Shown piece after piece: positions 1 through 64,000 of a stretch of 64,000 bases of DNA. The first letter of the stretch is position 1, and every line of letters begins with the position of its first letter. The DNA comes from Rothia mucilaginosa ATCC 25296. GTDB lineage: Bacteria; Actinomycetota; Actinomycetes; Actinomycetales; Micrococcaceae. Both the position numbers and the translations under genes were made by a program. The DNA is taken from positions 106,801 to 170,800 of the forward strand of contig NZ_ACVO01000016.1 in the NCBI RefSeq assembly GCF_000175615.1. Reading direction: 5' to 3'. Under the pieces are notes generated by a model. It did no database searches. It had not been told where the DNA came from and worked only from the letters and a program-made list of their open reading frames with translations.

Positions 1-274
1 ACCATTGAATGGGATTTATTGAGAAGGCCCCATTATTTTTACTGCCTTCTTCTTCTGCCACGCCAAATACAATCCAGCCACCGCCACTATTCGCCATAGC
101 TGCGATATCCTTTGCGACTTCATCAAACCATGCCGGTTTTAGGGGGTTGTACGGATCCTTTTTCCAGTCAAGGTCACTGGTCTCTTCCAGGCCTTCCTCA
201 ATGGCCTTTTTGATAATCTCAAGAGTGAGATTCCCAGGTTCTAAGCCCAGGGCACGGTGAATGGGTGTAAACAT
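1..274 (-). CDS. AlbA_2 / Schlafen-type DNA-binding domain protein, N-terminal part (cut by window edge)
   Basis: Only the first 91 codons are present; the gene runs off the left edge. The start ATG at 274 is preceded by AAGGAG about 5 nt upstream. The reading contains the pattern of the AlbA_2 domain: an acidic segment (ETSDLDWKKD) followed by AKDIAAMANSGGGWIVFGV near residues 60-79, the glycine-rich strand that defines this family. Such proteins are often annotated as ATP-binding or Schlafen-AAA regulators, and they recur in defence loci. It lies 185 bp downstream of the methyltransferase gene on the same strand, so it may be the last gene of that cluster. The C-terminal part, which would show whether an ATPase or winged-helix domain follows, is outside the window. 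Confidence 0.75.
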   Translation of the reverse strand, partial: MFTPIHRALGLEPGNLTLEIIKKAIEEGLEETSDLDWKKDPYNPLKPAWFDEVAKDIAAMANSGGGWIVFGVAEEEGSKNNGAFSINPIQW

Positions 275-459
275 TAGAACTCCTTATCAAAAGAGGAAAT
301 ACCCATAGATTCTGAGTGCTATCCGCCCTCAAAACTCAGTATAGATTCCTCGCAGAATTTCTGCCCCTAAATTGGTCAGGGTGTGCAGGTATGCGGGAGG
401 GCTGCGCGCACGCTGAGAGCAACTCAGCCAGCACACAGCCCTTTCACCTATCGAACCAG

Positions 460-3400
460 CTACTTAGCGGTTCGCCTGCGAGCGCGAGGATTCTTAGCCG
501 GCTTCGCAGCTTCCTCAGCCGCAGTCAGCTCCTGATAGCGCTCGAAAAGAATCTCCAGGCGCTTCGCTTCAGAAGAACAACGACGAGACGCACCAAAAGC
601 GACATCCACCGCAGAATCCAACTCATCATGCGCCGCACGCAACGCCGGATCCATCGTCGCCAACGAAGCATACATCTCAGCCAAAGACACCGGCTCACCC
701 GCACGCTCCTCAATCGCTTCACGCGCAGCCAACACCTTACGGCCCGCAGCAATCACCTTACGACGCTGCTCCTCAGAAATCTGCGGCAAAGGAAGATTAT
801 TCCACACCACCGTATTCGAGAACCTCAAATCAGACTTCAGCTGACCACCGACAGTACGTTGCCAAGTAATGAGCATAGAAGAGGAGAGGAGAGCAAACAG
901 GAAGCCATCTGGGTCGATGGCAGTAAATGCAAGGTTGCTCGTAATTGTTTCAGGGGAAAAGTGTTTTACGGTGAAGAACGGACGATTCGCGGAGACAACA
1001 GATGGGATGCACACGTAGGGTTCCAGCGGCTGGCGCATTTCACCAAATAGGTGAGGAGTTTGTGCAAGCTCCTGCGTTACTTTCTTTGTACTCTGCACAC
1101 GCATGTGGACAACCCCCGCCACGCGAGCACTCAGTACCGGACTCGAAGCAATTTCCTCTTCCGAGGCATCTTCCAACCACAGGCACCAACGTTCCAGTCC
1201 CTGCACCAGCTCCTTAGCACCAACGAAAGGACGAAGATAACGAGCCGCTACCGGGTCAGCGGCAACCACCGGGTAGTCCTCCACCTCAACGATTAGATTT
1301 CCACCATCCGTCGGCTGGCTTCCACGTACTACCTCAGGAATCAAAGAGGAGAGAGGCTTGGAGCGCTTCTCCACCAACACGTTCGGGCCCTCCACCAGGT
1401 AGGCGTTCAGAGCATGAACCGGCTCCTGCTCTACCGTTTGGCGGGTCGACCAGTCGTAGTCAAAGACACGCACGCTACGCTTCTCCGGAACTTCCGAGCG
1501 AGTAAAGCCCGTAATCACACAGTGCACCGCCGCCTTACCCGCAGCTTCCGACTCCCATGGGAACGTACGATACGCAAACTTTAGACGCCACCCATCACGG
1601 AAAAGCGGACCAAAGAGCGAAGGTACCGGCTGGCCCTGAACAATCGAGTTTGTAGACACAAAAGCAAACTCGCCCGGCACCTCGGTCACGCCCAGTATCT
1701 CGGACTGTTCCTGCAAGGTCTTCAGGTAGCGAGCAGCCTTAGCGAACCATGCCGTCGCAAAATCCAAGTAACCAGCATAGTCCTTGCCCCACGCCAGACG
1801 CATACCCAAATCCTGCTCATCGCCCTTCTTCGCCTGACCCACAAAAGGCGGATTACCAGCAATATACACGCGCACACCATTCGCCACATCCTGCGCGGTC
1901 ACCGGCAGAACCTTCGACCAGTCACGATCCACATGCTCACCCGAAGCAGGGTCAATCTCAGTCAGGGCGTCACCCTCAAGAATGTGGGCGCTATGAGCCA
2001 GAGGAAGACGCACCGGAGCATAGCCAAACTCCTCCATCATCTTCTGGTCCATCTGACGCTCCACCAAGAACATCGCCGTACGCGCAATCGAGGCGGGCCA
2101 CGGGTCAAGCTCCAGGCCATAGAAATTATCGATAGTCACCAAAGGCTCAATCGAGCGGGCACGCTTACGCACGCCCTCACTCACACCAGCCGTACCCACG
2201 ACCAGCGAACCCAGCTCACTCTCATCAATCTGACCCAGATTACGCAGGCGCACCAGAATATCCAGCTCCAACTTACGCATCTCACGGTAGGCAATAATGA
2301 TGAAGTTACCGCAACCACACGCCGGATCCATAAAACGGATATTCGCCAACTCACGGCGCAGATTACGCAGACGAGTCGGCTCATCCGACTTATCTACCGC
2401 GTTCGTGAGCTTATCCCGCAACTCATCCAGGAACAGCGGGTTCAGGGTCTTCAGCACATCCTCTTCCGAGGTGTAGTGCTCACCCATCTCACGACGAGTC
2501 TTCGCGTCACGCACCGACTGGAACATCGAACCGAAAATAGCCGGAGAAACCTTCGACCAATCACGCTCCGAAGTCGCCAACAGCTGCTGACGGAACGTCT
2601 TTGCCACCGCGCCGCTCATCTCAGCAGGAAGCGGCACAGCATCCGCAAACATGCCGCCATTCACGTACTTAAAGCCAGACAGATACTCCGGAGCATCCGC
2701 CACAGCCGAGGCACCCGAAGGCTTCTTATTCAACAGGTCAAAGAGCTCATTCAGGCGCTGCGCCAGATCCGTACCCTCCTGATGAGTACCACGAATCATC
2801 CGCTCAAACGAGTTCGAATCCTCAGACTCAGACCACATCTGCGTATCATCAGCAAACAACAAGAACAACAGGCGCGCCATCACCGTCGAAATCTGAGCCT
2901 CCGACATGCCAGCCTTCGCCAACGACTCAAAAAGACCCGCCATCTGGTTCGTTGCCTCGCGCGTCTCGTTCACCGTCTCAACGTCAAAACCACGACGCAT
3001 ACGGTCCAAAAGACCCAGAATCGACACGCCATTCGCAATGTCATCAGAAGTCAGGTACAGCAGAGCACAACGCTCCAACAACGCCTCAACCTGAGCCTCA
3101 TCCTTCACCAACAGCTCATGACGAGTCAAACGCGAGGACGAAGCGCTCGGCCAACGCCACACCTGACGCGGCGTAAAACCAACGCCCTCCTGCACAAAAA
3201 TGCACAGGCGGTGCATGCTCAACGCACGCAACGTACGGTCAACCTCAAGCTGCGAAGTATTCGACGGAATACGGTCCACACGGCACACCCACACCGGAAT
3301 GCCCGACTGAACCGACACGCATTCCACGTTCAACACGCCAGAAGGAACCAGCGGGTCATCCACCTTCACAGTCTGAAACGAGGAGTCTCCCAAATCCGAC

Positions 3401-3501
3401 TCATCCCAGCCCAGAGATTCCCTAAAGAAATCACCCAGGCGACCCTCCACCAGGTACGAACGCGCCTGGTCCAGGTCATCATCAGGCCACACAACGGCCA
3501 T
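460..3501 (-). CDS. Class I SAM-dependent DNA methyltransferase (MmeI/Eco57I-like, type IIG-like)
   Basis: A 1013-residue protein predicted to methylate adenine in DNA. The SAM-binding motif I is DPACGCGNF at residues 392-400 and the catalytic motif IV is NPPF at 550-553. Ahead of them lies the helical GEHYTSEEDVLK segment (from about 340) typical of MmeI-like enzymes, and a long C-terminal half would hold target recognition. The first 300 residues are unlike the MmeI nuclease domain and I see no clear PD-(D/E)XK motif there, so it may modify only. The ATG at 3501 has AAGGAG seven bases upstream. It follows the PLD-helicase gene by 124 bp and precedes the AlbA_2 gene on the same strand. I infer that it is the modification arm of a defence system. 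An orphan methylase is the alternative. Confidence 0.88.
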   Translation of the reverse strand: MAVVWPDDDLDQARSYLVEGRLGDFFRESLGWDESDLGDSSFQTVKVDDPLVPSGVLNVECVSVQSGIPVWVCRVDRIPSNTSQLEVDRTLRALSMHRLCIFVQEGVGFTPRQVWRWPSASSSRLTRHELLVKDEAQVEALLERCALLYLTSDDIANGVSILGLLDRMRRGFDVETVNETREATNQMAGLFESLAKAGMSEAQISTVMARLLFLLFADDTQMWSESEDSNSFERMIRGTHQEGTDLAQRLNELFDLLNKKPSGASAVADAPEYLSGFKYVNGGMFADAVPLPAEMSGAVAKTFRQQLLATSERDWSKVSPAIFGSMFQSVRDAKTRREMGEHYTSEEDVLKTLNPLFLDELRDKLTNAVDKSDEPTRLRNLRRELANIRFMDPACGCGNFIIIAYREMRKLELDILVRLRNLGQIDESELGSLVVGTAGVSEGVRKRARSIEPLVTIDNFYGLELDPWPASIARTAMFLVERQMDQKMMEEFGYAPVRLPLAHSAHILEGDALTEIDPASGEHVDRDWSKVLPVTAQDVANGVRVYIAGNPPFVGQAKKGDEQDLGMRLAWGKDYAGYLDFATAWFAKAARYLKTLQEQSEILGVTEVPGEFAFVSTNSIVQGQPVPSLFGPLFRDGWRLKFAYRTFPWESEAAGKAAVHCVITGFTRSEVPEKRSVRVFDYDWSTRQTVEQEPVHALNAYLVEGPNVLVEKRSKPLSSLIPEVVRGSQPTDGGNLIVEVEDYPVVAADPVAARYLRPFVGAKELVQGLERWCLWLEDASEEEIASSPVLSARVAGVVHMRVQSTKKVTQELAQTPHLFGEMRQPLEPYVCIPSVVSANRPFFTVKHFSPETITSNLAFTAIDPDGFLFALLSSSMLITWQRTVGGQLKSDLRFSNTVVWNNLPLPQISEEQRRKVIAAGRKVLAAREAIEERAGEPVSLAEMYASLATMDPALRAAHDELDSAVDVAFGASRRCSSEAKRLEILFERYQELTAAEEAAKPAKNPRARRRTAK

Positions 3502-3625
3502 AAAAATGCTCCTTCACAAGAGAATAGTGAACCAACCGATTCACAGAAAAACTACACACAGCCCCGCGGTGCGAGACGCTTCACCGCGCCCCGCACCACA
3601 GGCCATAGCACCCACCCGGGGCGCA

Positions 3626-6600
3626 CTAACGCACGGGATTCTTACCCGCAAAATCAGGATCCGAAATCGCCAACGAACACACCACACGTGCCATCTGCAT
3701 ATCAGATTCCTTCACCAACAGCTCATCATCCTGCTGCATGCGCAACAACGCATCCAACAAAGAGCGGTTATCCGCCTTACGGCGCAACATACGGCGAAGC
3801 TCAGACTCAGCCTGACGACGCAGCGGGTAATGGTACAGCTTATCCAGCACCTTCCGCTCCCGCTCCTGCAGTTCCAAAGTATCCAGCGAAGCCGTGCTAT
3901 CAGCCCCGTAGAAACGACGGAACACCTGACGGCGCACACCACGCAGATTACCGTGCGTCGTGCCCTCCTGCCGCAAAACATACTGAGTCAACTTCTGCTG
4001 CAGGTCATAATCCTTCGGATCAGTTTCCTGACTCGGCGTCGAATACTCCGCATAGAACAAGCCCAGAGCCTTCGCCGGCGGCACCATGCTCTCCTTCGCG
4101 CTGTCCGTAGCCGGGTCATACGACCTCACCGCAAACAGGTCAATCTCAGAGTTCGTGCGCACATACGACACCATCAAAGCATTATCATCCGCCGGATGAA
4201 CGCTCGACTCACCGCGCAACGCGCGAGTCGCCAAACGCTTATCCTGCATCTTCATAATCCGCTCAGCATGCTCAGGACGATTCTTCGCAAAATCAGCCCA
4301 ACGCTCCGCAGCCTCAGACACCGCGTCAATACCCTCTTCCTCAGGCTCCTCGCTATCCAGGTTGCCCGAGTAGAAATCCTCAAGAGTACGAGCTGTAGCA
4401 TCATCAGAAGACATATCAGTAAAGAACGCCTGATCAGCACCAAAAGCCTCAGCCGCAGACTCCAAACGCTCACGAATACGCGAACGCAACTTCAAAGTCT
4501 TCTCCACCGTCTGATGCGAAATCAGATACACATTCACCTCATGATGAACCTGACCCACACGGTCCACACGACCCGCACGCTGAATCAGACGAATAATCGC
4601 CCACGGCAAGTCATAATTCACCACCACGTGAGCATCCTGAAGGTTCTGACCCTCAGACAGCACATCAGTAGCCACCAGCACGCGTAACTCAGGACCATTC
4701 AGAGCAGGAGCCTCCGCGTCAGATGCCTGCTCCGTCGGCACACGGTTCGACACCGGCGAGAAACGACGAGCATACGACGCCGGATCATCAGTATCACCAG
4801 CCACCGCAGCCACATTCTCAACACCCAGCTTCCGCAGGCCATCAGCAATGTAGTACGCAGTGTCCTTATACTCCGTGAACACCAGCACCTTATCATTCGC
4901 GTGCTTCTGCTCAATCAAATCACGCAGCGCATGCAGCTTCGAGTCAGTCTCAACCTCCCACGCGCCAAAACGCTTCAGCATAGCCTTAATCAGCTCGCTA
5001 TCATGCTGCAAGTCATCACGCAGACGAGACGTAAACACCGTCGAGGAAACCCACTTCGTCTGAGCCGGCGCACTCTGAACCAGGCTTTCATACATCTGCT
5101 CCAGGTTCCCGCTCAAATCCTGAACCTGCAGGCCGTCCACAGACTCAAAGTCAGCCGCGTCAGAACCCTCCAGACCCAACTGGTCATCCGAGAAACTACC
5201 CGTCGGAACACTCAGCTGATAGTCAATCGCATAAATCCACAGCTCATTACGAATCAACTGACGAGTCAACGACTGAATAAACGAATAGCCTGAAGAGCTC
5301 AAACGCTTATACAGGCCCGAAAGCACAAAGCCACGCACATTACCGCGACCCGAACGAGCCGCCTCAATAATCGCCCTATTCTCCGGAGAATGGTGGGCAT
5401 TCGGGTTGTCATACCCAGAAATGTCATAACGCGGCAGACGCAAATCCCTCAAATCATCAAGGGTCTGGTCATCCTCCATAAAACGGGCGGGGTCATCAGC
5501 CTTAAAGCTATGGCTCACCGGCTGCGACACCCAATCCGGGTAATAGAACTTACCCGTCGACAACTCCAGGTAGCTACGCTCCTTCGTCACCAAACCATCA
5601 GGAGAAGTCCACATCTCCGTCGGTGCCTGGCGCTTAGTGTACGCACGAGTACGACGCACCAGATGGTCACTCATCAACGTGCGCCAATCCTCCGGCTCCT
5701 CAGAAATCTCAAAAGCACGCAAGGTCGACAGGTTACCCTCCAGCTTGTCGAACTTCTTCGAATACTTCTCCAGACCCTTCTCCGGAATGATGCCCAGGTC
5801 AGCATCCTCATCAAGATACAGAGCCAGCTGCGCCTTCACATCACTAAACGACAAGTTAAACGGGGTCGCAGTCAAAAGCAGAACACGCGACTCATTACGC
5901 GAGACATACTCCTTAATGGCACGCCACACCTGCGTATTCTCATTACGCAGATTATGCGACTCATCACAAATCACCAACTGATAACGCGCCAAATCAGGCA
6001 ACTCAGCAGCCGCCATCGAATAGCGAACCACCTTACCCACCACGTCATACTCGCTCAGATGCTTATCCCACATCTGCTCCAAGTTCTTAGGGCACAACAC
6101 CAGAACGCGCATATTCTCTTCATTCTGCAACATTGACGCCACAGCAATCGCAGTCAAAGTCTTACCCAGACCCACCACGTCACCCAACATCGTGCCGCCA
6201 CGGCGCATCAAACGGCGCGCCAAAGTATGAGCAGCCGACTTCTGATAATCCATCAGCATATGCTCCAAACGCGGAGAAAGCGCATACTCCTGCTCACCAA
6301 AACGAGCATCCTCAGACAGCTCGTAGCAGACCTTCATATACACGTCATACGGGTCAGCCGGCTCAACCCACGACTGATCAATCAAATCAATAATCTCGCG
6401 GGTAATATCAAACGACGTACGCTCACGCCACAGCTTCTCAAACCAATTCTTCAACTTCGCCGCATGATCCGAATCAGTCAACTCAACATTGAGCTCCAAA
6501 TTCGTGTGCAAACCCGGACGAGTAAAGTTCGAAGAACCCACAAAACTCATCACCGGATGCATATTGCCCGGCTTCGGAGTATGCGCAACATACGTCTTAC

Positions 6601-7063
6601 CGTGCAACGCCTGCTTCGTATACACCTTCATCTGCACACGGCCAGACTCCAAATGCTCCTTCAAAGTCAACAAAGCCTGACGACGCGCAGAGCTCGTACC
6701 ACCAGCCATCAGCTGACCACGCAAATGCTGAACCAGCTCATCACGATAACCCGCACGCTCATCATTCTTCGGCACCGAAGACACCGACTCGCCGCGCATC
6801 TCCGCCTGCGCCTCAGCATGCATCTGCTCCGTAATCGAACGCGGCACCATACCCAGCAGAATACGAGCCACCGGAGTGCCCGGCTCAAACGGAGCCTGAC
6901 CAATCTCATCAGCGAACTCATCCCACGCGCTCAAGTTCATATAGCCCGTCGCAATATCCAGACGGTCATAGTACTTCATCGTGCGATGCAGCGCGTCAGC
7001 AAGCTTCGCGCCCTTACCTTCCCCCTGCGGAAGGTAACCAAGATTATCGTAAATTTCAGCCAT
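3626..7063 (-). CDS. SNF2-type helicase with N-terminal phospholipase D-like domain
   Basis: A 1145-residue protein. Residues 1-230 hold a PLD-like half-site, HGK at 154-156 and GSSN at 176-179, a fold used by some restriction nucleases. The helicase follows: Walker A GLGKT at 298-302, DESH box at 367-370, TATP at 398-401, and motif VI QRAGRVDRVGQ from residue 828. This is the SNF2/superfamily 2 arrangement used to translocate on double-stranded DNA. The reading frame stays open to 7216, but I place the start at the ATG at 7063: it has AAAGG upstream, begins MAEIYDNLGY, and the extension overlaps the upstream gene. It lies between the HEPN and methyltransferase genes with short gaps, consistent with one operon. 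I infer a restriction or phage-defence effector/motor. It resembles parts of DISARM-type systems, but their other subunits are absent. Confidence 0.9.
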   Translation of the reverse strand: MAEIYDNLGYLPQGEGKGAKLADALHRTMKYYDRLDIATGYMNLSAWDEFADEIGQAPFEPGTPVARILLGMVPRSITEQMHAEAQAEMRGESVSSVPKNDERAGYRDELVQHLRGQLMAGGTSSARRQALLTLKEHLESGRVQMKVYTKQALHGKTYVAHTPKPGNMHPVMSFVGSSNFTRPGLHTNLELNVELTDSDHAAKLKNWFEKLWRERTSFDITREIIDLIDQSWVEPADPYDVYMKVCYELSEDARFGEQEYALSPRLEHMLMDYQKSAAHTLARRLMRRGGTMLGDVVGLGKTLTAIAVASMLQNEENMRVLVLCPKNLEQMWDKHLSEYDVVGKVVRYSMAAAELPDLARYQLVICDESHNLRNENTQVWRAIKEYVSRNESRVLLLTATPFNLSFSDVKAQLALYLDEDADLGIIPEKGLEKYSKKFDKLEGNLSTLRAFEISEEPEDWRTLMSDHLVRRTRAYTKRQAPTEMWTSPDGLVTKERSYLELSTGKFYYPDWVSQPVSHSFKADDPARFMEDDQTLDDLRDLRLPRYDISGYDNPNAHHSPENRAIIEAARSGRGNVRGFVLSGLYKRLSSSGYSFIQSLTRQLIRNELWIYAIDYQLSVPTGSFSDDQLGLEGSDAADFESVDGLQVQDLSGNLEQMYESLVQSAPAQTKWVSSTVFTSRLRDDLQHDSELIKAMLKRFGAWEVETDSKLHALRDLIEQKHANDKVLVFTEYKDTAYYIADGLRKLGVENVAAVAGDTDDPASYARRFSPVSNRVPTEQASDAEAPALNGPELRVLVATDVLSEGQNLQDAHVVVNYDLPWAIIRLIQRAGRVDRVGQVHHEVNVYLISHQTVEKTLKLRSRIRERLESAAEAFGADQAFFTDMSSDDATARTLEDFYSGNLDSEEPEEEGIDAVSEAAERWADFAKNRPEHAERIMKMQDKRLATRALRGESSVHPADDNALMVSYVRTNSEIDLFAVRSYDPATDSAKESMVPPAKALGLFYAEYSTPSQETDPKDYDLQQKLTQYVLRQEGTTHGNLRGVRRQVFRRFYGADSTASLDTLELQERERKVLDKLYHYPLRRQAESELRRMLRRKADNRSLLDALLRMQQDDELLVKESDMQMARVVCSLAISDPDFAGKNPVR

Positions 7064-7106
7064 GAAAATAACCTTTACATGTGAGTGAATAAAAAATGAA
7101 TGAAAA

Positions 7107-8330
7107 CTAGGCAGCCAACAGCGCCTTAGCCAGCTCCAGCTGAGCCTTAACCTTCGCAGTACGACGCTTACGGCCAAAAGTCGCCAACACAGCCGACTCA
7201 ACATCCTGGCCCTCATCCATCAGCTCAGGATTCTGCTCATAGAAGCGCCAAGCATTCGCAATCTCAACCGGACTAATCTGGTCAAACTCGCGCACCGCAC
7301 CATCAACCGAAGGACGGAACTCGCCATACTCCTCGCGCGGCTCCTCAACATGCCACACGAACTTATGCTCATCCACCTGCAGCTCGGGCATGCGGTCCGC
7401 CAAACGGATAATCCAGTCGCGGTTCTTCTTCGCCAAACGGCTCACGCCAAAGCACTGCGCCGCCAAAGTCGCCAAACGATCAGCCTGAACCGGACCCTCA
7501 GCAGACACAATCTCTTCAAGAGCAGCAGACATCTGATCCTTAGAACGCTTACTGCGCAGCGAATCAAAAATGTCACGGTCACCCAACGAAATCGGCTCCC
7601 ACGGCTCAAACGGGTAACGGCCCTCCCCCACCACAAGACACAGCGGAGGAACCGAGGAATCAGAGACCGGGGCCGGCTGAGAAGCCGAAGCAGGAGCCAC
7701 CGTCTGAGCAGGTCGAGAAACCGGTGCCGGACGGGCTGGGCGAGTAAACGCACCACGAGGCGCAGACACCTCAGTCTTCACCTCACGGGCAGTCGACACA
7801 GCCTGACGAACCTCATCATCTAGCTCACGACGAACCGGAGCCGCCTCACCAGCACCAAACAAATCAGCATGCACACGGTCCAGCTGGTCCTCACACCACG
7901 CCTGCTGCTCCGGCGCACCCAACGCCTCAAAAAGACGAGCCGCCGAATCGTAGATACGCACCGCGTCATTGCGGTCCAAATCGACATAATGCGCGCTCTT
8001 ATTACGGAAAATACGCAGGTCCTGCGCATAAGTGCGCACCTTGCGAGCGCCGTCAGGTTCAAAAGGGAACTTATTGTTCGGGGGCCCCACACCTTCAGTA
8101 AACATACGAAGCTGAACCTGAAGGTCCTTCGGGTTGTAGAGATCAGGGTGACGGAGGCGGTCACGATTCTCATCATGAATCTTCAAAATGATGGTCCAGC
8201 CACGCTCTTCAAGAACCTTCTGAGGCATGAACTCCTTCTGAGCCAACAACTCAGTCAGCAGAGGGTCAAGCTCACGGCTCAGATAGTACAGGCACGAGGA
8301 AATGTGAGCGTTTGCCTTTTCAATAGACAT
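7107..8330 (-). CDS. Swt1-like HEPN domain and DUF3320 protein
   Basis: A 407-residue protein. The N-terminal helical domain contains RNKSAH at residues 109-114, which fits the Rx4-6H catalytic pattern of HEPN ribonucleases. A proline/alanine-rich linker covers about 170-235. The C-terminal part from about 245 (VSAEGPVQADRLATLAAQ, then FGVSRL) matches DUF3320, usually found at the end of large defence helicases and thought to bind DNA. I chose ATG 8330 over the upstream ATG 8378 because the extension (MWWQWLLQHIQRNGFY) looks non-coding, although the ribosome-binding site is weak at both. It is the first gene of the cluster HEPN, helicase, methylase, AlbA_2. I infer an RNase effector or sensor in a defence system; activity is not shown by the sequence. 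Confidence 0.8.
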   Translation of the reverse strand: MSIEKANAHISSCLYYLSRELDPLLTELLAQKEFMPQKVLEERGWTIILKIHDENRDRLRHPDLYNPKDLQVQLRMFTEGVGPPNNKFPFEPDGARKVRTYAQDLRIFRNKSAHYVDLDRNDAVRIYDSAARLFEALGAPEQQAWCEDQLDRVHADLFGAGEAAPVRRELDDEVRQAVSTAREVKTEVSAPRGAFTRPARPAPVSRPAQTVAPASASQPAPVSDSSVPPLCLVVGEGRYPFEPWEPISLGDRDIFDSLRSKRSKDQMSAALEEIVSAEGPVQADRLATLAAQCFGVSRLAKKNRDWIIRLADRMPELQVDEHKFVWHVEEPREEYGEFRPSVDGAVREFDQISPVEIANAWRFYEQNPELMDEGQDVESAVLATFGRKRRTAKVKAQLELAKALLAA

Positions 8331-8447
8331 ATAAAAACCATTTCGTTGTATGTGTTGCAGCAACCATTGCCACCACATTCATTATGCCTAATGAGAACAA
8401 CATGTGCGTACTGGTTCGTCATTATGGAACCCAACCCGCTTAACCGC

Positions 8448-8512
8448 GAAAAGCCACATGTGTTTCGAGAAGCCACCAAAGAAGTGGCTTTTCGAAACAC
8501 ATGTGGCTTCTC
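8448..8512. repeat. 65-bp imperfect palindrome upstream of the HEPN-helicase-methylase cluster
   Basis: Two 29-base arms (8448-8476 and 8484-8512) pair with two mismatches around a 7-base loop. Within each arm a 7-base unit (AAGCCAC, or GTGGCTT on the other side) occurs twice, so the site has four copies arranged as two direct pairs facing each other. It lies 118 bp upstream of the HEPN gene start. It could be an operator for a dimeric or tetrameric repressor, a second terminator after relA, or an insertion boundary. Confidence 0.85.
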
Positions 8513-8538
8513 AACGTAAAGACCAGAAAATAGAAATC

Positions 8539-8571
8539 CGGCCCGTCTACTCCATCAAGAGTAGCGGGCCG
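8539..8571 (-). terminator. Intrinsic terminator of relA
   Basis: A 13-bp GC-rich stem with one bulged base (8539-8552 with 8559-8571, loop 8553-8558) is followed on the minus strand by a T-rich stretch (ATTTCTATTTTCTGG). It lies about 70 bp past the relA stop. Confidence 0.8.
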
Positions 8572-8639
8572 AACGGTTAACTCAAGAGTACAAAAACCAG
8601 CACCCAAAAATCAACACATGAAGGATATTTCTAAAGAGC

Positions 8640-11117
8640 CTACGCCTCCGAGGGTTTCGCGCCGGTCAGGCGGTACGCCTTGTACACGCCCGTCACGTTA
8701 CGGACCACGTTCAGCACGTGCTCCAGCATGAAGCGGTCACCCAGCTCCAGGGCGAAGCGGTCCACCACGGTGCGGTCCTCCGAAGTGTGCACGCGCGCAT
8801 CCAGAATGTTCACGCCCGACTCAGAGATAGCACGAATCAGGTCGCTCAGCAGGCCCTTACGGTCCAGTGCCTCCACCTGAATCTGCACACGGTACGTAGC
8901 GGTCGGCGAAGACGCCCACTCGACCGTGGTCACGCGCGGCTCCTCGTCAGCGTTACGCATGTTCGGGCAGTCACGGCGGTGCACCGAAATGCCGTTATAG
9001 CGGGTCACAATGCCGATAATGTCATCCGGCGGGACCGGGGTGCAGCAGCGCGCAATCTTCGTCAGCACACCCTCAGCACCCGGCACAATCACACCGTTAT
9101 CGCCAATCGCCTTGCGGGTCGACTTCAGCAGCGTCTCGTCAAAGTCGCTGACCTCAACCTCGGGTGCCGGCTCGTCGCCGCGGTGCACCTCAACCAGGGT
9201 GTCAATGACCTGCTTCGGCGCGATCTCGTGTTCACCAATCGCACGGTACAGTGACGCCACATCGTTCTTGTGCAGCAGCTGAGCCACCTGAGTCATAATC
9301 TCCGGGCTCATCATCTTCTGCAACGGCAACTCACTGTTACGCATGCTCTTGGTGAGCATCTCGCGGCCGGCGAGCAGCGCCTCCAGGCGGCGTTCCTTCG
9401 CGAAGTACTGGCGGATCTTCGTGCGAGCGCGTGAGGAGCGAACGAACTTCAGCCAGTCCTCGCTGGGTCCGGCGTCTTCGTTCTTCGTGGTCATAATCTC
9501 CACGGTCGCGCCGGTGGGCAGGACCGTGTGCAGCGGCACGAGGCGGCCGTTGACCTTCGCGCCGACCGTGCGGTCGCCGACTTCACTGTGGATGGCGTAG
9601 GCGAAGTCCACGGGGGTGGAGCCGTTGGGCAGGGCGATTGCCTCGCCGTTGGGGGTGAGTACGACGATTTCGTCGGTGTCGAGGGTGTCAGCGAGCGACT
9701 CGTAGAACTTCTCCGACTCCGGGTTGGAGTTCGAAATCTCCGCAATGGACTGCAGGATGCCGACGTTCATCATCGCCGAGGTCTGGGTACCCGGCTCCTT
9801 CGGGTCCTTCGCGGGCGCGCCGCCACGAGCCGCAACCTTCTCGCCGCGCGACGCCGCCTTGTAGCGCCAGTGCGCCGCCACACCGTACTCGGCTTCTTCG
9901 TGCATCTTGTAGGTGCGAATCTGAATCTCAAGCGGCAGGTTGCCCGGACCGTACACGGTCAGGTGCAGCGACTGGTAGTTGTTGTTCTTCGGGTTCTTAA
10001 TGTAATCCTTGAAACGGCCAGTCATCGACGGCCACAGGGACAGCACGTGGCCGAGCACGGTGTAGCATTCCGCCTCTTCCTCGACCATGATGCGCACGGC
10101 GAGGATGTCGTTAATCTCGTCGAAGCTGCGGCCCTTCGTCTTCATCTTCTGATGAATCGAGTAGTAGTGCTTCGGGCGGCCCGTCACGGTCGCGTCGATG
10201 CCCACCTCTTTCAGACGCTCCGTAATCTTGGTGCGCGCCTCGTTCAGGAACTTTTCGAGGGCGGGGGTGCGTTCGCCGACCATACGCACCATTTCGGCGT
10301 AAATTTCCGGGCTCATAGCGGCGAAGGACAGGTCCTCCAGCTCCCACTTAATCGTGTTCAGGCCCAGGCGGTGCGCGAGCGGCGCATAAATTTTCAGGGT
10401 CTCTTCCGCCTTCTTCGCGGCGGAAGCCTGCGGCACGAAACGCCAGGTGCGGGCGTTGTGCAGGCGGTCGGCAAGCTTAATGAGCAGCACGCGGATGTCC
10501 TTGCTCATGGACAGCACGAGCTTACGAATCGTCTCGATGGAGGCGTTCTCGCCGTAGGTCATCTTGTCCAGCTTGGTCACACCATCGACCAGGTAGGCGA
10601 CCTCTTCACCGAACTCTTCGGTGAGCTGCTCCATCGTGTAGTCGGTGTCTTCCACCGTGTCATGTAGCAGACCCGCGGCGAGCACGGGGCCGGTCGCGCC
10701 CATCTCCGCAAGAATCGCGGTCACAGCCACCGGGTGGGTGATGTACGGGTCGCCACTCTTACGCTTCTGACCCTCGTGGCAGCGGTTCGCCACCTCGTAG
10801 GCGCGCTGCAGCACCTGAATGTCTTCGTCCGGGTGGTAGCGGCGCACGGCACGTACGACCGGCGCAATCATCGGGGAGAAACGGATGGTGCCGCCGTTCG
10901 AGTCGGATGCTTCCATCTTGCTGCTGCGGCTACCGAAGACCAGGCGGTTGGGCACACGTCCGCCAGCAGCCATGACGCGGTGCGAGCCGCGTTTCTTCTT
11001 TGCGTCAGACGAATCAGTTTCAGGCAGAGGAATCGGGCCAGCGGGCCGAACCGCGGGCTTCTCGGCGGTCCCTGCAGGGTTCTCAGCGTTGGTGTTCACG
11101 GCAGGTTCTGCACTCAT
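8640..11117 (-). CDS. relA: Bifunctional (p)ppGpp synthetase/hydrolase Rel
   Basis: An 825-residue stringent-response enzyme that makes and degrades (p)ppGpp. Domains in order: hydrolase HD domain with HDTVEDT at about 152-158, synthetase domain with GRPKHYYSIHQK and EIQIRT, a TGS domain (LTPNGEAIALPNGSTPVDFA), a helical/zinc-finger-type segment with ARCCTPVPPDDI, and a C-terminal ACT domain. The intact HD signature indicates that hydrolase activity is kept, as expected for the single Rel of actinobacteria. The N-terminus carries an unusually long low-complexity extension of about 80 residues rich in alanine, proline and basic residues. The ATG at 11117 has AAAGGAG upstream. It ends in its own terminator and is separate from secDF. 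Length and domain order are normal for the family. Confidence 0.97.
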   Translation of the reverse strand: MSAEPAVNTNAENPAGTAEKPAVRPAGPIPLPETDSSDAKKKRGSHRVMAAGGRVPNRLVFGSRSSKMEASDSNGGTIRFSPMIAPVVRAVRRYHPDEDIQVLQRAYEVANRCHEGQKRKSGDPYITHPVAVTAILAEMGATGPVLAAGLLHDTVEDTDYTMEQLTEEFGEEVAYLVDGVTKLDKMTYGENASIETIRKLVLSMSKDIRVLLIKLADRLHNARTWRFVPQASAAKKAEETLKIYAPLAHRLGLNTIKWELEDLSFAAMSPEIYAEMVRMVGERTPALEKFLNEARTKITERLKEVGIDATVTGRPKHYYSIHQKMKTKGRSFDEINDILAVRIMVEEEAECYTVLGHVLSLWPSMTGRFKDYIKNPKNNNYQSLHLTVYGPGNLPLEIQIRTYKMHEEAEYGVAAHWRYKAASRGEKVAARGGAPAKDPKEPGTQTSAMMNVGILQSIAEISNSNPESEKFYESLADTLDTDEIVVLTPNGEAIALPNGSTPVDFAYAIHSEVGDRTVGAKVNGRLVPLHTVLPTGATVEIMTTKNEDAGPSEDWLKFVRSSRARTKIRQYFAKERRLEALLAGREMLTKSMRNSELPLQKMMSPEIMTQVAQLLHKNDVASLYRAIGEHEIAPKQVIDTLVEVHRGDEPAPEVEVSDFDETLLKSTRKAIGDNGVIVPGAEGVLTKIARCCTPVPPDDIIGIVTRYNGISVHRRDCPNMRNADEEPRVTTVEWASSPTATYRVQIQVEALDRKGLLSDLIRAISESGVNILDARVHTSEDRTVVDRFALELGDRFMLEHVLNVVRNVTGVYKAYRLTGAKPSEA

Positions 11118-11284
11118 TCCGGGCTCCTTTGGACGTAACAGCGATGACCTGAGCCCCCGAATCTGCTCGTCGTTGAAAGGCGTGGATGCGGGCGCGCAGT
11201 ATCTTCTACCTTTATCCTACCCAGCACGCGGATATGAGCCAAAATATGCGCGTAAACTATGCCGCACTGTGACACATTAGGCCG

Positions 11285-11316
11285 GTGAAATATTAGACCT
11301 GTGAAATATTAGGCTG
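11285..11316. repeat. 16-bp tandem repeat, two copies
   Basis: The unit GTGAAATATTAG plus four bases occurs twice in a row, and a preceding ATTAGGCC gives part of a third copy. It lies about 170 bp upstream of the relA start. AT-rich content suggests a possible regulatory or slippage-prone site, but nothing more can be said. Confidence 0.6.
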
Positions 11317-11428
11317 GCGTACATGAGGTGGTTCAGCGGGGCATGAGGGAGGCGCCACTCCCCCGGTTCTGCTGCCCCGCGCCGCCGCGGGAGCAAACCA
11401 GCGGAAAGAAACCAGCGGGCACGCTAAA

Positions 11429-11460
11429 GGGGAGCCGACACCTTTCGGTATCGACTCCCC
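11429..11460 (-). terminator. Terminator hairpin downstream of secF
   Basis: A 14-bp stem with two mismatches (11429-11442 with 11447-11460) closed by a TTTC tetraloop, or GAAA on the minus strand, a very stable loop. It is followed on the minus strand by CCTTTAGCG. It lies 38 bp after the secF stop. Confidence 0.75.
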
Positions 11461-11498
11461 TATCGTTAGCAACGCCAGTAGCGCTGGCGGAACGTTGG

Positions 11499-12677
11499 CT
11501 AACCGTTCAGGTTCACGCGGTGAATCTCAATGGTTGCACGTGCCGGCTTCTTAGCGGGCTTCTCGGTTGCTTTCTCGTCCTCGGTCGCCTTGTCAGCAGA
11601 TCCCTCAGACTTCGCAGCCTTCTCAGCCTCGGCGGGCTCCTCCGAAGAATCGCCCTCAGCCTCGTCAGCAACCTCAGCGTCCTTGAAGTTGCCGCTCTCC
11701 ACCTTCGCGGTGTGCTCACGAATCTGAGCCTCACCCAAACGCAGCGAAGCATACAGCGGCGCAGACACGAACAGCGTACCGAACATGCCCACCAGAATAC
11801 CCACAAACAGCGACAGGGACAGGTCCTGCAGAGTACCCGCACCCAGGATGAACGCACCAATGAACAAGATCGCGCCCACCGGCAGAACACCCACAATAGC
11901 GGTGTTAATCGAACGGACCAGAGTCTGGTTCACCGCCAGGTTAATCTGCTCGGCAAAGGTCGTGTCACGGCGTTCCAGCACATCCTCGGTGTTCTCACGA
12001 ATCTTATCGAACACCACCACCGAGTCGTACAGCGAGTAGCTCAGAATCGTCAAGAAACCAATAATCGCACTCGGAGTAATCTCGAAGCCGAACGCGGCGT
12101 ACAGGCCAACCGTCACCACCACGGTGAAGAACAGGCCCGCAATAGACGCCAACGACATCTTCCAGGTACGGAAGTAGAACGCCATACCAATCAGCGCAAG
12201 CACCACAAACGCGACCAGACCCCAGAACGCCTGACGGGTCACATCCGCACCCCAGGTCGGGCCCACAAACGAAGAGGTCACGTCATTCTCAGAGACGCCG
12301 TAACCCTCCTGCAGAGCCGCCTTCACCTGCAGAGTCTCATCATCGCTGAGCTTGCTCATCTGGGCACGAATCGTACCCGGCGCAATATTGGTCACGCGAA
12401 CATCCGAAGCGTCCTTCGCCTTCTCGTGAATAATGCGCTCACCCGTAGCAGTATCAACGTGCGCGGTCTTCGAGACCACGAACTCCGAACCGCCACGGAA
12501 ATCAATACCCAGATTGAAGCCGCCACCAACAGCCGGAATCAGAACCGAAACCGCCATCAGCACAGCCGCAAGCAGCAGCCACAGGCGGCGCTTACCCACG
12601 AAGGGGTACGAGCGGGCACCCGAATGCAGGTCATTACCGAAGCGGGCAAAAGCATTAGGTTTCACATCGGTAGCCAT
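11499..12677 (-). CDS. secF: Protein translocase subunit SecF
   Basis: A 392-residue inner-membrane protein that works with SecD to use the proton-motive force during Sec-dependent export. It begins with a cytoplasmic segment, then a first membrane helix, a periplasmic domain with FNLGIDFRGGSEFV, and five further membrane helices ending near LFVSAPLYASL. Beyond the family core is a low-complexity tail of about 80 residues rich in Glu, Lys and Ala. Such charged C-terminal tails occur in other actinobacterial SecF proteins, but here the length is notable. The gene starts 2 bp after the secD stop, so the two are translationally coupled. Confidence 0.96.
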   Translation of the reverse strand: MATDVKPNAFARFGNDLHSGARSYPFVGKRRLWLLLAAVLMAVSVLIPAVGGGFNLGIDFRGGSEFVVSKTAHVDTATGERIIHEKAKDASDVRVTNIAPGTIRAQMSKLSDDETLQVKAALQEGYGVSENDVTSSFVGPTWGADVTRQAFWGLVAFVVLALIGMAFYFRTWKMSLASIAGLFFTVVVTVGLYAAFGFEITPSAIIGFLTILSYSLYDSVVVFDKIRENTEDVLERRDTTFAEQINLAVNQTLVRSINTAIVGVLPVGAILFIGAFILGAGTLQDLSLSLFVGILVGMFGTLFVSAPLYASLRLGEAQIREHTAKVESGNFKDAEVADEAEGDSSEEPAEAEKAAKSEGSADKATEDEKATEKPAKKPARATIEIHRVNLNG

Positions 12678-12679
12678 GC

Positions 12680-14371
12680 TTAGCTCTCCTTCTTCTCATC
12701 AGAAGCAGACTCGTCAGCCTCAGCGGCAGCACGCTCTGCACGGCGACGCTCAGCAATGCTCAGCTGCTTCTCCTCCGGGGTGCGGAGGCGACCGGCACCA
12801 CGGTACAGCGGCGTAGCACCCAGCGACTCAGGCGACAAGCCCGAGTGGCGGTGACCCTCACCGAAGTAGCGGGTATTCGCCAGCAGAGTCAGCATCGGGT
12901 GGGTGAACAGGTACACGACCACAAGGTCAGCAATCGCGGTCAAACCAAGGGTGAACGCGAAGCCCTTCACCGAACCGACCGACACCACGTACAGCACCAC
13001 AGCAGCCAGCAGGTTCACAGCCTTCGACGCCAGAATAGTGCGGGATGCACGCTGCCAACCGTGGTTCACCGCCGACGGGATCGTGCGGCCCGCACGGATC
13101 TCATCACGGATACGCTCAAAGTAGACGATGAACGAGTCAGCCGTAGCACCAATCGCCACAATCAGACCCGCCACACCAGCCAGGGACAGGCGGTAGTTCA
13201 ACGCCCAACCCAGCAGCGCAATCGCCTCGTACGAAATGATGCCCGCAACAATCAGCGACATCATCGTGACAAAGCCCAGCAGACGGTACTGGAACAGCGA
13301 GTACACGAACACCAGCAGCAGACCAATCAGGCCGGTCAGCAGACCCACACGCAGCTGCTCCGAACCCAGGGTCGCAGAAATCTGCTGCTCCGACTGGATC
13401 GTGAAGCTAATCGGCAGGGCACCGTACTTGAGCTGATCGGCGAGAGCCTTCGCCTCCTGCTCGGTGAAGTTACCGGTAATCTGCGGCTTACCGTCAGAAA
13501 TCACTGCCTGCGACACCGGGGAGGACAGCACCTTGCCGTCCAGCAGAATCGCGAAGCGGGCACGCGGATCATTTGCGTTCTGCGCACGAATCGCGTTCAG
13601 GCGAGAAGTAATGTTCTGGAACTTCTCACGAGCAGCATCGTTGAACTGAATGTTCACAGCCCAACGGCCCGTAGTCACGCCCTGACCGGTCGTCTCCTGC
13701 GAGTGGCTCGCGGTAGAAATATCGCTACCGCTCAGCTCCACAGGACCCAGAATGTACTTCTCCTGACCGTCAGTGGAACACGCCACCATCGGCTTAGTCG
13801 GGTCCGCGCTATCGGCGTCCTCATTGCGTGCCGCGGTGCAGTCCTTCGCCTCATACTGCTTGTACAGGTCCGCAGTAATCCAGTTACGATCCGAACCATC
13901 AGTCGGCTCCGCGGACGGCTTGGGCAGCTTATCGTCCGCAGTGCGGGCATCCTCAGCCACCGCAGTACCGGCACCAGACAGCAGCACCGGGCGGAACGTC
14001 ATATTTGCAGACGCCTGAATCAGCTGACGAGTCTCAGCGCTAATCGTTCCGGGAACCGAAACAACCACGTTATTACCCGAGCCGAAGGAGGTGGTAACCT
14101 CCGCCTCCGAAACGCCGGCACCATCAACGCGCTGACGAATAATCTCAACCGCCTGGTTCAACTGCTCCTGGGAGACGTTCTCATCCGAAGAGCCATTGAC
14201 CTTCGGAGAAAGAATCATCTGAGTACCACCCGAAAGGTCCAGGGCGAGCTTCGGTGCCCAAGAACCTCCCGAGTAGGTGCTGCCGAAAATACCGGCAGCC
14301 ATAACAACCATGAGCAGGACCATCGAGAGGAGCGCCCCTCGCGCGGCTGCAAGCGGTGAACGCTTAGCCAT
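12680..14371 (-). CDS. secD: Protein translocase subunit SecD
   Basis: A 563-residue partner of SecF. It has an N-terminal membrane helix, LALDLSGGTQMIL near residue 43 (the conserved D1 start), a large external domain, then the RND-type five-helix membrane domain with IVAIGATADSFIVYFERIRD. An insertion of about 100 residues in the external domain (residues about 145-215, rich in Asp, Ala and Thr) is typical of actinobacteria. The C-terminal tail after the last helix is long and charged, with an Arg/Ala-rich stretch. It is followed directly by secF and preceded by yajC with a hairpin between them. The start ATG at 14371 has a GGAAC element upstream. Confidence 0.96.
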   Translation of the reverse strand: MAKRSPLAAARGALLSMVLLMVVMAAGIFGSTYSGGSWAPKLALDLSGGTQMILSPKVNGSSDENVSQEQLNQAVEIIRQRVDGAGVSEAEVTTSFGSGNNVVVSVPGTISAETRQLIQASANMTFRPVLLSGAGTAVAEDARTADDKLPKPSAEPTDGSDRNWITADLYKQYEAKDCTAARNEDADSADPTKPMVACSTDGQEKYILGPVELSGSDISTASHSQETTGQGVTTGRWAVNIQFNDAAREKFQNITSRLNAIRAQNANDPRARFAILLDGKVLSSPVSQAVISDGKPQITGNFTEQEAKALADQLKYGALPISFTIQSEQQISATLGSEQLRVGLLTGLIGLLLVFVYSLFQYRLLGFVTMMSLIVAGIISYEAIALLGWALNYRLSLAGVAGLIVAIGATADSFIVYFERIRDEIRAGRTIPSAVNHGWQRASRTILASKAVNLLAAVVLYVVSVGSVKGFAFTLGLTAIADLVVVYLFTHPMLTLLANTRYFGEGHRHSGLSPESLGATPLYRGAGRLRTPEEKQLSIAERRRAERAAAEADESASDEKKES

Positions 14372-14425
14372 AATGTTCCTTCTTCGTGTGAATAGTATTG
14401 AGTGTTCTACAGATTCCGTAACGCG

Positions 14426-14457
14426 AAAACCCGACGCCGCTCACTGGGCGCCGGGCT
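14426..14457 (-). terminator. Terminator or attenuator between yajC and secD
   Basis: CCCGACGCC (14430-14438) pairs with GGCGCCGGG (14447-14455) with one mismatch. On the minus strand the stem is followed by TTTTCGCG. It lies between the yajC stop (14471) and the secD start (14371), so it could reduce read-through from yajC into secDF. Confidence 0.6.
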
Positions 14458-14470
14458 CATACGCGCTGAA

Positions 14471-14830
14471 TTACTTAGCAGTATCAGAAGAGGTATCGGA
14501 AGCGGGAGCTTCGGATGCGGTAGCCTCGTACACGTCCTCGGTCAGGGGCGCTGCGGGGGCTTCCTCCTCAACAAGGTTCAGGATCGCGTTCATGGACGCA
14601 GTAATCACAACGCCCTCTGCAATCTGAAGCTGCAGCTTGTTGTTCTCAAAGTCAGTGCTGACAACGGTGCCGTAGACGCCGGAAGCAGTCATCACCTGAT
14701 CACCGGGGACGAGCGCACGTCGCATTGCCTGCAGCGCCTCCACCTGCTTACGCTGACGCTTCTGGGCGGAGAACATCATCCATGCCAGCAGCGCCATCAT
14801 GGCGATCATAATCAGGAGGTTAAAATCCAT
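14471..14830 (-). CDS. yajC: Preprotein translocase subunit YajC
   Basis: A 119-residue small membrane protein of the SecDF-YajC complex. One N-terminal membrane helix (LLIMIAMMALLAWMMF) is followed by QKRQRKQVEALQAMRRAL and GDQVMTASGVYGTVV, the family signature. The acidic C-terminal tail has no known role. The open frame extends to 15136, but the ATG at 14830 gives the standard N-terminus. A purine-rich GAAAGTGAG upstream is a modest ribosome-binding site. It sits just upstream of secD on the same strand, the usual actinobacterial order. Confidence 0.92.
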   Translation of the reverse strand: MDFNLLIMIAMMALLAWMMFSAQKRQRKQVEALQAMRRALVPGDQVMTASGVYGTVVSTDFENNKLQLQIAEGVVITASMNAILNLVEEEAPAAPLTEDVYEATASEAPASDTSSDTAK

Positions 14831-15185
14831 GGTCTCACTTTCACATCCGCACCCGTGCCGCTCACCGCGAGGGTTGAGCGTACCAGAAGGTGTGGAATCG
14901 TAGATACAGTACGTATCCATCCTACGCGAGAGCATGAGCTTTAGTGACCCGAACCAGCGTTTTTGTGAGGTTAACCTGAGTTTTGGACTCTCTCGGCGTA
15001 ATTTTATGTCGCTGGTAAAGACCGGCAGAGCCCAATGGAACCCGACAGCGCCTGCAGAACCGGTAGAAGAGCTTGCCACGTCTGCAGAAAAGCTACCGGG
15101 GCACAGAGAAGCCCGCGGGAGGTTACTACCTCCCACGGGCTACTACAGTGTTATCAGCTGGTGCGGGGCTAAAGCTGATGCGGAT
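14831..15185. other. Intergenic region between ruvB and yajC
   Basis: About 355 bp. It contains an inverted repeat after ruvB (15111-15140) and probably the yajC-secDF promoter. No gene was recognised; the open frame extending yajC upstream lacks a start signal. Confidence 0.6.
15111..15140 (-). terminator. Hairpin downstream of ruvB
   Basis: GCCCGCGGGAGGT (15111-15123) pairs with ACCTCCCACGGGC (15128-15140) with one mismatch and a 4-base loop, 46 bp past the ruvB stop. There is no T-run on the minus strand, so termination would be imperfect. Confidence 0.6.
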
Positions 15186-16289
15186 CTAGAGCTGAATCTC
15201 CGGCGCTTCCAAGCCGAGGTGCTCCCACGCCGCGGGCAGAGCCACACGACCGCGCGGGGTACGACCAATCAGGCCCTCACGCACCAGGTACGGCTCGGCA
15301 ACCGTCTCCACGGTCTCCGTCTCTTCACCCACCGCAATGGCGAGGGTGGACAGACCCACCGGGCCGCCGCCGAACTTGTGAATCAGCGCCTCCAGCACGG
15401 CGCGGTCCAGACGGTCCAGGCCGCGCGAATCCACCTCGTACATATCCAGCGCGGTTGCGGCATCGGTCGCGTTAATGCGGTCCACGCCGTTCACCAGCGC
15501 CCAGTCACGCACACGACGCAGCAGGCGGTTCGCAATACGGGGCGTGCCACGAGAACGACCGGCAATCTCGGTGAAACCCTCGGAGGTAATCTGCATGTCC
15601 ATCAGGCCCGCGCTGCGGCGCAGCACCAGCTCAAGCTCCTCCACCGAGTAGAACTCCAGGTGACCGGTAAAACCAAAACGGTCACGCAGAGGACCGGGTA
15701 GCAGGCCCGCACGGGTCGTCGCACCCACGAGGGTGAACTGCGGTAGCTCCAGCGGAATGGAGGTCGCACCCGCACCCTTACCGACCACAATGTCCACACG
15801 GAAATCTTCCATCGCCATGTAGAGCATTTCCTCAGCCGGGCGGCTCATACGGTGAATCTCATCCAGGAACAAAACCTCACCGGGAGTCAGCGAAGACAGA
15901 ATCGCCGCCAAATCACCCGAATGCTGAATTGCCGGGCCGGAGGTGATGCGCAGCGGCGCCTCCATCTCTGCCGCAATAATCATTGCGAGAGTGGTCTTAC
16001 CCAGACCGGGAGGGCCCGACAGCAGCACGTGGTCGGCGCTACGGCCACGCATCTTCGAAGCCTCCAGCACCAGGGACAGCTGCTGACGCACACGGCGCTG
16101 ACCCACAAAGTCATCCAGGGACTTAGGGCGCAGTGCCGCCTCAATCATCTTCTCTTCAGGCTCTTCTTCCATCGCCACCAGGCGCTGGGCGGGAGCTGAA
16201 GATGCCTGAGTGCCGGGCACCTGACCGGGAAAATACCCGCCGGAAACCAGGGACGCCGCGGGCTGCGGCTCATAGGGATTCTGGCTCAT
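15186..16289 (-). CDS. ruvB: Holliday junction branch migration helicase RuvB
   Basis: A 367-residue AAA+ motor of the RuvAB complex. Visible motifs: [14 protein letters not shown], Walker [12 protein letters not shown], Walker B LFLDEIHR, sensor 1 VGATTRAG, arginine finger [10 protein letters not shown], and the C-terminal winged helix with [14 protein letters not shown] and GRTPRGR. The first 45 residues are a variable low-complexity extension. It follows ruvA by 54 bp in the order ruvC, ruvA, ruvB. Confidence 0.98.
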
Positions 16290-16343
16290 AGAATTCTTCT
16301 TTCACAAAAGTTTGAGTGGGATACGTCGAACAGGGCGCGCCGC

Positions 16344-16964
16344 TTAGTGGCGGCCCACCGTGTTCTGAGTACCCAAGGAGGCGAGCACACCGCGCAGGGC
16401 CACACCCACCGGCTCAGTTTCTGCGGCAGGGTTGTGCTGCACGTAAGCGTCAATAGCGGCGGAAGCGTCCTTCTCGCTCCAGCCCAGGGAGGTGAGAGCG
16501 TCAAGCACCTGCGGCTTCCAGACAATGCCCTGGCTCAGCGGTAGCTCATCGGTCTGGCCATCGCTGAGAATCAGCTTGCCGGCAAGCTCCAGCACAATAC
16601 GGCGGGCACCCTTCGGACCAATACCGGGAACCTTCGTGAACGCCTTATCGTCACCGGTTGCCACAGCGCGCTCCACCTCAGCGGCAGTGTGAACACTCAA
16701 CACCGCCAGAGCAATACGCGGGCCAATACCGGAAACCGAAAGCATCATATCGAACACTTCACGCTCGGCAGGCTCCGAAAAACCGTACAGAGTCATCGAC
16801 TCTTCACGCACAATCATGGTGGTCAGCACGGTAGCTTCCTCACCGGTGCGCAGCTTGGAGAGAGTACGCGCGGTAGCGTACACGAGCATGCCGAAACCGT
16901 TCACGTTAATCACCGCATGATCAAGGCCCACCTGAGCCACACGACCGGTCAGGGATGCAATCAT
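16344..16964 (-). CDS. ruvA: Holliday junction binding protein RuvA
   Basis: A 206-residue junction-recognition subunit. It starts MIASLTGRV, the standard N-terminus, so I use ATG 16964 with GGTGGAGAG upstream rather than the longer open frame to 17063. It has the OB-fold, the helix-hairpin-helix segments (MMLSVSGIGPRIALAVL and FTKVPGIGPKGARRIVLEL), and the mobile C-terminal UBA-like domain (DALTSLGWSEKDASAAI). A LexA-like box lies about 150 bp upstream in the ruvC-ruvA gap. Confidence 0.97.
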   Translation of the reverse strand: MIASLTGRVAQVGLDHAVINVNGFGMLVYATARTLSKLRTGEEATVLTTMIVREESMTLYGFSEPAEREVFDMMLSVSGIGPRIALAVLSVHTAAEVERAVATGDDKAFTKVPGIGPKGARRIVLELAGKLILSDGQTDELPLSQGIVWKPQVLDALTSLGWSEKDASAAIDAYVQHNPAAETEPVGVALRGVLASLGTQNTVGRH

Positions 16965-17116
16965 TTCTCTCCACCTTTCAACACCGCGCCCAGGAATGAG
17001 GCTCGCGGCAGTGTGAGAGCACCGGGAACTCCGGCACCCACAGAACGCACTCCCCCAGTTCAACGGGGAGACACTACAAGTATATTAGAATATTTCTTCT
17101 GAAATCAAGCATATAT

Positions 17117-17132
17117 TCGAACTTCTTAGCGA
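17117..17132. promoter_or_regulatory. Candidate LexA (SOS) box upstream of ruvA
   Basis: TCGAACTTCTTAGCGA on the plus strand (TCGCTAAGAAGTTCGA on the minus strand) matches 9 of the 12 fixed bases of the actinobacterial LexA site TCGAAC-N4-GTTCGA, with one half-site perfect. It lies in the AT-rich gap between ruvC and ruvA, 153 bp before the ruvA ATG. Confidence 0.45.
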
Positions 17133-17194
17133 ATACATGCGAGCCAGCAAGAGGTACGAAAAAGCCCACGAAAGTAGCTCTAGCGGCGGCACCT

Positions 17195-17887
17195 CTAGCG
17201 GCGAGCGCGTGCCTCCGCCTCCATCCAGGCACGCTGCGCCGGAGTCAACGCCCCGCCACGGCGAGCCTGCGCCGGGCGTGAACCCTGGTGAGTCTGCGTC
17301 TGGGCCGCCATGTTGATACCCGAACCGATACCGCCGCCACGCCAACCGTGACAGATCGCAATCGCCAAGGCATCGGCAGCATCGGCAGGTTTCGGCATGG
17401 AATCCAGCCCCAAAATACGGGTCACCATACGACCCACCGACGCCTTATCGGCGCGGCCGCTACCGGTCACCGCCGCCTTCACCTCCGAAGGGGTATGGAA
17501 GAACACCGGCACGCCGCGCATTGCCGCCGCAGAAATCACCGCGCCCGAAGCGTGCGCCGTACCAATCACCGTGTTCACCTGCTCCTGCGCGAAGATACGC
17601 TCAATCGCCAGGGCATCCGGCTTGTAGGTGTCGAGCCAGTGGGAGGCGGCGTTGAAAATCCAGAGAATACGCTGGTCCAGGGACTCCGCCGGGATGGTGC
17701 CGGCAACACCCACGTTCACGAAGTGCGCCTTACGGTCGGCGGTCATATCGAGCATGGAGAAGCCGCAGCGGGTCAGACCGGGGTCAACACCCATGATGCG
17801 GGTTGCACCCGGCACACGTTCCACGGCAGTGGCGGCATGGTTCTCACGCATGCTATCGCGTGCGGCAGGTTGAGCGGCGGCCATCAT
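17195..17887 (-). CDS. ruvC: Crossover junction endodeoxyribonuclease RuvC
   Basis: Resolves Holliday junctions. Catalytic acidic residues lie in [16 protein letters not shown] (Asp), [14 protein letters not shown] (Glu) and [14 protein letters not shown] (Asp, Asp). The N-terminus has about 30 extra residues before the nuclease fold, and the C-terminus ends in an Arg/Ala/Gln-rich tail. The start is uncertain: two adjacent ATGs (17887 and 17884) follow AAAGGGGAG directly, and a TTG at 17902 is also in frame. About 230 bp separates it from ruvA, a gap that contains the LexA-like box, so ruvAB may also have its own promoter. Confidence 0.95.
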
Positions 17888-18077
17888 CTCCCCTTTCGAC
17901 AAACTCCCTCTAGAATATCTAGATTCTAGCCCTTCAGAATCCTAGCACCCGGCACCGGGGCGTGCCACGAGAACAGTCCCCACAAGCGCGGTCACCGCGT
18001 AAACAATCACCGCGTGAACAGTCACCGCGCGTCCCGCGAAAAGTACCCGGCGCATCCCCAAAATAGCCCCAGACGCT

Positions 18078-18136
18078 AAGAAGCCACTCCCCCAACCAGC
18101 CACCCTACGGCGGCTCGGTTAAAGGAGCGGCTTCTT
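18078..18136 (-). terminator. Long terminator hairpin downstream of yebC
   Basis: AAGAAGCCACTCC (18078-18090) pairs with GGAGCGGCTTCTT (18124-18136), and an inner stem (AACCAGCCACC with GGCGGCTCGGTT) continues it. It begins 43 bp after the yebC stop. Confidence 0.75.
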
Positions 18137-18178
18137 CAAGCATCAGATATCAGAACCCGAGTGATTGCTCCGCTGTGA

Positions 18179-18937
18179 TTACTCAGCTTCCAGCTCTGCC
18201 ATGACCTCAGCAGAAACGTTAGCGTTCGAGTAGACGTTCTGAACATCGTCGAGCTCTTCAATAGCGTCTGCCAGCTTCATGAACTTCTTAGCACCCTCAG
18301 CGTCCAGGTCAACCTGCATGGTCGGGCGGAAGACCGGGTCGTCGTTGTTGTACTCCAGGCCAGCCTCGTCCAGTGCCTTACGGATCTCGGGCAGGTCGGT
18401 CGGTGCGGAAACAACGGTGAACACGTCGCCCTCGTCCAGAACCTCTTCGGCACCTGCATCCAGAACAGCCATCAGAACGTCGTCCTCGGTCAGACCGTCA
18501 GTCTTGGTGACCTCAGCAACGCCCTTACGCTCGAACAGGAACGCAACCGAACCCTGGTCAGCCATGGTGCCGCCGTTACGGGTCACAGCCAGGCGAACCT
18601 CAGACGCTGCACGGTTACGGTTATCGGTCAGACACTCAATGTACAGAGCGGTACCCTGCGGGCCGCGTGCTTCGTACATGATTTCGGTGTAGTCAATGGT
18701 CTCACCGGTCAGACCAGCGCCACGCTTGATTGCGCGGTCAATGTTGTCGTTAGGAACGGAGTTCTTCTTCGCCTTCGACACAGCCAGGTCAAGAGCGGGG
18801 TTACCAGCAATATCAGCGCCACCCATACGTGCTGCAACTTCAATTGCCTTAATGAACTTCGCGAAAGCCTTCGCGCGCTTAGCGTCGATAGCAGCCTTCT
18901 TGTGCTTAGTAGTCGCCCATTTAGAGTGACCGGACAT
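18179..18937 (-). CDS. YebC/PmpR family protein
   Basis: A 252-residue member of the TACO1/YebC family, described both as transcriptional regulators and as translation factors that relieve ribosome stalling. It begins [18 protein letters not shown], the family hallmark, and continues with [21 protein letters not shown] and [19 protein letters not shown]. Length is normal. In many actinobacteria yebC lies immediately upstream of ruvCAB, as here, which supports the call. A terminator separates it from ruvC. Confidence 0.96.
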
Positions 18938-19070
18938 TCGTATCTCCCTTAGTCAAAACCTCTGCACGGACACGGCGAAACGCCCCGCGCACTGTACTAT
19001 AACTCAATCAACTATACCGTAGCGGAGGCGCACACCACCTCAGAAAGTGCACGCCACCACCAGGAATAGG

Positions 19071-19838
19071 CTAGCGGGGACGGGACGCAGCCGAAGCGCG
19101 TGCCTTCTCCACCAGCGAGTCGTCGATCGTGTTCGGCGTGAACTCGCCAAACTTACGCTTAGCCGCCTGCTCGATCAGGTAGTCCGAAATCTTCGGGTTC
19201 TTCGGCAGCAGCGAACCGTGCAGGTAGGTGCCAATCACGTTGTGCACGCGCGCACCCTCGTACGCATCGGTCACGTTGTTGCCCTCACCCTTGGTGACGG
19301 TAGCCAGCGGGGTGCATCCGGAACCCAGGTAGGTCAGGCCCGAGTGGTTTTCAAAACCAATCACGGTGCCGAACTCCTCAGACTCCTCAACAATGTTGCC
19401 GATCAGGCGGTCATCGCCGCCGACCGTGTGCGCATCAAAAATGCCGATACCCTTCAGCACCTCACCCTCACGGGTGCGGAATTCCTTGCCGAACAGCTGG
19501 TACAGGCCACAAATGACGAGCATCGGCACGCCAGCCTCAGCCAGCGAGCGCAGCGTGTCACCGTTCGCGTGCAAGTCATCCTGAATCACGGACTGACCCG
19601 AGTCCTGGCCGCCGCCACCCAGAATAATGTCAACATCTTCCGGGAAAGGCTGACCGGGGTTGTGGTCCAGAATCTGCACGTCAAAGCCGTGCGCCTGCGC
19701 GCGACGAGCCAACGCCAGAGTGTTACCCCAGTCGCCGTAAATGTTCATGTCGAGCGGGTACAGCTGCAGAATACGCAGAGTCTTACCGTTATTGGGGCCG
19801 GAGGCGGGGGTGCCCTCAAAAGTGTGAGTTGCCGTCAT
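19071..19838 (-). CDS. gatD: Lipid II isoglutaminyl synthase, glutamine amidotransferase subunit GatD
   Basis: A 255-residue class I glutamine amidotransferase-like protein. With MurT it amidates the D-glutamate of lipid II to isoglutamine. The catalytic cysteine is in LVICGLYQLFG and the histidine in TYLHGSLLPKNP. DIILGGGGQDSGQ is the family glycine loop. The start ATG overlaps the murT stop by one base (TAATG), so the two are translationally coupled, as expected for a heterodimer. I see no terminator after it. Confidence 0.94.
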   Translation of the reverse strand: MTATHTFEGTPASGPNNGKTLRILQLYPLDMNIYGDWGNTLALARRAQAHGFDVQILDHNPGQPFPEDVDIILGGGGQDSGQSVIQDDLHANGDTLRSLAEAGVPMLVICGLYQLFGKEFRTREGEVLKGIGIFDAHTVGGDDRLIGNIVEESEEFGTVIGFENHSGLTYLGSGCTPLATVTKGEGNNVTDAYEGARVHNVIGTYLHGSLLPKNPKISDYLIEQAAKRKFGEFTPNTIDDSLVEKARASAASRPR

Positions 19839-21121
19839 TAGGAAACCCTCTCAACGTCAGTGATCTTTGCGAGCTCTTCACGCAGAGCCAGCATTGCGGT
19901 GTAGGTGCAGAAAATACGCATGGGCGCGTTATCACTGGAGGCAATGAAGCCCTTGAGCGCATCGGCGAGGTTCTCGTTGACCTCGTCAACCTTCACGCCG
20001 TCATGCTCCAGGCGCAGCGCCATATCCCAGGCACGCACACCCGAAACCATCTGCACGCCGGTCTTCTTCAAACTGTCGAAGTCAACATCCCACAGCCAGG
20101 ACACGTCACGACCGTCAGCGTACTGATCGTTAATCGTAATCATGGTGGCGTAGTCGTCAGCGTTCGCGCTCGCCAGGGACAGGCGGAAACCGCTCGGGTT
20201 CTTCACCAGCAGCAGCTGCAGCGGGCGGCCGTTCACGTTCAGAGTCTCACCGCGACCGAAGGCGGGGGTAATCTTCGCCAGCTCCGCGATGAGCTTATCT
20301 TCGTTGAGCTTCTCGCCCATGACGGCGCGGGTCAGTGCCATAGCGCCAGCGGCGTTGAAGATGTTGTAAATGCCGTAGAGGTTGATCTCGCCGACTCGCT
20401 CCACGCCCGCCAGGTCGAAGGTTGCGGAGGTGCCGGAGAACGCGGTCAGGGTGACGTCTGCCTCGGGCAGGGTTGCCTTCGCGACGGTGCCGCCGCGCAT
20501 CTCATCATCCGAGGGGAAGTACGAGCGCAGGGACTCATCCAGACCGTAATACTTGACGGTCACGCCCGGCTGCACGTTCTCGGCGAGGGAGCGGATGCGC
20601 GGGTCCTCACGGTTGAGCACCACGGTGCCGGTCGTTGCGGAGGCGACGGTCGCCAGCATGCGGCGGGTCGTGTCAATCTCACCGAAGCGATCCAGCTGGT
20701 CACGCAGAACGTTCAGCAGCAGAGCGTAGTCGGGCTTGACGGCCTTGACGAAGTGCACGGCGTGCGCCTCGTCCAGCTCAAGCACAGCAATATCAGCGTC
20801 AAGCTTGCCGCTGAGGGTCATCTCGCCCAGCAGTGCCGCGGCGACACCGCGCACAAAGTTCGAACCGGTGCGGTTAGTGAAAACCTTCAGACCCTGAGCT
20901 TCAAGCAGCTGCACAGCCATCTTCGTGGTGGTGGTCTTACCGTTCGTACCGGAGACAACAACCACACCGTAGGGCAGCTTCGCGAGCTCTTCAGCGACGA
21001 AGTCGGGGTGCAATTTTTCCATGACAAGGCCGGGGAAGGCGGAGCCGCCGCCGCGAAGCTTAGTCGCGGCGCGTACGCCCTGGCCGAGAAGACGAATGAG
21101 GGGTTTGGACATGCTTACCAT
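19838..21121 (-). CDS. murT: Lipid II isoglutaminyl synthase, MurT subunit
   Basis: A 427-residue Mur-ligase-like subunit that activates the glutamate carboxylate with ATP for GatD. The ATP-binding loop is VVVVSGTNGKTTTTK, followed by VLELDEAHA and NVLRDQLDRFGEID, and a C-terminal MurT domain near the end. The protein has a single cysteine, so the four-cysteine zinc ribbon described in Gram-positive MurT homologues is missing. Two in-frame ATGs (21121 and 21112) are possible; neither has a good ribosome-binding site, and translation may be leaderless. It is coupled to gatD. Confidence 0.93.
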   Translation of the reverse strand: MVSMSKPLIRLLGQGVRAATKLRGGGSAFPGLVMEKLHPDFVAEELAKLPYGVVVVSGTNGKTTTTKMAVQLLEAQGLKVFTNRTGSNFVRGVAAALLGEMTLSGKLDADIAVLELDEAHAVHFVKAVKPDYALLLNVLRDQLDRFGEIDTTRRMLATVASATTGTVVLNREDPRIRSLAENVQPGVTVKYYGLDESLRSYFPSDDEMRGGTVAKATLPEADVTLTAFSGTSATFDLAGVERVGEINLYGIYNIFNAAGAMALTRAVMGEKLNEDKLIAELAKITPAFGRGETLNVNGRPLQLLLVKNPSGFRLSLASANADDYATMITINDQYADGRDVSWLWDVDFDSLKKTGVQMVSGVRAWDMALRLEHDGVKVDEVNENLADALKGFIASSDNAPMRIFCTYTAMLALREELAKITDVERVS

Positions 21122-21179
21122 TTTAGTACACGCACGCCAGCGGCTGAATGGTCCGCCGGGCTCGTTCGCTCATGCCGGA

Positions 21180-21270
21180 CGGGGCGGGGTGCGGGGGTTT
21201 TGGTGAGGGGGTTTTGTGCGGAGGGGGTGGTGTGGGCGTTTGGTGCGGCGGGGTTTTTGGGGTGAGGGTA
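21180..21270. repeat. G- and T-rich low-complexity stretch
   Basis: The plus strand has many runs of three to five G separated by T-rich spacers, upstream of murT and downstream of the DUF2797 gene. Four or more G-runs fall within short windows, so a G-quadruplex is possible. The open frames here read only low-complexity peptides. Confidence 0.5.
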
Positions 21271-21309
21271 TTGGCGCGGGGCTCCGGCTAGAGCGAAGCG
21301 CCGGGGGTA

Positions 21310-21363
21310 CTAGAACAGCGAGCCCGCCTAGTACAGTGAACCCATCTAGAACAGAGAACCCTG
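21310..21363 (-). repeat. Three tandem 18-bp units, each ending in a stop codon, at the DUF2797 gene end
   Basis: Units at 21346-21363, 21328-21345 and 21310-21327 read in one frame as QGSLF-stop, MGSLY-stop and AGSLF-stop. The first is the real C-terminus of the DUF2797 protein. The next two are diverged copies lying after its stop. Confidence 0.85.
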
Positions 21364-22530
21364 CACCCTCACCCGCGTGAACTCCTGCGCCGGCTCCACC
21401 AGCACATTCCGCCACGCGGCAGTATTCACCAGGAACGCCGCGTCAGCATCGCCGGTGTGGGCGCTCAAAAACTGACCCGCCGCGCCCGTACAAAAGAAGC
21501 CAGCTGCCCCGCTCTCCAGACCAGATTCACAGGGTGCCAGCGGTTCGGGCGATTGCGCACGCAGTGCCGCATACGGGCGGTTCATGGCAAGCGACGGAAT
21601 CCATGGCTCATCCAGGGCGGTGAGCGGCACCTCCGGGTCGGTGCGCGCCAGTTCGGCGAGCGCTTCGCGGGCGCGGGCGACCGCCTCCTGATGGGCAGTA
21701 CGAAGCTGCGCGCCGGGCAGCGGGTTCGTCCAGGCGCGGTACTTGCTCGCCACCTGCTTGACCTGCGGAATCTTCGCGAGGGCGGTCACGGCGTCCTCGG
21801 CGCGGCGAATGGCAAGCCCGTCGGGTGCGAGCGCAATGTAGGTGGCGGTGGCGACCGCCTGCTCGTCCAGGCGGCGCGGGGTCGAATGCAGTGAGCTGGT
21901 GCCAACCTTGTGCGTGCCGTCGGGGAAAGTCGCGATGTAGAGGCGATGCTCCAGCATGGCGTAGGCGCGCATGGATTCGGTGAGCGTTCCGGGGTACAGG
22001 TGCGCGCTGTGCAGGGCGGTGAATTCGTCGCGGGCAGTGCAGCGCGGGCACTGCTGGCCACGCTGGATGCGGGTACCCTCGGGGCAGGGTACGCGGCGGA
22101 TTCCCGCGGATTCGGGGGCGGCGTCATTGCTCGTGCCGGTGGTATAGCCGGCGCAGTAGCGGTAGAGTTCCCCCTCAATATCGCGCGGAATGCGCAACCC
22201 CAGGTAGGCGCCGGGGGTCAACGGAATCTGGATGCGAACCCCACTTGGAACGCCACGCTGCGCGGGGCTTCTTTCCTGGTTAGGGGTGCTCTCCCTCGCC
22301 GTCTGAGATACCCGGTTATGAGCTCCTTCAGGGACCCCGCCGGGCACGACCGGTTCCACCTCAATGAGCGGGCGGCGGTTGGACCAGCGGATCTGCCTCC
22401 AGATGAGTAGCTGCGGCGCGCCTGCAGAATCACCAGCGGCGGCCTCATTACCGGCACCGGCACCATTACCGGCGGCGGGCGCAGCAGCAAACTCGTCGAA
22501 AGCAGTTTCAAGCAGGTTGGGGTAGTCCAT
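21346..22530 (-). CDS. DUF2797 domain-containing protein
   Basis: A 394-residue protein of unknown function. The match to DUF2797 is seen in the cysteine pair CPRCTARDEF near residue 170 (with an earlier cysteine in VPCPEG), LYIATFPDGTHKVGTSS, and PDGLAIRRAEDAVTAL. The first about 100 residues are low-complexity (Ala, Gly, Asn) and unlike the rest. Cysteine spacing suggests metal binding. It lies upstream of murT on the same strand, separated by 224 bp of low-complexity DNA. The last six codons are tandemly duplicated beyond the stop. Confidence 0.82.
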   Translation of the reverse strand: MDYPNLLETAFDEFAAAPAAGNGAGAGNEAAAGDSAGAPQLLIWRQIRWSNRRPLIEVEPVVPGGVPEGAHNRVSQTARESTPNQERSPAQRGVPSGVRIQIPLTPGAYLGLRIPRDIEGELYRYCAGYTTGTSNDAAPESAGIRRVPCPEGTRIQRGQQCPRCTARDEFTALHSAHLYPGTLTESMRAYAMLEHRLYIATFPDGTHKVGTSSLHSTPRRLDEQAVATATYIALAPDGLAIRRAEDAVTALAKIPQVKQVASKYRAWTNPLPGAQLRTAHQEAVARAREALAELARTDPEVPLTALDEPWIPSLAMNRPYAALRAQSPEPLAPCESGLESGAAGFFCTGAAGQFLSAHTGDADAAFLVNTAAWRNVLVEPAQEFTRVRVQGSLF

Positions 22531-23033
22531 AGCATTCCACTCTAGCGGGTCTGGCTGGTTCTTTCTCGCGGGGTGCGGTGCATCCGGGCATCAAACCATT
22601 GGCGGCACATCTAAGCGTTCGATACAGGCGCACATCCTCGGAAAGCAAAAGAGGCCAGCGTCCTTCACGCTGATCCGCACCCCCGCAGTGTTGCCGTGCG
22701 TTCACGCACGACGGGGTGGGTTCTCAGCTGAGGCGCTGACCTCTGTGGTTGAGGCAGGGTGCTTACCCTGCCAAGTCCGAAAGCGATCGGTGACCGCTAT
22801 TTTTCGGTGAGCTATGCGGTGTTTCTGGAAGCCGGAAGCTTCCCAACAGCGTCGCTGCATTTAAAACTTTGCCATATCCAATGGACATAACATCATTCAA
22901 ATACGCATCGACTGCCCAATCTGCGCATTTATGACGCAGAATTTCTATGCACTAGCTGGCAAATTGAAGCAATTAGTGCAAAATTTCAAAATCACCAAGC
23001 CACCCAGACTATCTGACGGATGAGCCACGCCAT
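22531..23033. other. Intergenic region between the HIT gene and the DUF2797 gene
   Basis: About 500 bp with no credible gene. The half nearest DUF2797 (about 22650-22830) is packed with hairpins and is listed as a candidate structured RNA. The other half (22860-23000) is AT-rich and could hold its promoter. Confidence 0.6.
22652..22830 (-). ncRNA. Candidate structured small RNA
   Basis: On the minus strand five consecutive hairpins can be drawn: one closing CCGAA/TTCGG with inner AGCG/CGCT (22777-22807), a perfect 8-bp stem with a 4-base loop (22753-22772), GAGG..CCTC (about 22732-22745), a nested pair in which CACCCC/GGGGTG (22679-22718) encloses CGTGCG/CGCACG (22695-22710), and a last 6-bp stem (22656-22672) followed by TCTTTTGCTTT, which looks like an intrinsic terminator. 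No open frame fits. I could not match it to 6S RNA, tmRNA, RNase P, SRP RNA or a riboswitch I know. The ends are approximate. It may instead be a leader or trailer of the neighbouring genes. Confidence 0.5.
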
Positions 23034-23609
23034 CTAGCTGAGGCGGGCAAACCCCTCCGCAATCGCAGAGCGCATATCATCCAGCGTGCGAGACATGGTC
23101 TTCGTCTGAGCAATAATCGGCAGGAAGTTCGTATCTCCACTCCAGCGCGGCAAAATGTGCTGATGCAGGTGATCAGCAATGCCCGCGCCGCCCACCTTGC
23201 CCTGATTAATGCCAATGTTGAAGCCGTCATTATGCGACACCTCGCGCAGAACCTTCATGGCGAGCTGCGTCAGCTGCGCAATCTCCATGGTTTCTGCCTC
23301 GGTCGCATCGTCATAGAACGGGATGTGGCGGTACGGGCAGACCAGCAGGTGACCGGGGTTGTACGGGTAGAGGTTGAGAATCACGAAGGCATGCTCGCCG
23401 CGGTGCACAATCAGCGACTCTTCGTCACTGCGGCTGGGCGCAGTGCAGAAGGGGCAGGTCTTCTCGGTGTAGTCCTTCTGGCCACCGCTCACGTAGGCGG
23501 TGCGGTGAGGGGTCCACAGGCGCTGGAACTGGTCCGGTGCGCTGGGCAGCTCGAAGGAATCCTGCACCGAGGCTGCGGTGCCATGCTCGGGGGTCGTGTT
23601 CTCGCTCAT
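23034..23609 (-). CDS. HIT-family hydrolase (Ap4A phosphorylase-like)
   Basis: A 191-residue histidine-triad protein predicted to split dinucleoside polyphosphates such as Ap4A. The triad is HLHQHILPRW with histidines at 147, 149 and 151. A CPFC pair at residues 52-55, with further conserved His residues, and YPYNPGHLLVCPYRH match the actinobacterial Ap4A phosphorylase type (Mycobacterium tuberculosis Rv2613c). The first about 30 residues are variable. It is transcribed alone on the minus strand; in relatives it often lies near phosphatidylinositol synthesis genes, which are not seen here. Confidence 0.92.
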   Translation of the reverse strand: MSENTTPEHGTAASVQDSFELPSAPDQFQRLWTPHRTAYVSGGQKDYTEKTCPFCTAPSRSDEESLIVHRGEHAFVILNLYPYNPGHLLVCPYRHIPFYDDATEAETMEIAQLTQLAMKVLREVSHNDGFNIGINQGKVGGAGIADHLHQHILPRWSGDTNFLPIIAQTKTMSRTLDDMRSAIAEGFARLS

Positions 23610-23696
23610 AGTCCCATTCTATAGCCCGCACGCGGCAACGGGAACGCCCCGTCCGTCATGCGTGCCAGATATGAGATAACTCCCCCGGCAGCGCGC

Positions 23697-24344
23697 TTAG
23701 CTGTGCTGCTTTTCCAGGTGAATGATGCGGGTGGCTCCCTCATAGGTCATGGGGAAGCTCAGCACGCCGTCCTCCATGACGAATTCCTTGGTTTCCTTAT
23801 CGGAGGCGTACGGCGCGTGGCTCAGCTTCGCATGGTCCACGTGCGAAATGTAGCTGAAGTTGCCAGTCTTCGCCTCGAAAGTGCCGACCCAGAAGGGGGT
23901 TGCCAGCTCTTCGTGGTTCAGGTGGTAGGTGACCTCGATAATGCCGTCGTGAATGACGGCGTCCATGTAGTTCTCGAGGTTGGTGGAGTCCTGCTGAACC
24001 CAGGTGCCGTCAGCACTCGCAGTCGAACGAGTCGCGAGCGCAGAAGAGGGCACAGCCGTCACGGCGGATGCGGCAGGCTCCTGGTTACTGGTGCTATCCG
24101 GCGCGGGGGTCTCAGTGGGCTGGGTCGCGGTCGGGTGAATCGACGGATCCTGCGAGGCAATAACCGCCGCCTTAATTCCGGTACTGTCGTCGCCGGGGGC
24201 GGGAACGGCGCTAGGCTCGACGGTTTCAAAAGCTGCGGGGTCAACAACCGCACTTGCGGAGGCGTTATTCGGTGCGGGTGCGCACGCGGTGAGGGAGAGT
24301 GCGCCGAGTAGAGCAAGCGCGCCCAGAGTGGACTTAGGTACCAC
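23697..24344 (-). CDS. Putative lipoprotein of unknown function
   Basis: A 215-residue exported protein. The N-terminus is a lipoprotein signal peptide (ALALLGALSLTAC) with the lipobox cysteine at about residue 21. A Pro/Ser/Thr-rich linker spans residues 25-105, and a compact C-terminal domain includes a predicted beta-rich segment with EVTYHLNHEELATPFW and FSYISHVDHAKLSHAPYA. I do not recognise the domain. The start is GTG at 24344 with AGGA upstream. Confidence 0.75.
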   Translation of the reverse strand: MVPKSTLGALALLGALSLTACAPAPNNASASAVVDPAAFETVEPSAVPAPGDDSTGIKAAVIASQDPSIHPTATQPTETPAPDSTSNQEPAASAVTAVPSSALATRSTASADGTWVQQDSTNLENYMDAVIHDGIIEVTYHLNHEELATPFWVGTFEAKTGNFSYISHVDHAKLSHAPYASDKETKEFVMEDGVLSFPMTYEGATRIIHLEKQHS

Positions 24345-24838
24345 GAATGTGTCCTAACAGAGTATGTGTTTGAGTGAGTTTGTGAGTTGAGTGGTGCCTC
24401 CCCGTGAGTGAGGTGGGGATACGACAACACCCCGTAGCGCATTGAGGCTACAGGGCGTTCGATAACCGGCACAGTAGATAGTTTATAGGCTCTGGCTAGG
24501 AGTTTCACCAGTAGCGGTCAGTTTTAAAAAGATAGTTTGGTCACATTAGACCTTAAGTTGAGGGGTTTTTCACGCACACGAGCCCCAATTTGCACTCTCC
24601 ACGGGCTAATTTTGCCTCGACAAGGCGAAATATCCCGCATGGTGGCGTGGGTGGCAGTTTTCTTGCCTTCGTCTTGCCTTAACGTGGGCTCGGCACCCAA
24701 ACCCACCGCCACAACGGGTATGCGGTGTGGGTTTGAGTGCCGAGCCTCAACCAAACTGTCATATCTGCGCTGCTATCTGCGCTACCGCAACCGAGCCGCT
24801 ACAGCCCGGTTACTGTCCGCAGGGTATTTGCGAGCGGA
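24345..24838. other. Intergenic region between the potassium channel and the lipoprotein gene
   Basis: About 490 bp. It holds a long inverted repeat at 24687-24746 and a weaker one at 24429-24457, a short tandem repeat (TCTTGCCTTCG-type, near 24661-24680), and presumably the lipoprotein promoter. No gene was recognised. Confidence 0.6.
24687..24746 (-). terminator. Long inverted repeat, probable terminator of the channel gene
   Basis: GGCTCGGCACCCAAACCCAC pairs with GTGGGTTTGAGTGCCGAGCC, with one mismatch, around a 20-base centre that pairs further (CGC/GCG). It lies 93 bp past the channel stop. There is no T-run, so it may act mainly as an mRNA-end stabiliser. Confidence 0.7.
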
Positions 24839-26398
24839 CTACTGCTTGCGGGAACGCAACGAGAACTTCTCACGAATAATCGTGAATGTCTGGCGGGTCT
24901 CCTCCAGTAGGGCGACCGGCTCCTGCTCGCGCACCGCAACCTCATGAGATGCCGAAGACTCGGCGGATTCCTCAGTAGGTGCGGCGTTCGGAGCATCTGC
25001 AGAAGCGCCAGGAGCGGCAAAATCAGCAGCGCTAAACCCAGCGGCGCTGAAACCGGCGCGGCGTGCCGCCTCCGCCTCCGAAGGAACCGGGTGCACGCCG
25101 TCTTCATCCACGACCTCGCGCAGCGTGTAGTCGTGGGCCTCACGGCGCGCGTACTCACGAGCCAGCAGGGCACGCAACTCAGAAATCTCCTGTCTAAGGT
25201 CGTCCACGTCAGCCTTGGTTGCGGGATACTCCTGCTCCTCCCTGCCACCGATCTTTTCGATAATCCAGCTGGCGAGCGCACCGGTCGCGACCGCGACCAT
25301 ACCCACGCCGTACAGCATGACGACCACGGCGATAACCCTGCCGATACCGGTGATCGGGTAGACGTCGCCGTAACCGACCGTGGCGAGGGTCGTGAACGTC
25401 CACCAGTAGGCGGTGGGCAGGTCACGGATCATCGCGCCCGGCTCGGAGGACTCCACCGAATAGATCGCCAGGGCGAACATGATGATGAAGATTGCAGTGT
25501 ATCCGAAGAGCTTCATCGCCAGCTCTGAGAGTCTCTTATATTGGCGGTTGGCGGTCATGTAAATCATGGCGAGGAAGCTGACAATACGCCACGCCGGCAG
25601 CAGCACAATCGCCAGGTTCATCAGGTTATGCGTGATGAAGTAGAGTCGCCGCGGCGCCAGGTACAGGCGAATGCAGTAGTCGGCGGCGAATAGGCCCCAC
25701 AGGATCATCTGAATGATATTGAGGTACGCATCGTACGGCTCCTGAATGCGTGTGCTCATGATGGGCGCGGCGAACGCGAGCAGGTACAGCACGGACGCCA
25801 CGAACATGGGCCGGGAGGAGCGTTCCTCCCACGCCGCCAGGTTCTTCTCGCCGCGGTACTTGCTGAGCGTACGGAATAAGCGGGTGCGCGGGGCACGACG
25901 CGGCGGGTCCGTGACGGTGCGGGTGACCGTGCGGATGGTCGTGGTGTGCGTTTCAGGTTCGCCCGCGTCAATAATCTCGGCGGCACCATCAGGGTTACCC
26001 TGGGTGCCTGCTTTCTGGTCGCCCTGCTTGCCGTGCGGGTGATGCGTGGTGCGGGTGATGCGGCGTTCCTCGCGGTGCGTGCCGTCCGGCGCATCGGTGG
26101 TGGCGTACTCTTCGACGACCTCTTCGTAGTCGTCGTTGGGGTCCAGGTCGGTGGAGTAGACGGAGTGGGTGCTGTCCAGGCGGGCGCTATCAATCTGCAC
26201 GGCATCAACCTGTACTGCTTCCATGTCGGGAGCGGTAGCCTCCGCCGAGGCAGATTCAGCCGGACTGTTCGCCGGGCTACTCGCCGCAGTGTTGCCCGAG
26301 ATATTTCCAGAGGTCTTCCCCGTATTCCCCGCCGATGCCTTGGGTGCTGTGCCGTTCTTTACCGTGTTTTCTGCCTGGTTCTGTTCCGCCTTATCCAT
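24839..26398 (-). CDS. Voltage-gated-type potassium channel protein
   Basis: A 519-residue ion channel. A long acidic, low-complexity cytoplasmic N-terminus (about 190 residues, rich in Ala, Ser, Thr, Asp) precedes membrane helices near PMFVASVLYLLAFAAPIM, ILWGLFAADYCIRLYL and AMKLFGYTAIFIIMFALAIY. The pore loop has the potassium selectivity filter TVGYGDVYP near residue 340, followed by a last helix with VVVMLYGVGMVAVATGAL. The C-terminus contains a predicted coiled coil (VDDLRQEISELRALL) and a disordered tail. The voltage-sensor helix is only weakly basic. No regulatory RCK domain is visible. No obvious ribosome-binding site precedes the start. Confidence 0.88.
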   Translation of the reverse strand: MDKAEQNQAENTVKNGTAPKASAGNTGKTSGNISGNTAASSPANSPAESASAEATAPDMEAVQVDAVQIDSARLDSTHSVYSTDLDPNDDYEEVVEEYATTDAPDGTHREERRITRTTHHPHGKQGDQKAGTQGNPDGAAEIIDAGEPETHTTTIRTVTRTVTDPPRRAPRTRLFRTLSKYRGEKNLAAWEERSSRPMFVASVLYLLAFAAPIMSTRIQEPYDAYLNIIQMILWGLFAADYCIRLYLAPRRLYFITHNLMNLAIVLLPAWRIVSFLAMIYMTANRQYKRLSELAMKLFGYTAIFIIMFALAIYSVESSEPGAMIRDLPTAYWWTFTTLATVGYGDVYPITGIGRVIAVVVMLYGVGMVAVATGALASWIIEKIGGREEQEYPATKADVDDLRQEISELRALLAREYARREAHDYTLREVVDEDGVHPVPSEAEAARRAGFSAAGFSAADFAAPGASADAPNAAPTEESAESSASHEVAVREQEPVALLEETRQTFTIIREKFSLRSRKQ

Positions 26399-26636
26399 AG
26401 TGTGAATGATACTCTGCGCGTTGCGTTTGCGTTTCTATTTCGTTGCACTGTGGCCTTTAGGCGGCGGTCTTTACGCCGTGGTTTTGGCACTGTGCGGCGG
26501 TCTTTACGCTGCCGGTCGGTCTTTGCACTGCGGGCATTTAACCTGACACAATATGTGGTGTACCCATCACCTCTGTTGCGCTATCCGGCTGTGTTACTGC
26601 CCCGTAGCGTTGCCGACCCGCACATCGGAGTGCCTC

Positions 26637-27593
26637 ATGCCTTCACACACCACCGCTTTCTTCTTCCGCCTGCCGAACTTCCGTCAGCAGGGTTTCCACC
26701 AGCTGAGCTTCCGTCAGCAGAGTTTCCGTCAGCTGGGCACGAGCCTCTGCTTCTCCGGTGCGCTCGCCGCCGCCCTGGGCGGATGCGCTACCTTGAACTC
26801 CTCCCCTTCTGCTTCTGCGGAGGCTTCTTCTAAACCGACTGCGGCAAGTCACGCGACGGCGCCGGTGCTTCAGGATTCTGAGGGTTCCCGCCTGTTTACG
26901 GGTCGCGGCCCTGTTGAGGAGGCGGTTTTTGAGGGACCGGCGGCGCCCGCCTCCTATTCGTATGTGGAGTTTGAGCGTCGCGGTGAGCCGGAGGGCACGA
27001 TGAAGGTTTCGGTTTCGGACGGTTCGGGCACCACGGTTGAGGTGGTTGCTGGCGGCTCGGGTGAGGGTGCGGGCGTGTGGGTTCGTAATACGGCGAGCGC
27101 GTCGGCGCCAAGCTCTTCTAGTTCCGGTCCTTCTGGTTCCGCGAAGTCTGCCGGTGCGGTGAGTGTGCCGTATAGTTCGGCGCGTGTGACGGCTTCGACG
27201 TCGCAGTTGACTGATGATGCTGAGTGGATGGTGTCGGTTCGTACGGCGGGCGCGGATTCTTCGGGTGAGTTTGTGGCGCCTGATAGCGTGCCGCTGACGA
27301 GTCAGAGTGCGGAGGTTGGTGAGATTCAGATGCAGGGAAGCCGCGGTTTTGTGCACGATACTGTGTCGAAATCGGGCGGCGGTTCGGTTGCGGTGGAGAA
27401 CCGTTCGGATGCGAAGATGACGGTGTATTGTGCGGGTGTGGATCGTAAGGAGCGTAGTGTGCCTGCGGGTGGCCGCGTGTTTGTGGAGGATTTGGGGGTG
27501 CGTGCTTCGGCGGGTTCTCCCCTGTTTTGTGGTGTGGTGACGCCCGATAGTACTGCTAGCTGGAATGTTACGGCCCTCGGCGGCCGCGCCTAA
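26637..27593 (+). CDS. Putative lipoprotein of unknown function
   Basis: A 318-residue exported protein. I start at ATG 26637, which has GGAG seven bases upstream; the open frame before it has no signal. The N-terminus is unusual: before the hydrophobic stretch and lipobox (LAAALGGC) there are about 35 residues containing near-duplicates of FRQQ-F-QLS, reflecting a 30-bp repeat in the DNA. The mature part is Ser/Ala/Gly-rich at first, then a beta-rich domain. The last 32 bp of the gene recur after the mrr gene. The frame is divergent from the channel gene, 238 bp away, and no partner gene is seen. Confidence 0.7.
   Translation: MPSHTTAFFFRLPNFRQQGFHQLSFRQQSFRQLGTSLCFSGALAAALGGCATLNSSPSASAEASSKPTAASHATAPVLQDSEGSRLFTGRGPVEEAVFEGPAAPASYSYVEFERRGEPEGTMKVSVSDGSGTTVEVVAGGSGEGAGVWVRNTASASAPSSSSSGPSGSAKSAGAVSVPYSSARVTASTSQLTDDAEWMVSVRTAGADSSGEFVAPDSVPLTSQSAEVGEIQMQGSRGFVHDTVSKSGGGSVAVENRSDAKMTVYCAGVDRKERSVPAGGRVFVEDLGVRASAGSPLFCGVVTPDSTASWNVTALGGRA
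27562..27593 (+). repeat. Direct repeat, left copy (3' end of the lipoprotein gene)
   Basis: This 32-bp stretch starts GGAATGTTACGG and ends at the lipoprotein stop. A second copy at 28793-28824 differs at two positions; the first 22 bases are identical. The copies enclose the mrr gene. Confidence 0.9.
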
Positions 27594-27718
27594 CAGTTCG
27601 ACGTAGTACCAATAAATCCTACACAAGGGAAAACAGGTTCTCCCTACAACGATTATCTTTTGTAACAGAGGTATATTAGGAACGGACTACCCGCCGTTAT
27701 CGATCAATGGAGATACCT

Positions 27719-28708
27719 ATGACCGCTCAGTCACCCAACCATATTCAGGTTGTAGTGCCCAAGTTCTACGAGTTCATTCCGGCTATTCTGAACTACCTGG
27801 CCGACGGCCGCGAACGCAGTAATAAGGAAATCTATGCCGCCGTTGCCAAACGTTCCGCGCTCTCTCCTGACCAGATGAAGGAGCTCATGTCGAACGGTCG
27901 ACGCCTCGTGTACGTGGACCGCATTAGCTGGGGTCTCACCTACCTCAAGCAGTGGGGGGCCGTCGAATCGCCGGGCCGCGGCCGTCAGAAGATTTCAGAC
28001 GAGGGCAAGAAGCTTACCGCTCAGTATCCTCAAGGTCTCCCTTCTGAGATTGTCGCGGAGATTGTTCGCAGCGTTAAGTCGAATTCCGCCTCGGAAACCC
28101 CGGCTCAGCTGTCTAAGAGCGGCGCGAAGAATAACGCACCTAATGTAGCCCACAGCACATCCGAACCGACGAACGTAGATGAGAACACTCCCCAAGAGCT
28201 CATTGATGAGAGTATCGCTCAGCTGGAGTCCGCGCTCGTGCACGATATTTTGGAGCGCGTACGTTCCATCTCTCCTAATGCTTTTGAACAACTGGTGATA
28301 GATATTCTGCTTGCCATGGGATACGGCGGTGCCGAAGAGCGTGGTATTGTCACTCAGGCATCCCGCGATGGCGGTATCGATGGAGTTATCGACCAAGACG
28401 CACTAGGCCTGTCAAAGATTTACGTTCAGGCCAAGCGATACGGTGAAAAGAACACCGTAGGCCGACCGGCTATCCAGGAGTTTGTCGGTGCGGTACATGC
28501 AGAGGGCACACAGGGTGTTTTCATCACCTCGAGCTCTTTCACCACCGATGCTCGAGATTTCGCCAAGAAGCTCAGCGGCAGCACCTCAGTGGTCCTGGTG
28601 GATGGTGATCAGCTGGCCCGTCTTATGGTGAAGTATGGTATCGGTGTGCAGGTGGAACGAACCTACACCATCAAGAGGATTGACGAGGACTTCTTCGACG
28701 AAGCCTAA
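27719..28708 (+). CDS. mrr: Mrr-type (type IV) restriction endonuclease
   Basis: A 329-residue nuclease that would cut modified foreign DNA. An N-terminal winged-helix Mrr_N domain covers residues 1-110 (ILNYLADG..SNKEIYAAV, ISWGLTYLKQWGAV). The catalytic domain follows: FEQLVIDILLAMGYGG at about 189-204, the catalytic aspartate in GGIDGVIDQD (D221), and QAK at 237-239, the Mrr_cat variant of PD-(D/E)XK. A low-complexity linker separates them. The start ATG at 27719 has GGAG six bases upstream; an ATG at 27707 is less likely. It sits in a cassette bounded by 32-bp repeats and is followed by its own terminator. Confidence 0.94.
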   Translation: MTAQSPNHIQVVVPKFYEFIPAILNYLADGRERSNKEIYAAVAKRSALSPDQMKELMSNGRRLVYVDRISWGLTYLKQWGAVESPGRGRQKISDEGKKLTAQYPQGLPSEIVAEIVRSVKSNSASETPAQLSKSGAKNNAPNVAHSTSEPTNVDENTPQELIDESIAQLESALVHDILERVRSISPNAFEQLVIDILLAMGYGGAEERGIVTQASRDGGIDGVIDQDALGLSKIYVQAKRYGEKNTVGRPAIQEFVGAVHAEGTQGVFITSSSFTTDARDFAKKLSGSTSVVLVDGDQLARLMVKYGIGVQVERTYTIKRIDEDFFDEA

Positions 28709-28719
28709 ACGTTACACAA

Positions 28720-28764
28720 GCGTGGGGTGGAAAGCATGTAGCTTTCTGCCTCACGCTTTCTTTT
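28720..28764 (+). terminator. Intrinsic terminator of mrr
   Basis: GCGTGGGGTGGAAAGC pairs with GCTTTCTGCCTCACGC, with small mismatches, around a 5-base loop. It is followed by TTTCTTTT. It starts 12 bp after the mrr stop. Confidence 0.85.
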
Positions 28765-28792
28765 GGGTTAGCCGCCTTTTTGGTTAGCCACA

Positions 28793-28824
28793 GGAATGTT
28801 ACGGCCCTCGGCGGGCGTGCCTAA
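28793..28824 (+). repeat. Direct repeat, right copy of the lipoprotein gene end
   Basis: It matches 27562-27593 at 30 of 32 positions, including the CCTAA with the stop codon. It lies just past the mrr terminator and is not part of any gene here. Confidence 0.9.
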
Positions 28825-29063
28825 GGGCAGCCGCGGCGTTCAGAATGTGACGGGTGCGCCTCCGTAGGCCCGGGCGTATTCCCCCGGAAAACCAGCAAAT
28901 ACGCAGCAAAAACGCCCATCGGCACGGTGTATGACCCACCCCCTTTATGGTGACAAGTAGTCGCCAAGCTTAGCCATAGCTAACAGGAAAAGACGGTGTT
29001 CAAGAGCAGATACTGGAATAAGGACAGCATTCACACACCTGTCACCAGTAAGGAAGCAAGATC

Positions 29064-31970
29064 ATGACCGTCGTGTCAAATACGTCCGAAGCACTCAAGT
29101 CCCCCTACGAGGACACCCTCAACCGTCTACTTTCCGATGCACGCGCAGAAGCCGTCGAATCCAGCGTCTCCGAACTCGAACGCCTCGCTATTGCACACGA
29201 CGCATCCCACTACCTGCTCGTGCCCGCCGGCCTGGTCCGCCCCGACTCCGCCGAAGACGTCGCAAACATCTTCCGCGCAGCCGGCGACCTCGGCCTGCCG
29301 CTCACTTTCCGCTCCGGCGGCACCTCCCTCTCCGGCCAGTCCAGCGGTGACGGCCTGATGGTCGACACCCGCCGCCACTTCAAGAAGATCGAGGTCCTTG
29401 AAGACGGCAAGAAGGTGCGCGTGCAGCCCGGCGCGACCATCATGATGGTCAACAACTACCTGGCACCCTACGGCTACAAGCTTGGCCCCGACCCGGCATC
29501 CTGGTCCGCCTGCACCATCGGTGGCGTGGTCGCTAACAACTCCTCCGGTATGTCGTCGGGCACCAAGTACAACACGTACAACACCCTGGACTCCATGGTG
29601 TTCGTGCTACCCAGCGGCACCATCATCGACACCGCCGAGCCGGACGCCGACCAGAAGCTACGCTCCCTCGAACCTGAACTTCACGAGGGCCTGCTGCGCC
29701 TGCGCAAGCGCGTCACCGAGAACCCCGAATCCATGGCGAAGATCCGCCAGCAGTACTCCATGAAGAACACCATGGGTTACGGCCTGAACTCCCTGGTCGA
29801 CTTTGAAACCCCCGTGGACATTCTGCAGCACCTGCTGATTGGTTCGGAGGGTACCCTCGGCTTCGTCGCTTCGGCAACCTACCGCACCCTGCCGATTCTG
29901 AAGAACATTTCCACCGGCCTGCTCGTGTTCGACAACCTGATTGATGCTGCACGCTCCGTGCCCGAACTGGTTGCTAACAAGCTCGCTACCGTCGAGCTGA
30001 TGGACGCCACCAGTATTCGTGTGGCTCAGCGTACCGGTCAGGCTGCGGAGGCGCTCGCCGCCATTGACGTGAAGGACCACGCCGCTCTGCTGGTTGAGTT
30101 CCAGGGCAACTCCGAGCAGGAGCTGAGCGACCTTGCCGCCGCAGCCGCACCCATGTTTAAGAGCCTGCCCGTGGCATCGCCGGTGTCGATGACCAGCAAG
30201 CTGTCTGAGCGTAACGCACTGTGGGCTGCCCGCCGCGGCCTGTACACCACCGTTGCGGGTAACCGCCGCTCCGGCACTAACGCGCTGCTGGAAGACGTGG
30301 TTGTTCCTGTTGAGGTTCTGGGCAACACCTGTAGCGACCTGACCAAGCTGTTCGACGCACACGGCTACCAGGACTCCGTGATCTTCGGTCACGCGAAGGA
30401 CGGTAACATCCACTTCATGCTGAACGAGCAGTTCCGCGACCCGAAGCAGCTGGACCGCTACCGCGACTTCACCGAGGAAATGGTGCAGCTGATTCTGGGT
30501 AACGAGGGCTCGCTGAAGGCTGAGCACGGTACCGGTCGCATCATGGCTCCGTTTGTGAGCCGCCAGTTCGGTGACGAGCTCTTCGACGTGATGCGCCAGA
30601 TTAAGCGCCTCATTGACCCGAAGGGCTTCATGAACCCCGGCGTTCTGCTCGCCGAGCCGGACACCGACTACGTGACCGACCTGAAGGTCGCCGAAACCGT
30701 TGAGGAAGAAGTCGACCGCTGCGTGGAGTGCGGCTACTGTGAGCCGGTCTGCCCCTCCCGTAACCTGACTTTGACCCCCCGTAAGCGTATTGTGTTGCGC
30801 CGTGAGATTGCTGCCGCTGAGGCGAACGGCGATCACGAGCTCGCTGAGCGCCTGCGTAAGGAATACGAGTACTACGGCATTGAGACCTGTGCAGTGGACG
30901 GCATGTGCCAGACCCGCTGCCCCGTGAACATCAACACCGGTGACCTGATTCGCCGCCTGCGTTCTGAGAACCAGAACAAGCTGGCCGCTACCGGCTGGAA
31001 GGTCGCCGCACAGCAGTGGGGCATCATGGATAAGGTTGCCGGTAAGTCCCTGACTGTGGCTAAGAAGCTGCCGTTCCTCGTGGTGCACGGTACCACCAAC
31101 ATTGCCCGTAAGGTCATGGGCGACGACATGGTTCCTTCCTACAAGAAGGACCTGCCGGTCGGTGGCCCGGCACGTAAGCCGCACAAGGACGCAACCGCTG
31201 AGATTGTGTTCTTCCCCGCCTGCGTGAACTCCATGTTCGGCGGCGTGGACGGCGACGGTAAGCACGACCCGGTCAACGCAACCCAGGCGTTCATCCGCCT
31301 GTGCGAGCGTACCGGCGTGAAGTACCGCATCCCCGACAATATTGGTGAGATGTGCTGCTCCACCCCGTGGAAGTCGAAGGGCTTCACCGACGGCTACTCG
31401 ATCATGAGCGACCGCGTGCTGAAGTCCCTGTGGGAGGCTACTGACGGTGGCCGCCTGCCGGTCGTGTGTGACGCTTCGTCCTGTACTGAGGGCCTTGAGG
31501 TGATGCGTGAGAAGGTTATTAAGGCGCTTGAGCACAAGATCGTGAACGGCCTGAAGCCGGGCGAGCCGGACTACTCGCGTCTGCGCATGTACGACGCGGT
31601 GCAGTTCGCCGCCGATAACATGCTGGACAAGCTGACCGTGTCCGCTCCCCTGCCGTCGGTTGCACTGCACCCGACCTGCTCCATGACTCACCTGGGCACT
31701 CAGCCTGCGTTTGAGAAGATTGCGAACGCGATGAGTGACGATGTGTACGTGCCGAAGCACTGGGGTTGCTGTGGTTACGCGGGTGACCGCGGTATGCTGC
31801 ACCCGGAGCTGACGGCGAGCGCTACGGAGGCTGAGGCTTCTGAGCTGAGCGAGCAGAAGCAGTTCGCCGCATACATTTCGGCGAACCGCACCTGCGAGCA
31901 GGGTATGACCGAGGCAACCGGCCACAGCTACCAGAACGTGCTGCAGCTGCTCGAACGCACCACCCGCTAA
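29064..31970 (+). CDS. FAD/Fe-S D-lactate dehydrogenase (Dld-II-like) or related 2-hydroxyacid oxidase
   Basis: A 968-residue respiratory-type enzyme. The N-terminal half is an FAD_binding_4 domain (LGLPLTFRSGGTSLSGQ, ACTIGGVVANNSSGM) with an FAD-oxidase C-terminal domain ending in EHGTGR. Then come two 4Fe-4S motifs, CVECGYCEPVC near residue 552 and CAVDGMCQTRC near 609, and C-terminal CCG domains (FFPACVNSMFG, CCGYAGDRG near 902). This three-part order and length match Dld-II-type quinone-linked D-lactate dehydrogenases. Glycolate or another 2-hydroxyacid is possible. It is transcribed alone and ends at a strong terminator. Confidence 0.9.
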   Translation: MTVVSNTSEALKSPYEDTLNRLLSDARAEAVESSVSELERLAIAHDASHYLLVPAGLVRPDSAEDVANIFRAAGDLGLPLTFRSGGTSLSGQSSGDGLMVDTRRHFKKIEVLEDGKKVRVQPGATIMMVNNYLAPYGYKLGPDPASWSACTIGGVVANNSSGMSSGTKYNTYNTLDSMVFVLPSGTIIDTAEPDADQKLRSLEPELHEGLLRLRKRVTENPESMAKIRQQYSMKNTMGYGLNSLVDFETPVDILQHLLIGSEGTLGFVASATYRTLPILKNISTGLLVFDNLIDAARSVPELVANKLATVELMDATSIRVAQRTGQAAEALAAIDVKDHAALLVEFQGNSEQELSDLAAAAAPMFKSLPVASPVSMTSKLSERNALWAARRGLYTTVAGNRRSGTNALLEDVVVPVEVLGNTCSDLTKLFDAHGYQDSVIFGHAKDGNIHFMLNEQFRDPKQLDRYRDFTEEMVQLILGNEGSLKAEHGTGRIMAPFVSRQFGDELFDVMRQIKRLIDPKGFMNPGVLLAEPDTDYVTDLKVAETVEEEVDRCVECGYCEPVCPSRNLTLTPRKRIVLRREIAAAEANGDHELAERLRKEYEYYGIETCAVDGMCQTRCPVNINTGDLIRRLRSENQNKLAATGWKVAAQQWGIMDKVAGKSLTVAKKLPFLVVHGTTNIARKVMGDDMVPSYKKDLPVGGPARKPHKDATAEIVFFPACVNSMFGGVDGDGKHDPVNATQAFIRLCERTGVKYRIPDNIGEMCCSTPWKSKGFTDGYSIMSDRVLKSLWEATDGGRLPVVCDASSCTEGLEVMREKVIKALEHKIVNGLKPGEPDYSRLRMYDAVQFAADNMLDKLTVSAPLPSVALHPTCSMTHLGTQPAFEKIANAMSDDVYVPKHWGCCGYAGDRGMLHPELTASATEAEASELSEQKQFAAYISANRTCEQGMTEATGHSYQNVLQLLERTTR

Positions 31971-31999
31971 CGGGTTGAGCGCATAAGCTGACGAAAGAA

Positions 32000-32041
32000 G
32001 GGACCCGGCGGGCTATCTTATGTGATAGTCCGCCGGGTCCC
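32000..32041. terminator. Bidirectional terminator between convergent genes
   Basis: GGGACCCGGCGGGCTATC pairs with GATAGTCCGCCGGGTCCC around a 6-base loop, with one mismatch. It serves the D-lactate dehydrogenase gene on the plus strand and the small membrane-protein gene on the minus strand. Confidence 0.85.
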
Positions 32042-32048
32042 TCGCTAA

Positions 32049-32633
32049 TCATTTATTTTTGAACGACCACATTCCGCTAAATATCGCAATAAATGCAAGT
32101 GGTATATACACTACATAAACCCCTATATACAACATCAGCACAAGCATGCTCTCCAATACTTCAGAACGCGACTTCTTATCCCGTAAACATGTCGGATTCT
32201 GCTCTGAAAAAGATAAAGCCGCCAGAAAAATTAAAGAAAAAATCCCCAGAAAATTAAATGCATGAAAATCCCACAACGTAAACACCCATAGCGTAAAGGC
32301 TACAATCTGCAGCCCTCCACTCCTGATCTGCTTCATGGAAATAGCACTAACAAACATGCATATCCATCCAAAAATACAAATTATACTCTGCGACCCGGAC
32401 AAGGGTTCTTGCTGAAGGAAAGTAGCAACATCGGCAACTGGCTTAGCTAGAGCGTCAAAATGAACCCATTCAAGAAATTTTGAAATACCCATGAGGCCGC
32501 TCAGTCCTGTATGGTTCCAGAGAGAGTAAATTACCGACATAGAGTAAGCAGATACGAAAACGCAGAAAGCTTTCGAGAAAAGGTTTTTGTCTGCTATATA
32601 TTTTGCTGTGGTTTCCATATTAATAGCCACCAA
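32049..32633 (-). CDS. Small integral membrane protein of unknown function
   Basis: A 194-residue protein with several predicted membrane helices (KAFCVFVSAYSMSVIYSLW, SIICIFGWICMFVSAI, FNFLGIFSLIFLAALSF, LVLMLYIGVYVVYIPLAFIA). No family was recognised. The start is GTG 32633, with GAGGAG six bases upstream; a later in-frame ATG at 32618 is weaker. AT-rich base use unlike the core neighbours, and position in a variable stretch, suggest foreign origin. Confidence 0.6.
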   Translation of the reverse strand: MVAINMETTAKYIADKNLFSKAFCVFVSAYSMSVIYSLWNHTGLSGLMGISKFLEWVHFDALAKPVADVATFLQQEPLSGSQSIICIFGWICMFVSAISMKQIRSGGLQIVAFTLWVFTLWDFHAFNFLGIFSLIFLAALSFSEQNPTCLRDKKSRSEVLESMLVLMLYIGVYVVYIPLAFIAIFSGMWSFKNK

Positions 32634-32672
32634 ATTCTCCTCATAGAAATTCTTGAACGATAGCGCAGATAT

Positions 32673-32939
32673 TTATATATCTGTATTGAAAAGGCGGGCG
32701 CGAAGCTCCCCGTCAGCCTCTGTCACGATAATGACCGGTTTACCGCCCGCAACCTTGCGTGCACGGTCGAGTACGTCAGCCTCATCTTCGCCGGGAGCAA
32801 CGGGGATAACATGGCACTCCCCTCCCGCCTTCTGCGCAGCGAGCGCAACAAGTGCCTTGTGTTCCGGGTTTCGGCGAGCAGACAGGTTGAAGCGTCCCGC
32901 GATGCGAGCTCGTTCTTTCATCACTTCAATGCTTGCCAT
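32673..32939 (-). CDS. Small hypothetical protein
   Basis: An 88-residue protein with AAAGGA about 8 bases before its ATG. The predicted fold alternates helices and strands: ALVALAAQKAGGECHVIPVAP, then KVAGGKPVIIVTEADGEL. No family was recognised. Codon use looks like that of core genes. It lies upstream of the membrane protein gene on the same strand and may be co-transcribed with it. Confidence 0.55.
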   Translation of the reverse strand: MASIEVMKERARIAGRFNLSARRNPEHKALVALAAQKAGGECHVIPVAPGEDEADVLDRARKVAGGKPVIIVTEADGELRARLFNTDI

Positions 32940-33073
32940 TCTTCAATCCTTTCAAATGCGCCTTCTACGATAAAGGCTGCTACTTCTTCATGAACCAAAC
33001 TTTGCTTCCCGAAGAACCTGGCAGGCTATCCAATCGGATGACCCGCCGGGCCTGTTTTCGTCTGTCGCAGCAT

Positions 33074-33229
33074 CTATTTTCGACTATTAAATAGTCCAAT
33101 AATCAATACTGCTATTGAGATGCCATAGAGAATTCCAAGCACCAGGTCGCTGACATTTGACACTACATTCAAGATAATTGCCAGGATCAAGAACAGCATC
33201 CCGACAGGAACATACTTATTCGACTTCAT
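33074..33229 (-). CDS. Small membrane protein, 51 residues
   Basis: A short gene that starts at ATG 33229, with GAGGGAG about 11 bases upstream, and stops at 33074. It reads MKSNKYVPVG, then two hydrophobic stretches (MLFLILAIILNVVS and LGILYGISIAVLIIGLF), and a basic end NSRK. This looks like a two-helix membrane peptide. An imperfect hairpin lies after the stop (about 33030-33057). No family was recognised. It could be a toxin-like peptide, but there is no evidence beyond size and hydrophobicity. Confidence 0.5.
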   Translation of the reverse strand: MKSNKYVPVGMLFLILAIILNVVSNVSDLVLGILYGISIAVLIIGLFNSRK

Positions 33230-33758
33230 ACGCTCGTGCTCCCTCAATAATCAATAGCGATACATCATTTTCAGGACCATCCAGCTACCCTTTTTCTGAA
33301 TGACTATGGACGTTCGCCTTACTACCACGCTAGCACTCTGGAGCTAAAAACTCCCCTCACAACACAACTTTATGCACCCAACCGCACTCCCCCATCCTCG
33401 CCCCCTCAAGACGCACAAAAAACCACCCCCTCCGCAGCTTGTCGCCGCAAAGGGGGGGTGGTTTCTATATATCTGTATACAGATTCAGTGCAGATCCGCC
33501 ACCTGAAACTAACAGTTGTTAGACGCACCGACGATCCCACATCTTTACCTCAACTACCTATACACTGAATGACAACGACCTCTCAACACATCTATATGGC
33601 TATGAACGAAAAGCAGTCAAACTATTTAGTCAGTTGGGATATATTTTTACAGCCCTTCAAATACTTAAACCTATTAAATTAATAGTATTGTAAATAATCA
33701 TAGGATCCCCAATAGATTATTGCCAAATAAACTAGTAGACCCACACTCATCTAAGGCA
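33230..33758. other. AT-rich region between the small membrane gene and the AIPR gene
   Basis: About 530 bp. It includes the left terminator-type direct repeat (33417-33471). The rest, particularly 33480-33758, shows no gene with a ribosome-binding site; the open frame at 33720-33962 is antisense to the AIPR gene. Confidence 0.55.
33417..33471. repeat. Left copy of a terminator-like direct repeat enclosing the AIPR gene
   Basis: About 55 bp whose ends pair (AAACCACCCCC with GGGGGTGGTTT) to form a hairpin. It is nearly identical to 35663-35714: the inner 30 bases are exact, with one extra C and two extra G in this copy. Confidence 0.9.
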
Positions 33759-35606
33759 TTAGACAATTTTTATTTTTTCCTTATCGATCTCTGCTTCAAT
33801 TTCACTATCCAGGAATTCTTTAAACTCTTTAGAAATAAGTACACGATAGTTAATCTTTCGACCAACATCACCATTTTTAACCTCTTCCTCATTCTTTTTA
33901 CCTTCTTCTTCATTCTTTTTATTAATATATTTTTGAACCCGAGAATCCAAGAAGTCCTCTAAGTAATTAATGGTTTTAATTTGCAAACCCCCTACTTTAA
34001 ATTTATTTCCAACATAAATTGTATAGAGTTTTCGCTGAACACTTTTAACCCCCTTTTCTTCATAATAATCCGACACCTTAAAATAAAAGTCTATATACTC
34101 TTTCACATTTTTAAAATCCAGGCCATCATGAAAAATCGACTTATAGTCTTTTCCAAACAATGCTCGCTTATTGTTACTAGCTTTACCTGGTTCACCGCGC
34201 ATAATTGCCATAAGTATTTGAGCCGCTAACTCCATGTTTATATCACGATACCCGGAGAAAGATTCAGACTTTCCACTTTTTCGCACGTAATTATATTGAA
34301 ATTGCCTCAAATAATAATGCAGTGAAATTTGAATGGGATCATTAGCATGCAGATCAGCCGGCTTGATAGAATTCTGACTATTTGTATATTTCGCAATTTC
34401 GGCGCCTAATGAATATTCAAGCTCCTCCTTCTCCCCTTCAGGTTTTGCCAATCCCACCGAGTAGGCACGGACAAGAACGAAAGAATTTTTTAACGACTCT
34501 ATCTTTTTACCAGTCTTATCCTCAGAATTCTCAATATATTCATAGACTGAGTTTAGAGTTTGACCACCATTAACAATTTGAAAATTCTCCAAAGTGATAG
34601 TACTAACATCAGATGGCATATTCGCTCTCGAATTAACACTATCCGCAATAATTGTAATTCCGTTATTATATGCAAAAAATCTATCTCCGCTTTCTCGAAT
34701 TGTATCAATTATGTCTTTATTATATTTAGTGCGACCTAAGTAATTTCTAACATTGTCCTCCAATAGAGATTTATCCATTTCTATTTTATTCAAATCATCA
34801 ATATTTATTTCGGCTACTTCTTCCCCTTCTTCTCCTTCAAGCAGTCGATAGGCTTGATTAGTACAAGTTATTCTCATCAGCTCGAATAGGGATGCAATGA
34901 AGATACACGATTTACCCAGCTTTTCTCCAGTAGTTTCATATTCAATTACCTGATCTTTTTTAACTTGAATAACTGCCGACGTATTCCGTGGGTCATTGGT
35001 AATTCTGTTCACGATATCCTCTAAACACATCTCAGTTACTTTATATTCTTCAAATCCACTAAATATATTTTTATTTGCTCGAATATTATTATTCGAGACA
35101 AAATATATTTCTATGGTGGATACAGGCTTCCCATCCATTAATTTCTTAATATTTTTAATAGCTCGTGAAGAGTATTCATATTCTGGGTCCTCTTCAATCT
35201 TGGCCAAGCGCTCGCTACTAATGTGGTTAATAAATTTCACCGTCGAATTAACATCATCTTCAGTTAGCGATCCTTTTGACCTATAGTTATCTTTATATTT
35301 AAAGTTAAAAAGACTAATTTTATACCCATCACCATCTTTTTTTATATGGTAAGCATCCACTCCAAGATCATTTTTATTAGGATTACCTGTGGTCCTTCGA
35401 ATATAATCGGTGTCAATAATCATATCTGATATTTCTTTAATATCCTTGACACCAGTAATACTACTTAATATAAAGAAATAGAATCCTAGACGCTCTCTAT
35501 CCTTGGTGGCTATTTCTTCTATATTCTTAAATATTCCAGATTTCTCCGCATTATTGTATGCTTCGAGGCTAGCTTTTTCAACAATTCGATAATTGCTTAT
35601 AGTCAT
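33759..35606 (-). CDS. AIPR-family (abortive phage infection) protein
   Basis: A 615-residue protein. The AIPR signature is clear: FFAYNNGITII at about 310-320 and FQIVNGGQTLNS at 342-353. A separate N-terminal part has LGVDAYHIKKD and ISLFNFKYK (81-105), which may be a diverged PD-(D/E)XK nuclease fold; this is tentative. AIPR proteins are described as abortive-infection effectors against phages. I start at ATG 35606, with GGGAG seven bases upstream, not at 35636. Base use is strikingly AT-rich compared with all core neighbours, pointing to horizontal transfer. The gene lies between two copies of a terminator-like repeat, with no integrase seen. Confidence 0.88.
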   Translation of the reverse strand: MTISNYRIVEKASLEAYNNAEKSGIFKNIEEIATKDRERLGFYFFILSSITGVKDIKEISDMIIDTDYIRRTTGNPNKNDLGVDAYHIKKDGDGYKISLFNFKYKDNYRSKGSLTEDDVNSTVKFINHISSERLAKIEEDPEYEYSSRAIKNIKKLMDGKPVSTIEIYFVSNNNIRANKNIFSGFEEYKVTEMCLEDIVNRITNDPRNTSAVIQVKKDQVIEYETTGEKLGKSCIFIASLFELMRITCTNQAYRLLEGEEGEEVAEINIDDLNKIEMDKSLLEDNVRNYLGRTKYNKDIIDTIRESGDRFFAYNNGITIIADSVNSRANMPSDVSTITLENFQIVNGGQTLNSVYEYIENSEDKTGKKIESLKNSFVLVRAYSVGLAKPEGEKEELEYSLGAEIAKYTNSQNSIKPADLHANDPIQISLHYYLRQFQYNYVRKSGKSESFSGYRDINMELAAQILMAIMRGEPGKASNNKRALFGKDYKSIFHDGLDFKNVKEYIDFYFKVSDYYEEKGVKSVQRKLYTIYVGNKFKVGGLQIKTINYLEDFLDSRVQKYINKKNEEEGKKNEEEVKNGDVGRKINYRVLISKEFKEFLDSEIEAEIDKEKIKIV

Positions 35607-35662
35607 ATAAGTCTCCCAACTTAAAGGAACTTCCATGAAAAATGTACTTACTAACTTATTTT

Positions 35663-35714
35663 GAAAACCACCCCTCCGCAGCTTGTCGCCGCAAAGGGGG
35701 TGGTTTCTATATAT
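35663..35714. repeat. Right copy of the terminator-like direct repeat
   Basis: It nearly matches 33417-33471 and forms the same hairpin (AAACCACCCC with GGGGGTGGTTT). It lies between the AIPR gene and the thrS terminator. Confidence 0.9.
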
Positions 35715-35727
35715 AGGGTCGGTACAA

Positions 35728-35779
35728 GTTCGCCGGCTTAGCCAACCACAGTTATCTGTGTCTAGCCGCGCCGGCGAAC
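35728..35779 (-). terminator. Inverted repeat downstream of thrS
   Basis: GTTCGCCGGC (35728-35737) pairs perfectly with GCCGGCGAAC (35770-35779), with an inner small hairpin (CACAG-TTAT-CTGTG). It lies 18 bp after the thrS stop. No T-run follows on the minus strand, but the right terminator-like repeat comes next. Confidence 0.7.
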
Positions 35780-35796
35780 CCGCATCCTAACCGCTA

Positions 35797-37830
35797 CTAC
35801 TCAGCAGCCTCCGTGCTGGGCTTGGGGTCTTCGTTCACGCGGTTGCGGATATGCTCCACAATACGTGCCACAGCCTCATCCACGGGCACGCCATTCTCCT
35901 GCTTGTTTCCGCGGAAACGGAACGAAACAGCGCCGTGCTCCGCATCCTCACCGCCAGCAATCAGAATGAACGGAACCTTCTCGGTAGACGCGGTACGAAT
36001 CTTCTTGGTGAAACGATCCGAACCGTAATCCACCTCAACACGCACGCCGTGCGCGCGTAGCTTGTCAGCGATCTCGGTCATGTAGTCGTTGAACGCCTCA
36101 GCCACCGGCACACCAATCACCTGAACCGGTGCCAGCCACGCCGGGAACGCGCCCGCATAGTGCTCAGTCAGCACGCCCAAGAAGCGCTCAATCGAGCCGA
36201 ACTTCGCCGAGTGAATCATGACCGGCTCCTGCACGGTGCCGTCCGCAGCCTGGTACTCCAGACCGAAACGGCTCGGCTGGTTAAAGTCGTACTGAACGGT
36301 CGACATCTGCCAGGTACGGCCGATAGCGTCCTTCGCCTGAACCGAAATCTTCGGGCCGTAGAACGCAGCACCACCCGGATCCGGGACGAGCTCCAGGCCG
36401 GTCTCCTTCGCAACCTGCTCCAGAACCGCGGTAGCCGCCTCCCACTGCTCATCAGTACCGATGAACTTATCCTTCTTATCACCCTCAGTGTCGCGAGTCG
36501 ACAGCTCAAGGTAGAAGTCAGTCATGCCGAAGTCCTCAAGCAGGCTCAGCATGAACTTCAGCAGGTGACGCACCTCGTCCGGTGCCTGCTCCTTCGTCAC
36601 ATACGAGTGCGAGTCGTCCTGAGTAATCATGCGCACACGGGTCAGGCCCTGCAGCACGCCGGACTTCTCGTCACGGTACACGGTGCCGAACTCGAAGAAA
36701 CGCAGCGGCAGCTCACGGTACGAACGGCCACGAGAACGGTAAATCTCGTTGTGCATCGGGCAGTTCATAGCCTTCAGACGGTAATGACCGTTATCCAGCT
36801 CCATGGGCGGGAACATACCATCCGCATAGTACGGAAGGTGACCAGAAGTGTAGAACAGGTCTTCCTTCGAAATGTGCGGAGTGCTGACGTACTGGAAACC
36901 CTCCTGAATGTGGCGGGTACGCACGTAGTCTTCCATCTCGCGCTTAATCACGCCACCCTTAGGGTGAATCACCGGCAGGCCGGGGCCAATGTTCTTCGGG
37001 AAGGAGAACAGGTCCAGCTCACGGCCCAAGCGGCGGTGGTCACGGCGCTCCGCCTCAGCGATGCGCTCCTTGTACGCCACCAGCTCGTCCTTAGTCGGCC
37101 AAGCGGTACCGTAAATACGCTGCAGCATGGGGTTCTTCTCAGAACCGCGCCAGTACGCGCCACCGGCACGCATCAGGGCGTAACCGTTAGCAATCAGCTT
37201 GGTGTTCGGCAGGTGCGGGCCGCGGCAGAGGTCCTTCCAGACGGTCTCACCGGTCTTCGGGTGCACGTTGTCGTAAATGGTGATTTCACCCTCGCCGACC
37301 TCCACGGATGCGCCCTCGGCAGCATCCGCACCAGAACCGGGGCCCTGGGTCAGGGAGAGCAACTCCAGCTTGTACGGCTCGTTCGCCATCTCGGCAACAG
37401 CCTCGTCGTGGGTGACCACGCGGCGGCGGAACAGCTGACCGGACTTGATGATCTTAATCATCGACTTCTCGATCTTCTTCAGATCTTCCGGGGTGAACGG
37501 CTCAGCCACATCAAAGTCAAAGTAGAAGCCGTCAGTAATGTACGGGCCAATGCCCAGCTTGGCGTCCTTGCGGTACTCCTGCACCGCCTGCGCCATCACG
37601 TGCGCAGCGGAGTGGCGCAGAACGTTCAGGCCGTCCGGTTCGTGAATGAAAACCGGCTCAACGGAGTCGCCAGCAGACAGCTCGTGGGAGAGATCAACAA
37701 GCACGCCGTTCACGCGTGCCACAACGATCTTCGGGTCGTCAGCGAACAGCTCAGCGGCAGTCTTCGCGGTGACCTCGCGCTCCTCACCAGAAACGCTAAT
37801 AACAATTGCTGAAGAATCAGCGGCAGACAT
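35797..37830 (-). CDS. thrS: Threonyl-tRNA synthetase
   Basis: A 677-residue class II tRNA synthetase. Order: TGS domain ([14 protein letters not shown]), editing domain with [12 protein letters not shown], catalytic core with the zinc-ligand segment [12 protein letters not shown], motif 2 with [13 protein letters not shown], motif 3 ending [16 protein letters not shown], and a C-terminal anticodon-binding domain. The open frame runs to 37917, but ATG 37830 has AAGGAG five bases upstream and gives the normal N-terminus. I see no T-box leader. It forms the right border of the AIPR cassette. Confidence 0.97.
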
Positions 37831-37962
37831 AAGTCTCCTTAACTCAGGCGCAAGCGTACCACTCGGGGCGCCGCCGGTGCGCATACTATTCCGCACTGTA
37901 CTGGTGCACGGACACACACTATCTTACAACGGCTCCCAGGCAACGCTCAGCTTGAAGACAAA

Positions 37963-38388
37963 CTAGTCCGCATGATGCTCACGCGTATGCTCATACACGT
38001 CAACCACAATGTGGCTAATATGGTCGTCCTTCAGACGGTATATGGTGGTGCGGCCCTGCTGCTCACGGTCAATCACGTGCGCCTCACGCAGGATGCGCAG
38101 GTGGTGCGAGGCGAGCGGCTGCGAAATGCCCAGGCAGGTGTGCAGTTCGCTCACGCTGTGCGGGCGGTGCATCAGGTGGTGCGCAATCGCCAGGCGTAGC
38201 GGGTTCGCTAGCGCAGAGAAAATCGCCACGGACGGGCCAAACTGTTCCTCCCAGTCTTTGGGGCCGCTGCCTTCGAGGAGGGGCGCGTTGGTGGGCACCT
38301 CGTGGGTATGATCCGATGCATGCTCGTGGGCATGGTCAGTGTGGGTGGTGTTAGTTTCGGTCTGGTCTGTGTGCTGGCTCTGAGTCAT
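37963..38388 (-). CDS. ArsR/SmtB-family transcriptional regulator
   Basis: A 141-residue winged-helix regulator. The core shows FSALANPLRLAIAHHLM and HSVSELHTCLGISQPLASHHLRILREAHVI, the ArsR helix-turn-helix, then GRTTIYRL. The N-terminus (residues about 6-30) is rich in histidine, threonine and acidic residues, which suggests zinc or another divalent metal; the His-rich C-terminus (EHTREHHAD) fits too. It sits upstream of thrS on the same strand, 132 bp away. A palindrome lies just upstream (38416-38467). No metal transporter gene is adjacent, so the regulon is unknown. Confidence 0.85.
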   Translation of the reverse strand: MTQSQHTDQTETNTTHTDHAHEHASDHTHEVPTNAPLLEGSGPKDWEEQFGPSVAIFSALANPLRLAIAHHLMHRPHSVSELHTCLGISQPLASHHLRILREAHVIDREQQGRTTIYRLKDDHISHIVVDVYEHTREHHAD

Positions 38389-38689
38389 AGTATTTTCACC
38401 TTATGTACAGGAAAGGGGGCACGTCAAGGAAGTTACGCCTGCGCGGCGTGCTTTCTTGACGTGCCCCTCTCCCCTATGTGCGCTGATGCTCGCTGGTGTT
38501 GCTGGTGCGCTGTATGCGGCTGTTCCGATGCCGTTGTGACTATCGGTGCAGCTGTCGGTGCGCTGTCATTGTGGCGGCAACATCGTGGACCACCGCCCTC
38601 CTAGAGCGGTTCATCACATTGCGGTCATAATGCCTAGCGCCGTGCCCTAACTGCGCATCAGCTCGCGGGCATGCAACCCTAGCGGGCCC
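38389..38689. other. Intergenic region between the secreted protein gene and the ArsR-family gene
   Basis: About 300 bp. It holds the 52-bp palindrome and GCTG-rich low-complexity DNA after it. The plus-strand open frame here overlaps the regulator and is probably not a gene. Confidence 0.6.
38416..38467. promoter_or_regulatory. Palindrome upstream of the ArsR-family gene
   Basis: GGGGCACGTCAAG (38416-38428) pairs perfectly with CTTGACGTGCCCC (38455-38467), with an inner ACGCC/GGCGT pair. It lies 28 bp before the arsR-type start. It could be an operator for autoregulation or a terminator of the upstream secreted-protein gene. Confidence 0.6.
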
Positions 38690-41404
38690 TTAGCGGTTAG
38701 CGACTGCCACCTGCAGGTAACCTTCAGCGGACTTTACGCCCTTGTCAGTCACTGCGCGGTAGCGGACCAGCGGTGCGAAGCCCTGCTTATTCTTAGCAGA
38801 TACCGCGATGCCCTGGGTGCCGTCGGGCAGGGTCACCACACGGTAGGTGCCGTATTCGTCGCTGTATGCGCTGACGGCCTGGCCGCGCTGGTTGAGCAGC
38901 TCGAGCTTCTTCACGGTTTCGCCGCGGCTGTATGCGCCGAAGGATGCTTCGTCGTTGTTCAGGACAGCCACGTTCTGGGTGGTGCCCGAGTACAGGGAGA
39001 CGGAGTCCTCACGCGCGATGGGGCTGTTCTTATCGACCACGTGAACCTTCAGCGGGATCGAGTACAGCTGCGCGGCGGAGCCCCTCTTCGCCTTCACATC
39101 AGACATGCGTGCGGGTGCCTTGCCGGTGCGGTTCACGGTGATGTTCGTGCCGTTGTCGCGGCGCAGATCCCAGGTGGTGCCGGTAACGTCGTGGGTGTTC
39201 AGGTCGATCGAGTAGGTGCCGGTCTTGCCGTTGGAGGCAAAGCGGATGCCGGTCTCCGCACTGGAGAACTGGCCGCCAGCAGTGTTGACCTTCTCCTTGT
39301 TGACCCAGCGGCTGGGGCGGAAGTTCGGGGTCTGCTGGATTTCCTGGAAGTTGTAGTCGCGCGCGTAACGGTAGTTCGGGGAAACCTTGTGCGACTGGTG
39401 AACACTCTGCGCGACTGCGGTCTCGCCGGAGTAGACGGTGGCGTGGTGCTCGGCGGGCTGGTAGAACACGCCGGAGCCGGTGCCGGTCTTACCGTAGGAA
39501 TCCGAGGGGTACTTGAACTTCACGGCGTCCGAAGCCTGGTTCACTGCCGCGTTCTGAGTCTCGGCGTCGCTGATGCGCACGGCCTTGGGGGTGCGCACGG
39601 CGGAGCGGCGCACGGTCACGGGGCGTGCAATCTTGTGCGCGTCAGCGTTCGAGTCGGCAGCCTGGTTGTTGCTCTGCGGCAGAACCTGGGTGCCCTCGCG
39701 GCGTGCAGTGTTCTCAGCGGACTCGGTGTAGTTCACGGGCATCCACTGCACCTGCTGCCAGGGGAACTGGTTGCCGGTGAAGCCGCTGGGCACGAAGTTC
39801 GCGAACATTGCCGCCAGCTGCGGGTCTTCCTTGTACACGTTCTTACCCTGGCGGGCGTAGGGCGCGTAGGAGCTTGCCGCCTCCAGGTTGAATGCGTTGG
39901 TGAAGAGGTTGTGGTCCGTGAGGATGAAGCCGTATTCCTTCATTGCGGTCAGGATCATGCGGGTGAGCTGGTCGTCAGCGTGGCCGGTGTTTGCCAGGTG
40001 CTCTTCCACATCAAAGCTTGCGGGCAGGAAGCCACGCTGACCTGCGCGGGGTGCGTTCGGGTACTTGCTCGCGTCAATCTTGCCGTCGGTACCCTTCGCG
40101 GGGAAGGAGGAGACCAGTGCAGCGTAGTCAGCCGCGGTGATGGACACCATGTGGTTGATCTTGCCGGCCTTGAGCTCGTCCACACCAATCTGGGTGAGCT
40201 CATTTGCCAGGCCCACCACGGAGGAGGTGCCGTTCTTGAGGGTCAGCCAGTAGTTGTCTTCGCCCACGCCGCCGAAGTTCGGCTTAGCGAGCATGTAACC
40301 GCCGGAGGACACGTGGTAGGTTGCCGGGTAGTCAACCGCCACGGGAATGTCCACGGTGCCGCGGGTGCCTGCGGGAATCTTGTAGGTAATCTCGCCGGTG
40401 GTCTCGTTGATGGACGCGCCGGGCACGTTCTTCGCCAGGCGGAACTTCGCACCGCGAGCAATCGGGTAGGAGGTGCGGGCGTTGCCGGACTTCACGTCAA
40501 TGCTGACGGGCGCCTTGATGGTGACGGTCTGGCCTGCGTTGCCGTGGCCAACGTTGTCGTACTGAATCTTGGCGCTCTTGGGGGTGGACGCGTTGCCGCC
40601 GCCGACCTGCACACGGGCGGTGCTGGTGTAGGTCTGTGCGTCTGCATCCTTGACGAACTTGAAGTAGGAGCGCCAGATGCCGGTCGCCTCATCGTAGAGG
40701 GCGACGGACTGGTCGCCGGAGAGGCCGTGGTCCTCAGCGAGCCACTTCGGGATCGGGACGCCGCCGGTCAGGATGCGCTTGTTCTCTGCGTTGGCGTTGA
40801 CGCGGCCATCGCGGGAGACGACCTCGACGTACTCCTGGTGCGGGTTCGCGGAGTTCACGGCGAGGGTCGGGATGTTCTCGTGGCCGCCGACGGTCTGGGT
40901 GCGAATCTTCTTGAGGGTACCGCCGTTGATGGCGGTGGTGACGGGGTGGTTGCCCGCATCGCCGCTGTATTCGAGGAAGGTGCGGCTAATTTCGCTGCTG
41001 TTGGGCGCGACGGCTTCGGTGCCGGTGAGCTTCTGGGCTGCGAAGGAGTCGCTGGCGAGCTTGCCGCTCAGGGGCGAGGTGTTCTCGGTGGTGGTCAGCT
41101 GCTCCTTGGTGAGGGAGGAGTTGACGGGTGCGAGAGTGTCGATGGTCTGTGCCTGCTGGTCGGGGTTCCAGTAGCAGGTCGGACCGGGCGCGACGTTGGT
41201 GATGTTCGCGAGGGTCGGCACGGTGCGGTAGCCTGCGTCGACGCAGGTGGTACCGGATACGTTGCGGGTGGAGGCGGTCGCACCGAAGGTCGCGGGGAGG
41301 TTCGCGCCGGTGATGACGGTTGCCAGTGCTGCGGAGGCAGCGATGGTGGCACGGCGGCGGTTTGCCGGGCGCTGTGCCGGGTTTTTGGTTGCAGTTGTGG
41401 TCAT
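38690..41404 (-). CDS. Large secreted protein of unknown function
   Basis: A 904-residue exported protein. ATG 41404 has GGAAG upstream and starts MTTTATKNPAQR, then a twin-arginine-like basic stretch (RRRATIAASAALATVITG), which fits a Sec or possibly Tat signal peptide. The mature part has beta-rich segments including one with GTRGTVDIPVAVDYPATYHV, a central region that reads like an enzyme (HMVSITAADYAALVSSFP, LTRMILTAMKEYGFILTDHN), and a C-terminal domain with NSPIAREDSVSL, seen in some bacterial Ig-like repeats. I find no LPXTG motif or membrane anchor, so it is probably released or held non-covalently. The long open frame antisense to it is a shadow. Confidence 0.75.
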   Translation of the reverse strand: MTTTATKNPAQRPANRRRATIAASAALATVITGANLPATFGATASTRNVSGTTCVDAGYRTVPTLANITNVAPGPTCYWNPDQQAQTIDTLAPVNSSLTKEQLTTTENTSPLSGKLASDSFAAQKLTGTEAVAPNSSEISRTFLEYSGDAGNHPVTTAINGGTLKKIRTQTVGGHENIPTLAVNSANPHQEYVEVVSRDGRVNANAENKRILTGGVPIPKWLAEDHGLSGDQSVALYDEATGIWRSYFKFVKDADAQTYTSTARVQVGGGNASTPKSAKIQYDNVGHGNAGQTVTIKAPVSIDVKSGNARTSYPIARGAKFRLAKNVPGASINETTGEITYKIPAGTRGTVDIPVAVDYPATYHVSSGGYMLAKPNFGGVGEDNYWLTLKNGTSSVVGLANELTQIGVDELKAGKINHMVSITAADYAALVSSFPAKGTDGKIDASKYPNAPRAGQRGFLPASFDVEEHLANTGHADDQLTRMILTAMKEYGFILTDHNLFTNAFNLEAASSYAPYARQGKNVYKEDPQLAAMFANFVPSGFTGNQFPWQQVQWMPVNYTESAENTARREGTQVLPQSNNQAADSNADAHKIARPVTVRRSAVRTPKAVRISDAETQNAAVNQASDAVKFKYPSDSYGKTGTGSGVFYQPAEHHATVYSGETAVAQSVHQSHKVSPNYRYARDYNFQEIQQTPNFRPSRWVNKEKVNTAGGQFSSAETGIRFASNGKTGTYSIDLNTHDVTGTTWDLRRDNGTNITVNRTGKAPARMSDVKAKRGSAAQLYSIPLKVHVVDKNSPIAREDSVSLYSGTTQNVAVLNNDEASFGAYSRGETVKKLELLNQRGQAVSAYSDEYGTYRVVTLPDGTQGIAVSAKNKQGFAPLVRYRAVTDKGVKSAEGYLQVAVANR

Positions 41405-42274
41405 GTTTTTCTTCCGTTCGTGTCGGCTTGTTTGAGTGAGTGCGTTTGTATGAACAAACACGGACGTGAGTGAAATATGCATCTGAGGGTGTACCCGGGC
41501 GGGTTCTGATCTTCTGGCAGGAATTCTCAGGAAACTCTCAGATAATCCCCATACCCTACATAGTCTTTGGGGTGAACGCAAAACGAGTTTGTGATTCAGG
41601 GCACCGATTTTTTGCTAAAGGTTCAAGCTTAGACTCATATTTCTTTACATCTGTGTGCATTGATAGATGTTCAGGTTTTCGGAATTTGCACCGCAGTGTT
41701 TTAGCTTTACTCCTAGTCAAGCGAGTTTAGCTTCAGAAAAACGAAAAATGCGCACGGGAAACTAAACCCTCAACCTCAAAGTTCCCGGAATGACGCGCCA
41801 AAACGGTCTGTTGAATTTCTCACACGTGACCACAATTTGGGATTCCGCACCAAAGGTAGATATGGTCTCAGTCACTAAAACAGGGGCTTCTATCAGCCCA
41901 ATCGATCACTTTCGAGTCACAATCACCACCGGGGAGCACCCCCTTGTTTCATCCCTATAGACCCACAAAACCCACCCAAAACCCTAAAATTTAGGTCAAA
42001 GTTTAAAGTTTGCGTGTGTTTAACAGTGTGTAACCATACATGCACCGCACTCCCCCGCGCAGGACGCCCTTCACTGTACATTCCAAGAATTCCAAGCCGC
42101 CCACCGGGAGCTTTAGAAAGCATAGAAACACCCCGCATGCGCCTCAAAAACACATGCGGGGTGCATATATATTCATTTGTGGGTGCCTTGCGGTGCACCC
42201 AATAGCAGGTGCCGAACCCGCCTCCGTGGGTTCACGTGGGTTCAATAGCGGTTACTCACAGAGCTACCTGATAA
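41405..42274. other. Gene-poor region between FAH-family and secreted-protein genes
   Basis: About 870 bp, more AT-rich than the neighbouring genes. One hairpin (42129-42163) is clear. The small open frames at 41470-41730 and 41923-42198 lack ribosome-binding sites, and the second overlaps the hairpin. It may hold the promoter of the secreted-protein gene and an unseen small RNA. Confidence 0.5.
42129..42163 (-). terminator. Hairpin, likely terminator of the FAH-family gene
   Basis: CACCCCGCATG (42129-42139) pairs perfectly with CATGCGGGGTG (42153-42163). On the minus strand it is followed by TTTCTATGC. It lies about 110 bp past the stop of the FAH-family gene. Confidence 0.65.
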
Positions 42275-43165
42275 CTACAGCGCGCCCGCCTCCGAGCAGA
42301 CATTCACCAGCTCACCAATGCCCTCAATACGGGTGCGCACCGTCTGACCCGGCTTCAACCACTGACGCGGATGCAGCGACAAACCAACCCCCGCCGGGGT
42401 ACCCGTCGCCACCAGGTCGCCCGGCTCCAGGGTCATAAACCGCGAAATATAGGACAGCAGCTGCGCCGGAGTGAACACCATATCCGCCGTCGTGCCGCGC
42501 TGACGCACCACGCCATCCACCTCACAGACCAGTTCCAGACCGGCAACCGGGTCAACCTCATCGGGGCTCACAATCACCGGACCGAACGGAGTCATCGCAT
42601 CCCAGTTCTTACCCTGGAACCACTCCGAGGAACGACCCTGCCAGTCACGCACCGACACATCATTCATGACCGTGTACCCCATCAGAGCCTCAAGTGCCTG
42701 CTCCTCCGTGGCATTACGCAGGCGAGCGCCCACGACCAGGCACAGCTCAACCTCCCAGTCGACCTTCGTGCTGCCGGTGCCGTCGGCGGCGGGCATGCGA
42801 ATCTGCTCGCCGGGGCCAATCAGCGCGTTCGGGAACTTCGCGAACAGCGCCGGATGCTCGGGCACCTCAAGGTTCATTTCCGCGGCGTGGTCGCGGTAGT
42901 TCAGGCCGGCGCACACAATCTTGCCGGGCTTATCCAGCGGGCGAATAAAGGGTAGGGAGTTCCATAGTTCCTCGCCGTGGCCCATGACGGTCGCGCCGTT
43001 CTCCTTCAGGATTGCCACGGCGTTCTTCGGGTCGCCAAAGTTCAGGCGGAACCGGCTGTAGAAATTCAGTAGCGGGCTGAGCTTCGCCGGAAGCTCGTAC
43101 ACGGTCTCTTCGAAGAAGCAGACCGCGCGGCTGCCCTTCGAGTCTTTAATCTGTGCCCAACGCAT
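42275..43165 (-). CDS. Fumarylacetoacetate hydrolase (FAH) family protein
   Basis: A 296-residue FAH-fold protein. Conserved elements: IVCAGLNYRDHAAEMN, FPNALIGPGEQI, the acidic metal ligands in DWEVELCLVVG, GYTVMNDVSVRDWQ, and TGTPAGVGLS. Members act as fumarylpyruvate or acylpyruvate hydrolases or oxaloacetate decarboxylases; the exact substrate cannot be set here. ATG 43165 has AAGGAG five bases upstream. It is 68 bp downstream of the lipoate ligase-like gene on the same strand, but their functions are not obviously linked. Confidence 0.92.
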   Translation of the reverse strand: MRWAQIKDSKGSRAVCFFEETVYELPAKLSPLLNFYSRFRLNFGDPKNAVAILKENGATVMGHGEELWNSLPFIRPLDKPGKIVCAGLNYRDHAAEMNLEVPEHPALFAKFPNALIGPGEQIRMPAADGTGSTKVDWEVELCLVVGARLRNATEEQALEALMGYTVMNDVSVRDWQGRSSEWFQGKNWDAMTPFGPVIVSPDEVDPVAGLELVCEVDGVVRQRGTTADMVFTPAQLLSYISRFMTLEPGDLVATGTPAGVGLSLHPRQWLKPGQTVRTRIEGIGELVNVCSEAGAL

Positions 43166-43233
43166 GGATGCTCCTTCGCTTCAGGTGGGGATATATCGAA
43201 TAAGTTACGGATAAAAGTCAGAAATAAAACAAC

Positions 43234-43932
43234 CTAGTGAAAACCGTTTTGGGCGTACACCTCAACGATGGCGTCTTCCAGGTCTTCCATGAGCAGGGCG
43301 GGGTTCGCGTCCTGCGCCGCGCCAACCGTGGCGGGGTCCAGCTCCATGCCGAGGGCACGGTACACATCCGCGGTGACCGCCCGCAGCGGCGCAGAGTCGG
43401 AGACCACGATGCCGGTGCTGAACCACCAACCGCCAGTCACCACACGCTGGGCGGTGCCAACCAGTTTAATGCGGCCACCACCTGCGGAGGCGGGAAGCTG
43501 CGCGTGCACCGAATACTCGCCGGGGCAGTACTCCCCCGGGATCTCGCCCATGCGCGCGTCCACGCCAACCTCGCGGAGCGCCTGCGCGTACATGGAACCG
43601 AACAGTTCGTAGCGTAGGGTGTTGCCGCTGCGGGCGTCGGAGGCGGGCTGAAAATGGTCCACGACCAGGCACCCCTGATGGTAGGCGGCGGCGTGCCCAC
43701 CGACCTTACGCACCAGCACCTCGAAGCCGTGCTTGGCGCACGCCGCGGAGGCGGCCGCGAAGCCGGGGTTCAGTTCGTCACGGCGGCCGAACGCGACCGT
43801 CGGGTTCGGCTGATACATGCGTAGGGTAGCTTCACGCTGCCCGCTTGCCACCTCGCGGAGCATCTGCACCGTCTGGTCGTGGTGAATGAGGATATCGCCG
43901 GACTCGGGGCCGGTCTCTCGAATAATCTGCAC
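43234..43932 (-). CDS. Lipoate-protein ligase A-like protein
   Basis: A 232-residue biotinyl/lipoyl protein ligase fold. VRKVGGHAAAYHQGCLVVDH and KLVGTAQRVVTGGWWFS match the lipoate ligase family. It is shorter than full LplA, lacking the accessory C-terminal domain, as in LipM/LplJ-like and actinobacterial members. The lipoate-binding lysine is in IKLVGTAQR. The start is GTG 43932 with AGGAAC upstream. It may attach lipoate or octanoate to 2-oxoacid dehydrogenases or GcvH. Confidence 0.85.
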   Translation of the reverse strand: MQIIRETGPESGDILIHHDQTVQMLREVASGQREATLRMYQPNPTVAFGRRDELNPGFAAASAACAKHGFEVLVRKVGGHAAAYHQGCLVVDHFQPASDARSGNTLRYELFGSMYAQALREVGVDARMGEIPGEYCPGEYSVHAQLPASAGGGRIKLVGTAQRVVTGGWWFSTGIVVSDSAPLRAVTADVYRALGMELDPATVGAAQDANPALLMEDLEDAIVEVYAQNGFH

Positions 43933-44056
43933 GTTCCTATTTTACGGTTACGCCCGCCACAGCTCCTACGTCTCCCCACAATGCGAAAACGCCCACCCGG
44001 GTAGCTAAAACCTAGTAATCCCCCTCCCCCTCCGCTAGGGTAGAAGAAAGACCTAA

Positions 44057-45556
<1,500 letters not shown>

Positions 45557-45675
45557 CTGGTAAGGCTCTAGAGGCTGTTCCTTATGCGGCAACCCTAGAC
45601 GCTGAACCCCGCGAAAATCCCTGCACACGAAATCCGCAGCGCGTGAAACTCTCAGCCCGCGAAATTAGTACAGCA

Positions 45676-45708
45676 AAAGCCCCCGAGACTCCGAATCTCG
45701 GGGGCTTT
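45676..45708. terminator. Bidirectional intrinsic terminator
   Basis: AAAGCCCCCGAGA pairs perfectly with TCTCGGGGGCTTT around a 7-base loop. It serves the GH1 gene on the plus strand and the GNAT-family gene on the minus strand, which converge here. Confidence 0.9.
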
Positions 45709-45756
45709 CTACATGTCGTTATGCCTAGCGCGGGCGGCTCTAGTCTGTAGGCAAAT

Positions 45757-46899
45757 CTAGTCCATAGGTAGGTCATTCAGGCTGGTGGACACGTACTCCC
45801 ACCAGGTCGGCACCAACCCGGCATTCATCGCAACCCTCTGCGACAGCATGTGCGACGGGCTCGTACCGTAGAACGGTAGGTACCCTTCCGCCAGGGTCAG
45901 GCGTGCGGCATCTCGCACCAGGGCGCTCGCAATACCCGCGCCGCGGAAGGCGGGCAGCACGTCAATGCCAATCTGGCGCATAATCGGCGAATCGTCACTC
46001 AGGCCAACCATAGCGATAGGGTCTGCGAGCGCGGGGCTCTCCCCCGCCGCGGGTGCATCAGGTGTATCCCCATCCACCGGGTATGCGGCAAGCACCAGCA
46101 CATCCGGGCGGGTCACGCTAAAGCCCAGCGCGTTCGAGTAGCGCTTATCCCCGCGGAAACGCTCAAACTTTTCAGCGTCCAGCAGCTCCACGCGCAGGCG
46201 GGTTACGCGCGCCTGCGTGTCCTGCGGGTCAACCTCAAGCGCACCCGCGGAAGCGTTTGCCTCCCTGCGGATGGTGCGCTCGCCCGTGATTTCGGCAAGC
46301 AACGCAGCCTTCAGCTCGGCGGGGTCAACGCGACGCATCATGCCCACACCGGGCACGGCGCACTTGACCTCCTGCGCCTGCACGCCCTCGGGTACGACCG
46401 AGTTCAGCAGGGCGCGGCCGGGCGTGTAGTAGATGCTAGTGCCGCTGACCTGCTGGGTGTAGGGGGTGAGCAGTTCGTTGAGCTGGCGCAGTTGCGCGTA
46501 GTCGCCGAGCCAGTTCGACTGGTCGCCGAGCATGTAGTCGATGGCCTTGTCCAGCACGCGCGGATGTTTGGCGCAGAGAATGCCGACGCTCGCGTAGTTG
46601 GCGACGCGCAACTCCCAGATGTCGTCGTTGCGGCGGCGTGCGGCGCCCATCTTCTCGGAGGGAGGCTGCACGGTGGCGAGCAGCGGCAGGCTCTCGGCGT
46701 CCGGGTAGTCGCGTAGCTCTTCGAGGGCGCGGCTAATCGAGCCAGGCGCCTGGCAGAAGTCCGCCTCCAGCTGGGTGTGCAGGATGTGCCGCGCACGGTC
46801 CGCGGTGGTCACAGCGCCGCGGTTCGCAGCACCACGGTTCGCAGCGCCACGGGTTGCCTGAGCTCCCCGCGTGGGTTCGGTTCCTTGAGTATCAGTCAC
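45757..46899 (-). CDS. GNAT-family N-acetyltransferase
   Basis: A 380-residue protein. The C-terminal GNAT domain has IGIDVLPAFRGAGIASALV (acetyl-CoA binding, about residues 315-333) and LPFYGTSPSHMLSQRVAMNAG. The N-terminal half is a separate helical/beta domain with no known function. The first 30 residues contain a near-repeat of RGA units (TRGAANRGAANRGA), matched by a repeat in the DNA at 46802-46855. The acceptor is unknown. Confidence 0.87.
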   Translation of the reverse strand: MTDTQGTEPTRGAQATRGAANRGAANRGAVTTADRARHILHTQLEADFCQAPGSISRALEELRDYPDAESLPLLATVQPPSEKMGAARRRNDDIWELRVANYASVGILCAKHPRVLDKAIDYMLGDQSNWLGDYAQLRQLNELLTPYTQQVSGTSIYYTPGRALLNSVVPEGVQAQEVKCAVPGVGMMRRVDPAELKAALLAEITGERTIRREANASAGALEVDPQDTQARVTRLRVELLDAEKFERFRGDKRYSNALGFSVTRPDVLVLAAYPVDGDTPDAPAAGESPALADPIAMVGLSDDSPIMRQIGIDVLPAFRGAGIASALVRDAARLTLAEGYLPFYGTSPSHMLSQRVAMNAGLVPTWWEYVSTSLNDLPMD

Positions 46900-46944
46900 G
46901 TAGGTTTCCTCTAGGGCAAATTTTTGACTAGTTCAGAATCTCGG

Positions 46945-49833
46945 CTAGCTCAGGATTTCAGCAAGGAACGCGCCGGTGTGCGAGCCCTTCACCTGAGCCA
47001 CCTGTTCCGGGGTTCCTTCGGCGATGACGGTGCCGCCGCCGCTACCGCCTTCGGGGCCCATGTCGATAATCCAGTCGGCGCACTTGACCACGTCCAGGTT
47101 GTGCTCGATGGTGATGACGCTATTGCCCTTGTCCACCAGCGATTGCAGCACGGCGAGCAGCTTGCGGATGTCTTCAAAGTGCAGGCCGGTGGTCGGCTCG
47201 TCCAGCACGTAGATGGAGCGGCCGTTGGAGCGCTTCTGCAGTTCGGTTGCGAGCTTCACGCGCTGCGCTTCACCGCCGGAGAGGGTGGTTGCGGGCTGGC
47301 CCAGGCGAATGTAGCCCAGGCCCACGTCCACGAGGGTGTTCAGGTGGCGCGCAATCGGGGTGAACGCAGCGAAGAACTCTGCGGCTTCTTCCACGGGCAT
47401 TTCGAGTACGTCGGCGATGGTCTTGCCCTTGTAATGCACTTCGAGGGTTTCGCGGTTGTAGCGCTTGCCGTGGCAGGTTTCGCAGGGCACGTACACGTCC
47501 GGCAGGAAGTTCATTTCAATCTTCAGGGTGCCGTCGCCGGAGCAGTCCTCGCAGCGGCCGCCCTTGACGTTGAAGGAGAATCGACCCGGGGTGTAGCCGC
47601 GCATTTTCGCTTCGCTGGTCTCTGCGAACAGCTTGCGGATGTGGTCGAACACGCCGGTGTAGGTGGCGGGGTTCGAGCGCGGGGTACGGCCGATGGGCGA
47701 CTGGTCCACGTGAATGACCTTGTCCAGGTGTTCCAAGCCGTCGATACTCTTGTGGCGGCCGGGTACCTGCTTGGCGCCGTTGAGCTTGTTCGCCAGGGAG
47801 GTGTACAGAATGTCGTTGACCAGGGTGGACTTGCCTGAGCCGGACACACCAGTCACCGCGGTGAACACGCCCAGCGGGAAGGACACGGTCACGTTCTTGA
47901 GGTTGTTTTCGCGGGCGCCGCGCACGGTCAGCTGGCGTTCCTTGTCCACGGGGCGGCGGGATGCGGGCACCTCAATGCTGCGGCGGCCAGCCATGTAGTC
48001 GCCGGTAATGGACTTGGTGTTCTTCAGCAGCTCCTCAAAGCTGCCGGAGTGCACGATTTCGCCGCCGTGCTCGCCGGCGCCGGGCCCCACATCCACGATC
48101 CAGTCGGCTTCGCGCATGGTGTCTTCGTCATGCTCAACCACGATAAGCGTATTGCCCATATCGCGCAGCTTAGTCAGGGTTTCGATGAGGCGGCGGTTAT
48201 CGCGCTGGTGCAGACCGATGGAGGGCTCGTCGAGCACGTAGAGCACGCCGACCAGGCCCGAACCAATCTGGGTTGCGAGGCGGATGCGCTGCGCCTCACC
48301 GCCGGAGAGCGTACCGGCGGAGCGTGAGAGGGTCAGGTAGTCCAGACCCACGTCCAGCAGGAACTGCAGGCGCGCGTCAATTTCCTTGAGGACCTGCTCG
48401 CCGATCTTGGCTTCGCGGGCGCTGAGCTGCAGGCTACGCACGAAGGCGAGCGCGTCAGCCAGGGACAGGTCGGTAATGTCTGCGATGGACTGGCCGCCAA
48501 CCTTCACGCCAAGGATGGTCGGGTTCAGGCGCGCGCCACCGCAGGAGGGGCAAGCAACCTGGCGCATGTACTGTTCGTAGCGGTCGCGGGCGAAGTCCGA
48601 TTCGGTTTCTTCGTGCTTGCGCTTAATGTACGCCTTCACGCCTTCGAACCCGGAGGTGTAGCGGCGTTCGCGGCCGAATCGGTTGCGGTAGGACACCTCA
48701 ACCTTGTAGTCCTTGCCGTCCAGGATGGCGGCGCGGGTCTTGGCGGGCAGGTCCTTGAAGGGGGTGTTCAGGTCGAAGCCGAGCTCCTCCCCCAGACCCG
48801 CAAGCAGGCGCAGCCAGTATTCGGTGGTTGCTTTGCCCTGCGACCAGGGGGCGATAGCGCCCTCGCCGAGGGTCAGGTCGGGGTTGGGCACGAGCAGTTC
48901 GGTGTCTACCTCCAGGCGCGAGCCGATGCCGTCACAGGCGCTACATGCACCGAACGGCGAGTTGAAGGAGAAGGCGCGCGGCTCGATGGTGTCAATCTGC
49001 AGCGGGTGGTTGTTGGGGCAGGCGAGGTTTTCGCTGAAGGAGCGGGTGCGTTCAGGGTCGTCCTGCTCGCGGTCCACGAAGTCGATGAGCACGCGACCGT
49101 CGGCGAGCTTGAGCGCGGTTTCAATGGAATCGGTGAGGCGCTGGTGAATACCGTCCTTAATGACGATGCGGTCGACGACCACCTCGATGGTGTGTTTGTA
49201 CTGCTTGGCGAGCTTGGGCGGGTCGGAGAGCTGCACGGTTTCGCCGTCCACGCGGGCACGCGAGTAGCCCTGGGTGAGCAGGTCCTTGAAGAGGTCCACG
49301 AACTCGCCCTTTCGTGCGCTGACGACGGGCGCGAGGATCTGCAGGCGGGTGCGTTCGGGGTACTCCTGCAGAATATCCACGATCTGCTGCGGGGTCTGCT
49401 GGGTGATTTCTTCGCCACATTCGGGGCAGTGCGGGTGGCCGATGCGCGCCCAGAGCAGACGCATGTAGTCGTAGATTTCGGTGATGGTACCGACGGTTGA
49501 GCGCGGGTTTTTGGAGGTGGACTTCTGGTCGATAGACACCGCCGGGGAGAGGCCCTCGATGAAGTCTACGTCGGGCTTGTCGACCTGTCCGAGGAACATA
49601 CGCGCATAGGAGGACAGCGACTCAACGTAGCGGCGCTGACCTTCCGCAAAGATGGTGTCGAAGGCGAGGGAGGACTTACCGGAGCCGGAGAGGCCGGTGA
49701 AGACGACCATCGCATCACGCGGAATGGTGAGGTCTACGTTCTTGAGGTTGTTTTCGCGGGCACCCTGAACCCGGATACTGGTCAGATCGTTCGCTTTGAG
49801 TGCGGTGCTACCGTGTGCCGGGCGGGGTGTCAT
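46945..49833 (-). CDS. uvrA: Excinuclease ABC subunit A (UvrA)
   Basis: A 962-residue DNA damage-recognition ATPase of nucleotide excision repair. Two ABC-type ATP sites: Walker [14 protein letters not shown] and [13 protein letters not shown]. Two signatures [12 protein letters not shown] and [12 protein letters not shown], zinc modules with CSACDG and [14 protein letters not shown], and [14 protein letters not shown]. Length is normal. ATG 49833 has AAAGGA upstream. A LexA-like box lies 23-38 bp before the start. Confidence 0.98.
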
Positions 49834-49855
49834 CGAAAATCCTTTCGTCTTATCT

Positions 49856-49871
49856 TCGAACTTAAATTCTA
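49856..49871. promoter_or_regulatory. Candidate LexA (SOS) box upstream of uvrA
   Basis: TCGAACTTAAATTCTA matches 10 of the 12 fixed bases of the actinobacterial LexA site TCGAAC-N4-GTTCGA, with a perfect left half. It lies 23 bp before the uvrA ATG, in a typical operator position. Confidence 0.55.
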
Positions 49872-49959
49872 CACCCTCACGCCTTTCACCAGCGGGATTA
49901 TGCGGCCGGTGAAGGCATGAGGGTGCAGTACTTATATGAGGCGGACTGGCAGGCGCGGT

Positions 49960-50733
49960 TTACCAGCCGCGGGTTCCCCACTCTTCCAGGTGGGGGCGCT
50001 CGTCGCCGAGGGTGGTGGAGCGGCCATGGCCGGGCAGTACGATGGCGTCGTCTTCGAAGCCGCCGAAGAGCTTTTCGAGCACGTTGGAGAAGAGCTCACC
50101 GAACTGTTGCGGGGAGTCGGTCTTGCCCACGCCGCCGGGGAAGAGGGTGTCGCCGGTGAACAGCAGGGTTGCGGGGGTGCCGTCTTCCCAGGTGGTTTCG
50201 AGGGTGTAGACGATGGATCCGGGGGTGTGGCCGGGCACGTGCAGGGCGTGGATGACGGTGTCGGAGAGGTAGAAGTCGAAGCTTTCGCCGCCGGTCAGCT
50301 CTTCTTCGACGGTGTAGTCTTCCAGTTCCTTAATCTCAGCAGCGTCAGCTGCACCCGCGGAGGTCACGGCACCGGTGAGGTGGTCGAGCTCCTTAATAGC
50401 GCGAATGTGGTCCCAGTGGCCGTGGGTGACCAGAATGCCGGTCAGGCCGATTGCGCGGGGCCTGATGGAGTTGAAGTCCTCTTCCTTCTCCATGACGCGC
50501 ACGCGGCGTTCTTCGCCGTCTGCCAGTTCGAGCTGCGGGCAGTCGTTCAGGAGCGCGTCGAGAGTGAAAGCGTAGAGTTCTTCTGCGTCGTCTGCAGGGT
50601 CGATGAGCACCTGCTCGCCGGTGGCGCGCATGGTGATGAGGTAGACGCTGTTGTCCATCTCGGAGACACTGAACGCACGGACGGTCAGTTCGGGGTTCTC
50701 AAAGATGAGGGTGGGTTCGGGGTAAGTAGTCAT
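49960..50733 (-). CDS. Metallo-beta-lactamase-fold hydrolase (glyoxalase II-like)
   Basis: A 257-residue MBL-fold hydrolase. The metal site THGHWDH, then HVPGHTPGS, LLFTGDTLFPGG and LPGHGRST are the usual five motifs. Such small MBL proteins include hydroxyacylglutathione hydrolase-like enzymes and sulfur dioxygenases; the substrate here is unknown. I start at ATG 50733 (MTTYPEP); the open frame continues to 50766. It lies 126 bp upstream of uvrA on the same strand but is probably expressed from its own promoter. Confidence 0.9.
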   Translation of the reverse strand: MTTYPEPTLIFENPELTVRAFSVSEMDNSVYLITMRATGEQVLIDPADDAEELYAFTLDALLNDCPQLELADGEERRVRVMEKEEDFNSIRPRAIGLTGILVTHGHWDHIRAIKELDHLTGAVTSAGAADAAEIKELEDYTVEEELTGGESFDFYLSDTVIHALHVPGHTPGSIVYTLETTWEDGTPATLLFTGDTLFPGGVGKTDSPQQFGELFSNVLEKLFGGFEDDAIVLPGHGRSTTLGDERPHLEEWGTRGW

Positions 50734-50986
50734 AGTTCCAGTGTAGGGGTTGTGACCGCACAGCATGCGCCTATGCGGTTCGCTCCCCCATCAGCGCATT
50801 CGGCGTTGAACGCGCGGGGTACATGTACGGGTTGCCTGTGCGGGATGCATGTGCGGGATGCACAGGGAACAGATTCTGGAGCACGCTCGATACAGATTGG
50901 GTTCAGCGCGGATTAGGTTCCGGCTGGATTCAGCCCGGCTGGATCCCGCCCGGCTGAGGTTCCACTGAAATTCAAAAGTTAAACAG

Positions 50987-51020
50987 AGAAGCGACTGCGC
51001 ATCGATACACAGTCGCTTCT
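50987..51020 (-). terminator. Intrinsic terminator without a recognised gene
   Basis: AGAAGCGACTG pairs perfectly with CAGTCGCTTCT around a 12-base loop. On the minus strand it is followed by CTGTTTAACTTTTG. It must end a transcript that starts beyond 51020, yet no established gene lies there. Confidence 0.75.
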
Positions 51021-51045
51021 CATGACACCCAGGGGTATCTATCAC

Positions 51046-51240
51046 TCACTCAAACACAAGCAACCCGAGGACTTTGGAAATCTCACGATTACTTGATGAC
51101 TCAATAGTAGCGAACTTTTTGGGGGCTGTTTTACCGCCCAATTTGGTACGGAGAGCCGGATTTAGTGACCCGCGCCTCATTGTAATCATTCTGTAATAAA
51201 AACGGGTGTTTTTTAGGGTATCCATACGTACCAATTTCAT
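51046..51240 (-). CDS. Possible small protein, 64 residues
   Basis: An open frame ending 26 bp before the terminator hairpin. The product (MKLVRMDTLKNTRFYYRM..) is basic and has no family I recognise. No good ribosome-binding site precedes ATG 51240. Support is only its position upstream of a terminator; a small RNA is an equal alternative. Confidence 0.25.
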   Translation of the reverse strand: MKLVRMDTLKNTRFYYRMITMRRGSLNPALRTKLGGKTAPKKFATIESSSNREISKVLGLLVFE

Positions 51241-51987
51241 TTTTTTCGAGTTTTAGCGTGACTTATTTCACCCAAAATAATTTTAGAATTTCCCTCTTTT
51301 GGCACTTCAGTGCACCTTTAACTTAAGCTCCACACTCGGCAATCCCAAAGGTTCAATACCCAGTTTTAGCCCGGTATTCTGCGGAAGTAGAGGGTTAAGG
51401 TGAAAGTATCTTCAAGTACTTGCAACTTCATAAGCGGGAAAAAATGTACTGCTCACCGTTCAAAATCTGCACAATTATTCGCGCGGGGGCAAAATCAATT
51501 GGTCTGTTTTATCCCTGTAGGTACCCCCTAAAGTAGAGGTTTTATTACAAAACAATAACACCAGCCCCACCTTCAGGTTCACTGAGTGCACCCATTAAAA
51601 CCCCTTTCAAAAAGCAAAATACCTAGTCAATGCCGTATTTTCACAAAATGCAAGACAGTGTGTCACTAAAAAATCAACCTCTATAGATTGTTTAATAAAA
51701 CCTGACCTTCAAGCACAAATAGAGCCCAATTATTAACCAGCACGTACCAATTTCACCCTCAAAACAGGCGCCCTAGAAGCCTCAATGAAAGGTTGAAAGA
51801 CCCCTCCACCAGGGGTTTCAGGATCCTTCACTCCCCCTGGTTGCTGCCTGGTTGCAGCCTAGTTTCATTCTGTTTTCAAGAGCTCCGCTCCCCCGCCCTC
51901 AAGCGTTGCACACCTCGTATTCGCCCCTCATGCTTCCATGTATCTGGGGCAGAGCATTCCACAAAAGCACCATAGGGCCACAGCAAA

Positions 51988-52026
51988 GGCGGCGCCCCTC
52001 CCCCGCTGTGGGGAAGGAGCGCCGCC
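51988..52026 (-). terminator. Terminator hairpin downstream of fhs
   Basis: GGCGGCGCCCCTCCCCC pairs with GGGGAAGGAGCGCCGCC, with two mismatches, around a short loop, 46 bp past the fhs stop. Confidence 0.75.
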
Positions 52027-52071
52027 TCCACTAGCTATAAATCAGCTGGAACAGCCGCTTTAGGACAAGCC

Positions 52072-53784
52072 TTAGGACAGGCCGACCATCACGCCGTTCT
52101 CGTCGAAGCCGATGCGCTCAGCTGCGGGGCTCTTGCTCAGGCCCGGCATGGTGCGCATGGTGCCGCAGATAGCGTAGACGTAGCCAGCACCTGCAGCCAG
52201 GCGAACCTCGCGCACGGGCAGGGTCCAACCGGTCGGTGCGCCCTTCAGAGTTGCATCCGAAGAGATGGACAGGTGGGTCTTCGCGATAACCACGGGCAGG
52301 TGCGAGTAGCCCAGCTCAGCGAAACGCTTCAGCTGCTTAGCGGCAGCGGGAGCAATCGAAATGCCGTCCGCGCCGTAGACCTTGGTCGCAACCTTCTCAA
52401 TCTTGGTCTCGATGGAGTCCTCAAGATCGTAGGTGTACTTCAGATCCGAAACGTCGTCACATGCCTCAGCAACCACGTCCGCCAGGTCGGTGGTGCCCTT
52501 ACCGCCCTCAGCCACACCGCGGTGGATAGCGACGCGAGCACCGGCTTCCTCAGCAATACGGCGGATGGTCTCGTGCTCGGACTCGAAGTCGGTCGGGAAG
52601 GCGTTGATTGCCACGACCGGCTGAACACCGAAGTTGCGCACAATCTCGATGTGCTTCTTCAGGTTCTCTGCGCCCTTCTCCACGTCGGAGGGGCTTTCCT
52701 GCAGCATGCCTTCGGGCAGGGGCTTGCCCGGAACGATCTTGTACAGGCCGGAGTGGGACTTCAGGGAGCGCACGGTTACGACGAGCACTGCTGCGTCCGG
52801 CTTCAGGCCGGAGACGCGGCACTTGACGTTGAAGAAACGCTCCGCACCCATATCGGCACCGAAGCCAGCCTCGGTAATCACGTAGTCGGAGTACTCCAGA
52901 CCAACGTAGTCGGCGACCACGGAGGAGTTACCGGTTGCGATGTTGCCGAAGGGGCCCGCGTGAATCAGTGCGGGGGTGTGCTCCAGGGTCTGCAGCAGGT
53001 TCGGGTTGATTGCGTCTGCCAGGATGACGGACATTGCGCCGTCAGCCTTCAGATCGGCTGCGGTGACGGGCTCGCCGTCGTAGTTCAGGCCGATCACAAT
53101 CTTTGCCAGGCGCTCGCGGAGGTCCTTGAAGGAGGTTGCCAGCGAGAGAATCACCATGATTTCGGAGGCGCTGGTGATGTCGAAACCGGTCTCGCGGACC
53201 ACGCCGTCCATGCGTTCGCCCAGGCCCACGACGATGTTGCGCAGGGAGCGGTCGTTCATGTCGATAACGCGGCGCCACTCGATTGCGCGCGGGTCGATGC
53301 GCAGCTCGTTGCCGTGGTGCAGGTGGTTGTCGATCATGGCGGCAAGCAGGTTGTGTGCTGCGGTGACGGCGTGGAAGTCGCCGGTCAGGTGCAGGTTCAG
53401 CTTCTCCATGGGAACGATCTGGGAGTAGCCGCCGCCTGCTGCGCCGCCCTTGATGCCGAAGGTCGGGCCCATTGCGGGCTGACGCAGAGCCAGGATTGCC
53501 TTGCGGCCGGTCTGTGCGAAGCCCTGTGCGAGGGAGACGGAGGTTGCGGTCTTACCTTCACCGAGCGGGGTGGGGGTGACTGCGGTAACCACGATGTACT
53601 TGGAGCCGCGCTTGCGGGCGGTCTCTGCGTTGGTGGTTTCGTCGAGGAGGACCTTAGCGACATACTTGCCGTAGGGTTCAAGGCGATCTTCGCTGATGCC
53701 GTTGTCTGCTGCGATCTTGTTAATAGGCCAAAGATCGGCGGCAAGTGCGATTTCGAGGTCGGAAGGGAAAGGCTTCTTCGTCAT
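52072..53784 (-). CDS. fhs: Formate-tetrahydrofolate ligase
   Basis: A 570-residue enzyme that makes 10-formyltetrahydrofolate from formate, THF and ATP for purine and formyl-methionine synthesis. The ATP loop is TPTPLGEGKTATSVSLAQG near residue 65, then RQPAMGPTFGIKGGAAGGG and FHAVTAAHNLL. Three in-frame ATGs are close; I chose 53784 because GAAGG lies seven bases upstream, whereas ATG 53790 overlaps that site. Length is normal. No adjacent folate genes are seen. Confidence 0.97.
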   Translation of the reverse strand: MTKKPFPSDLEIALAADLWPINKIAADNGISEDRLEPYGKYVAKVLLDETTNAETARKRGSKYIVVTAVTPTPLGEGKTATSVSLAQGFAQTGRKAILALRQPAMGPTFGIKGGAAGGGYSQIVPMEKLNLHLTGDFHAVTAAHNLLAAMIDNHLHHGNELRIDPRAIEWRRVIDMNDRSLRNIVVGLGERMDGVVRETGFDITSASEIMVILSLATSFKDLRERLAKIVIGLNYDGEPVTAADLKADGAMSVILADAINPNLLQTLEHTPALIHAGPFGNIATGNSSVVADYVGLEYSDYVITEAGFGADMGAERFFNVKCRVSGLKPDAAVLVVTVRSLKSHSGLYKIVPGKPLPEGMLQESPSDVEKGAENLKKHIEIVRNFGVQPVVAINAFPTDFESEHETIRRIAEEAGARVAIHRGVAEGGKGTTDLADVVAEACDDVSDLKYTYDLEDSIETKIEKVATKVYGADGISIAPAAAKQLKRFAELGYSHLPVVIAKTHLSISSDATLKGAPTGWTLPVREVRLAAGAGYVYAICGTMRTMPGLSKSPAAERIGFDENGVMVGLS

Positions 53785-53893
53785 TGTCATCCTTCGAGTT
53801 GTACGAATCATGCTCTTTTATTCTATGCCTTGGCTCACTCATTTGTCCCTCACCTCGCCGGAAGGTGGCAAATAAACCCAATTTTTAATGCAC

Positions 53894-53952
53894 TAATCCC
53901 CGCAACCGGCACCCTACGCTCACGTGGAGCGGCAGGGTCGGTGCGGGGATTA
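53894..53952 (-). terminator. Long inverted repeat downstream of the alcohol dehydrogenase gene
   Basis: TAATCCCCGCA (53894-53904) pairs with TGCGGGGATTA (53942-53952), and inner parts pair imperfectly. It lies 66 bp after the dehydrogenase stop and before fhs. Confidence 0.75.
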
Positions 53953-54017
53953 GTAGCGCATACACGCTGGGCTGCCGGTACAGGACCCGGTATAGGAACC
54001 GGCGCTACAGCAGGCTA

Positions 54018-55061
54018 TTACGGCATGGTCAGCAGAACCTTGGTGGCGGTACGCTGGTCCATTGCCTCGTAACCCTTAGCTGCCTCGTCGATGGGCAGAA
54101 CCATGTCGAACACCTTACCGGGCTCAATTTCGCCCTTGTAAATCAGGTCGATGAGGGTCGGCAGGTACTTGCGCACGGGGGCGGGGCCGCCCTCCAGGTG
54201 AACCTGCTTGCCGAAGAGCTTATCGGTGCCGATGGAGCTGTCGTGCGGCACGCCCACGAAGCCGATGTAACCGCCATGGCGTACACAGCCGAGAGCCTGG
54301 TCGAAGGACTGCTGGGTGCCAACAGCCTCCGCAACGCCGTGTGCGCCCACGCCGTCGGTGAGCTCCATGACCTTGGCGATGCCCTCTTCGCCGCGCTCTT
54401 CCACGATGTGGGTTGCGCCGAATGCCTTAGCGAGCGCCTGACGTTCGGGGTTGCGGGACATGATGATGATCTTCTCCGCGCCGAGCTGCTTAGCGCCGAT
54501 GACTGCGCTCAGGCCGACTGCGCCGTCGCCAACAACGACGATGGTCTTGCCGGGGCCTGCCTGCGCTGCGTCTGCTGCGTACCAGCCGGTGCCGAGCACG
54601 TCGGATGCCGCCATCAGGTGCGGGATCTGCTCTGCGGTGGGTGCGGCAGGGGTCTTGACGAGGGTGCCGTCTGCGAAGGGTACGCGGGCGTATTCTGCCT
54701 GGGTGCCGTTGGAGCGTGCGCCGATGAAGGCGTCGCCTGCTGCGATTGCCTTGAGGCAGCGGGAGGGGTAGCCTGCAGTGCAGGTTTCGCATTCGCCGCA
54801 GGAGATGCAGAAGGAGCCTACGACGAAGTCGCCGGGGGCTACGGTGGTGACCTCGGAGCCGACCTCTACGACTTCGCCGATGTATTCGTGGCCCATTGCC
54901 CGGTGGTCGACGGGCTGTGCGCCGCGATAGGGCCACAGGTCGGAGCCGCAGATGCAGGATGCTGCGAGCTTGATGATGGCGTCGGTGGGTTCGAGCAGGG
55001 TCGGCTTCTCAACTTCGTTGACGACGACCTTGCCGGGGGCTTCCATAACAACTGAACGCAT
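54018..55061 (-). CDS. Zinc-dependent alcohol dehydrogenase-like protein
   Basis: A 347-residue medium-chain dehydrogenase. The catalytic zinc site shows ICGSDLWPYRG and GHEYIGEV, the structural zinc site CGECETCTAGYPSRC (four cysteines), and the NAD(P) loop VVGDGAVGLSAVIGAKQLGA. The substrate is not evident; members act on alcohols, threonine or similar. ATG 55061 has AAAGGAAC upstream. It stands alone between two terminators. Confidence 0.93.
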   Translation of the reverse strand: MRSVVMEAPGKVVVNEVEKPTLLEPTDAIIKLAASCICGSDLWPYRGAQPVDHRAMGHEYIGEVVEVGSEVTTVAPGDFVVGSFCISCGECETCTAGYPSRCLKAIAAGDAFIGARSNGTQAEYARVPFADGTLVKTPAAPTAEQIPHLMAASDVLGTGWYAADAAQAGPGKTIVVVGDGAVGLSAVIGAKQLGAEKIIIMSRNPERQALAKAFGATHIVEERGEEGIAKVMELTDGVGAHGVAEAVGTQQSFDQALGCVRHGGYIGFVGVPHDSSIGTDKLFGKQVHLEGGPAPVRKYLPTLIDLIYKGEIEPGKVFDMVLPIDEAAKGYEAMDQRTATKVLLTMP

Positions 55062-55278
55062 GATGTTCCTTTCAAATCTGCGTTGATGGTTAGTCGTATC
55101 AGACTACGCCCCGCACCCCGATATATCAATAATTTTTTATGCTACGGGGTGAAGGTAAAAATTCCGGCAATCGGAACCAGAAAAACCGCTCCCGCTCCCC
55201 CGATTCCCCAGCGCTTCCGCGCCAGGTTATACCGGGGAAGCCTGGGCATCCTGGCACGTTAAATAGCCCGGTTAAACG

Positions 55279-55321
55279 GCGGAAACCCCGCGCATCCACA
55301 GTGGACACGCGGGGGTTCCGC
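55279..55321 (-). terminator. Terminator of the nrdHIEF operon
   Basis: GCGGAAACCCCGCG (55279-55292) pairs with CGCGGGGGTTCCGC (55308-55321) with one mismatch. It lies about 30 bp after the nrdF stop. Confidence 0.8.
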
Positions 55322-55349
55322 TTGGTTTTCTCACGGCGAGAAGGGGCGC

Positions 55350-56420
<1,071 letters not shown>

Positions 56421-56474
56421 CCAGTCTTTAGTTATAGTGTGCCAGCTCAGGCTGAATGCGTCACAGCATTCGGG

Positions 56475-58655
56475 CTAGAGCATGCAGGATACGCAGCCTT
56501 CAACCTCGGTACCCTCAAGAGCCATCTGACGCAGACGGATGTAGTAGATGGTCTTGATGCCCTTACGCCATGCGTAAATCTGGGCGCGGTTGATATCGCG
56601 GGTGGTTGCGGTATCGCGGAAGAAGAGGGTCAGCGACAGGCCCTGGTCCACGTGCTGGGTTGCCACGGCGTAGGTGTCGATGATCTTCTCGTAACCAATT
56701 TCGTAGGAGTCCTGGTAGTACTCCAGGTTCTCGTTGGTCATGTACGGTGCCGGGTAGTAGACGCGGCCGAGCTTGCCTTCCTTGCGAATCTCAATCTTCG
56801 AAGCGATCGGGTGAATCGAAGAGGTCGAGCCGTTGATGTAGGAGATGGAGCCGGTCGGCGGAACAGCCTGCAGGTTCTGGTTGTACATGCCGTACTGTGC
56901 CACGTCAGCAGCCAGCTGAATCCACTCTTCACGGGTGGGGATGTGGTGCTTAGCGAACAGTTCGCGGGTACGCTCGGTCTGCGGTGCCCATTCCTTCTCA
57001 ATGTACTTTGCGAAGAACTCACCGGATGCGTACTTCGAGTTCTCGAAGCCCTCGAAACGCTGGCCGCGTTCCTTAGCAATCTGCATGGAGGCGCGGATTG
57101 CGTGGTAGGCAACGGTGTAGAAGTACATGTTGGTGAAGTCCAGTGCTTCTTCTGAACCGTAGTAGACGTGCTCGCGTGCCAGGTAGCCGTGCAGGTTCAT
57201 CTGGCCCAGACCCACGGCGTGGCTCATGCCGTTGCCGCGCTCGATGGAGGGTACGGAGCGGATGTCAGACTGGTCGGAGACGGAGGTCAGCGAACGAATC
57301 GCGGTTTCCACGGTCTTGCCGAAGTCGTCGCCGTCCATGGTCAGTGCAATGTTCAGCGAACCGAGGTTGCAGGAGATGTCCTTACCGACGGTCTCGTAGC
57401 CGAGGTCAGCGTGGTAGGTGGACGGCTCAGAAACCTGCAGGATCTCGGAGCACAGGTTGGACATGATAATCTTACCGGCGATGGGGTTCGCGCGGTTGAC
57501 GGTGTCTTCGAACATCACGTACGGGTAGCCGGACTCGAACTGGATCTCTGCGATGGTCTGGAAGAACTCACGCGCGTTGATCTTGCTCTTGGTGATGCGT
57601 GCATCGTCGACCATCTCGTAGTACTTCTCGGAGACGTTGATGTCGGAGAAGGGCACGCCGTAGATGCGTTCCACATCGTACGGGGAGAAGAGGTACATGT
57701 CCTCGTTCTTCTTCGCCAGCTCGAAGGTGATGTCGGGGATGACAACGCCCAGGGAGAGGGTCTTGATGCGGATCTTCTCGTCAGCGTTCTCACGCTTGGT
57801 GTCCAGGAAGGCGTAGATGTCGGGGTGGTGTGCGTGCAGGTACACGGCACCGGCACCCTGACGTGCGCCGAGCTGGTTTGCGTAGGAGAAGGCGTCTTCC
57901 AGCAGCTTCATGACGGGGATAACGCCCGAGGACTGGTTCTCAATCTTCTTAATGGGCGCACCGGACTCGCGCAGGTTGGTCAGGGCGAATGCCACGCCGC
58001 CGCCGCGCTTAGAGAGCTGCAGTGCAGAGTTGATGGAGCGACCGATGGACTCCATGTTGTCTTCCATGCGCAGCAGGAAGCAGGAGACGAGCTCGCCGCG
58101 CTGCTTCTTACCTGCGTTGAGGAAGGTCGGGGTTGCCGGCTGGAAACGGCCGGAGATGATCTCGTCGACGATGTCTTCGGCGAGCTTCTCGTTACCTTCT
58201 GCCAGCAGCAGTGCGACCATGCAGACGCGGTCTTCGAAACGCTCCAGGTAGCGCTGACCGTCGAAGGTCTTGAGCGCGTAGGAGGTGTAGAACTTGAAGG
58301 CACCCAGGAAGGTCGGGAAGCGGAACTTCACGGCGTAGGCGCGCTTGAACAGGTTCTTAATGAACTGGAAGTTGTACTTGTCGAAGAGTTCCGGCTCGTA
58401 GTACTGGTTCTCGATCAGGTACTCGATCTTCTCTTCCAGGTCGTGGAAGAAGACGGTGTTGTTGTTGACGTGCTGCAGGAAGTACTGACGTGCCGCCTGG
58501 CGGTCTGCATCGAACTGGATCTGGCCGTTCTCATCGTAGAGGTTCAGCAGTGCGTTCAGCTCGTGGTAGCTCATACCCTTGAACTTCTCGGGCACGCTCT
58601 TGCCGTTGTGGCCTGCACCGAGAGTTTCTAGTGCTGAGGGCAGTTTTGCGTCCAA
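56475..58655 (-). CDS. nrdE: Class Ib ribonucleotide reductase, alpha subunit NrdE
   Basis: A 726-residue catalytic subunit that reduces ribonucleoside diphosphates. Conserved parts include [71 protein letters not shown], and the C-terminal redox pair CVSC. The proposed start is TTG 58655 with GGAAG upstream, overlapping the end of nrdI by 28 bases, which indicates translational coupling. The next ATG (58574) would remove a normal N-terminal extension. Confidence 0.97.
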
Positions 58656-59158
58656 AATGCTTCCAATCCTTCGTTGACTTTTTCTACATCTGAATCGGTG
58701 CCCATGAGCTCAAATTTGAAGAGCACGGGCACATCGCACTTCTTGGCGACAATGTCTGCCGCGATACCGAAGAGCGGACCAAAGTTGGTGTTGCCGGAGC
58801 CAATCACACCGAGCATGTGGTGGCGATTCTGCTCCACGTTCAGGAATTTAACCACCTGCGGGGGAACGTTACCGGCGCCTTCAGGCTTGCCGTAGGTGGG
58901 GACGATGAGCACGAACGGCTCATCAAGAATGAGGGTGTCTTCGCCGGTGCGCAGGGGCAGGCGGAGGCGGCGGGCACGGATCTTCTCCACGAACTTGTGG
59001 GTGTTACCGGAGATGGAGGAGAAGTACACGATGAGCGGCGCTGTGTCGTCCAGTTCGACCTCGGTCGCTCGACCCTCGGAGGCGTTGCGTGCATCCATAA
59101 GAATCTTGCGGATTTCTGCGTGCTCGTCGACGGGGTTGGGCGTGAGGGCGGTACTCAA
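58628..59158 (-). CDS. nrdI: NrdI flavoprotein for NrdF manganese-cofactor assembly
   Basis: A 176-residue flavodoxin-like protein that supplies the oxidant for making the Mn-tyrosyl cofactor of Nrd[16 protein letters not shown] is the FMN phosphate loop, followed by [17 protein letters not shown] and [15 protein letters not shown]. The start is TTG 59158 with AAGGAG six bases upstream. The first about 40 residues form an extension not seen in the shortest NrdI proteins. Confidence 0.95.
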
Positions 59159-59232
59159 TCTGTACTCCTTATTCTCGTGTGCCGGTGTGGTTCCGTGCCG
59201 ATTTTCCGTTTGTACGGGTTTCGGCAGGGTTG

Positions 59233-59457
59233 TTACGCTGCCAGAGCGTTGATCTTGTCGGGCTGGAAGCCGGACCAGTGCTCGTCGCCTGCGATGACGA
59301 CGGGTGCCTGCATGTAGCCGAGGGACTTGACCATTTCGAGGGCCTGAGCGTCTTCGGTGATATCAACCTTGGTGTAGCTGATACCCTTCGCGTCGAGGGC
59401 GCGGTAGGTCATGTTGCACTGGACGCACTGGGGCTTGGTGTACACGGTCACTACCAT
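59233..59457 (-). CDS. nrdH: Glutaredoxin-like NrdH redoxin
   Basis: A 74-residue small redoxin that reduces NrdE. The redox pair is CVQC at residues 11-14, followed by YTKVDITEDAQA and MQAPVVIAGDEHWSGFQPDKI, the NrdH pattern. It is the first gene of the operon, with about 75 bp to nrdI and a control region upstream holding NrdR-like and DnaA boxes. Confidence 0.97.
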   Translation of the reverse strand: MVVTVYTKPQCVQCNMTYRALDAKGISYTKVDITEDAQALEMVKSLGYMQAPVVIAGDEHWSGFQPDKINALAA

Positions 59458-59653
59458 GGGAGTGCCTCTTACTTTCTCCCGCTCGGGCGGGGCTATCTCG
59501 TGAATGAATCTGGCGTGTTTCGTCGGTGGTTCGCCACGTGTTGTTTACGGCGGGCGCTGTGCCGTCCGCTACCCCCTCCTAGTGGGGCGTGGCGGTTTCC
59601 TGCGCTGGGGCAGGGCGCCTAAAAGTGCCGTAGTGGTGGAACCGAGTATTAAT

Positions 59654-59698
59654 ACTACATCTAGTGTCGAGATTTTTCTGCACCACAAGATGATGTGG
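59654..59698 (-). promoter_or_regulatory. Pair of candidate NrdR boxes
   Basis: Box 1, ACTACATCTAGTGT (59654-59667), and box 2, CCACAAGATGATGTGG (59683-59698), are imperfect palindromes of the ACAC..AGATG..GTGT type. Their centres are about 30 bp apart, roughly three helical turns, matching the paired spacing reported for NrdR sites. They lie about 200-240 bp upstream of nrdH. Confidence 0.6.
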
Positions 59699-59763
59699 TG
59701 CGAGGGTCGTGTTTCGTTCGATAAACCCACAGTTGAACCCACTTAAGAGAGGGTGTCTACAGC

Positions 59764-59772
59764 TTATCCACA
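59764..59772 (+). promoter_or_regulatory. DnaA box
   Basis: A perfect TTATCCACA, the DnaA-binding consensus, upstream of nrdH. It is one of two in the same orientation. Confidence 0.7.
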
Positions 59773-59818
59773 CCCTGCCGCGGGGCTAGTTCGCCGTATT
59801 TTCGCGGGGTGTGCCGGG

Positions 59819-59827
59819 TTATCCACA
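59819..59827 (+). promoter_or_regulatory. DnaA box
   Basis: A second perfect TTATCCACA, 55 bp from the first and in the same orientation. Confidence 0.7.
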
Positions 59828-60139
59828 GGTGGGGTTTAAGTTGGTCAGGATTTTTAAGGGTTCATTCGCCCGCTGAGTTGAGGTTCAGTTAACCTCATGT
59901 ATGCGTTTGGGGGCATAAAACCCGGAAGATTCGGGCTTGATTTTAAAGAGATCTTAACTCTCGCCCGTTCTTGCGCGGAACGGCGCGGTTTTAAAGCAGA
60001 ACGGACTTTCTTAAAGGCGGGGGTTAACCCCCTTCGAGCGGGTTTAAGCTATGTGATTAAGGCTGTAGAAAAGATTTTTAACTCTTTTTCAGCAGCCGGT
60101 GTGTCGTGGGTTTAAGTTGGTTAATTCCGCTGAAACACC

Positions 60140-60187
60140 AAAACCCACCGCATATACCGGTATTTCACGGTATTCACGGTGGGTTTA
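60140..60187 (-). terminator. Terminator of the App1-type gene
   Basis: AAACCCACCG (60141-60150) pairs perfectly with CGGTGGGTTT (60177-60186), around an inner ATACCGGTAT palindrome, 45 bp after the stop. Confidence 0.8.
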
Positions 60188-60231
60188 CTGGGTATCAGCG
60201 CTGGTTTTAGCAACCGGCGAGCAGTAACCGG

Positions 60232-61341
60232 CTAGAAATCAATCAGGCCCAGCTCGCGCAGCTTCTTACTGAGCGTTACGCCGTCGGTGGCTTCAATCCA
60301 CAGCGGCGAGCGCATCATCTGTTCGGCGCGGTAGTCGCTCCACACGCGGCCGGAGGCGAGCATGGTCTCCCCCACGGTCAGGTTGCGGATGACGATTGCC
60401 GCCACGTTGTCCGGGTAGCGTACCGCGAAGCCGTTGTAGATGTACGGGTCGCGCTGCCCGTCGTCGCCGACTAGGATCCATTTCATCTGCGGGAATTCCT
60501 CGGCGAGGCGGCGCAGGGACTCGACCTTGTGGTTGGTGCCGGAGCGGAACCAGCGGTCGGGGGTGGGGCCCCAGTCGGTGAGCAGGAACGTGCCGCGCGG
60601 GTAGCCGTTGCGGCTGAGGAAGCGGCGCAGGGTCGGGGTGATGTTCCAGGCGCCGGTGGACAGGTACATGAACGGTGCATCCGGGTGGCTGCGGCGGATA
60701 CGGTCGGTCATGACCGCCATGCCGGGGGTGGGGATGCGTGCGTGCTCGTCGAGAATGAAGGAGTTCCAGGCGGCGACGAGGGGGCGCGGCAGCATGGTGA
60801 CCATGACGGTGTCGTCGACGTCCATGATGACGCCGAGCTTCTGGCTTTCGGGAACGATGTAGACACTGGTTGCTACGGCGCGGGAGCCGGGCACGTACAT
60901 GATGACTTCGTGCATGCCGGGTTCCAAGTCGATGCTGAGTTTGACGTCGAGCACGCCGCCGCGGTCGGTATACGCCTCGTACTTGGTGCCGTCAATGACG
61001 ATGGTGACGGGCGCATCGGACATTGCGGTTGCGGTGAAGGAGCGCCAGCCACGCATGGGGTTGGCGGTGTCTTGGGTGCCTTCTACGACCTGTAGCAGGC
61101 GTTCGAGGTTGACCGTCTTGTAGAGTGCGCGGGCGATGATGCGGACCCAGCCGGGGTTTCCTTCGGAGGCGGCGCGGCCGTAGCCTTCGGTGGGCACAAG
61201 GATAGGCTCGCGACCGGCGGCGATGGCGCGCTTTTCGCGCCACCTGTGCAGCCGGTCTGCAACGCGGTAGCCGATGTTGACTGCCTCGTCGGCAGCATCG
61301 TTCACAAGGTTGCGCAGTTCGTGAGTGCCCAAATTCTCCAT
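60232..61341 (-). CDS. App1-family phosphatase-like protein (DUF2183)
   Basis: A 369-residue member of the App1/DUF2183 family, related to yeast phosphatidate phosphatase App1. The HAD-type nucleophile motif is MDVDDTVMVT (DxDxT), followed by YLSTGAWNITPTLRRFL, GTFLLTDWGPT and WILVGDDGQRDPYIY. The N-terminal 100 residues form a beta domain. The substrate in bacteria is not established; a phospholipid is the inference. The ATG at 61341 has a weak ribosome-binding site. The gene points away from the deacetylase gene, with 177 bp between. Confidence 0.9.
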   Translation of the reverse strand: MENLGTHELRNLVNDAADEAVNIGYRVADRLHRWREKRAIAAGREPILVPTEGYGRAASEGNPGWVRIIARALYKTVNLERLLQVVEGTQDTANPMRGWRSFTATAMSDAPVTIVIDGTKYEAYTDRGGVLDVKLSIDLEPGMHEVIMYVPGSRAVATSVYIVPESQKLGVIMDVDDTVMVTMLPRPLVAAWNSFILDEHARIPTPGMAVMTDRIRRSHPDAPFMYLSTGAWNITPTLRRFLSRNGYPRGTFLLTDWGPTPDRWFRSGTNHKVESLRRLAEEFPQMKWILVGDDGQRDPYIYNGFAVRYPDNVAAIVIRNLTVGETMLASGRVWSDYRAEQMMRSPLWIEATDGVTLSKKLRELGLIDF

Positions 61342-61518
61342 CCCACTAGTGTAGCGGAGCGTTACCGGCTTGCGGCTTTAGGATTTTGTGTTCTTATACC
61401 TAGTTTTTATACCTATTAATACTGTGGTGCTGAGCGCGCGGTGTGATGTGCACATTATTTAGGGTGTATTCGCTGTTCAGATTCGTTCCTTGCAGGTGGG
61501 GGCGTTATCCTGGAGAGT

Positions 61519-62646
61519 ATGACCCACTCACAGCCTAACCGCCGACTTTTTGTGCTCGGCACTGCTATGCTTCCGCTGATTGCTGCCTGCTCGAAGAAGT
61601 CGAATGACTACGACGGCACCAGCGGTAATTTCACCCCGTATCAGGCTGGCGGCGAGACCTCTGCTGCTACTCGCCCCGCACCCACGAATTCGCCAACGGT
61701 TGCCGCTGCTGGCAACCCGGTTGATAAGCCGCGCGAATGGCCCGGTATCGGCAACTCCCTCGTTGGTGACGGCAAGTATGTTGCGTGGACTGTTGATGAC
61801 GGCGCAAGCCCGGAGGCGATTCGCGGCTACGCTGAGTTCTCGAAGCGTACGAATACTCGTCTGACGTTCTTCATTAACGCTTCTTACACCGGTTTTAAGG
61901 AGCATGTGTCGTTGCTGCGTCCGCTGGTTCAGAGCGGCCAGATTCAGGTTGCGAACCATACCTACAACCACGCTGACCTGACCACCCTGGATGCTGAGGG
62001 TGTGAAGGAAGAGCTGCAGCGTAACGAAGACGAGATTATGAGCATGTTCGGTGTCTCGTCGAAGCCGTACTTCCGCCCGCCGTATGGCCGCTACAACGAT
62101 GCGGTGCTGAAGGCTGCCGGTGAGATTGGTTTTACCCGCCCGGTCATGTGGAACGGCACTACCGGTGACGAGGCGAAGACCAGCTCCCGCGTGATTTACA
62201 TGCGTTGCATCCGCTACATGCTACCGCAGCAGATTGTGCTGGGTCACCTGAACTACGAGACGATCATCCCGATTCTGGATAAGGTGAAGGGCCTGCTCGA
62301 TGACCGCGGCCTGACTGCGGTGACGATTCGTGACTACTACGGTGACGCATCCGAGGAAGAGATTAAGGCGGCGGCTCCTTCGCCGACCCCCACCCCGGAG
62401 GAGAACACCCCCTCCCCCGAGGCGACTACGGAGGCGCCGGCCCCTACCCCGGAGCCGACTACTGAGGCTCCGACCACCCGCTATGAGGATGAGGCAGCAG
62501 CAAATCAGCAGGCGACCCAGCAGGCTACGACTGCACCTGCGGCGGCAACCACTACGGCTCCGCCGGCTCGTGCGACCGCCGCACCTGCGGCTACGACTGC
62601 TCCCGCGGCTACTGCCACGACCGCACCGGCGGCTGCCCGCCGATAG
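61519..62646 (+). CDS. Polysaccharide deacetylase lipoprotein (NodB domain)
   Basis: A 375-residue exported protein. The signal peptide ends in PLIAAC, a lipobox with the cysteine near residue 25. The NodB deacetylase domain shows the metal-binding TVDDGAS near residue 91, NHTYNHADL near 146 and RPPYGRYND near 187. Such enzymes remove acetyl groups from peptidoglycan or other N-acetylated sugars. The C-terminal about 110 residues are a Pro/Thr/Ala-rich low-complexity tail without a sorting motif, probably crossing the wall. GGAG lies just upstream of the ATG. It is transcribed alone and ends at a hairpin. Confidence 0.9.
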   Translation: MTHSQPNRRLFVLGTAMLPLIAACSKKSNDYDGTSGNFTPYQAGGETSAATRPAPTNSPTVAAAGNPVDKPREWPGIGNSLVGDGKYVAWTVDDGASPEAIRGYAEFSKRTNTRLTFFINASYTGFKEHVSLLRPLVQSGQIQVANHTYNHADLTTLDAEGVKEELQRNEDEIMSMFGVSSKPYFRPPYGRYNDAVLKAAGEIGFTRPVMWNGTTGDEAKTSSRVIYMRCIRYMLPQQIVLGHLNYETIIPILDKVKGLLDDRGLTAVTIRDYYGDASEEEIKAAAPSPTPTPEENTPSPEATTEAPAPTPEPTTEAPTTRYEDEAAANQQATQQATTAPAAATTTAPPARATAAPAATTAPAATATTAPAAARR

Positions 62647-62668
62647 GGTCGCGTATTTCGCGTGTGCT

Positions 62669-62742
62669 AAGCCCCCATAACCCGGTTCCTGTACGGACAT
62701 TCCTATACAGGGATTCTGTACGAACCGGCGCGAGGGGGCTTT
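62669..62742 (+). terminator. Long hairpin downstream of the polysaccharide deacetylase gene
   Basis: AAGCCCCC and CGGTTCCTGTAC pair with their complements at 62718-62742, ending GGGGGCTTT, so a stem with internal bulges spans about 74 bases. It lies 23 bp after the stop. Confidence 0.75.
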
Positions 62743-62837
62743 GCCGTACCCGGCGGGAATAAACACGGTAGCCGGGGCGTTAGGTGAGCATACAGGGCGG
62801 CAGTGTGCCGCATCCGAGTATGAGAGGAATAGATAAC

Positions 62838-63578
62838 ATGCGTATTGATATTTGGTCCGATGTTGTGTGCCCCTTCTGCTACGTGGGCAAGCGTAACCTG
62901 GAGCAGGCGCTCGCCGAGTTTGAGCACCGTGACGAGGTTGAGGTGGTGTGGCATAGTTTTGAGCTGGACCCGTCGGCTACGGAGCATCCTGCCGGTTCGC
63001 TGCCTGAGATGATTGCCGGTAAGTATCAGATGTCGTTGGAGCAGGCGATTGCGAGCCAGGAGTCGTTGGCGGAGCGTGCCCGCGAGGTGGGTTTGGATTT
63101 CAATTGGCGTCAGGCACGCTACGGTAACACGTTTGATGCGCACCGTGTGATTCACTATGCGGCGGAGCAGGGCTTGGCGTCGGCGGCGCAGGAGGCGTTT
63201 AAGCTGGCGTACTTTACGCAGGGCCGTTCGGTGCAGGATCACGAGTCGATTCTGGATATTGCTTCTGAGATTGGCCTGGATACTGCCGAGGTTGAGGCGG
63301 TGTTGAAGAGCGACCGTTACGCGGCGGATGTGCGTGCTGATGAGCAGTTGGCGCGCCAGCTGGGCATTAATGGTGTGCCGTTCTTCTTGATTGAGTCGAA
63401 GTGGGCGGTCAGTGGTGCGCAGCCTGCGGAAATGCTGGTGCAGGCGCTGCGTCAGGTGTGGGAGGAGACTCACCGTGTTGAGTTTTTGAACCCGCTGGCG
63501 GGCGCGGCTGGTGACGCGGCAGGTGACGGTGCTGCGGAGGCGGGTCCGTCCTGCGATATGAACGGCAACTGCTCCTAA
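62838..63578 (+). CDS. DsbA-family oxidoreductase (FrnE-like)
   Basis: A 246-residue cytoplasmic thioredoxin-fold protein. It starts MRIDIWSDVVCPFCYVGKR, with the redox pair CPFC at residues 11-14, and GVPFFLIESKWAVSGAQP with the cis-proline near residue 190. FrnE-type proteins act as disulfide isomerases or oxidoreductases and are linked to stress tolerance in Deinococcus. I start at ATG 62838 with GAGAGGAA upstream; the open frame begins at 62784. The C-terminal tail ends with two cysteines (CDMNGNC). Confidence 0.92.
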   Translation: MRIDIWSDVVCPFCYVGKRNLEQALAEFEHRDEVEVVWHSFELDPSATEHPAGSLPEMIAGKYQMSLEQAIASQESLAERAREVGLDFNWRQARYGNTFDAHRVIHYAAEQGLASAAQEAFKLAYFTQGRSVQDHESILDIASEIGLDTAEVEAVLKSDRYAADVRADEQLARQLGINGVPFFLIESKWAVSGAQPAEMLVQALRQVWEETHRVEFLNPLAGAAGDAAGDGAAEAGPSCDMNGNCS

Positions 63579-63674
63579 TAGCCGCTGAGGGAGGCGCGGC
63601 GGGGGTGCTACTCCCCTAACGCCCCCGGCTAGCACCCACAGATATAGCGAAGCCCCCTCGTACTATTTTGAACT

Positions 63675-63722
63675 GCCTCCCGTTTCTTGGACACCAAAAT
63701 TAAAGTCCAAGAAACAGGAGGC
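63675..63722 (+). promoter_or_regulatory. Hairpin that sequesters the transposase ribosome-binding site
   Basis: An 18-bp stem with one mismatch (63675-63692 with 63705-63722) and a 12-base loop. The right arm contains AGGAGG (63716-63721), the ribosome-binding site of the transposase start at 63728. In a transcript that crosses the element end, this stem would hide it. Confidence 0.75.
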
Positions 63723-63727
63723 TTTTC

Positions 63728-64000
63728 ATGTCTGAGCATCTGGGATTAAGACATGACCGTTTGCTTCGGGAACAGGCAGCGCAAATGTTTGAGAAGGGAC
63801 GTGGCTATCGTTTGACCGCCAGAAAGCTTGGTGTGTCCGCCGCGACTGTGAGAGAGTGGCAGAAAATGTACCGCGTCATCGGGAGGAGCGGGCTTCTTGC
63901 CATGGGAGTAAAACAGGCCAGATACGACTATGAGACCAAGGTCGCCGCAGCGAAGGCCGTGGTTGACGGTGGGATGAGTAAGCCTGAAGCGATGGTGCGA
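63728..64000 (+). CDS. IS3-family transposase orfA, partial
   Basis: The first 91 codons of a transposase subunit. The ATG at 63728 has AGGAGG six bases upstream. It carries one helix-turn-helix (YRLTARKLGVSAATVREWQ) and, after it, a second (YETKVAAAKAVVDGGMSKPEA), the double arrangement of IS150-type OrfA proteins that bind the element ends. The rest, including any frameshift to orfB, lies beyond the window. Confidence 0.85.
   Translation, partial: MSEHLGLRHDRLLREQAAQMFEKGRGYRLTARKLGVSAATVREWQKMYRVIGRSGLLAMGVKQARYDYETKVAAAKAVVDGGMSKPEAMVR

Follow-up and report, generated by a model that had tools for sequence, protein, structure and literature searches.

The PLD-SNF2 helicase and the MmeI-family methylase encoded in the window (the whole stretch of DNA analysed, 64,000 nt of Rothia mucilaginosa ATCC 25296; GCF_000175615.1, contig NZ_ACVO01000016.1, positions 106,801-170,800, forward strand) form the core of a recurrent gene set, to which a HEPN-DUF3320 protein is an optional addition. 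On balance, we favour the view that the two proteins work as an ATP-dependent restriction-modification machine, which may be joined by an optional RNase guard. The observations behind this view are the domain make-up, the conserved active sites, the absence of MmeI_N with the PLD helicase, the recurrent linkage, the finding that HEPN is dispensable to the set and has exchanged partners, and a sequence divergence that is focused on the recognition domain.

Organization of the gene cluster

Four reading frames are present, all on the minus strand, in the order of transcription HEPN-DUF3320, PLD-SNF2 helicase, methylase and AlbA_2, with intergenic gaps of 43, 124 and 185 nt, respectively. ORFs and Pfam domains confirm the four genes on one strand with short gaps that an earlier note on this DNA had described, with two corrections, which concern the extent of the AlbA_2 gene and the type of methylase. 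The features are as follows.

2..274, minus strand: AlbA_2 (Schlafen-type) gene, first 91 codons, cut at the window edge (Pfam, relatives)
460..3501, minus strand: adenine methylase of the MmeI family (gamma type), with a target-recognition domain but lacking MmeI_N (Pfam)
778..1389, minus strand: target-recognition domain MmeI_TRD (Pfam, comparison of Rothia copies)
2902..3501, minus strand: N-terminal domain in place of MmeI_N (alignment and pairwise comparison of 8 paired enzymes; structure model)
3626..7063, minus strand: PLD-SNF2/SF2 helicase gene (Pfam, 18-sequence alignment, PADLOC)
about 6494-6604, minus strand: PLD active site, H154-x-K156 ... GSSN179 ... E190 (18-sequence alignment)
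7107..8330, minus strand: HEPN-DUF3320 gene, ORF readable from 8378 (Pfam, alignments, AlphaFold2 model); N-terminal helical HEPN_Swt1, disordered linker, winged-helix DUF3320 and C-terminal helices
about 7989-8006, minus strand: HEPN active site R-N-K-S-A-H (alignments)
8445..8516, no strand: near-perfect palindromic hairpin (about 65 nt), upstream cassette border, between relA and HEPN
8640..11117, minus strand: relA/spoT-like gene, named by eye from sequence; conserved hotspot flank

The helicase ORF is readable from 7216, and the first 51 codons of that longer frame overlap the HEPN gene. The HEPN protein matches HEPN_Swt1 (PF18731, 3e-10, above the cut-off) and DUF3320 (9e-7) in Pfam, and its AlphaFold2 model has a pLDDT of 80.6 and a pTM of 0.47. 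By sequence, a Swt1-type HEPN profile match together with an R-x4-6-H motif places it in the Swt1/Abi2 HEPN group. The R-x4-H motif is kept in 34/34 stand-alone proteins, the window copy counted, in agreement with the catalytic RNKSAH motif noted earlier. HEPN-DUF3320 is probably an RNA-cutting "last resort" protein, with RNase activity predicted from its sequence.

The probable nuclease site lies on the helicase

The helicase contains PLDc_2, SNF2-rel_dom and Helicase_C domains. The H, K, N and E residues of the PLD site and the SF2 motifs, which we take to be motifs I, II, III, V and VI, are invariant in 18/18 aligned helicases, so that the PLD half-site and main helicase motifs previously seen in one protein are conserved across the alignment. 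The best PADLOC model is C3a139 'HKD+Snf2'. The DNA cutter probably sits on this helicase, not on the methylase.

The methylase matches MmeI_Mtase (8e-73), MmeI_TRD (8e-64), MmeI_hel and MmeI_C, and these four domains are found in 16/16 helicase-paired MmeI-like enzymes, in which DPACGCGNF and NPPF are also invariant. The only PDB sequence match at E 0.001 is MmeI itself (5hr4, E 5e-138). The most telling feature, overlooked in the first reading, is the missing nuclease domain: a Pfam search of the window methylase finds no N-terminal MmeI_N (PF20464). The former description as a 'type IIG-like methylase' therefore stands for the MmeI-family methylase, recognition and C-terminal domains and fails for the N-terminal nuclease domain. 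MmeI_N is present in 0/16 helicase-paired enzymes versus 14/14 solo enzymes, 'solo' meaning that no HEPN or PLD-helicase match lies in the retrieved flanking sequence (about 0.8-1.5 kb in the 13 Rothia enzymes, about 7-10 kb in L026) and split or partial Rothia relatives (L090, L091, L094, L095 and L098) being excluded. Rothia genomes with solo MmeI enzymes have no PLD-helicase match above 83 bits. The solo enzymes bear a D..EQK-type motif, whereas the helicase-paired enzymes bear a different N-domain, in which F26, W32, G67, W71, W115, W117 and P118 are invariant in 16 paired methylases; L160 was represented by too short an N-terminal fragment to enter the pairwise comparison of this domain. 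Judging from these sequences, the nuclease function appears to have moved, as MmeI_N is absent where the PLD helicase is present and the PLD site of the helicase does not vary. The family thus offers a natural experiment in restriction-enzyme evolution, in which the MmeI-type nuclease domain is kept when the enzyme stands alone and is absent beside the PLD helicase.

Among three Rothia copies, the methylase diverges most in its recognition domain, which shows 63-81% identity, compared with 91-100% for the remaining domains.

The helicase-methylase pair is the core and HEPN is optional

Searches with the HEPN protein gave 56 matches (8 plasmid, 48 genome contigs). Nineteen were dropped because the proteins were fused or giant or the match was too weak (plasmid H4-H8, with H4 and H8 being L004 and L005; L039; L041-L053), leaving 37 stand-alone loci that include L006 and exclude the Rothia copies L054 and L055 and the window. 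Complete trios with helicase and methylase account for 22 of the 37 loci. The other 15 comprise two loci with helicase (L014, L033), two with an ISP-like methylase where the contig or locus ends (L037, L038), one with a solo MmeI enzyme beside HEPN (L026) and 10 with no trio partner. The helicase profile has strong matches in only 7/394 genomes (840 bits or more) in one survey and 14/396 genomes (E 1e-150 or better) in another, the two best candidates per genome being scored in each; 11 further matches of 303-466 bits in the first survey are not counted, and in one of these 11, G210, the neighbour matched a methylase profile at only 25 bits. On comparison of the raw counts, the trio appears to be linked more than by chance. 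HEPN, PLD-helicase and methylase recur together across Actinomycetota, which supports this part of the earlier interpretation. Two outcomes had been named as counting against it, rare co-occurrence and identity with an already fully described system, and neither was found for these three of the four genes.

The strong helicases represent 19 distinct genomes, G001 and G028 being common to both surveys. A methylase adjoins the helicase in 19/19, and HEPN does so in 5/19; it was not found beside the other 14 pairs in the fetched flanks, which are mostly about 8 kb per side and are limited in G628, whose contig stops shortly after the helicase. In every locus where both are seen, motor and methylase have a gene each. 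Three methylase forms accompany the one helicase family: MmeI-like, Eco57I/DrmMI-like and Type ISP-like with Type_ISP_C. Split frames affect HEPN in L033 and L040, the helicase in L035 and G628, and the methylase in L013 (the same locus as G700), and HEPN in L036 reads as a short frame. Because the pair is the core and HEPN is optional, an add-on guard describes HEPN better than does an effector within a single, obligate system of four genes.

HEPN could instead be a direct effector, a fixed subunit that is switched on by target recognition so that every restriction event cuts RNA too. We consider this unlikely: although in several loci (e.g. L001, L011, L016 and L025) the genes, read as their longest frames, touch or share a few bases and the HEPN motif is intact throughout, a fixed subunit is at odds with the 14 pairs lacking HEPN in their flanks, with its divergent orientation in L002 and L023 and upstream position in L021 and Rothia, and with the occurrence of the same HEPN family beside other modification systems.

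HEPN-DUF3320 has changed partners

Some modification-based system or its helicase lies near HEPN in 32/37 loci (27 plus L003, L012, L018, L020 and L032). SspC-type genes are found at 2.5 kb in L018 and L020 and at 7.4 kb in L032, a type III R-M pair in L012, and an annotated type II R-M system with vsr and dcm at 30 nt from HEPN in L003; in L026, HEPN directly follows a one-protein MmeI enzyme with MmeI_N. At least six kinds of partner can be distinguished: MmeI-, Eco57I/DrmMI- and ISP-type methylases (mostly with the PLD helicase), Ssp phosphorothioation, and type III and type II R-M. No nameable modification system was seen in L009, L017, L019, L024 or L034, two of which are near a contig or locus end; HEPN adjoins a zeta-toxin gene in L017, and L019 and L024 contain a UvrD plus PD-(D/E)XK helicase-nuclease pair and a GmrSD-type gene, respectively.

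These neighbourhoods bear on a second alternative, in which HEPN-DUF3320 acts on its own as an abortive-infection or toxin gene and its place in defence islands is incidental. Such independence is improbable given that the genes abut, that modification-based partners prevail and that 22 trios involve one helicase family which is itself rare among genomes.

The HEPN tree comprises 34 rows (the window, G001 as L057, and 32 loci), split, short or cut frames being left out (L033, L036, L037, L038 and L040). The partner labels need 14 changes on this tree, where 6 would suffice, and the starred branches force at least 4 (Eco57I-like), at least 3 (MmeI-like), at least 2 (ISP-like) and at least 2 (Ssp) changes; the tree program warns of long branches (3.6 changes per site for the window group and 3.57 for L034). 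HEPN has therefore changed partners. Exchange is nevertheless limited, because the labels together are more clustered than in any of 200 shuffles. Optionality and partner exchange together argue for the guard reading.

A broader proposal, which we offer tentatively and hold to be somewhat short of an even chance, is that HEPN_Swt1-DUF3320 is a transferable guardian, a latent RNase that serves at least six kinds of modification defence through a common sensed state and that in Rothia moves together with its host system in an exchangeable cassette bordered by hairpins. Anantharaman 2013 (PMC3710099) proposed that R-M subunits reversibly inhibit R-M-linked HEPN RNases. At about 360-420 aa, HEPN-DUF3320 is a compact candidate for a guard that serves DNA-modification defences in general, and it is open to experiment: combining this single gene with different partner systems could show how such RNases are restrained and set free.

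Proposed mechanism

In the two-protein restriction-modification reading with an RNase guard, the methylase would bind an asymmetric site via its recognition domain and, as expected for its family, mark host DNA with N6-methyladenine. At an unmarked site, it would load or activate the SNF2 motor, which would then move along DNA, and the PLD domains of two helicases may pair to cut, as published for Type ISP and SauUSI. HEPN-DUF3320 would be a separate latent RNase, the winged helix of which may contact DNA or the restriction complex. Inhibition or over-engagement of that complex would release HEPN and bring translation to a halt, in the manner of PrrC. We read HEPN as a predicted optional PrrC-like guard, an RNase gene linked in 22/37 loci and not found in the flanks of 14/19 pairs. 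AlbA_2 would be a further accessory, seen only in Rothia.

Relationship to known systems

The cluster shares a gamma-methylase, a recognition domain and an SF2 motor with the Type ISP enzymes LlaGI and LlaBIII, and the ISP-like form of the set even carries the Type_ISP_C recognition domain. Type ISP enzymes are described in PMC3874165 as single chains with an Mrr-like nuclease; in this set, the motor and the methylase come as two proteins and the predicted nuclease is a PLD domain. The MmeI family (Type IIL/IIG) has the MTase, spacer, TRD and C-terminal domains in common with the methylase, which differs in lacking MmeI_N and in being paired with a PLD-SNF2 helicase. An SF2 ATPase that drives a PLD nuclease, as described in PMC7913695 for SauUSI and NgoAVII/CglI, is a further likeness. 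SauUSI is a type IV enzyme that cuts methylated DNA, a single PLD-ATPase-TRD chain with its own TRD and without its own methylase, whereas here a methylase with the TRD adjoins the helicase. NgoAVII/CglI also differ, in that PLD and a B3 TRD share a subunit and the ATPase resides on a second one.

PrrC/EcoprrI and RloC likewise contain a HEPN RNase linked to restriction. PrrC includes an ABC-type ATPase part. PrrC and guardian systems are reviewed in EcoSal (PMC12707154). The giant MTES_1575 proteins join a Swt1/Abi2 HEPN, an SF1 helicase, a Vsr nuclease and a DUF3320-type winged helix in one chain, according to the account in PMC3710099, while HEPN and DUF3320 stand alone here, without helicase and Vsr.

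DISARM class 1 (DrmD plus DrmMI) shares an SNF2 helicase and an adenine methylase with the set, and the DrmD and DrmMI models match weakly. The DISARM core consists of DrmA, DrmB and DrmC. These three are absent from the G028 relA-DUF349 island, which holds only the four genes, a Drm model is the best PADLOC match for none of the four window proteins, and PLD is fused to the helicase here. The difference from DISARM noted earlier is thus borne out by island content and PADLOC.

Type-2 BR (BREX-related; DUF499-DUF3780) and Hma systems combine an HKD-SNF2 helicase fusion with an N6-methylase, as outlined in PMC12839542, and both are common to this set, the fusion being represented by PLDc_2 and SNF2/Helicase_C. 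In Type-1 BR, HEPN is often fused to DUF499, a HEPN of the Swt1/Abi2 type in the classification of PMC3710099; in the present set, HEPN and DUF3320 make up a protein of their own. Neither a DUF499 ATPase domain nor DUF3780 was found in the window genes or in the full-length AlbA_2 and DUF349 genes at the end of the RSM386/G028 island. Decay from a DISARM or BREX-related (Hma/BR) locus through loss of the other subunits is very improbable: despite weaker PADLOC and NCBIfam matches to DrmD, HmaA and DrmMI and the N-terminal HKD (PLD) fusion shared with Type-2 BR, the G028 island has no further genes, DUF499 or PglZ domains are absent from the window genes and their RSM386 counterparts, and helicase and methylase stay together in all 19 genomes with split frames in two (G628, G700), which indicates little decay.

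AlbA_2 and the relA-DUF349 hotspot

The visible part of AlbA_2 matches SLFN_AlbA_2 (1e-8), and two full-length relatives have 432 and 437 aa. AlbA_2 lies beside the trio in 2/35 Rothia genomes, the two that carry the trio, and in 0/70 further loci. It is therefore placed outside the general system and appears, from gene neighbourhoods in this sample, to be a Rothia-only companion of the trio.

The relA/spoT-like flank is found in 34/35 Rothia genomes; no DUF349 was found in G034. In two relatives, 65 nt hairpins bracket the four genes within the relA-DUF349 hotspot, and in another strain the same hotspot holds type I R-M genes with Abi_2. Other restriction systems are also located between similar hairpins. 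At the window hairpin, Rfam gives a sub-threshold match to MIR7696 (E 0.02). The hairpin-bordered hotspot, a feature that the first reading had not seen, would, if confirmed, show a commensal swapping whole restriction systems in place.

Organization of the four-gene set

The set spans the window's first 8.3 kb, on the minus strand:

8445–8516, palindromic hairpin of ~65 nt just before HEPN (folding energy -52)
7107–8330, minus strand, HEPN_Swt1-DUF3320 protein, first in transcription order
minus strand, PLD-SNF2 helicase, second
minus strand, MmeI-type methylase, third
minus strand, AlbA_2 protein, fourth; first 91 codons only, the gene running beyond the window edge
upstream of the set, relA/spoT-like gene, named by eye

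The relA/spoT-like gene is 98–100% identical in both compared genomes with the set. Those close relatives of the HEPN protein that carry a name come from Rothia mucilaginosa and Rothia sp. RSM386. Of the genomes compared, G001 is nearest, with 25% of the window's sampled words in common, so that a Rothia host is most likely.

A helicase–methylase pair forms the core

The HEPN protein alone was used as the query against plasmids and aligned with one genome per species (84,980 species). This yielded 56 matches, 37 of which encode a stand-alone HEPN-DUF3320, and partners were sought within fetched flanks of 10–12 kb. In 22 of the 37 loci, HEPN-DUF3320 has a PLD-SNF2 helicase as well as a methylase nearby. 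Two loci have the helicase without the methylase and two further loci the reverse, with the contig or locus ending there; one has an MmeI-type enzyme without the helicase. Neither partner was found in these flanks at 10 loci, 2 of them near a contig or locus end. Three kinds of methylase serve as the partner: Eco57I/DrmMI-like (~1335 aa; Eco57I match, DrmMI among the matches), MmeI-like, and an ISP-like protein of 1148 aa whose recognition domain is Type_ISP_C. The hosts include Micrococcales, Mycobacteriales, Nocardioides, Kribbella, other actinomycetes and one Coriobacteriia MAG. Gene order varies: methylase-helicase-HEPN in Eco57I-like loci, helicase-methylase-HEPN in most ISP-like loci and locus L027, HEPN first in Rothia and L021, and HEPN divergent in L002 and L023.

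A helicase profile built from 18 aligned sequences was searched against genomes of the class and the order. Strong carriers numbered 7 of 394 class genomes (840 bits or more) and 14 of 396 order genomes (E 1e-150 or better), together 19 distinct genomes. In all 19 the helicase adjoins a methylase belonging to these three kinds (14 MmeI-like, 2 Eco57I-like and 3 ISP-like); frames are split in the methylase of G700 and the helicase of G628. The analysis shows the parts, their active sites and their linkage, together with the absence of MmeI_N, the N-terminal nuclease domain of the MmeI family, from helicase-paired MmeI-like methylases. HEPN-DUF3320 occurs in the fetched flanks of only five of the 19 genomes (G001, G028, G684, G700 and G724), these flanks being mostly ~8 kb per side and the G628 contig stopping just past the helicase. 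The core of the system is two genes, helicase and methylase, and HEPN is thus an add-on, frequent but not obligatory.

Within Rothia, HEPN, helicase and methylase share one locus in 2 of 35 genomes (G001 and G028), where the helicase scores >2500 bits (next best Rothia score, 83) and the methylases are 90–91% identical to that of the window. More distant MmeI-type relatives occur in 14 other Rothia genomes, and in G013 the only HEPN match falls within part of a 2055-aa protein. AlbA_2 follows the methylase in both genomes with the trio; no match was found in the other 33 Rothia genomes, and among 71 loci inside and outside Rothia it is present in L006 only.

Every domain of the set is already known, and PADLOC contains a candidate model, 'HKD+Snf2'. 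The general idea of linking HEPN to restriction-modification was published in 2013 (in the part of PMC3710099 consulted). Our literature search found no nuclease-less MmeI-type methylase paired with a PLD helicase, no stand-alone HEPN-DUF3320 as a recurrent partner of a methylase–PLD helicase pair, and no exchange of HEPN-DUF3320 among systems.

HEPN-DUF3320 also has other neighbours. GmrSD-type restriction genes are close to it in five loci; Pfam identifies those of L015, L024 and L029, and those of L012 and L021 cluster in sequence with the genes of L015 and L029. An SspC-type gene of DNA phosphorothioation defence lies 2.5–7.4 kb away in L018, L020 and L032, adjoined by a DUF4007 gene in L020. 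On an Arthrobacter agilis plasmid (L003, 11998–16304), an annotated type II restriction endonuclease stands 30 nt from HEPN-DUF3320, followed by vsr and dcm, with a Shedu gene nearby. In Mycobacterium asiaticum (L019, 6332–11101), a UvrD-type helicase and a PD-(D/E)XK protein precede HEPN-DUF3320, a partner pair that comprises no modification enzyme.

Divergence and proposed working

Among the three Rothia copies compared (window, RSM386 and G001), the methylase recognition domain is 63–81% identical, the other methylase domains 91–100% and the helicase 97–98%. Such divergence of the recognition domain is the pattern that a restriction system changing its target would show. The window AlbA_2 allele is 68% identical to the other two over the first 60 residues and 26% in the next block. 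In the HEPN protein (window 7107–8330 vs the G001 locus, L057), residues 1–240 (HEPN and linker) are 51–88% identical by 60-residue blocks between G001 and the other two alleles, and the DUF3320 part 96–100%, the reverse of what is expected for a conserved catalytic domain.

In the working that we propose, the methylase would recognise the target and protect host DNA, and sites without the mark would load the motor. The PLD domains may then pair and cut, by analogy with Type ISP, with its published model of motor-driven paired nuclease cutting (sections seen of PMC3874165), and SauUSI, with its model of pairing and cutting (excerpts of PMC7913695). Where linked, HEPN might stay latent and be released upon inhibition of the machine, as PrrC is when EcoprrI is inhibited (as far as the excerpt of PMC12707154 goes). 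This guard role is the weakest step, and taken by itself we hold it to be less likely than not; the main rival is that HEPN acts as a direct effector.

A hairpin-bordered hotspot between relA and DUF349

Nine Rothia genomes that lack the set were inspected downstream of relA. relA directly adjoins a convergent DUF349 gene in G007 and G002. A single ORF of 248–285 aa lies between them in G035, G003, G017 and G006, and two ORFs, one a CAAX-protease-type gene, in G015. G014 has relA, then Abi_2 and type I restriction-modification genes (HsdS, HsdR), the contig ending without DUF349; G034 showed no DUF349 gene within 15.7 kb downstream of relA. Between relA and DUF349, G028 has exactly the four genes of the set, and G001 has these plus further cassettes.

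In both G028 and G001, hairpin copies precede HEPN and follow AlbA_2. In G014 they flank the type I genes on either side and leave Abi_2 beyond them (positions L057 8514 and 18087; L058 9699 and 19293; L131 2213 and 9151; further copies in L190, L193 and L196). Whole-genome matches to the 17-nt arm with at most one mismatch number 27 in G001, 22 in G015, 18 in G014 and 7 in G028; G007 and G002 have 0, as does the reversed-arm control. The G001 arms, merged by hand, give 15 sites with 8 neighbouring pairs <10 kb apart, far above random (mean 0.89, maximum 6 in 20,000 trials). The 13 sites of G015 give 4 such pairs (random mean 0.66, p 0.002).

Ten stretches around hairpins were fetched for gene content. 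At a second site, two hairpins in G001 flank a C5-methylase gene together with MutH-like and HNH genes. The corresponding interval of G014 encodes proteins with the same N-terminal starts, and in G015 the hairpins flank a SauUSI-like protein (PLD, ResIII, SWI2_SNF2, DUF3427; L193 5428–8658). Chromosomes of the Rothia mucilaginosa group thus have more than one site where the hairpin repeat encloses cassettes that can replace one another, and several of these cassettes are restriction systems. Such borders are not defence-specific, because the remaining stretches around hairpins hold lipoprotein-like or unassigned genes. We did not find this hotspot in the literature, the nearest coverage being of Rothia and defence only.

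Elsewhere in the window, an AIPR (abortive infection) gene (33759–35636; PF10592, E 4e-43) lies in a patch at 32–36 kb with 38–43% GC within a region of ~60% GC, and was probably acquired. Its neighbours are a small unassigned ORF (32049–32633) and a gene that by eye resembles threonyl-tRNA synthetase.
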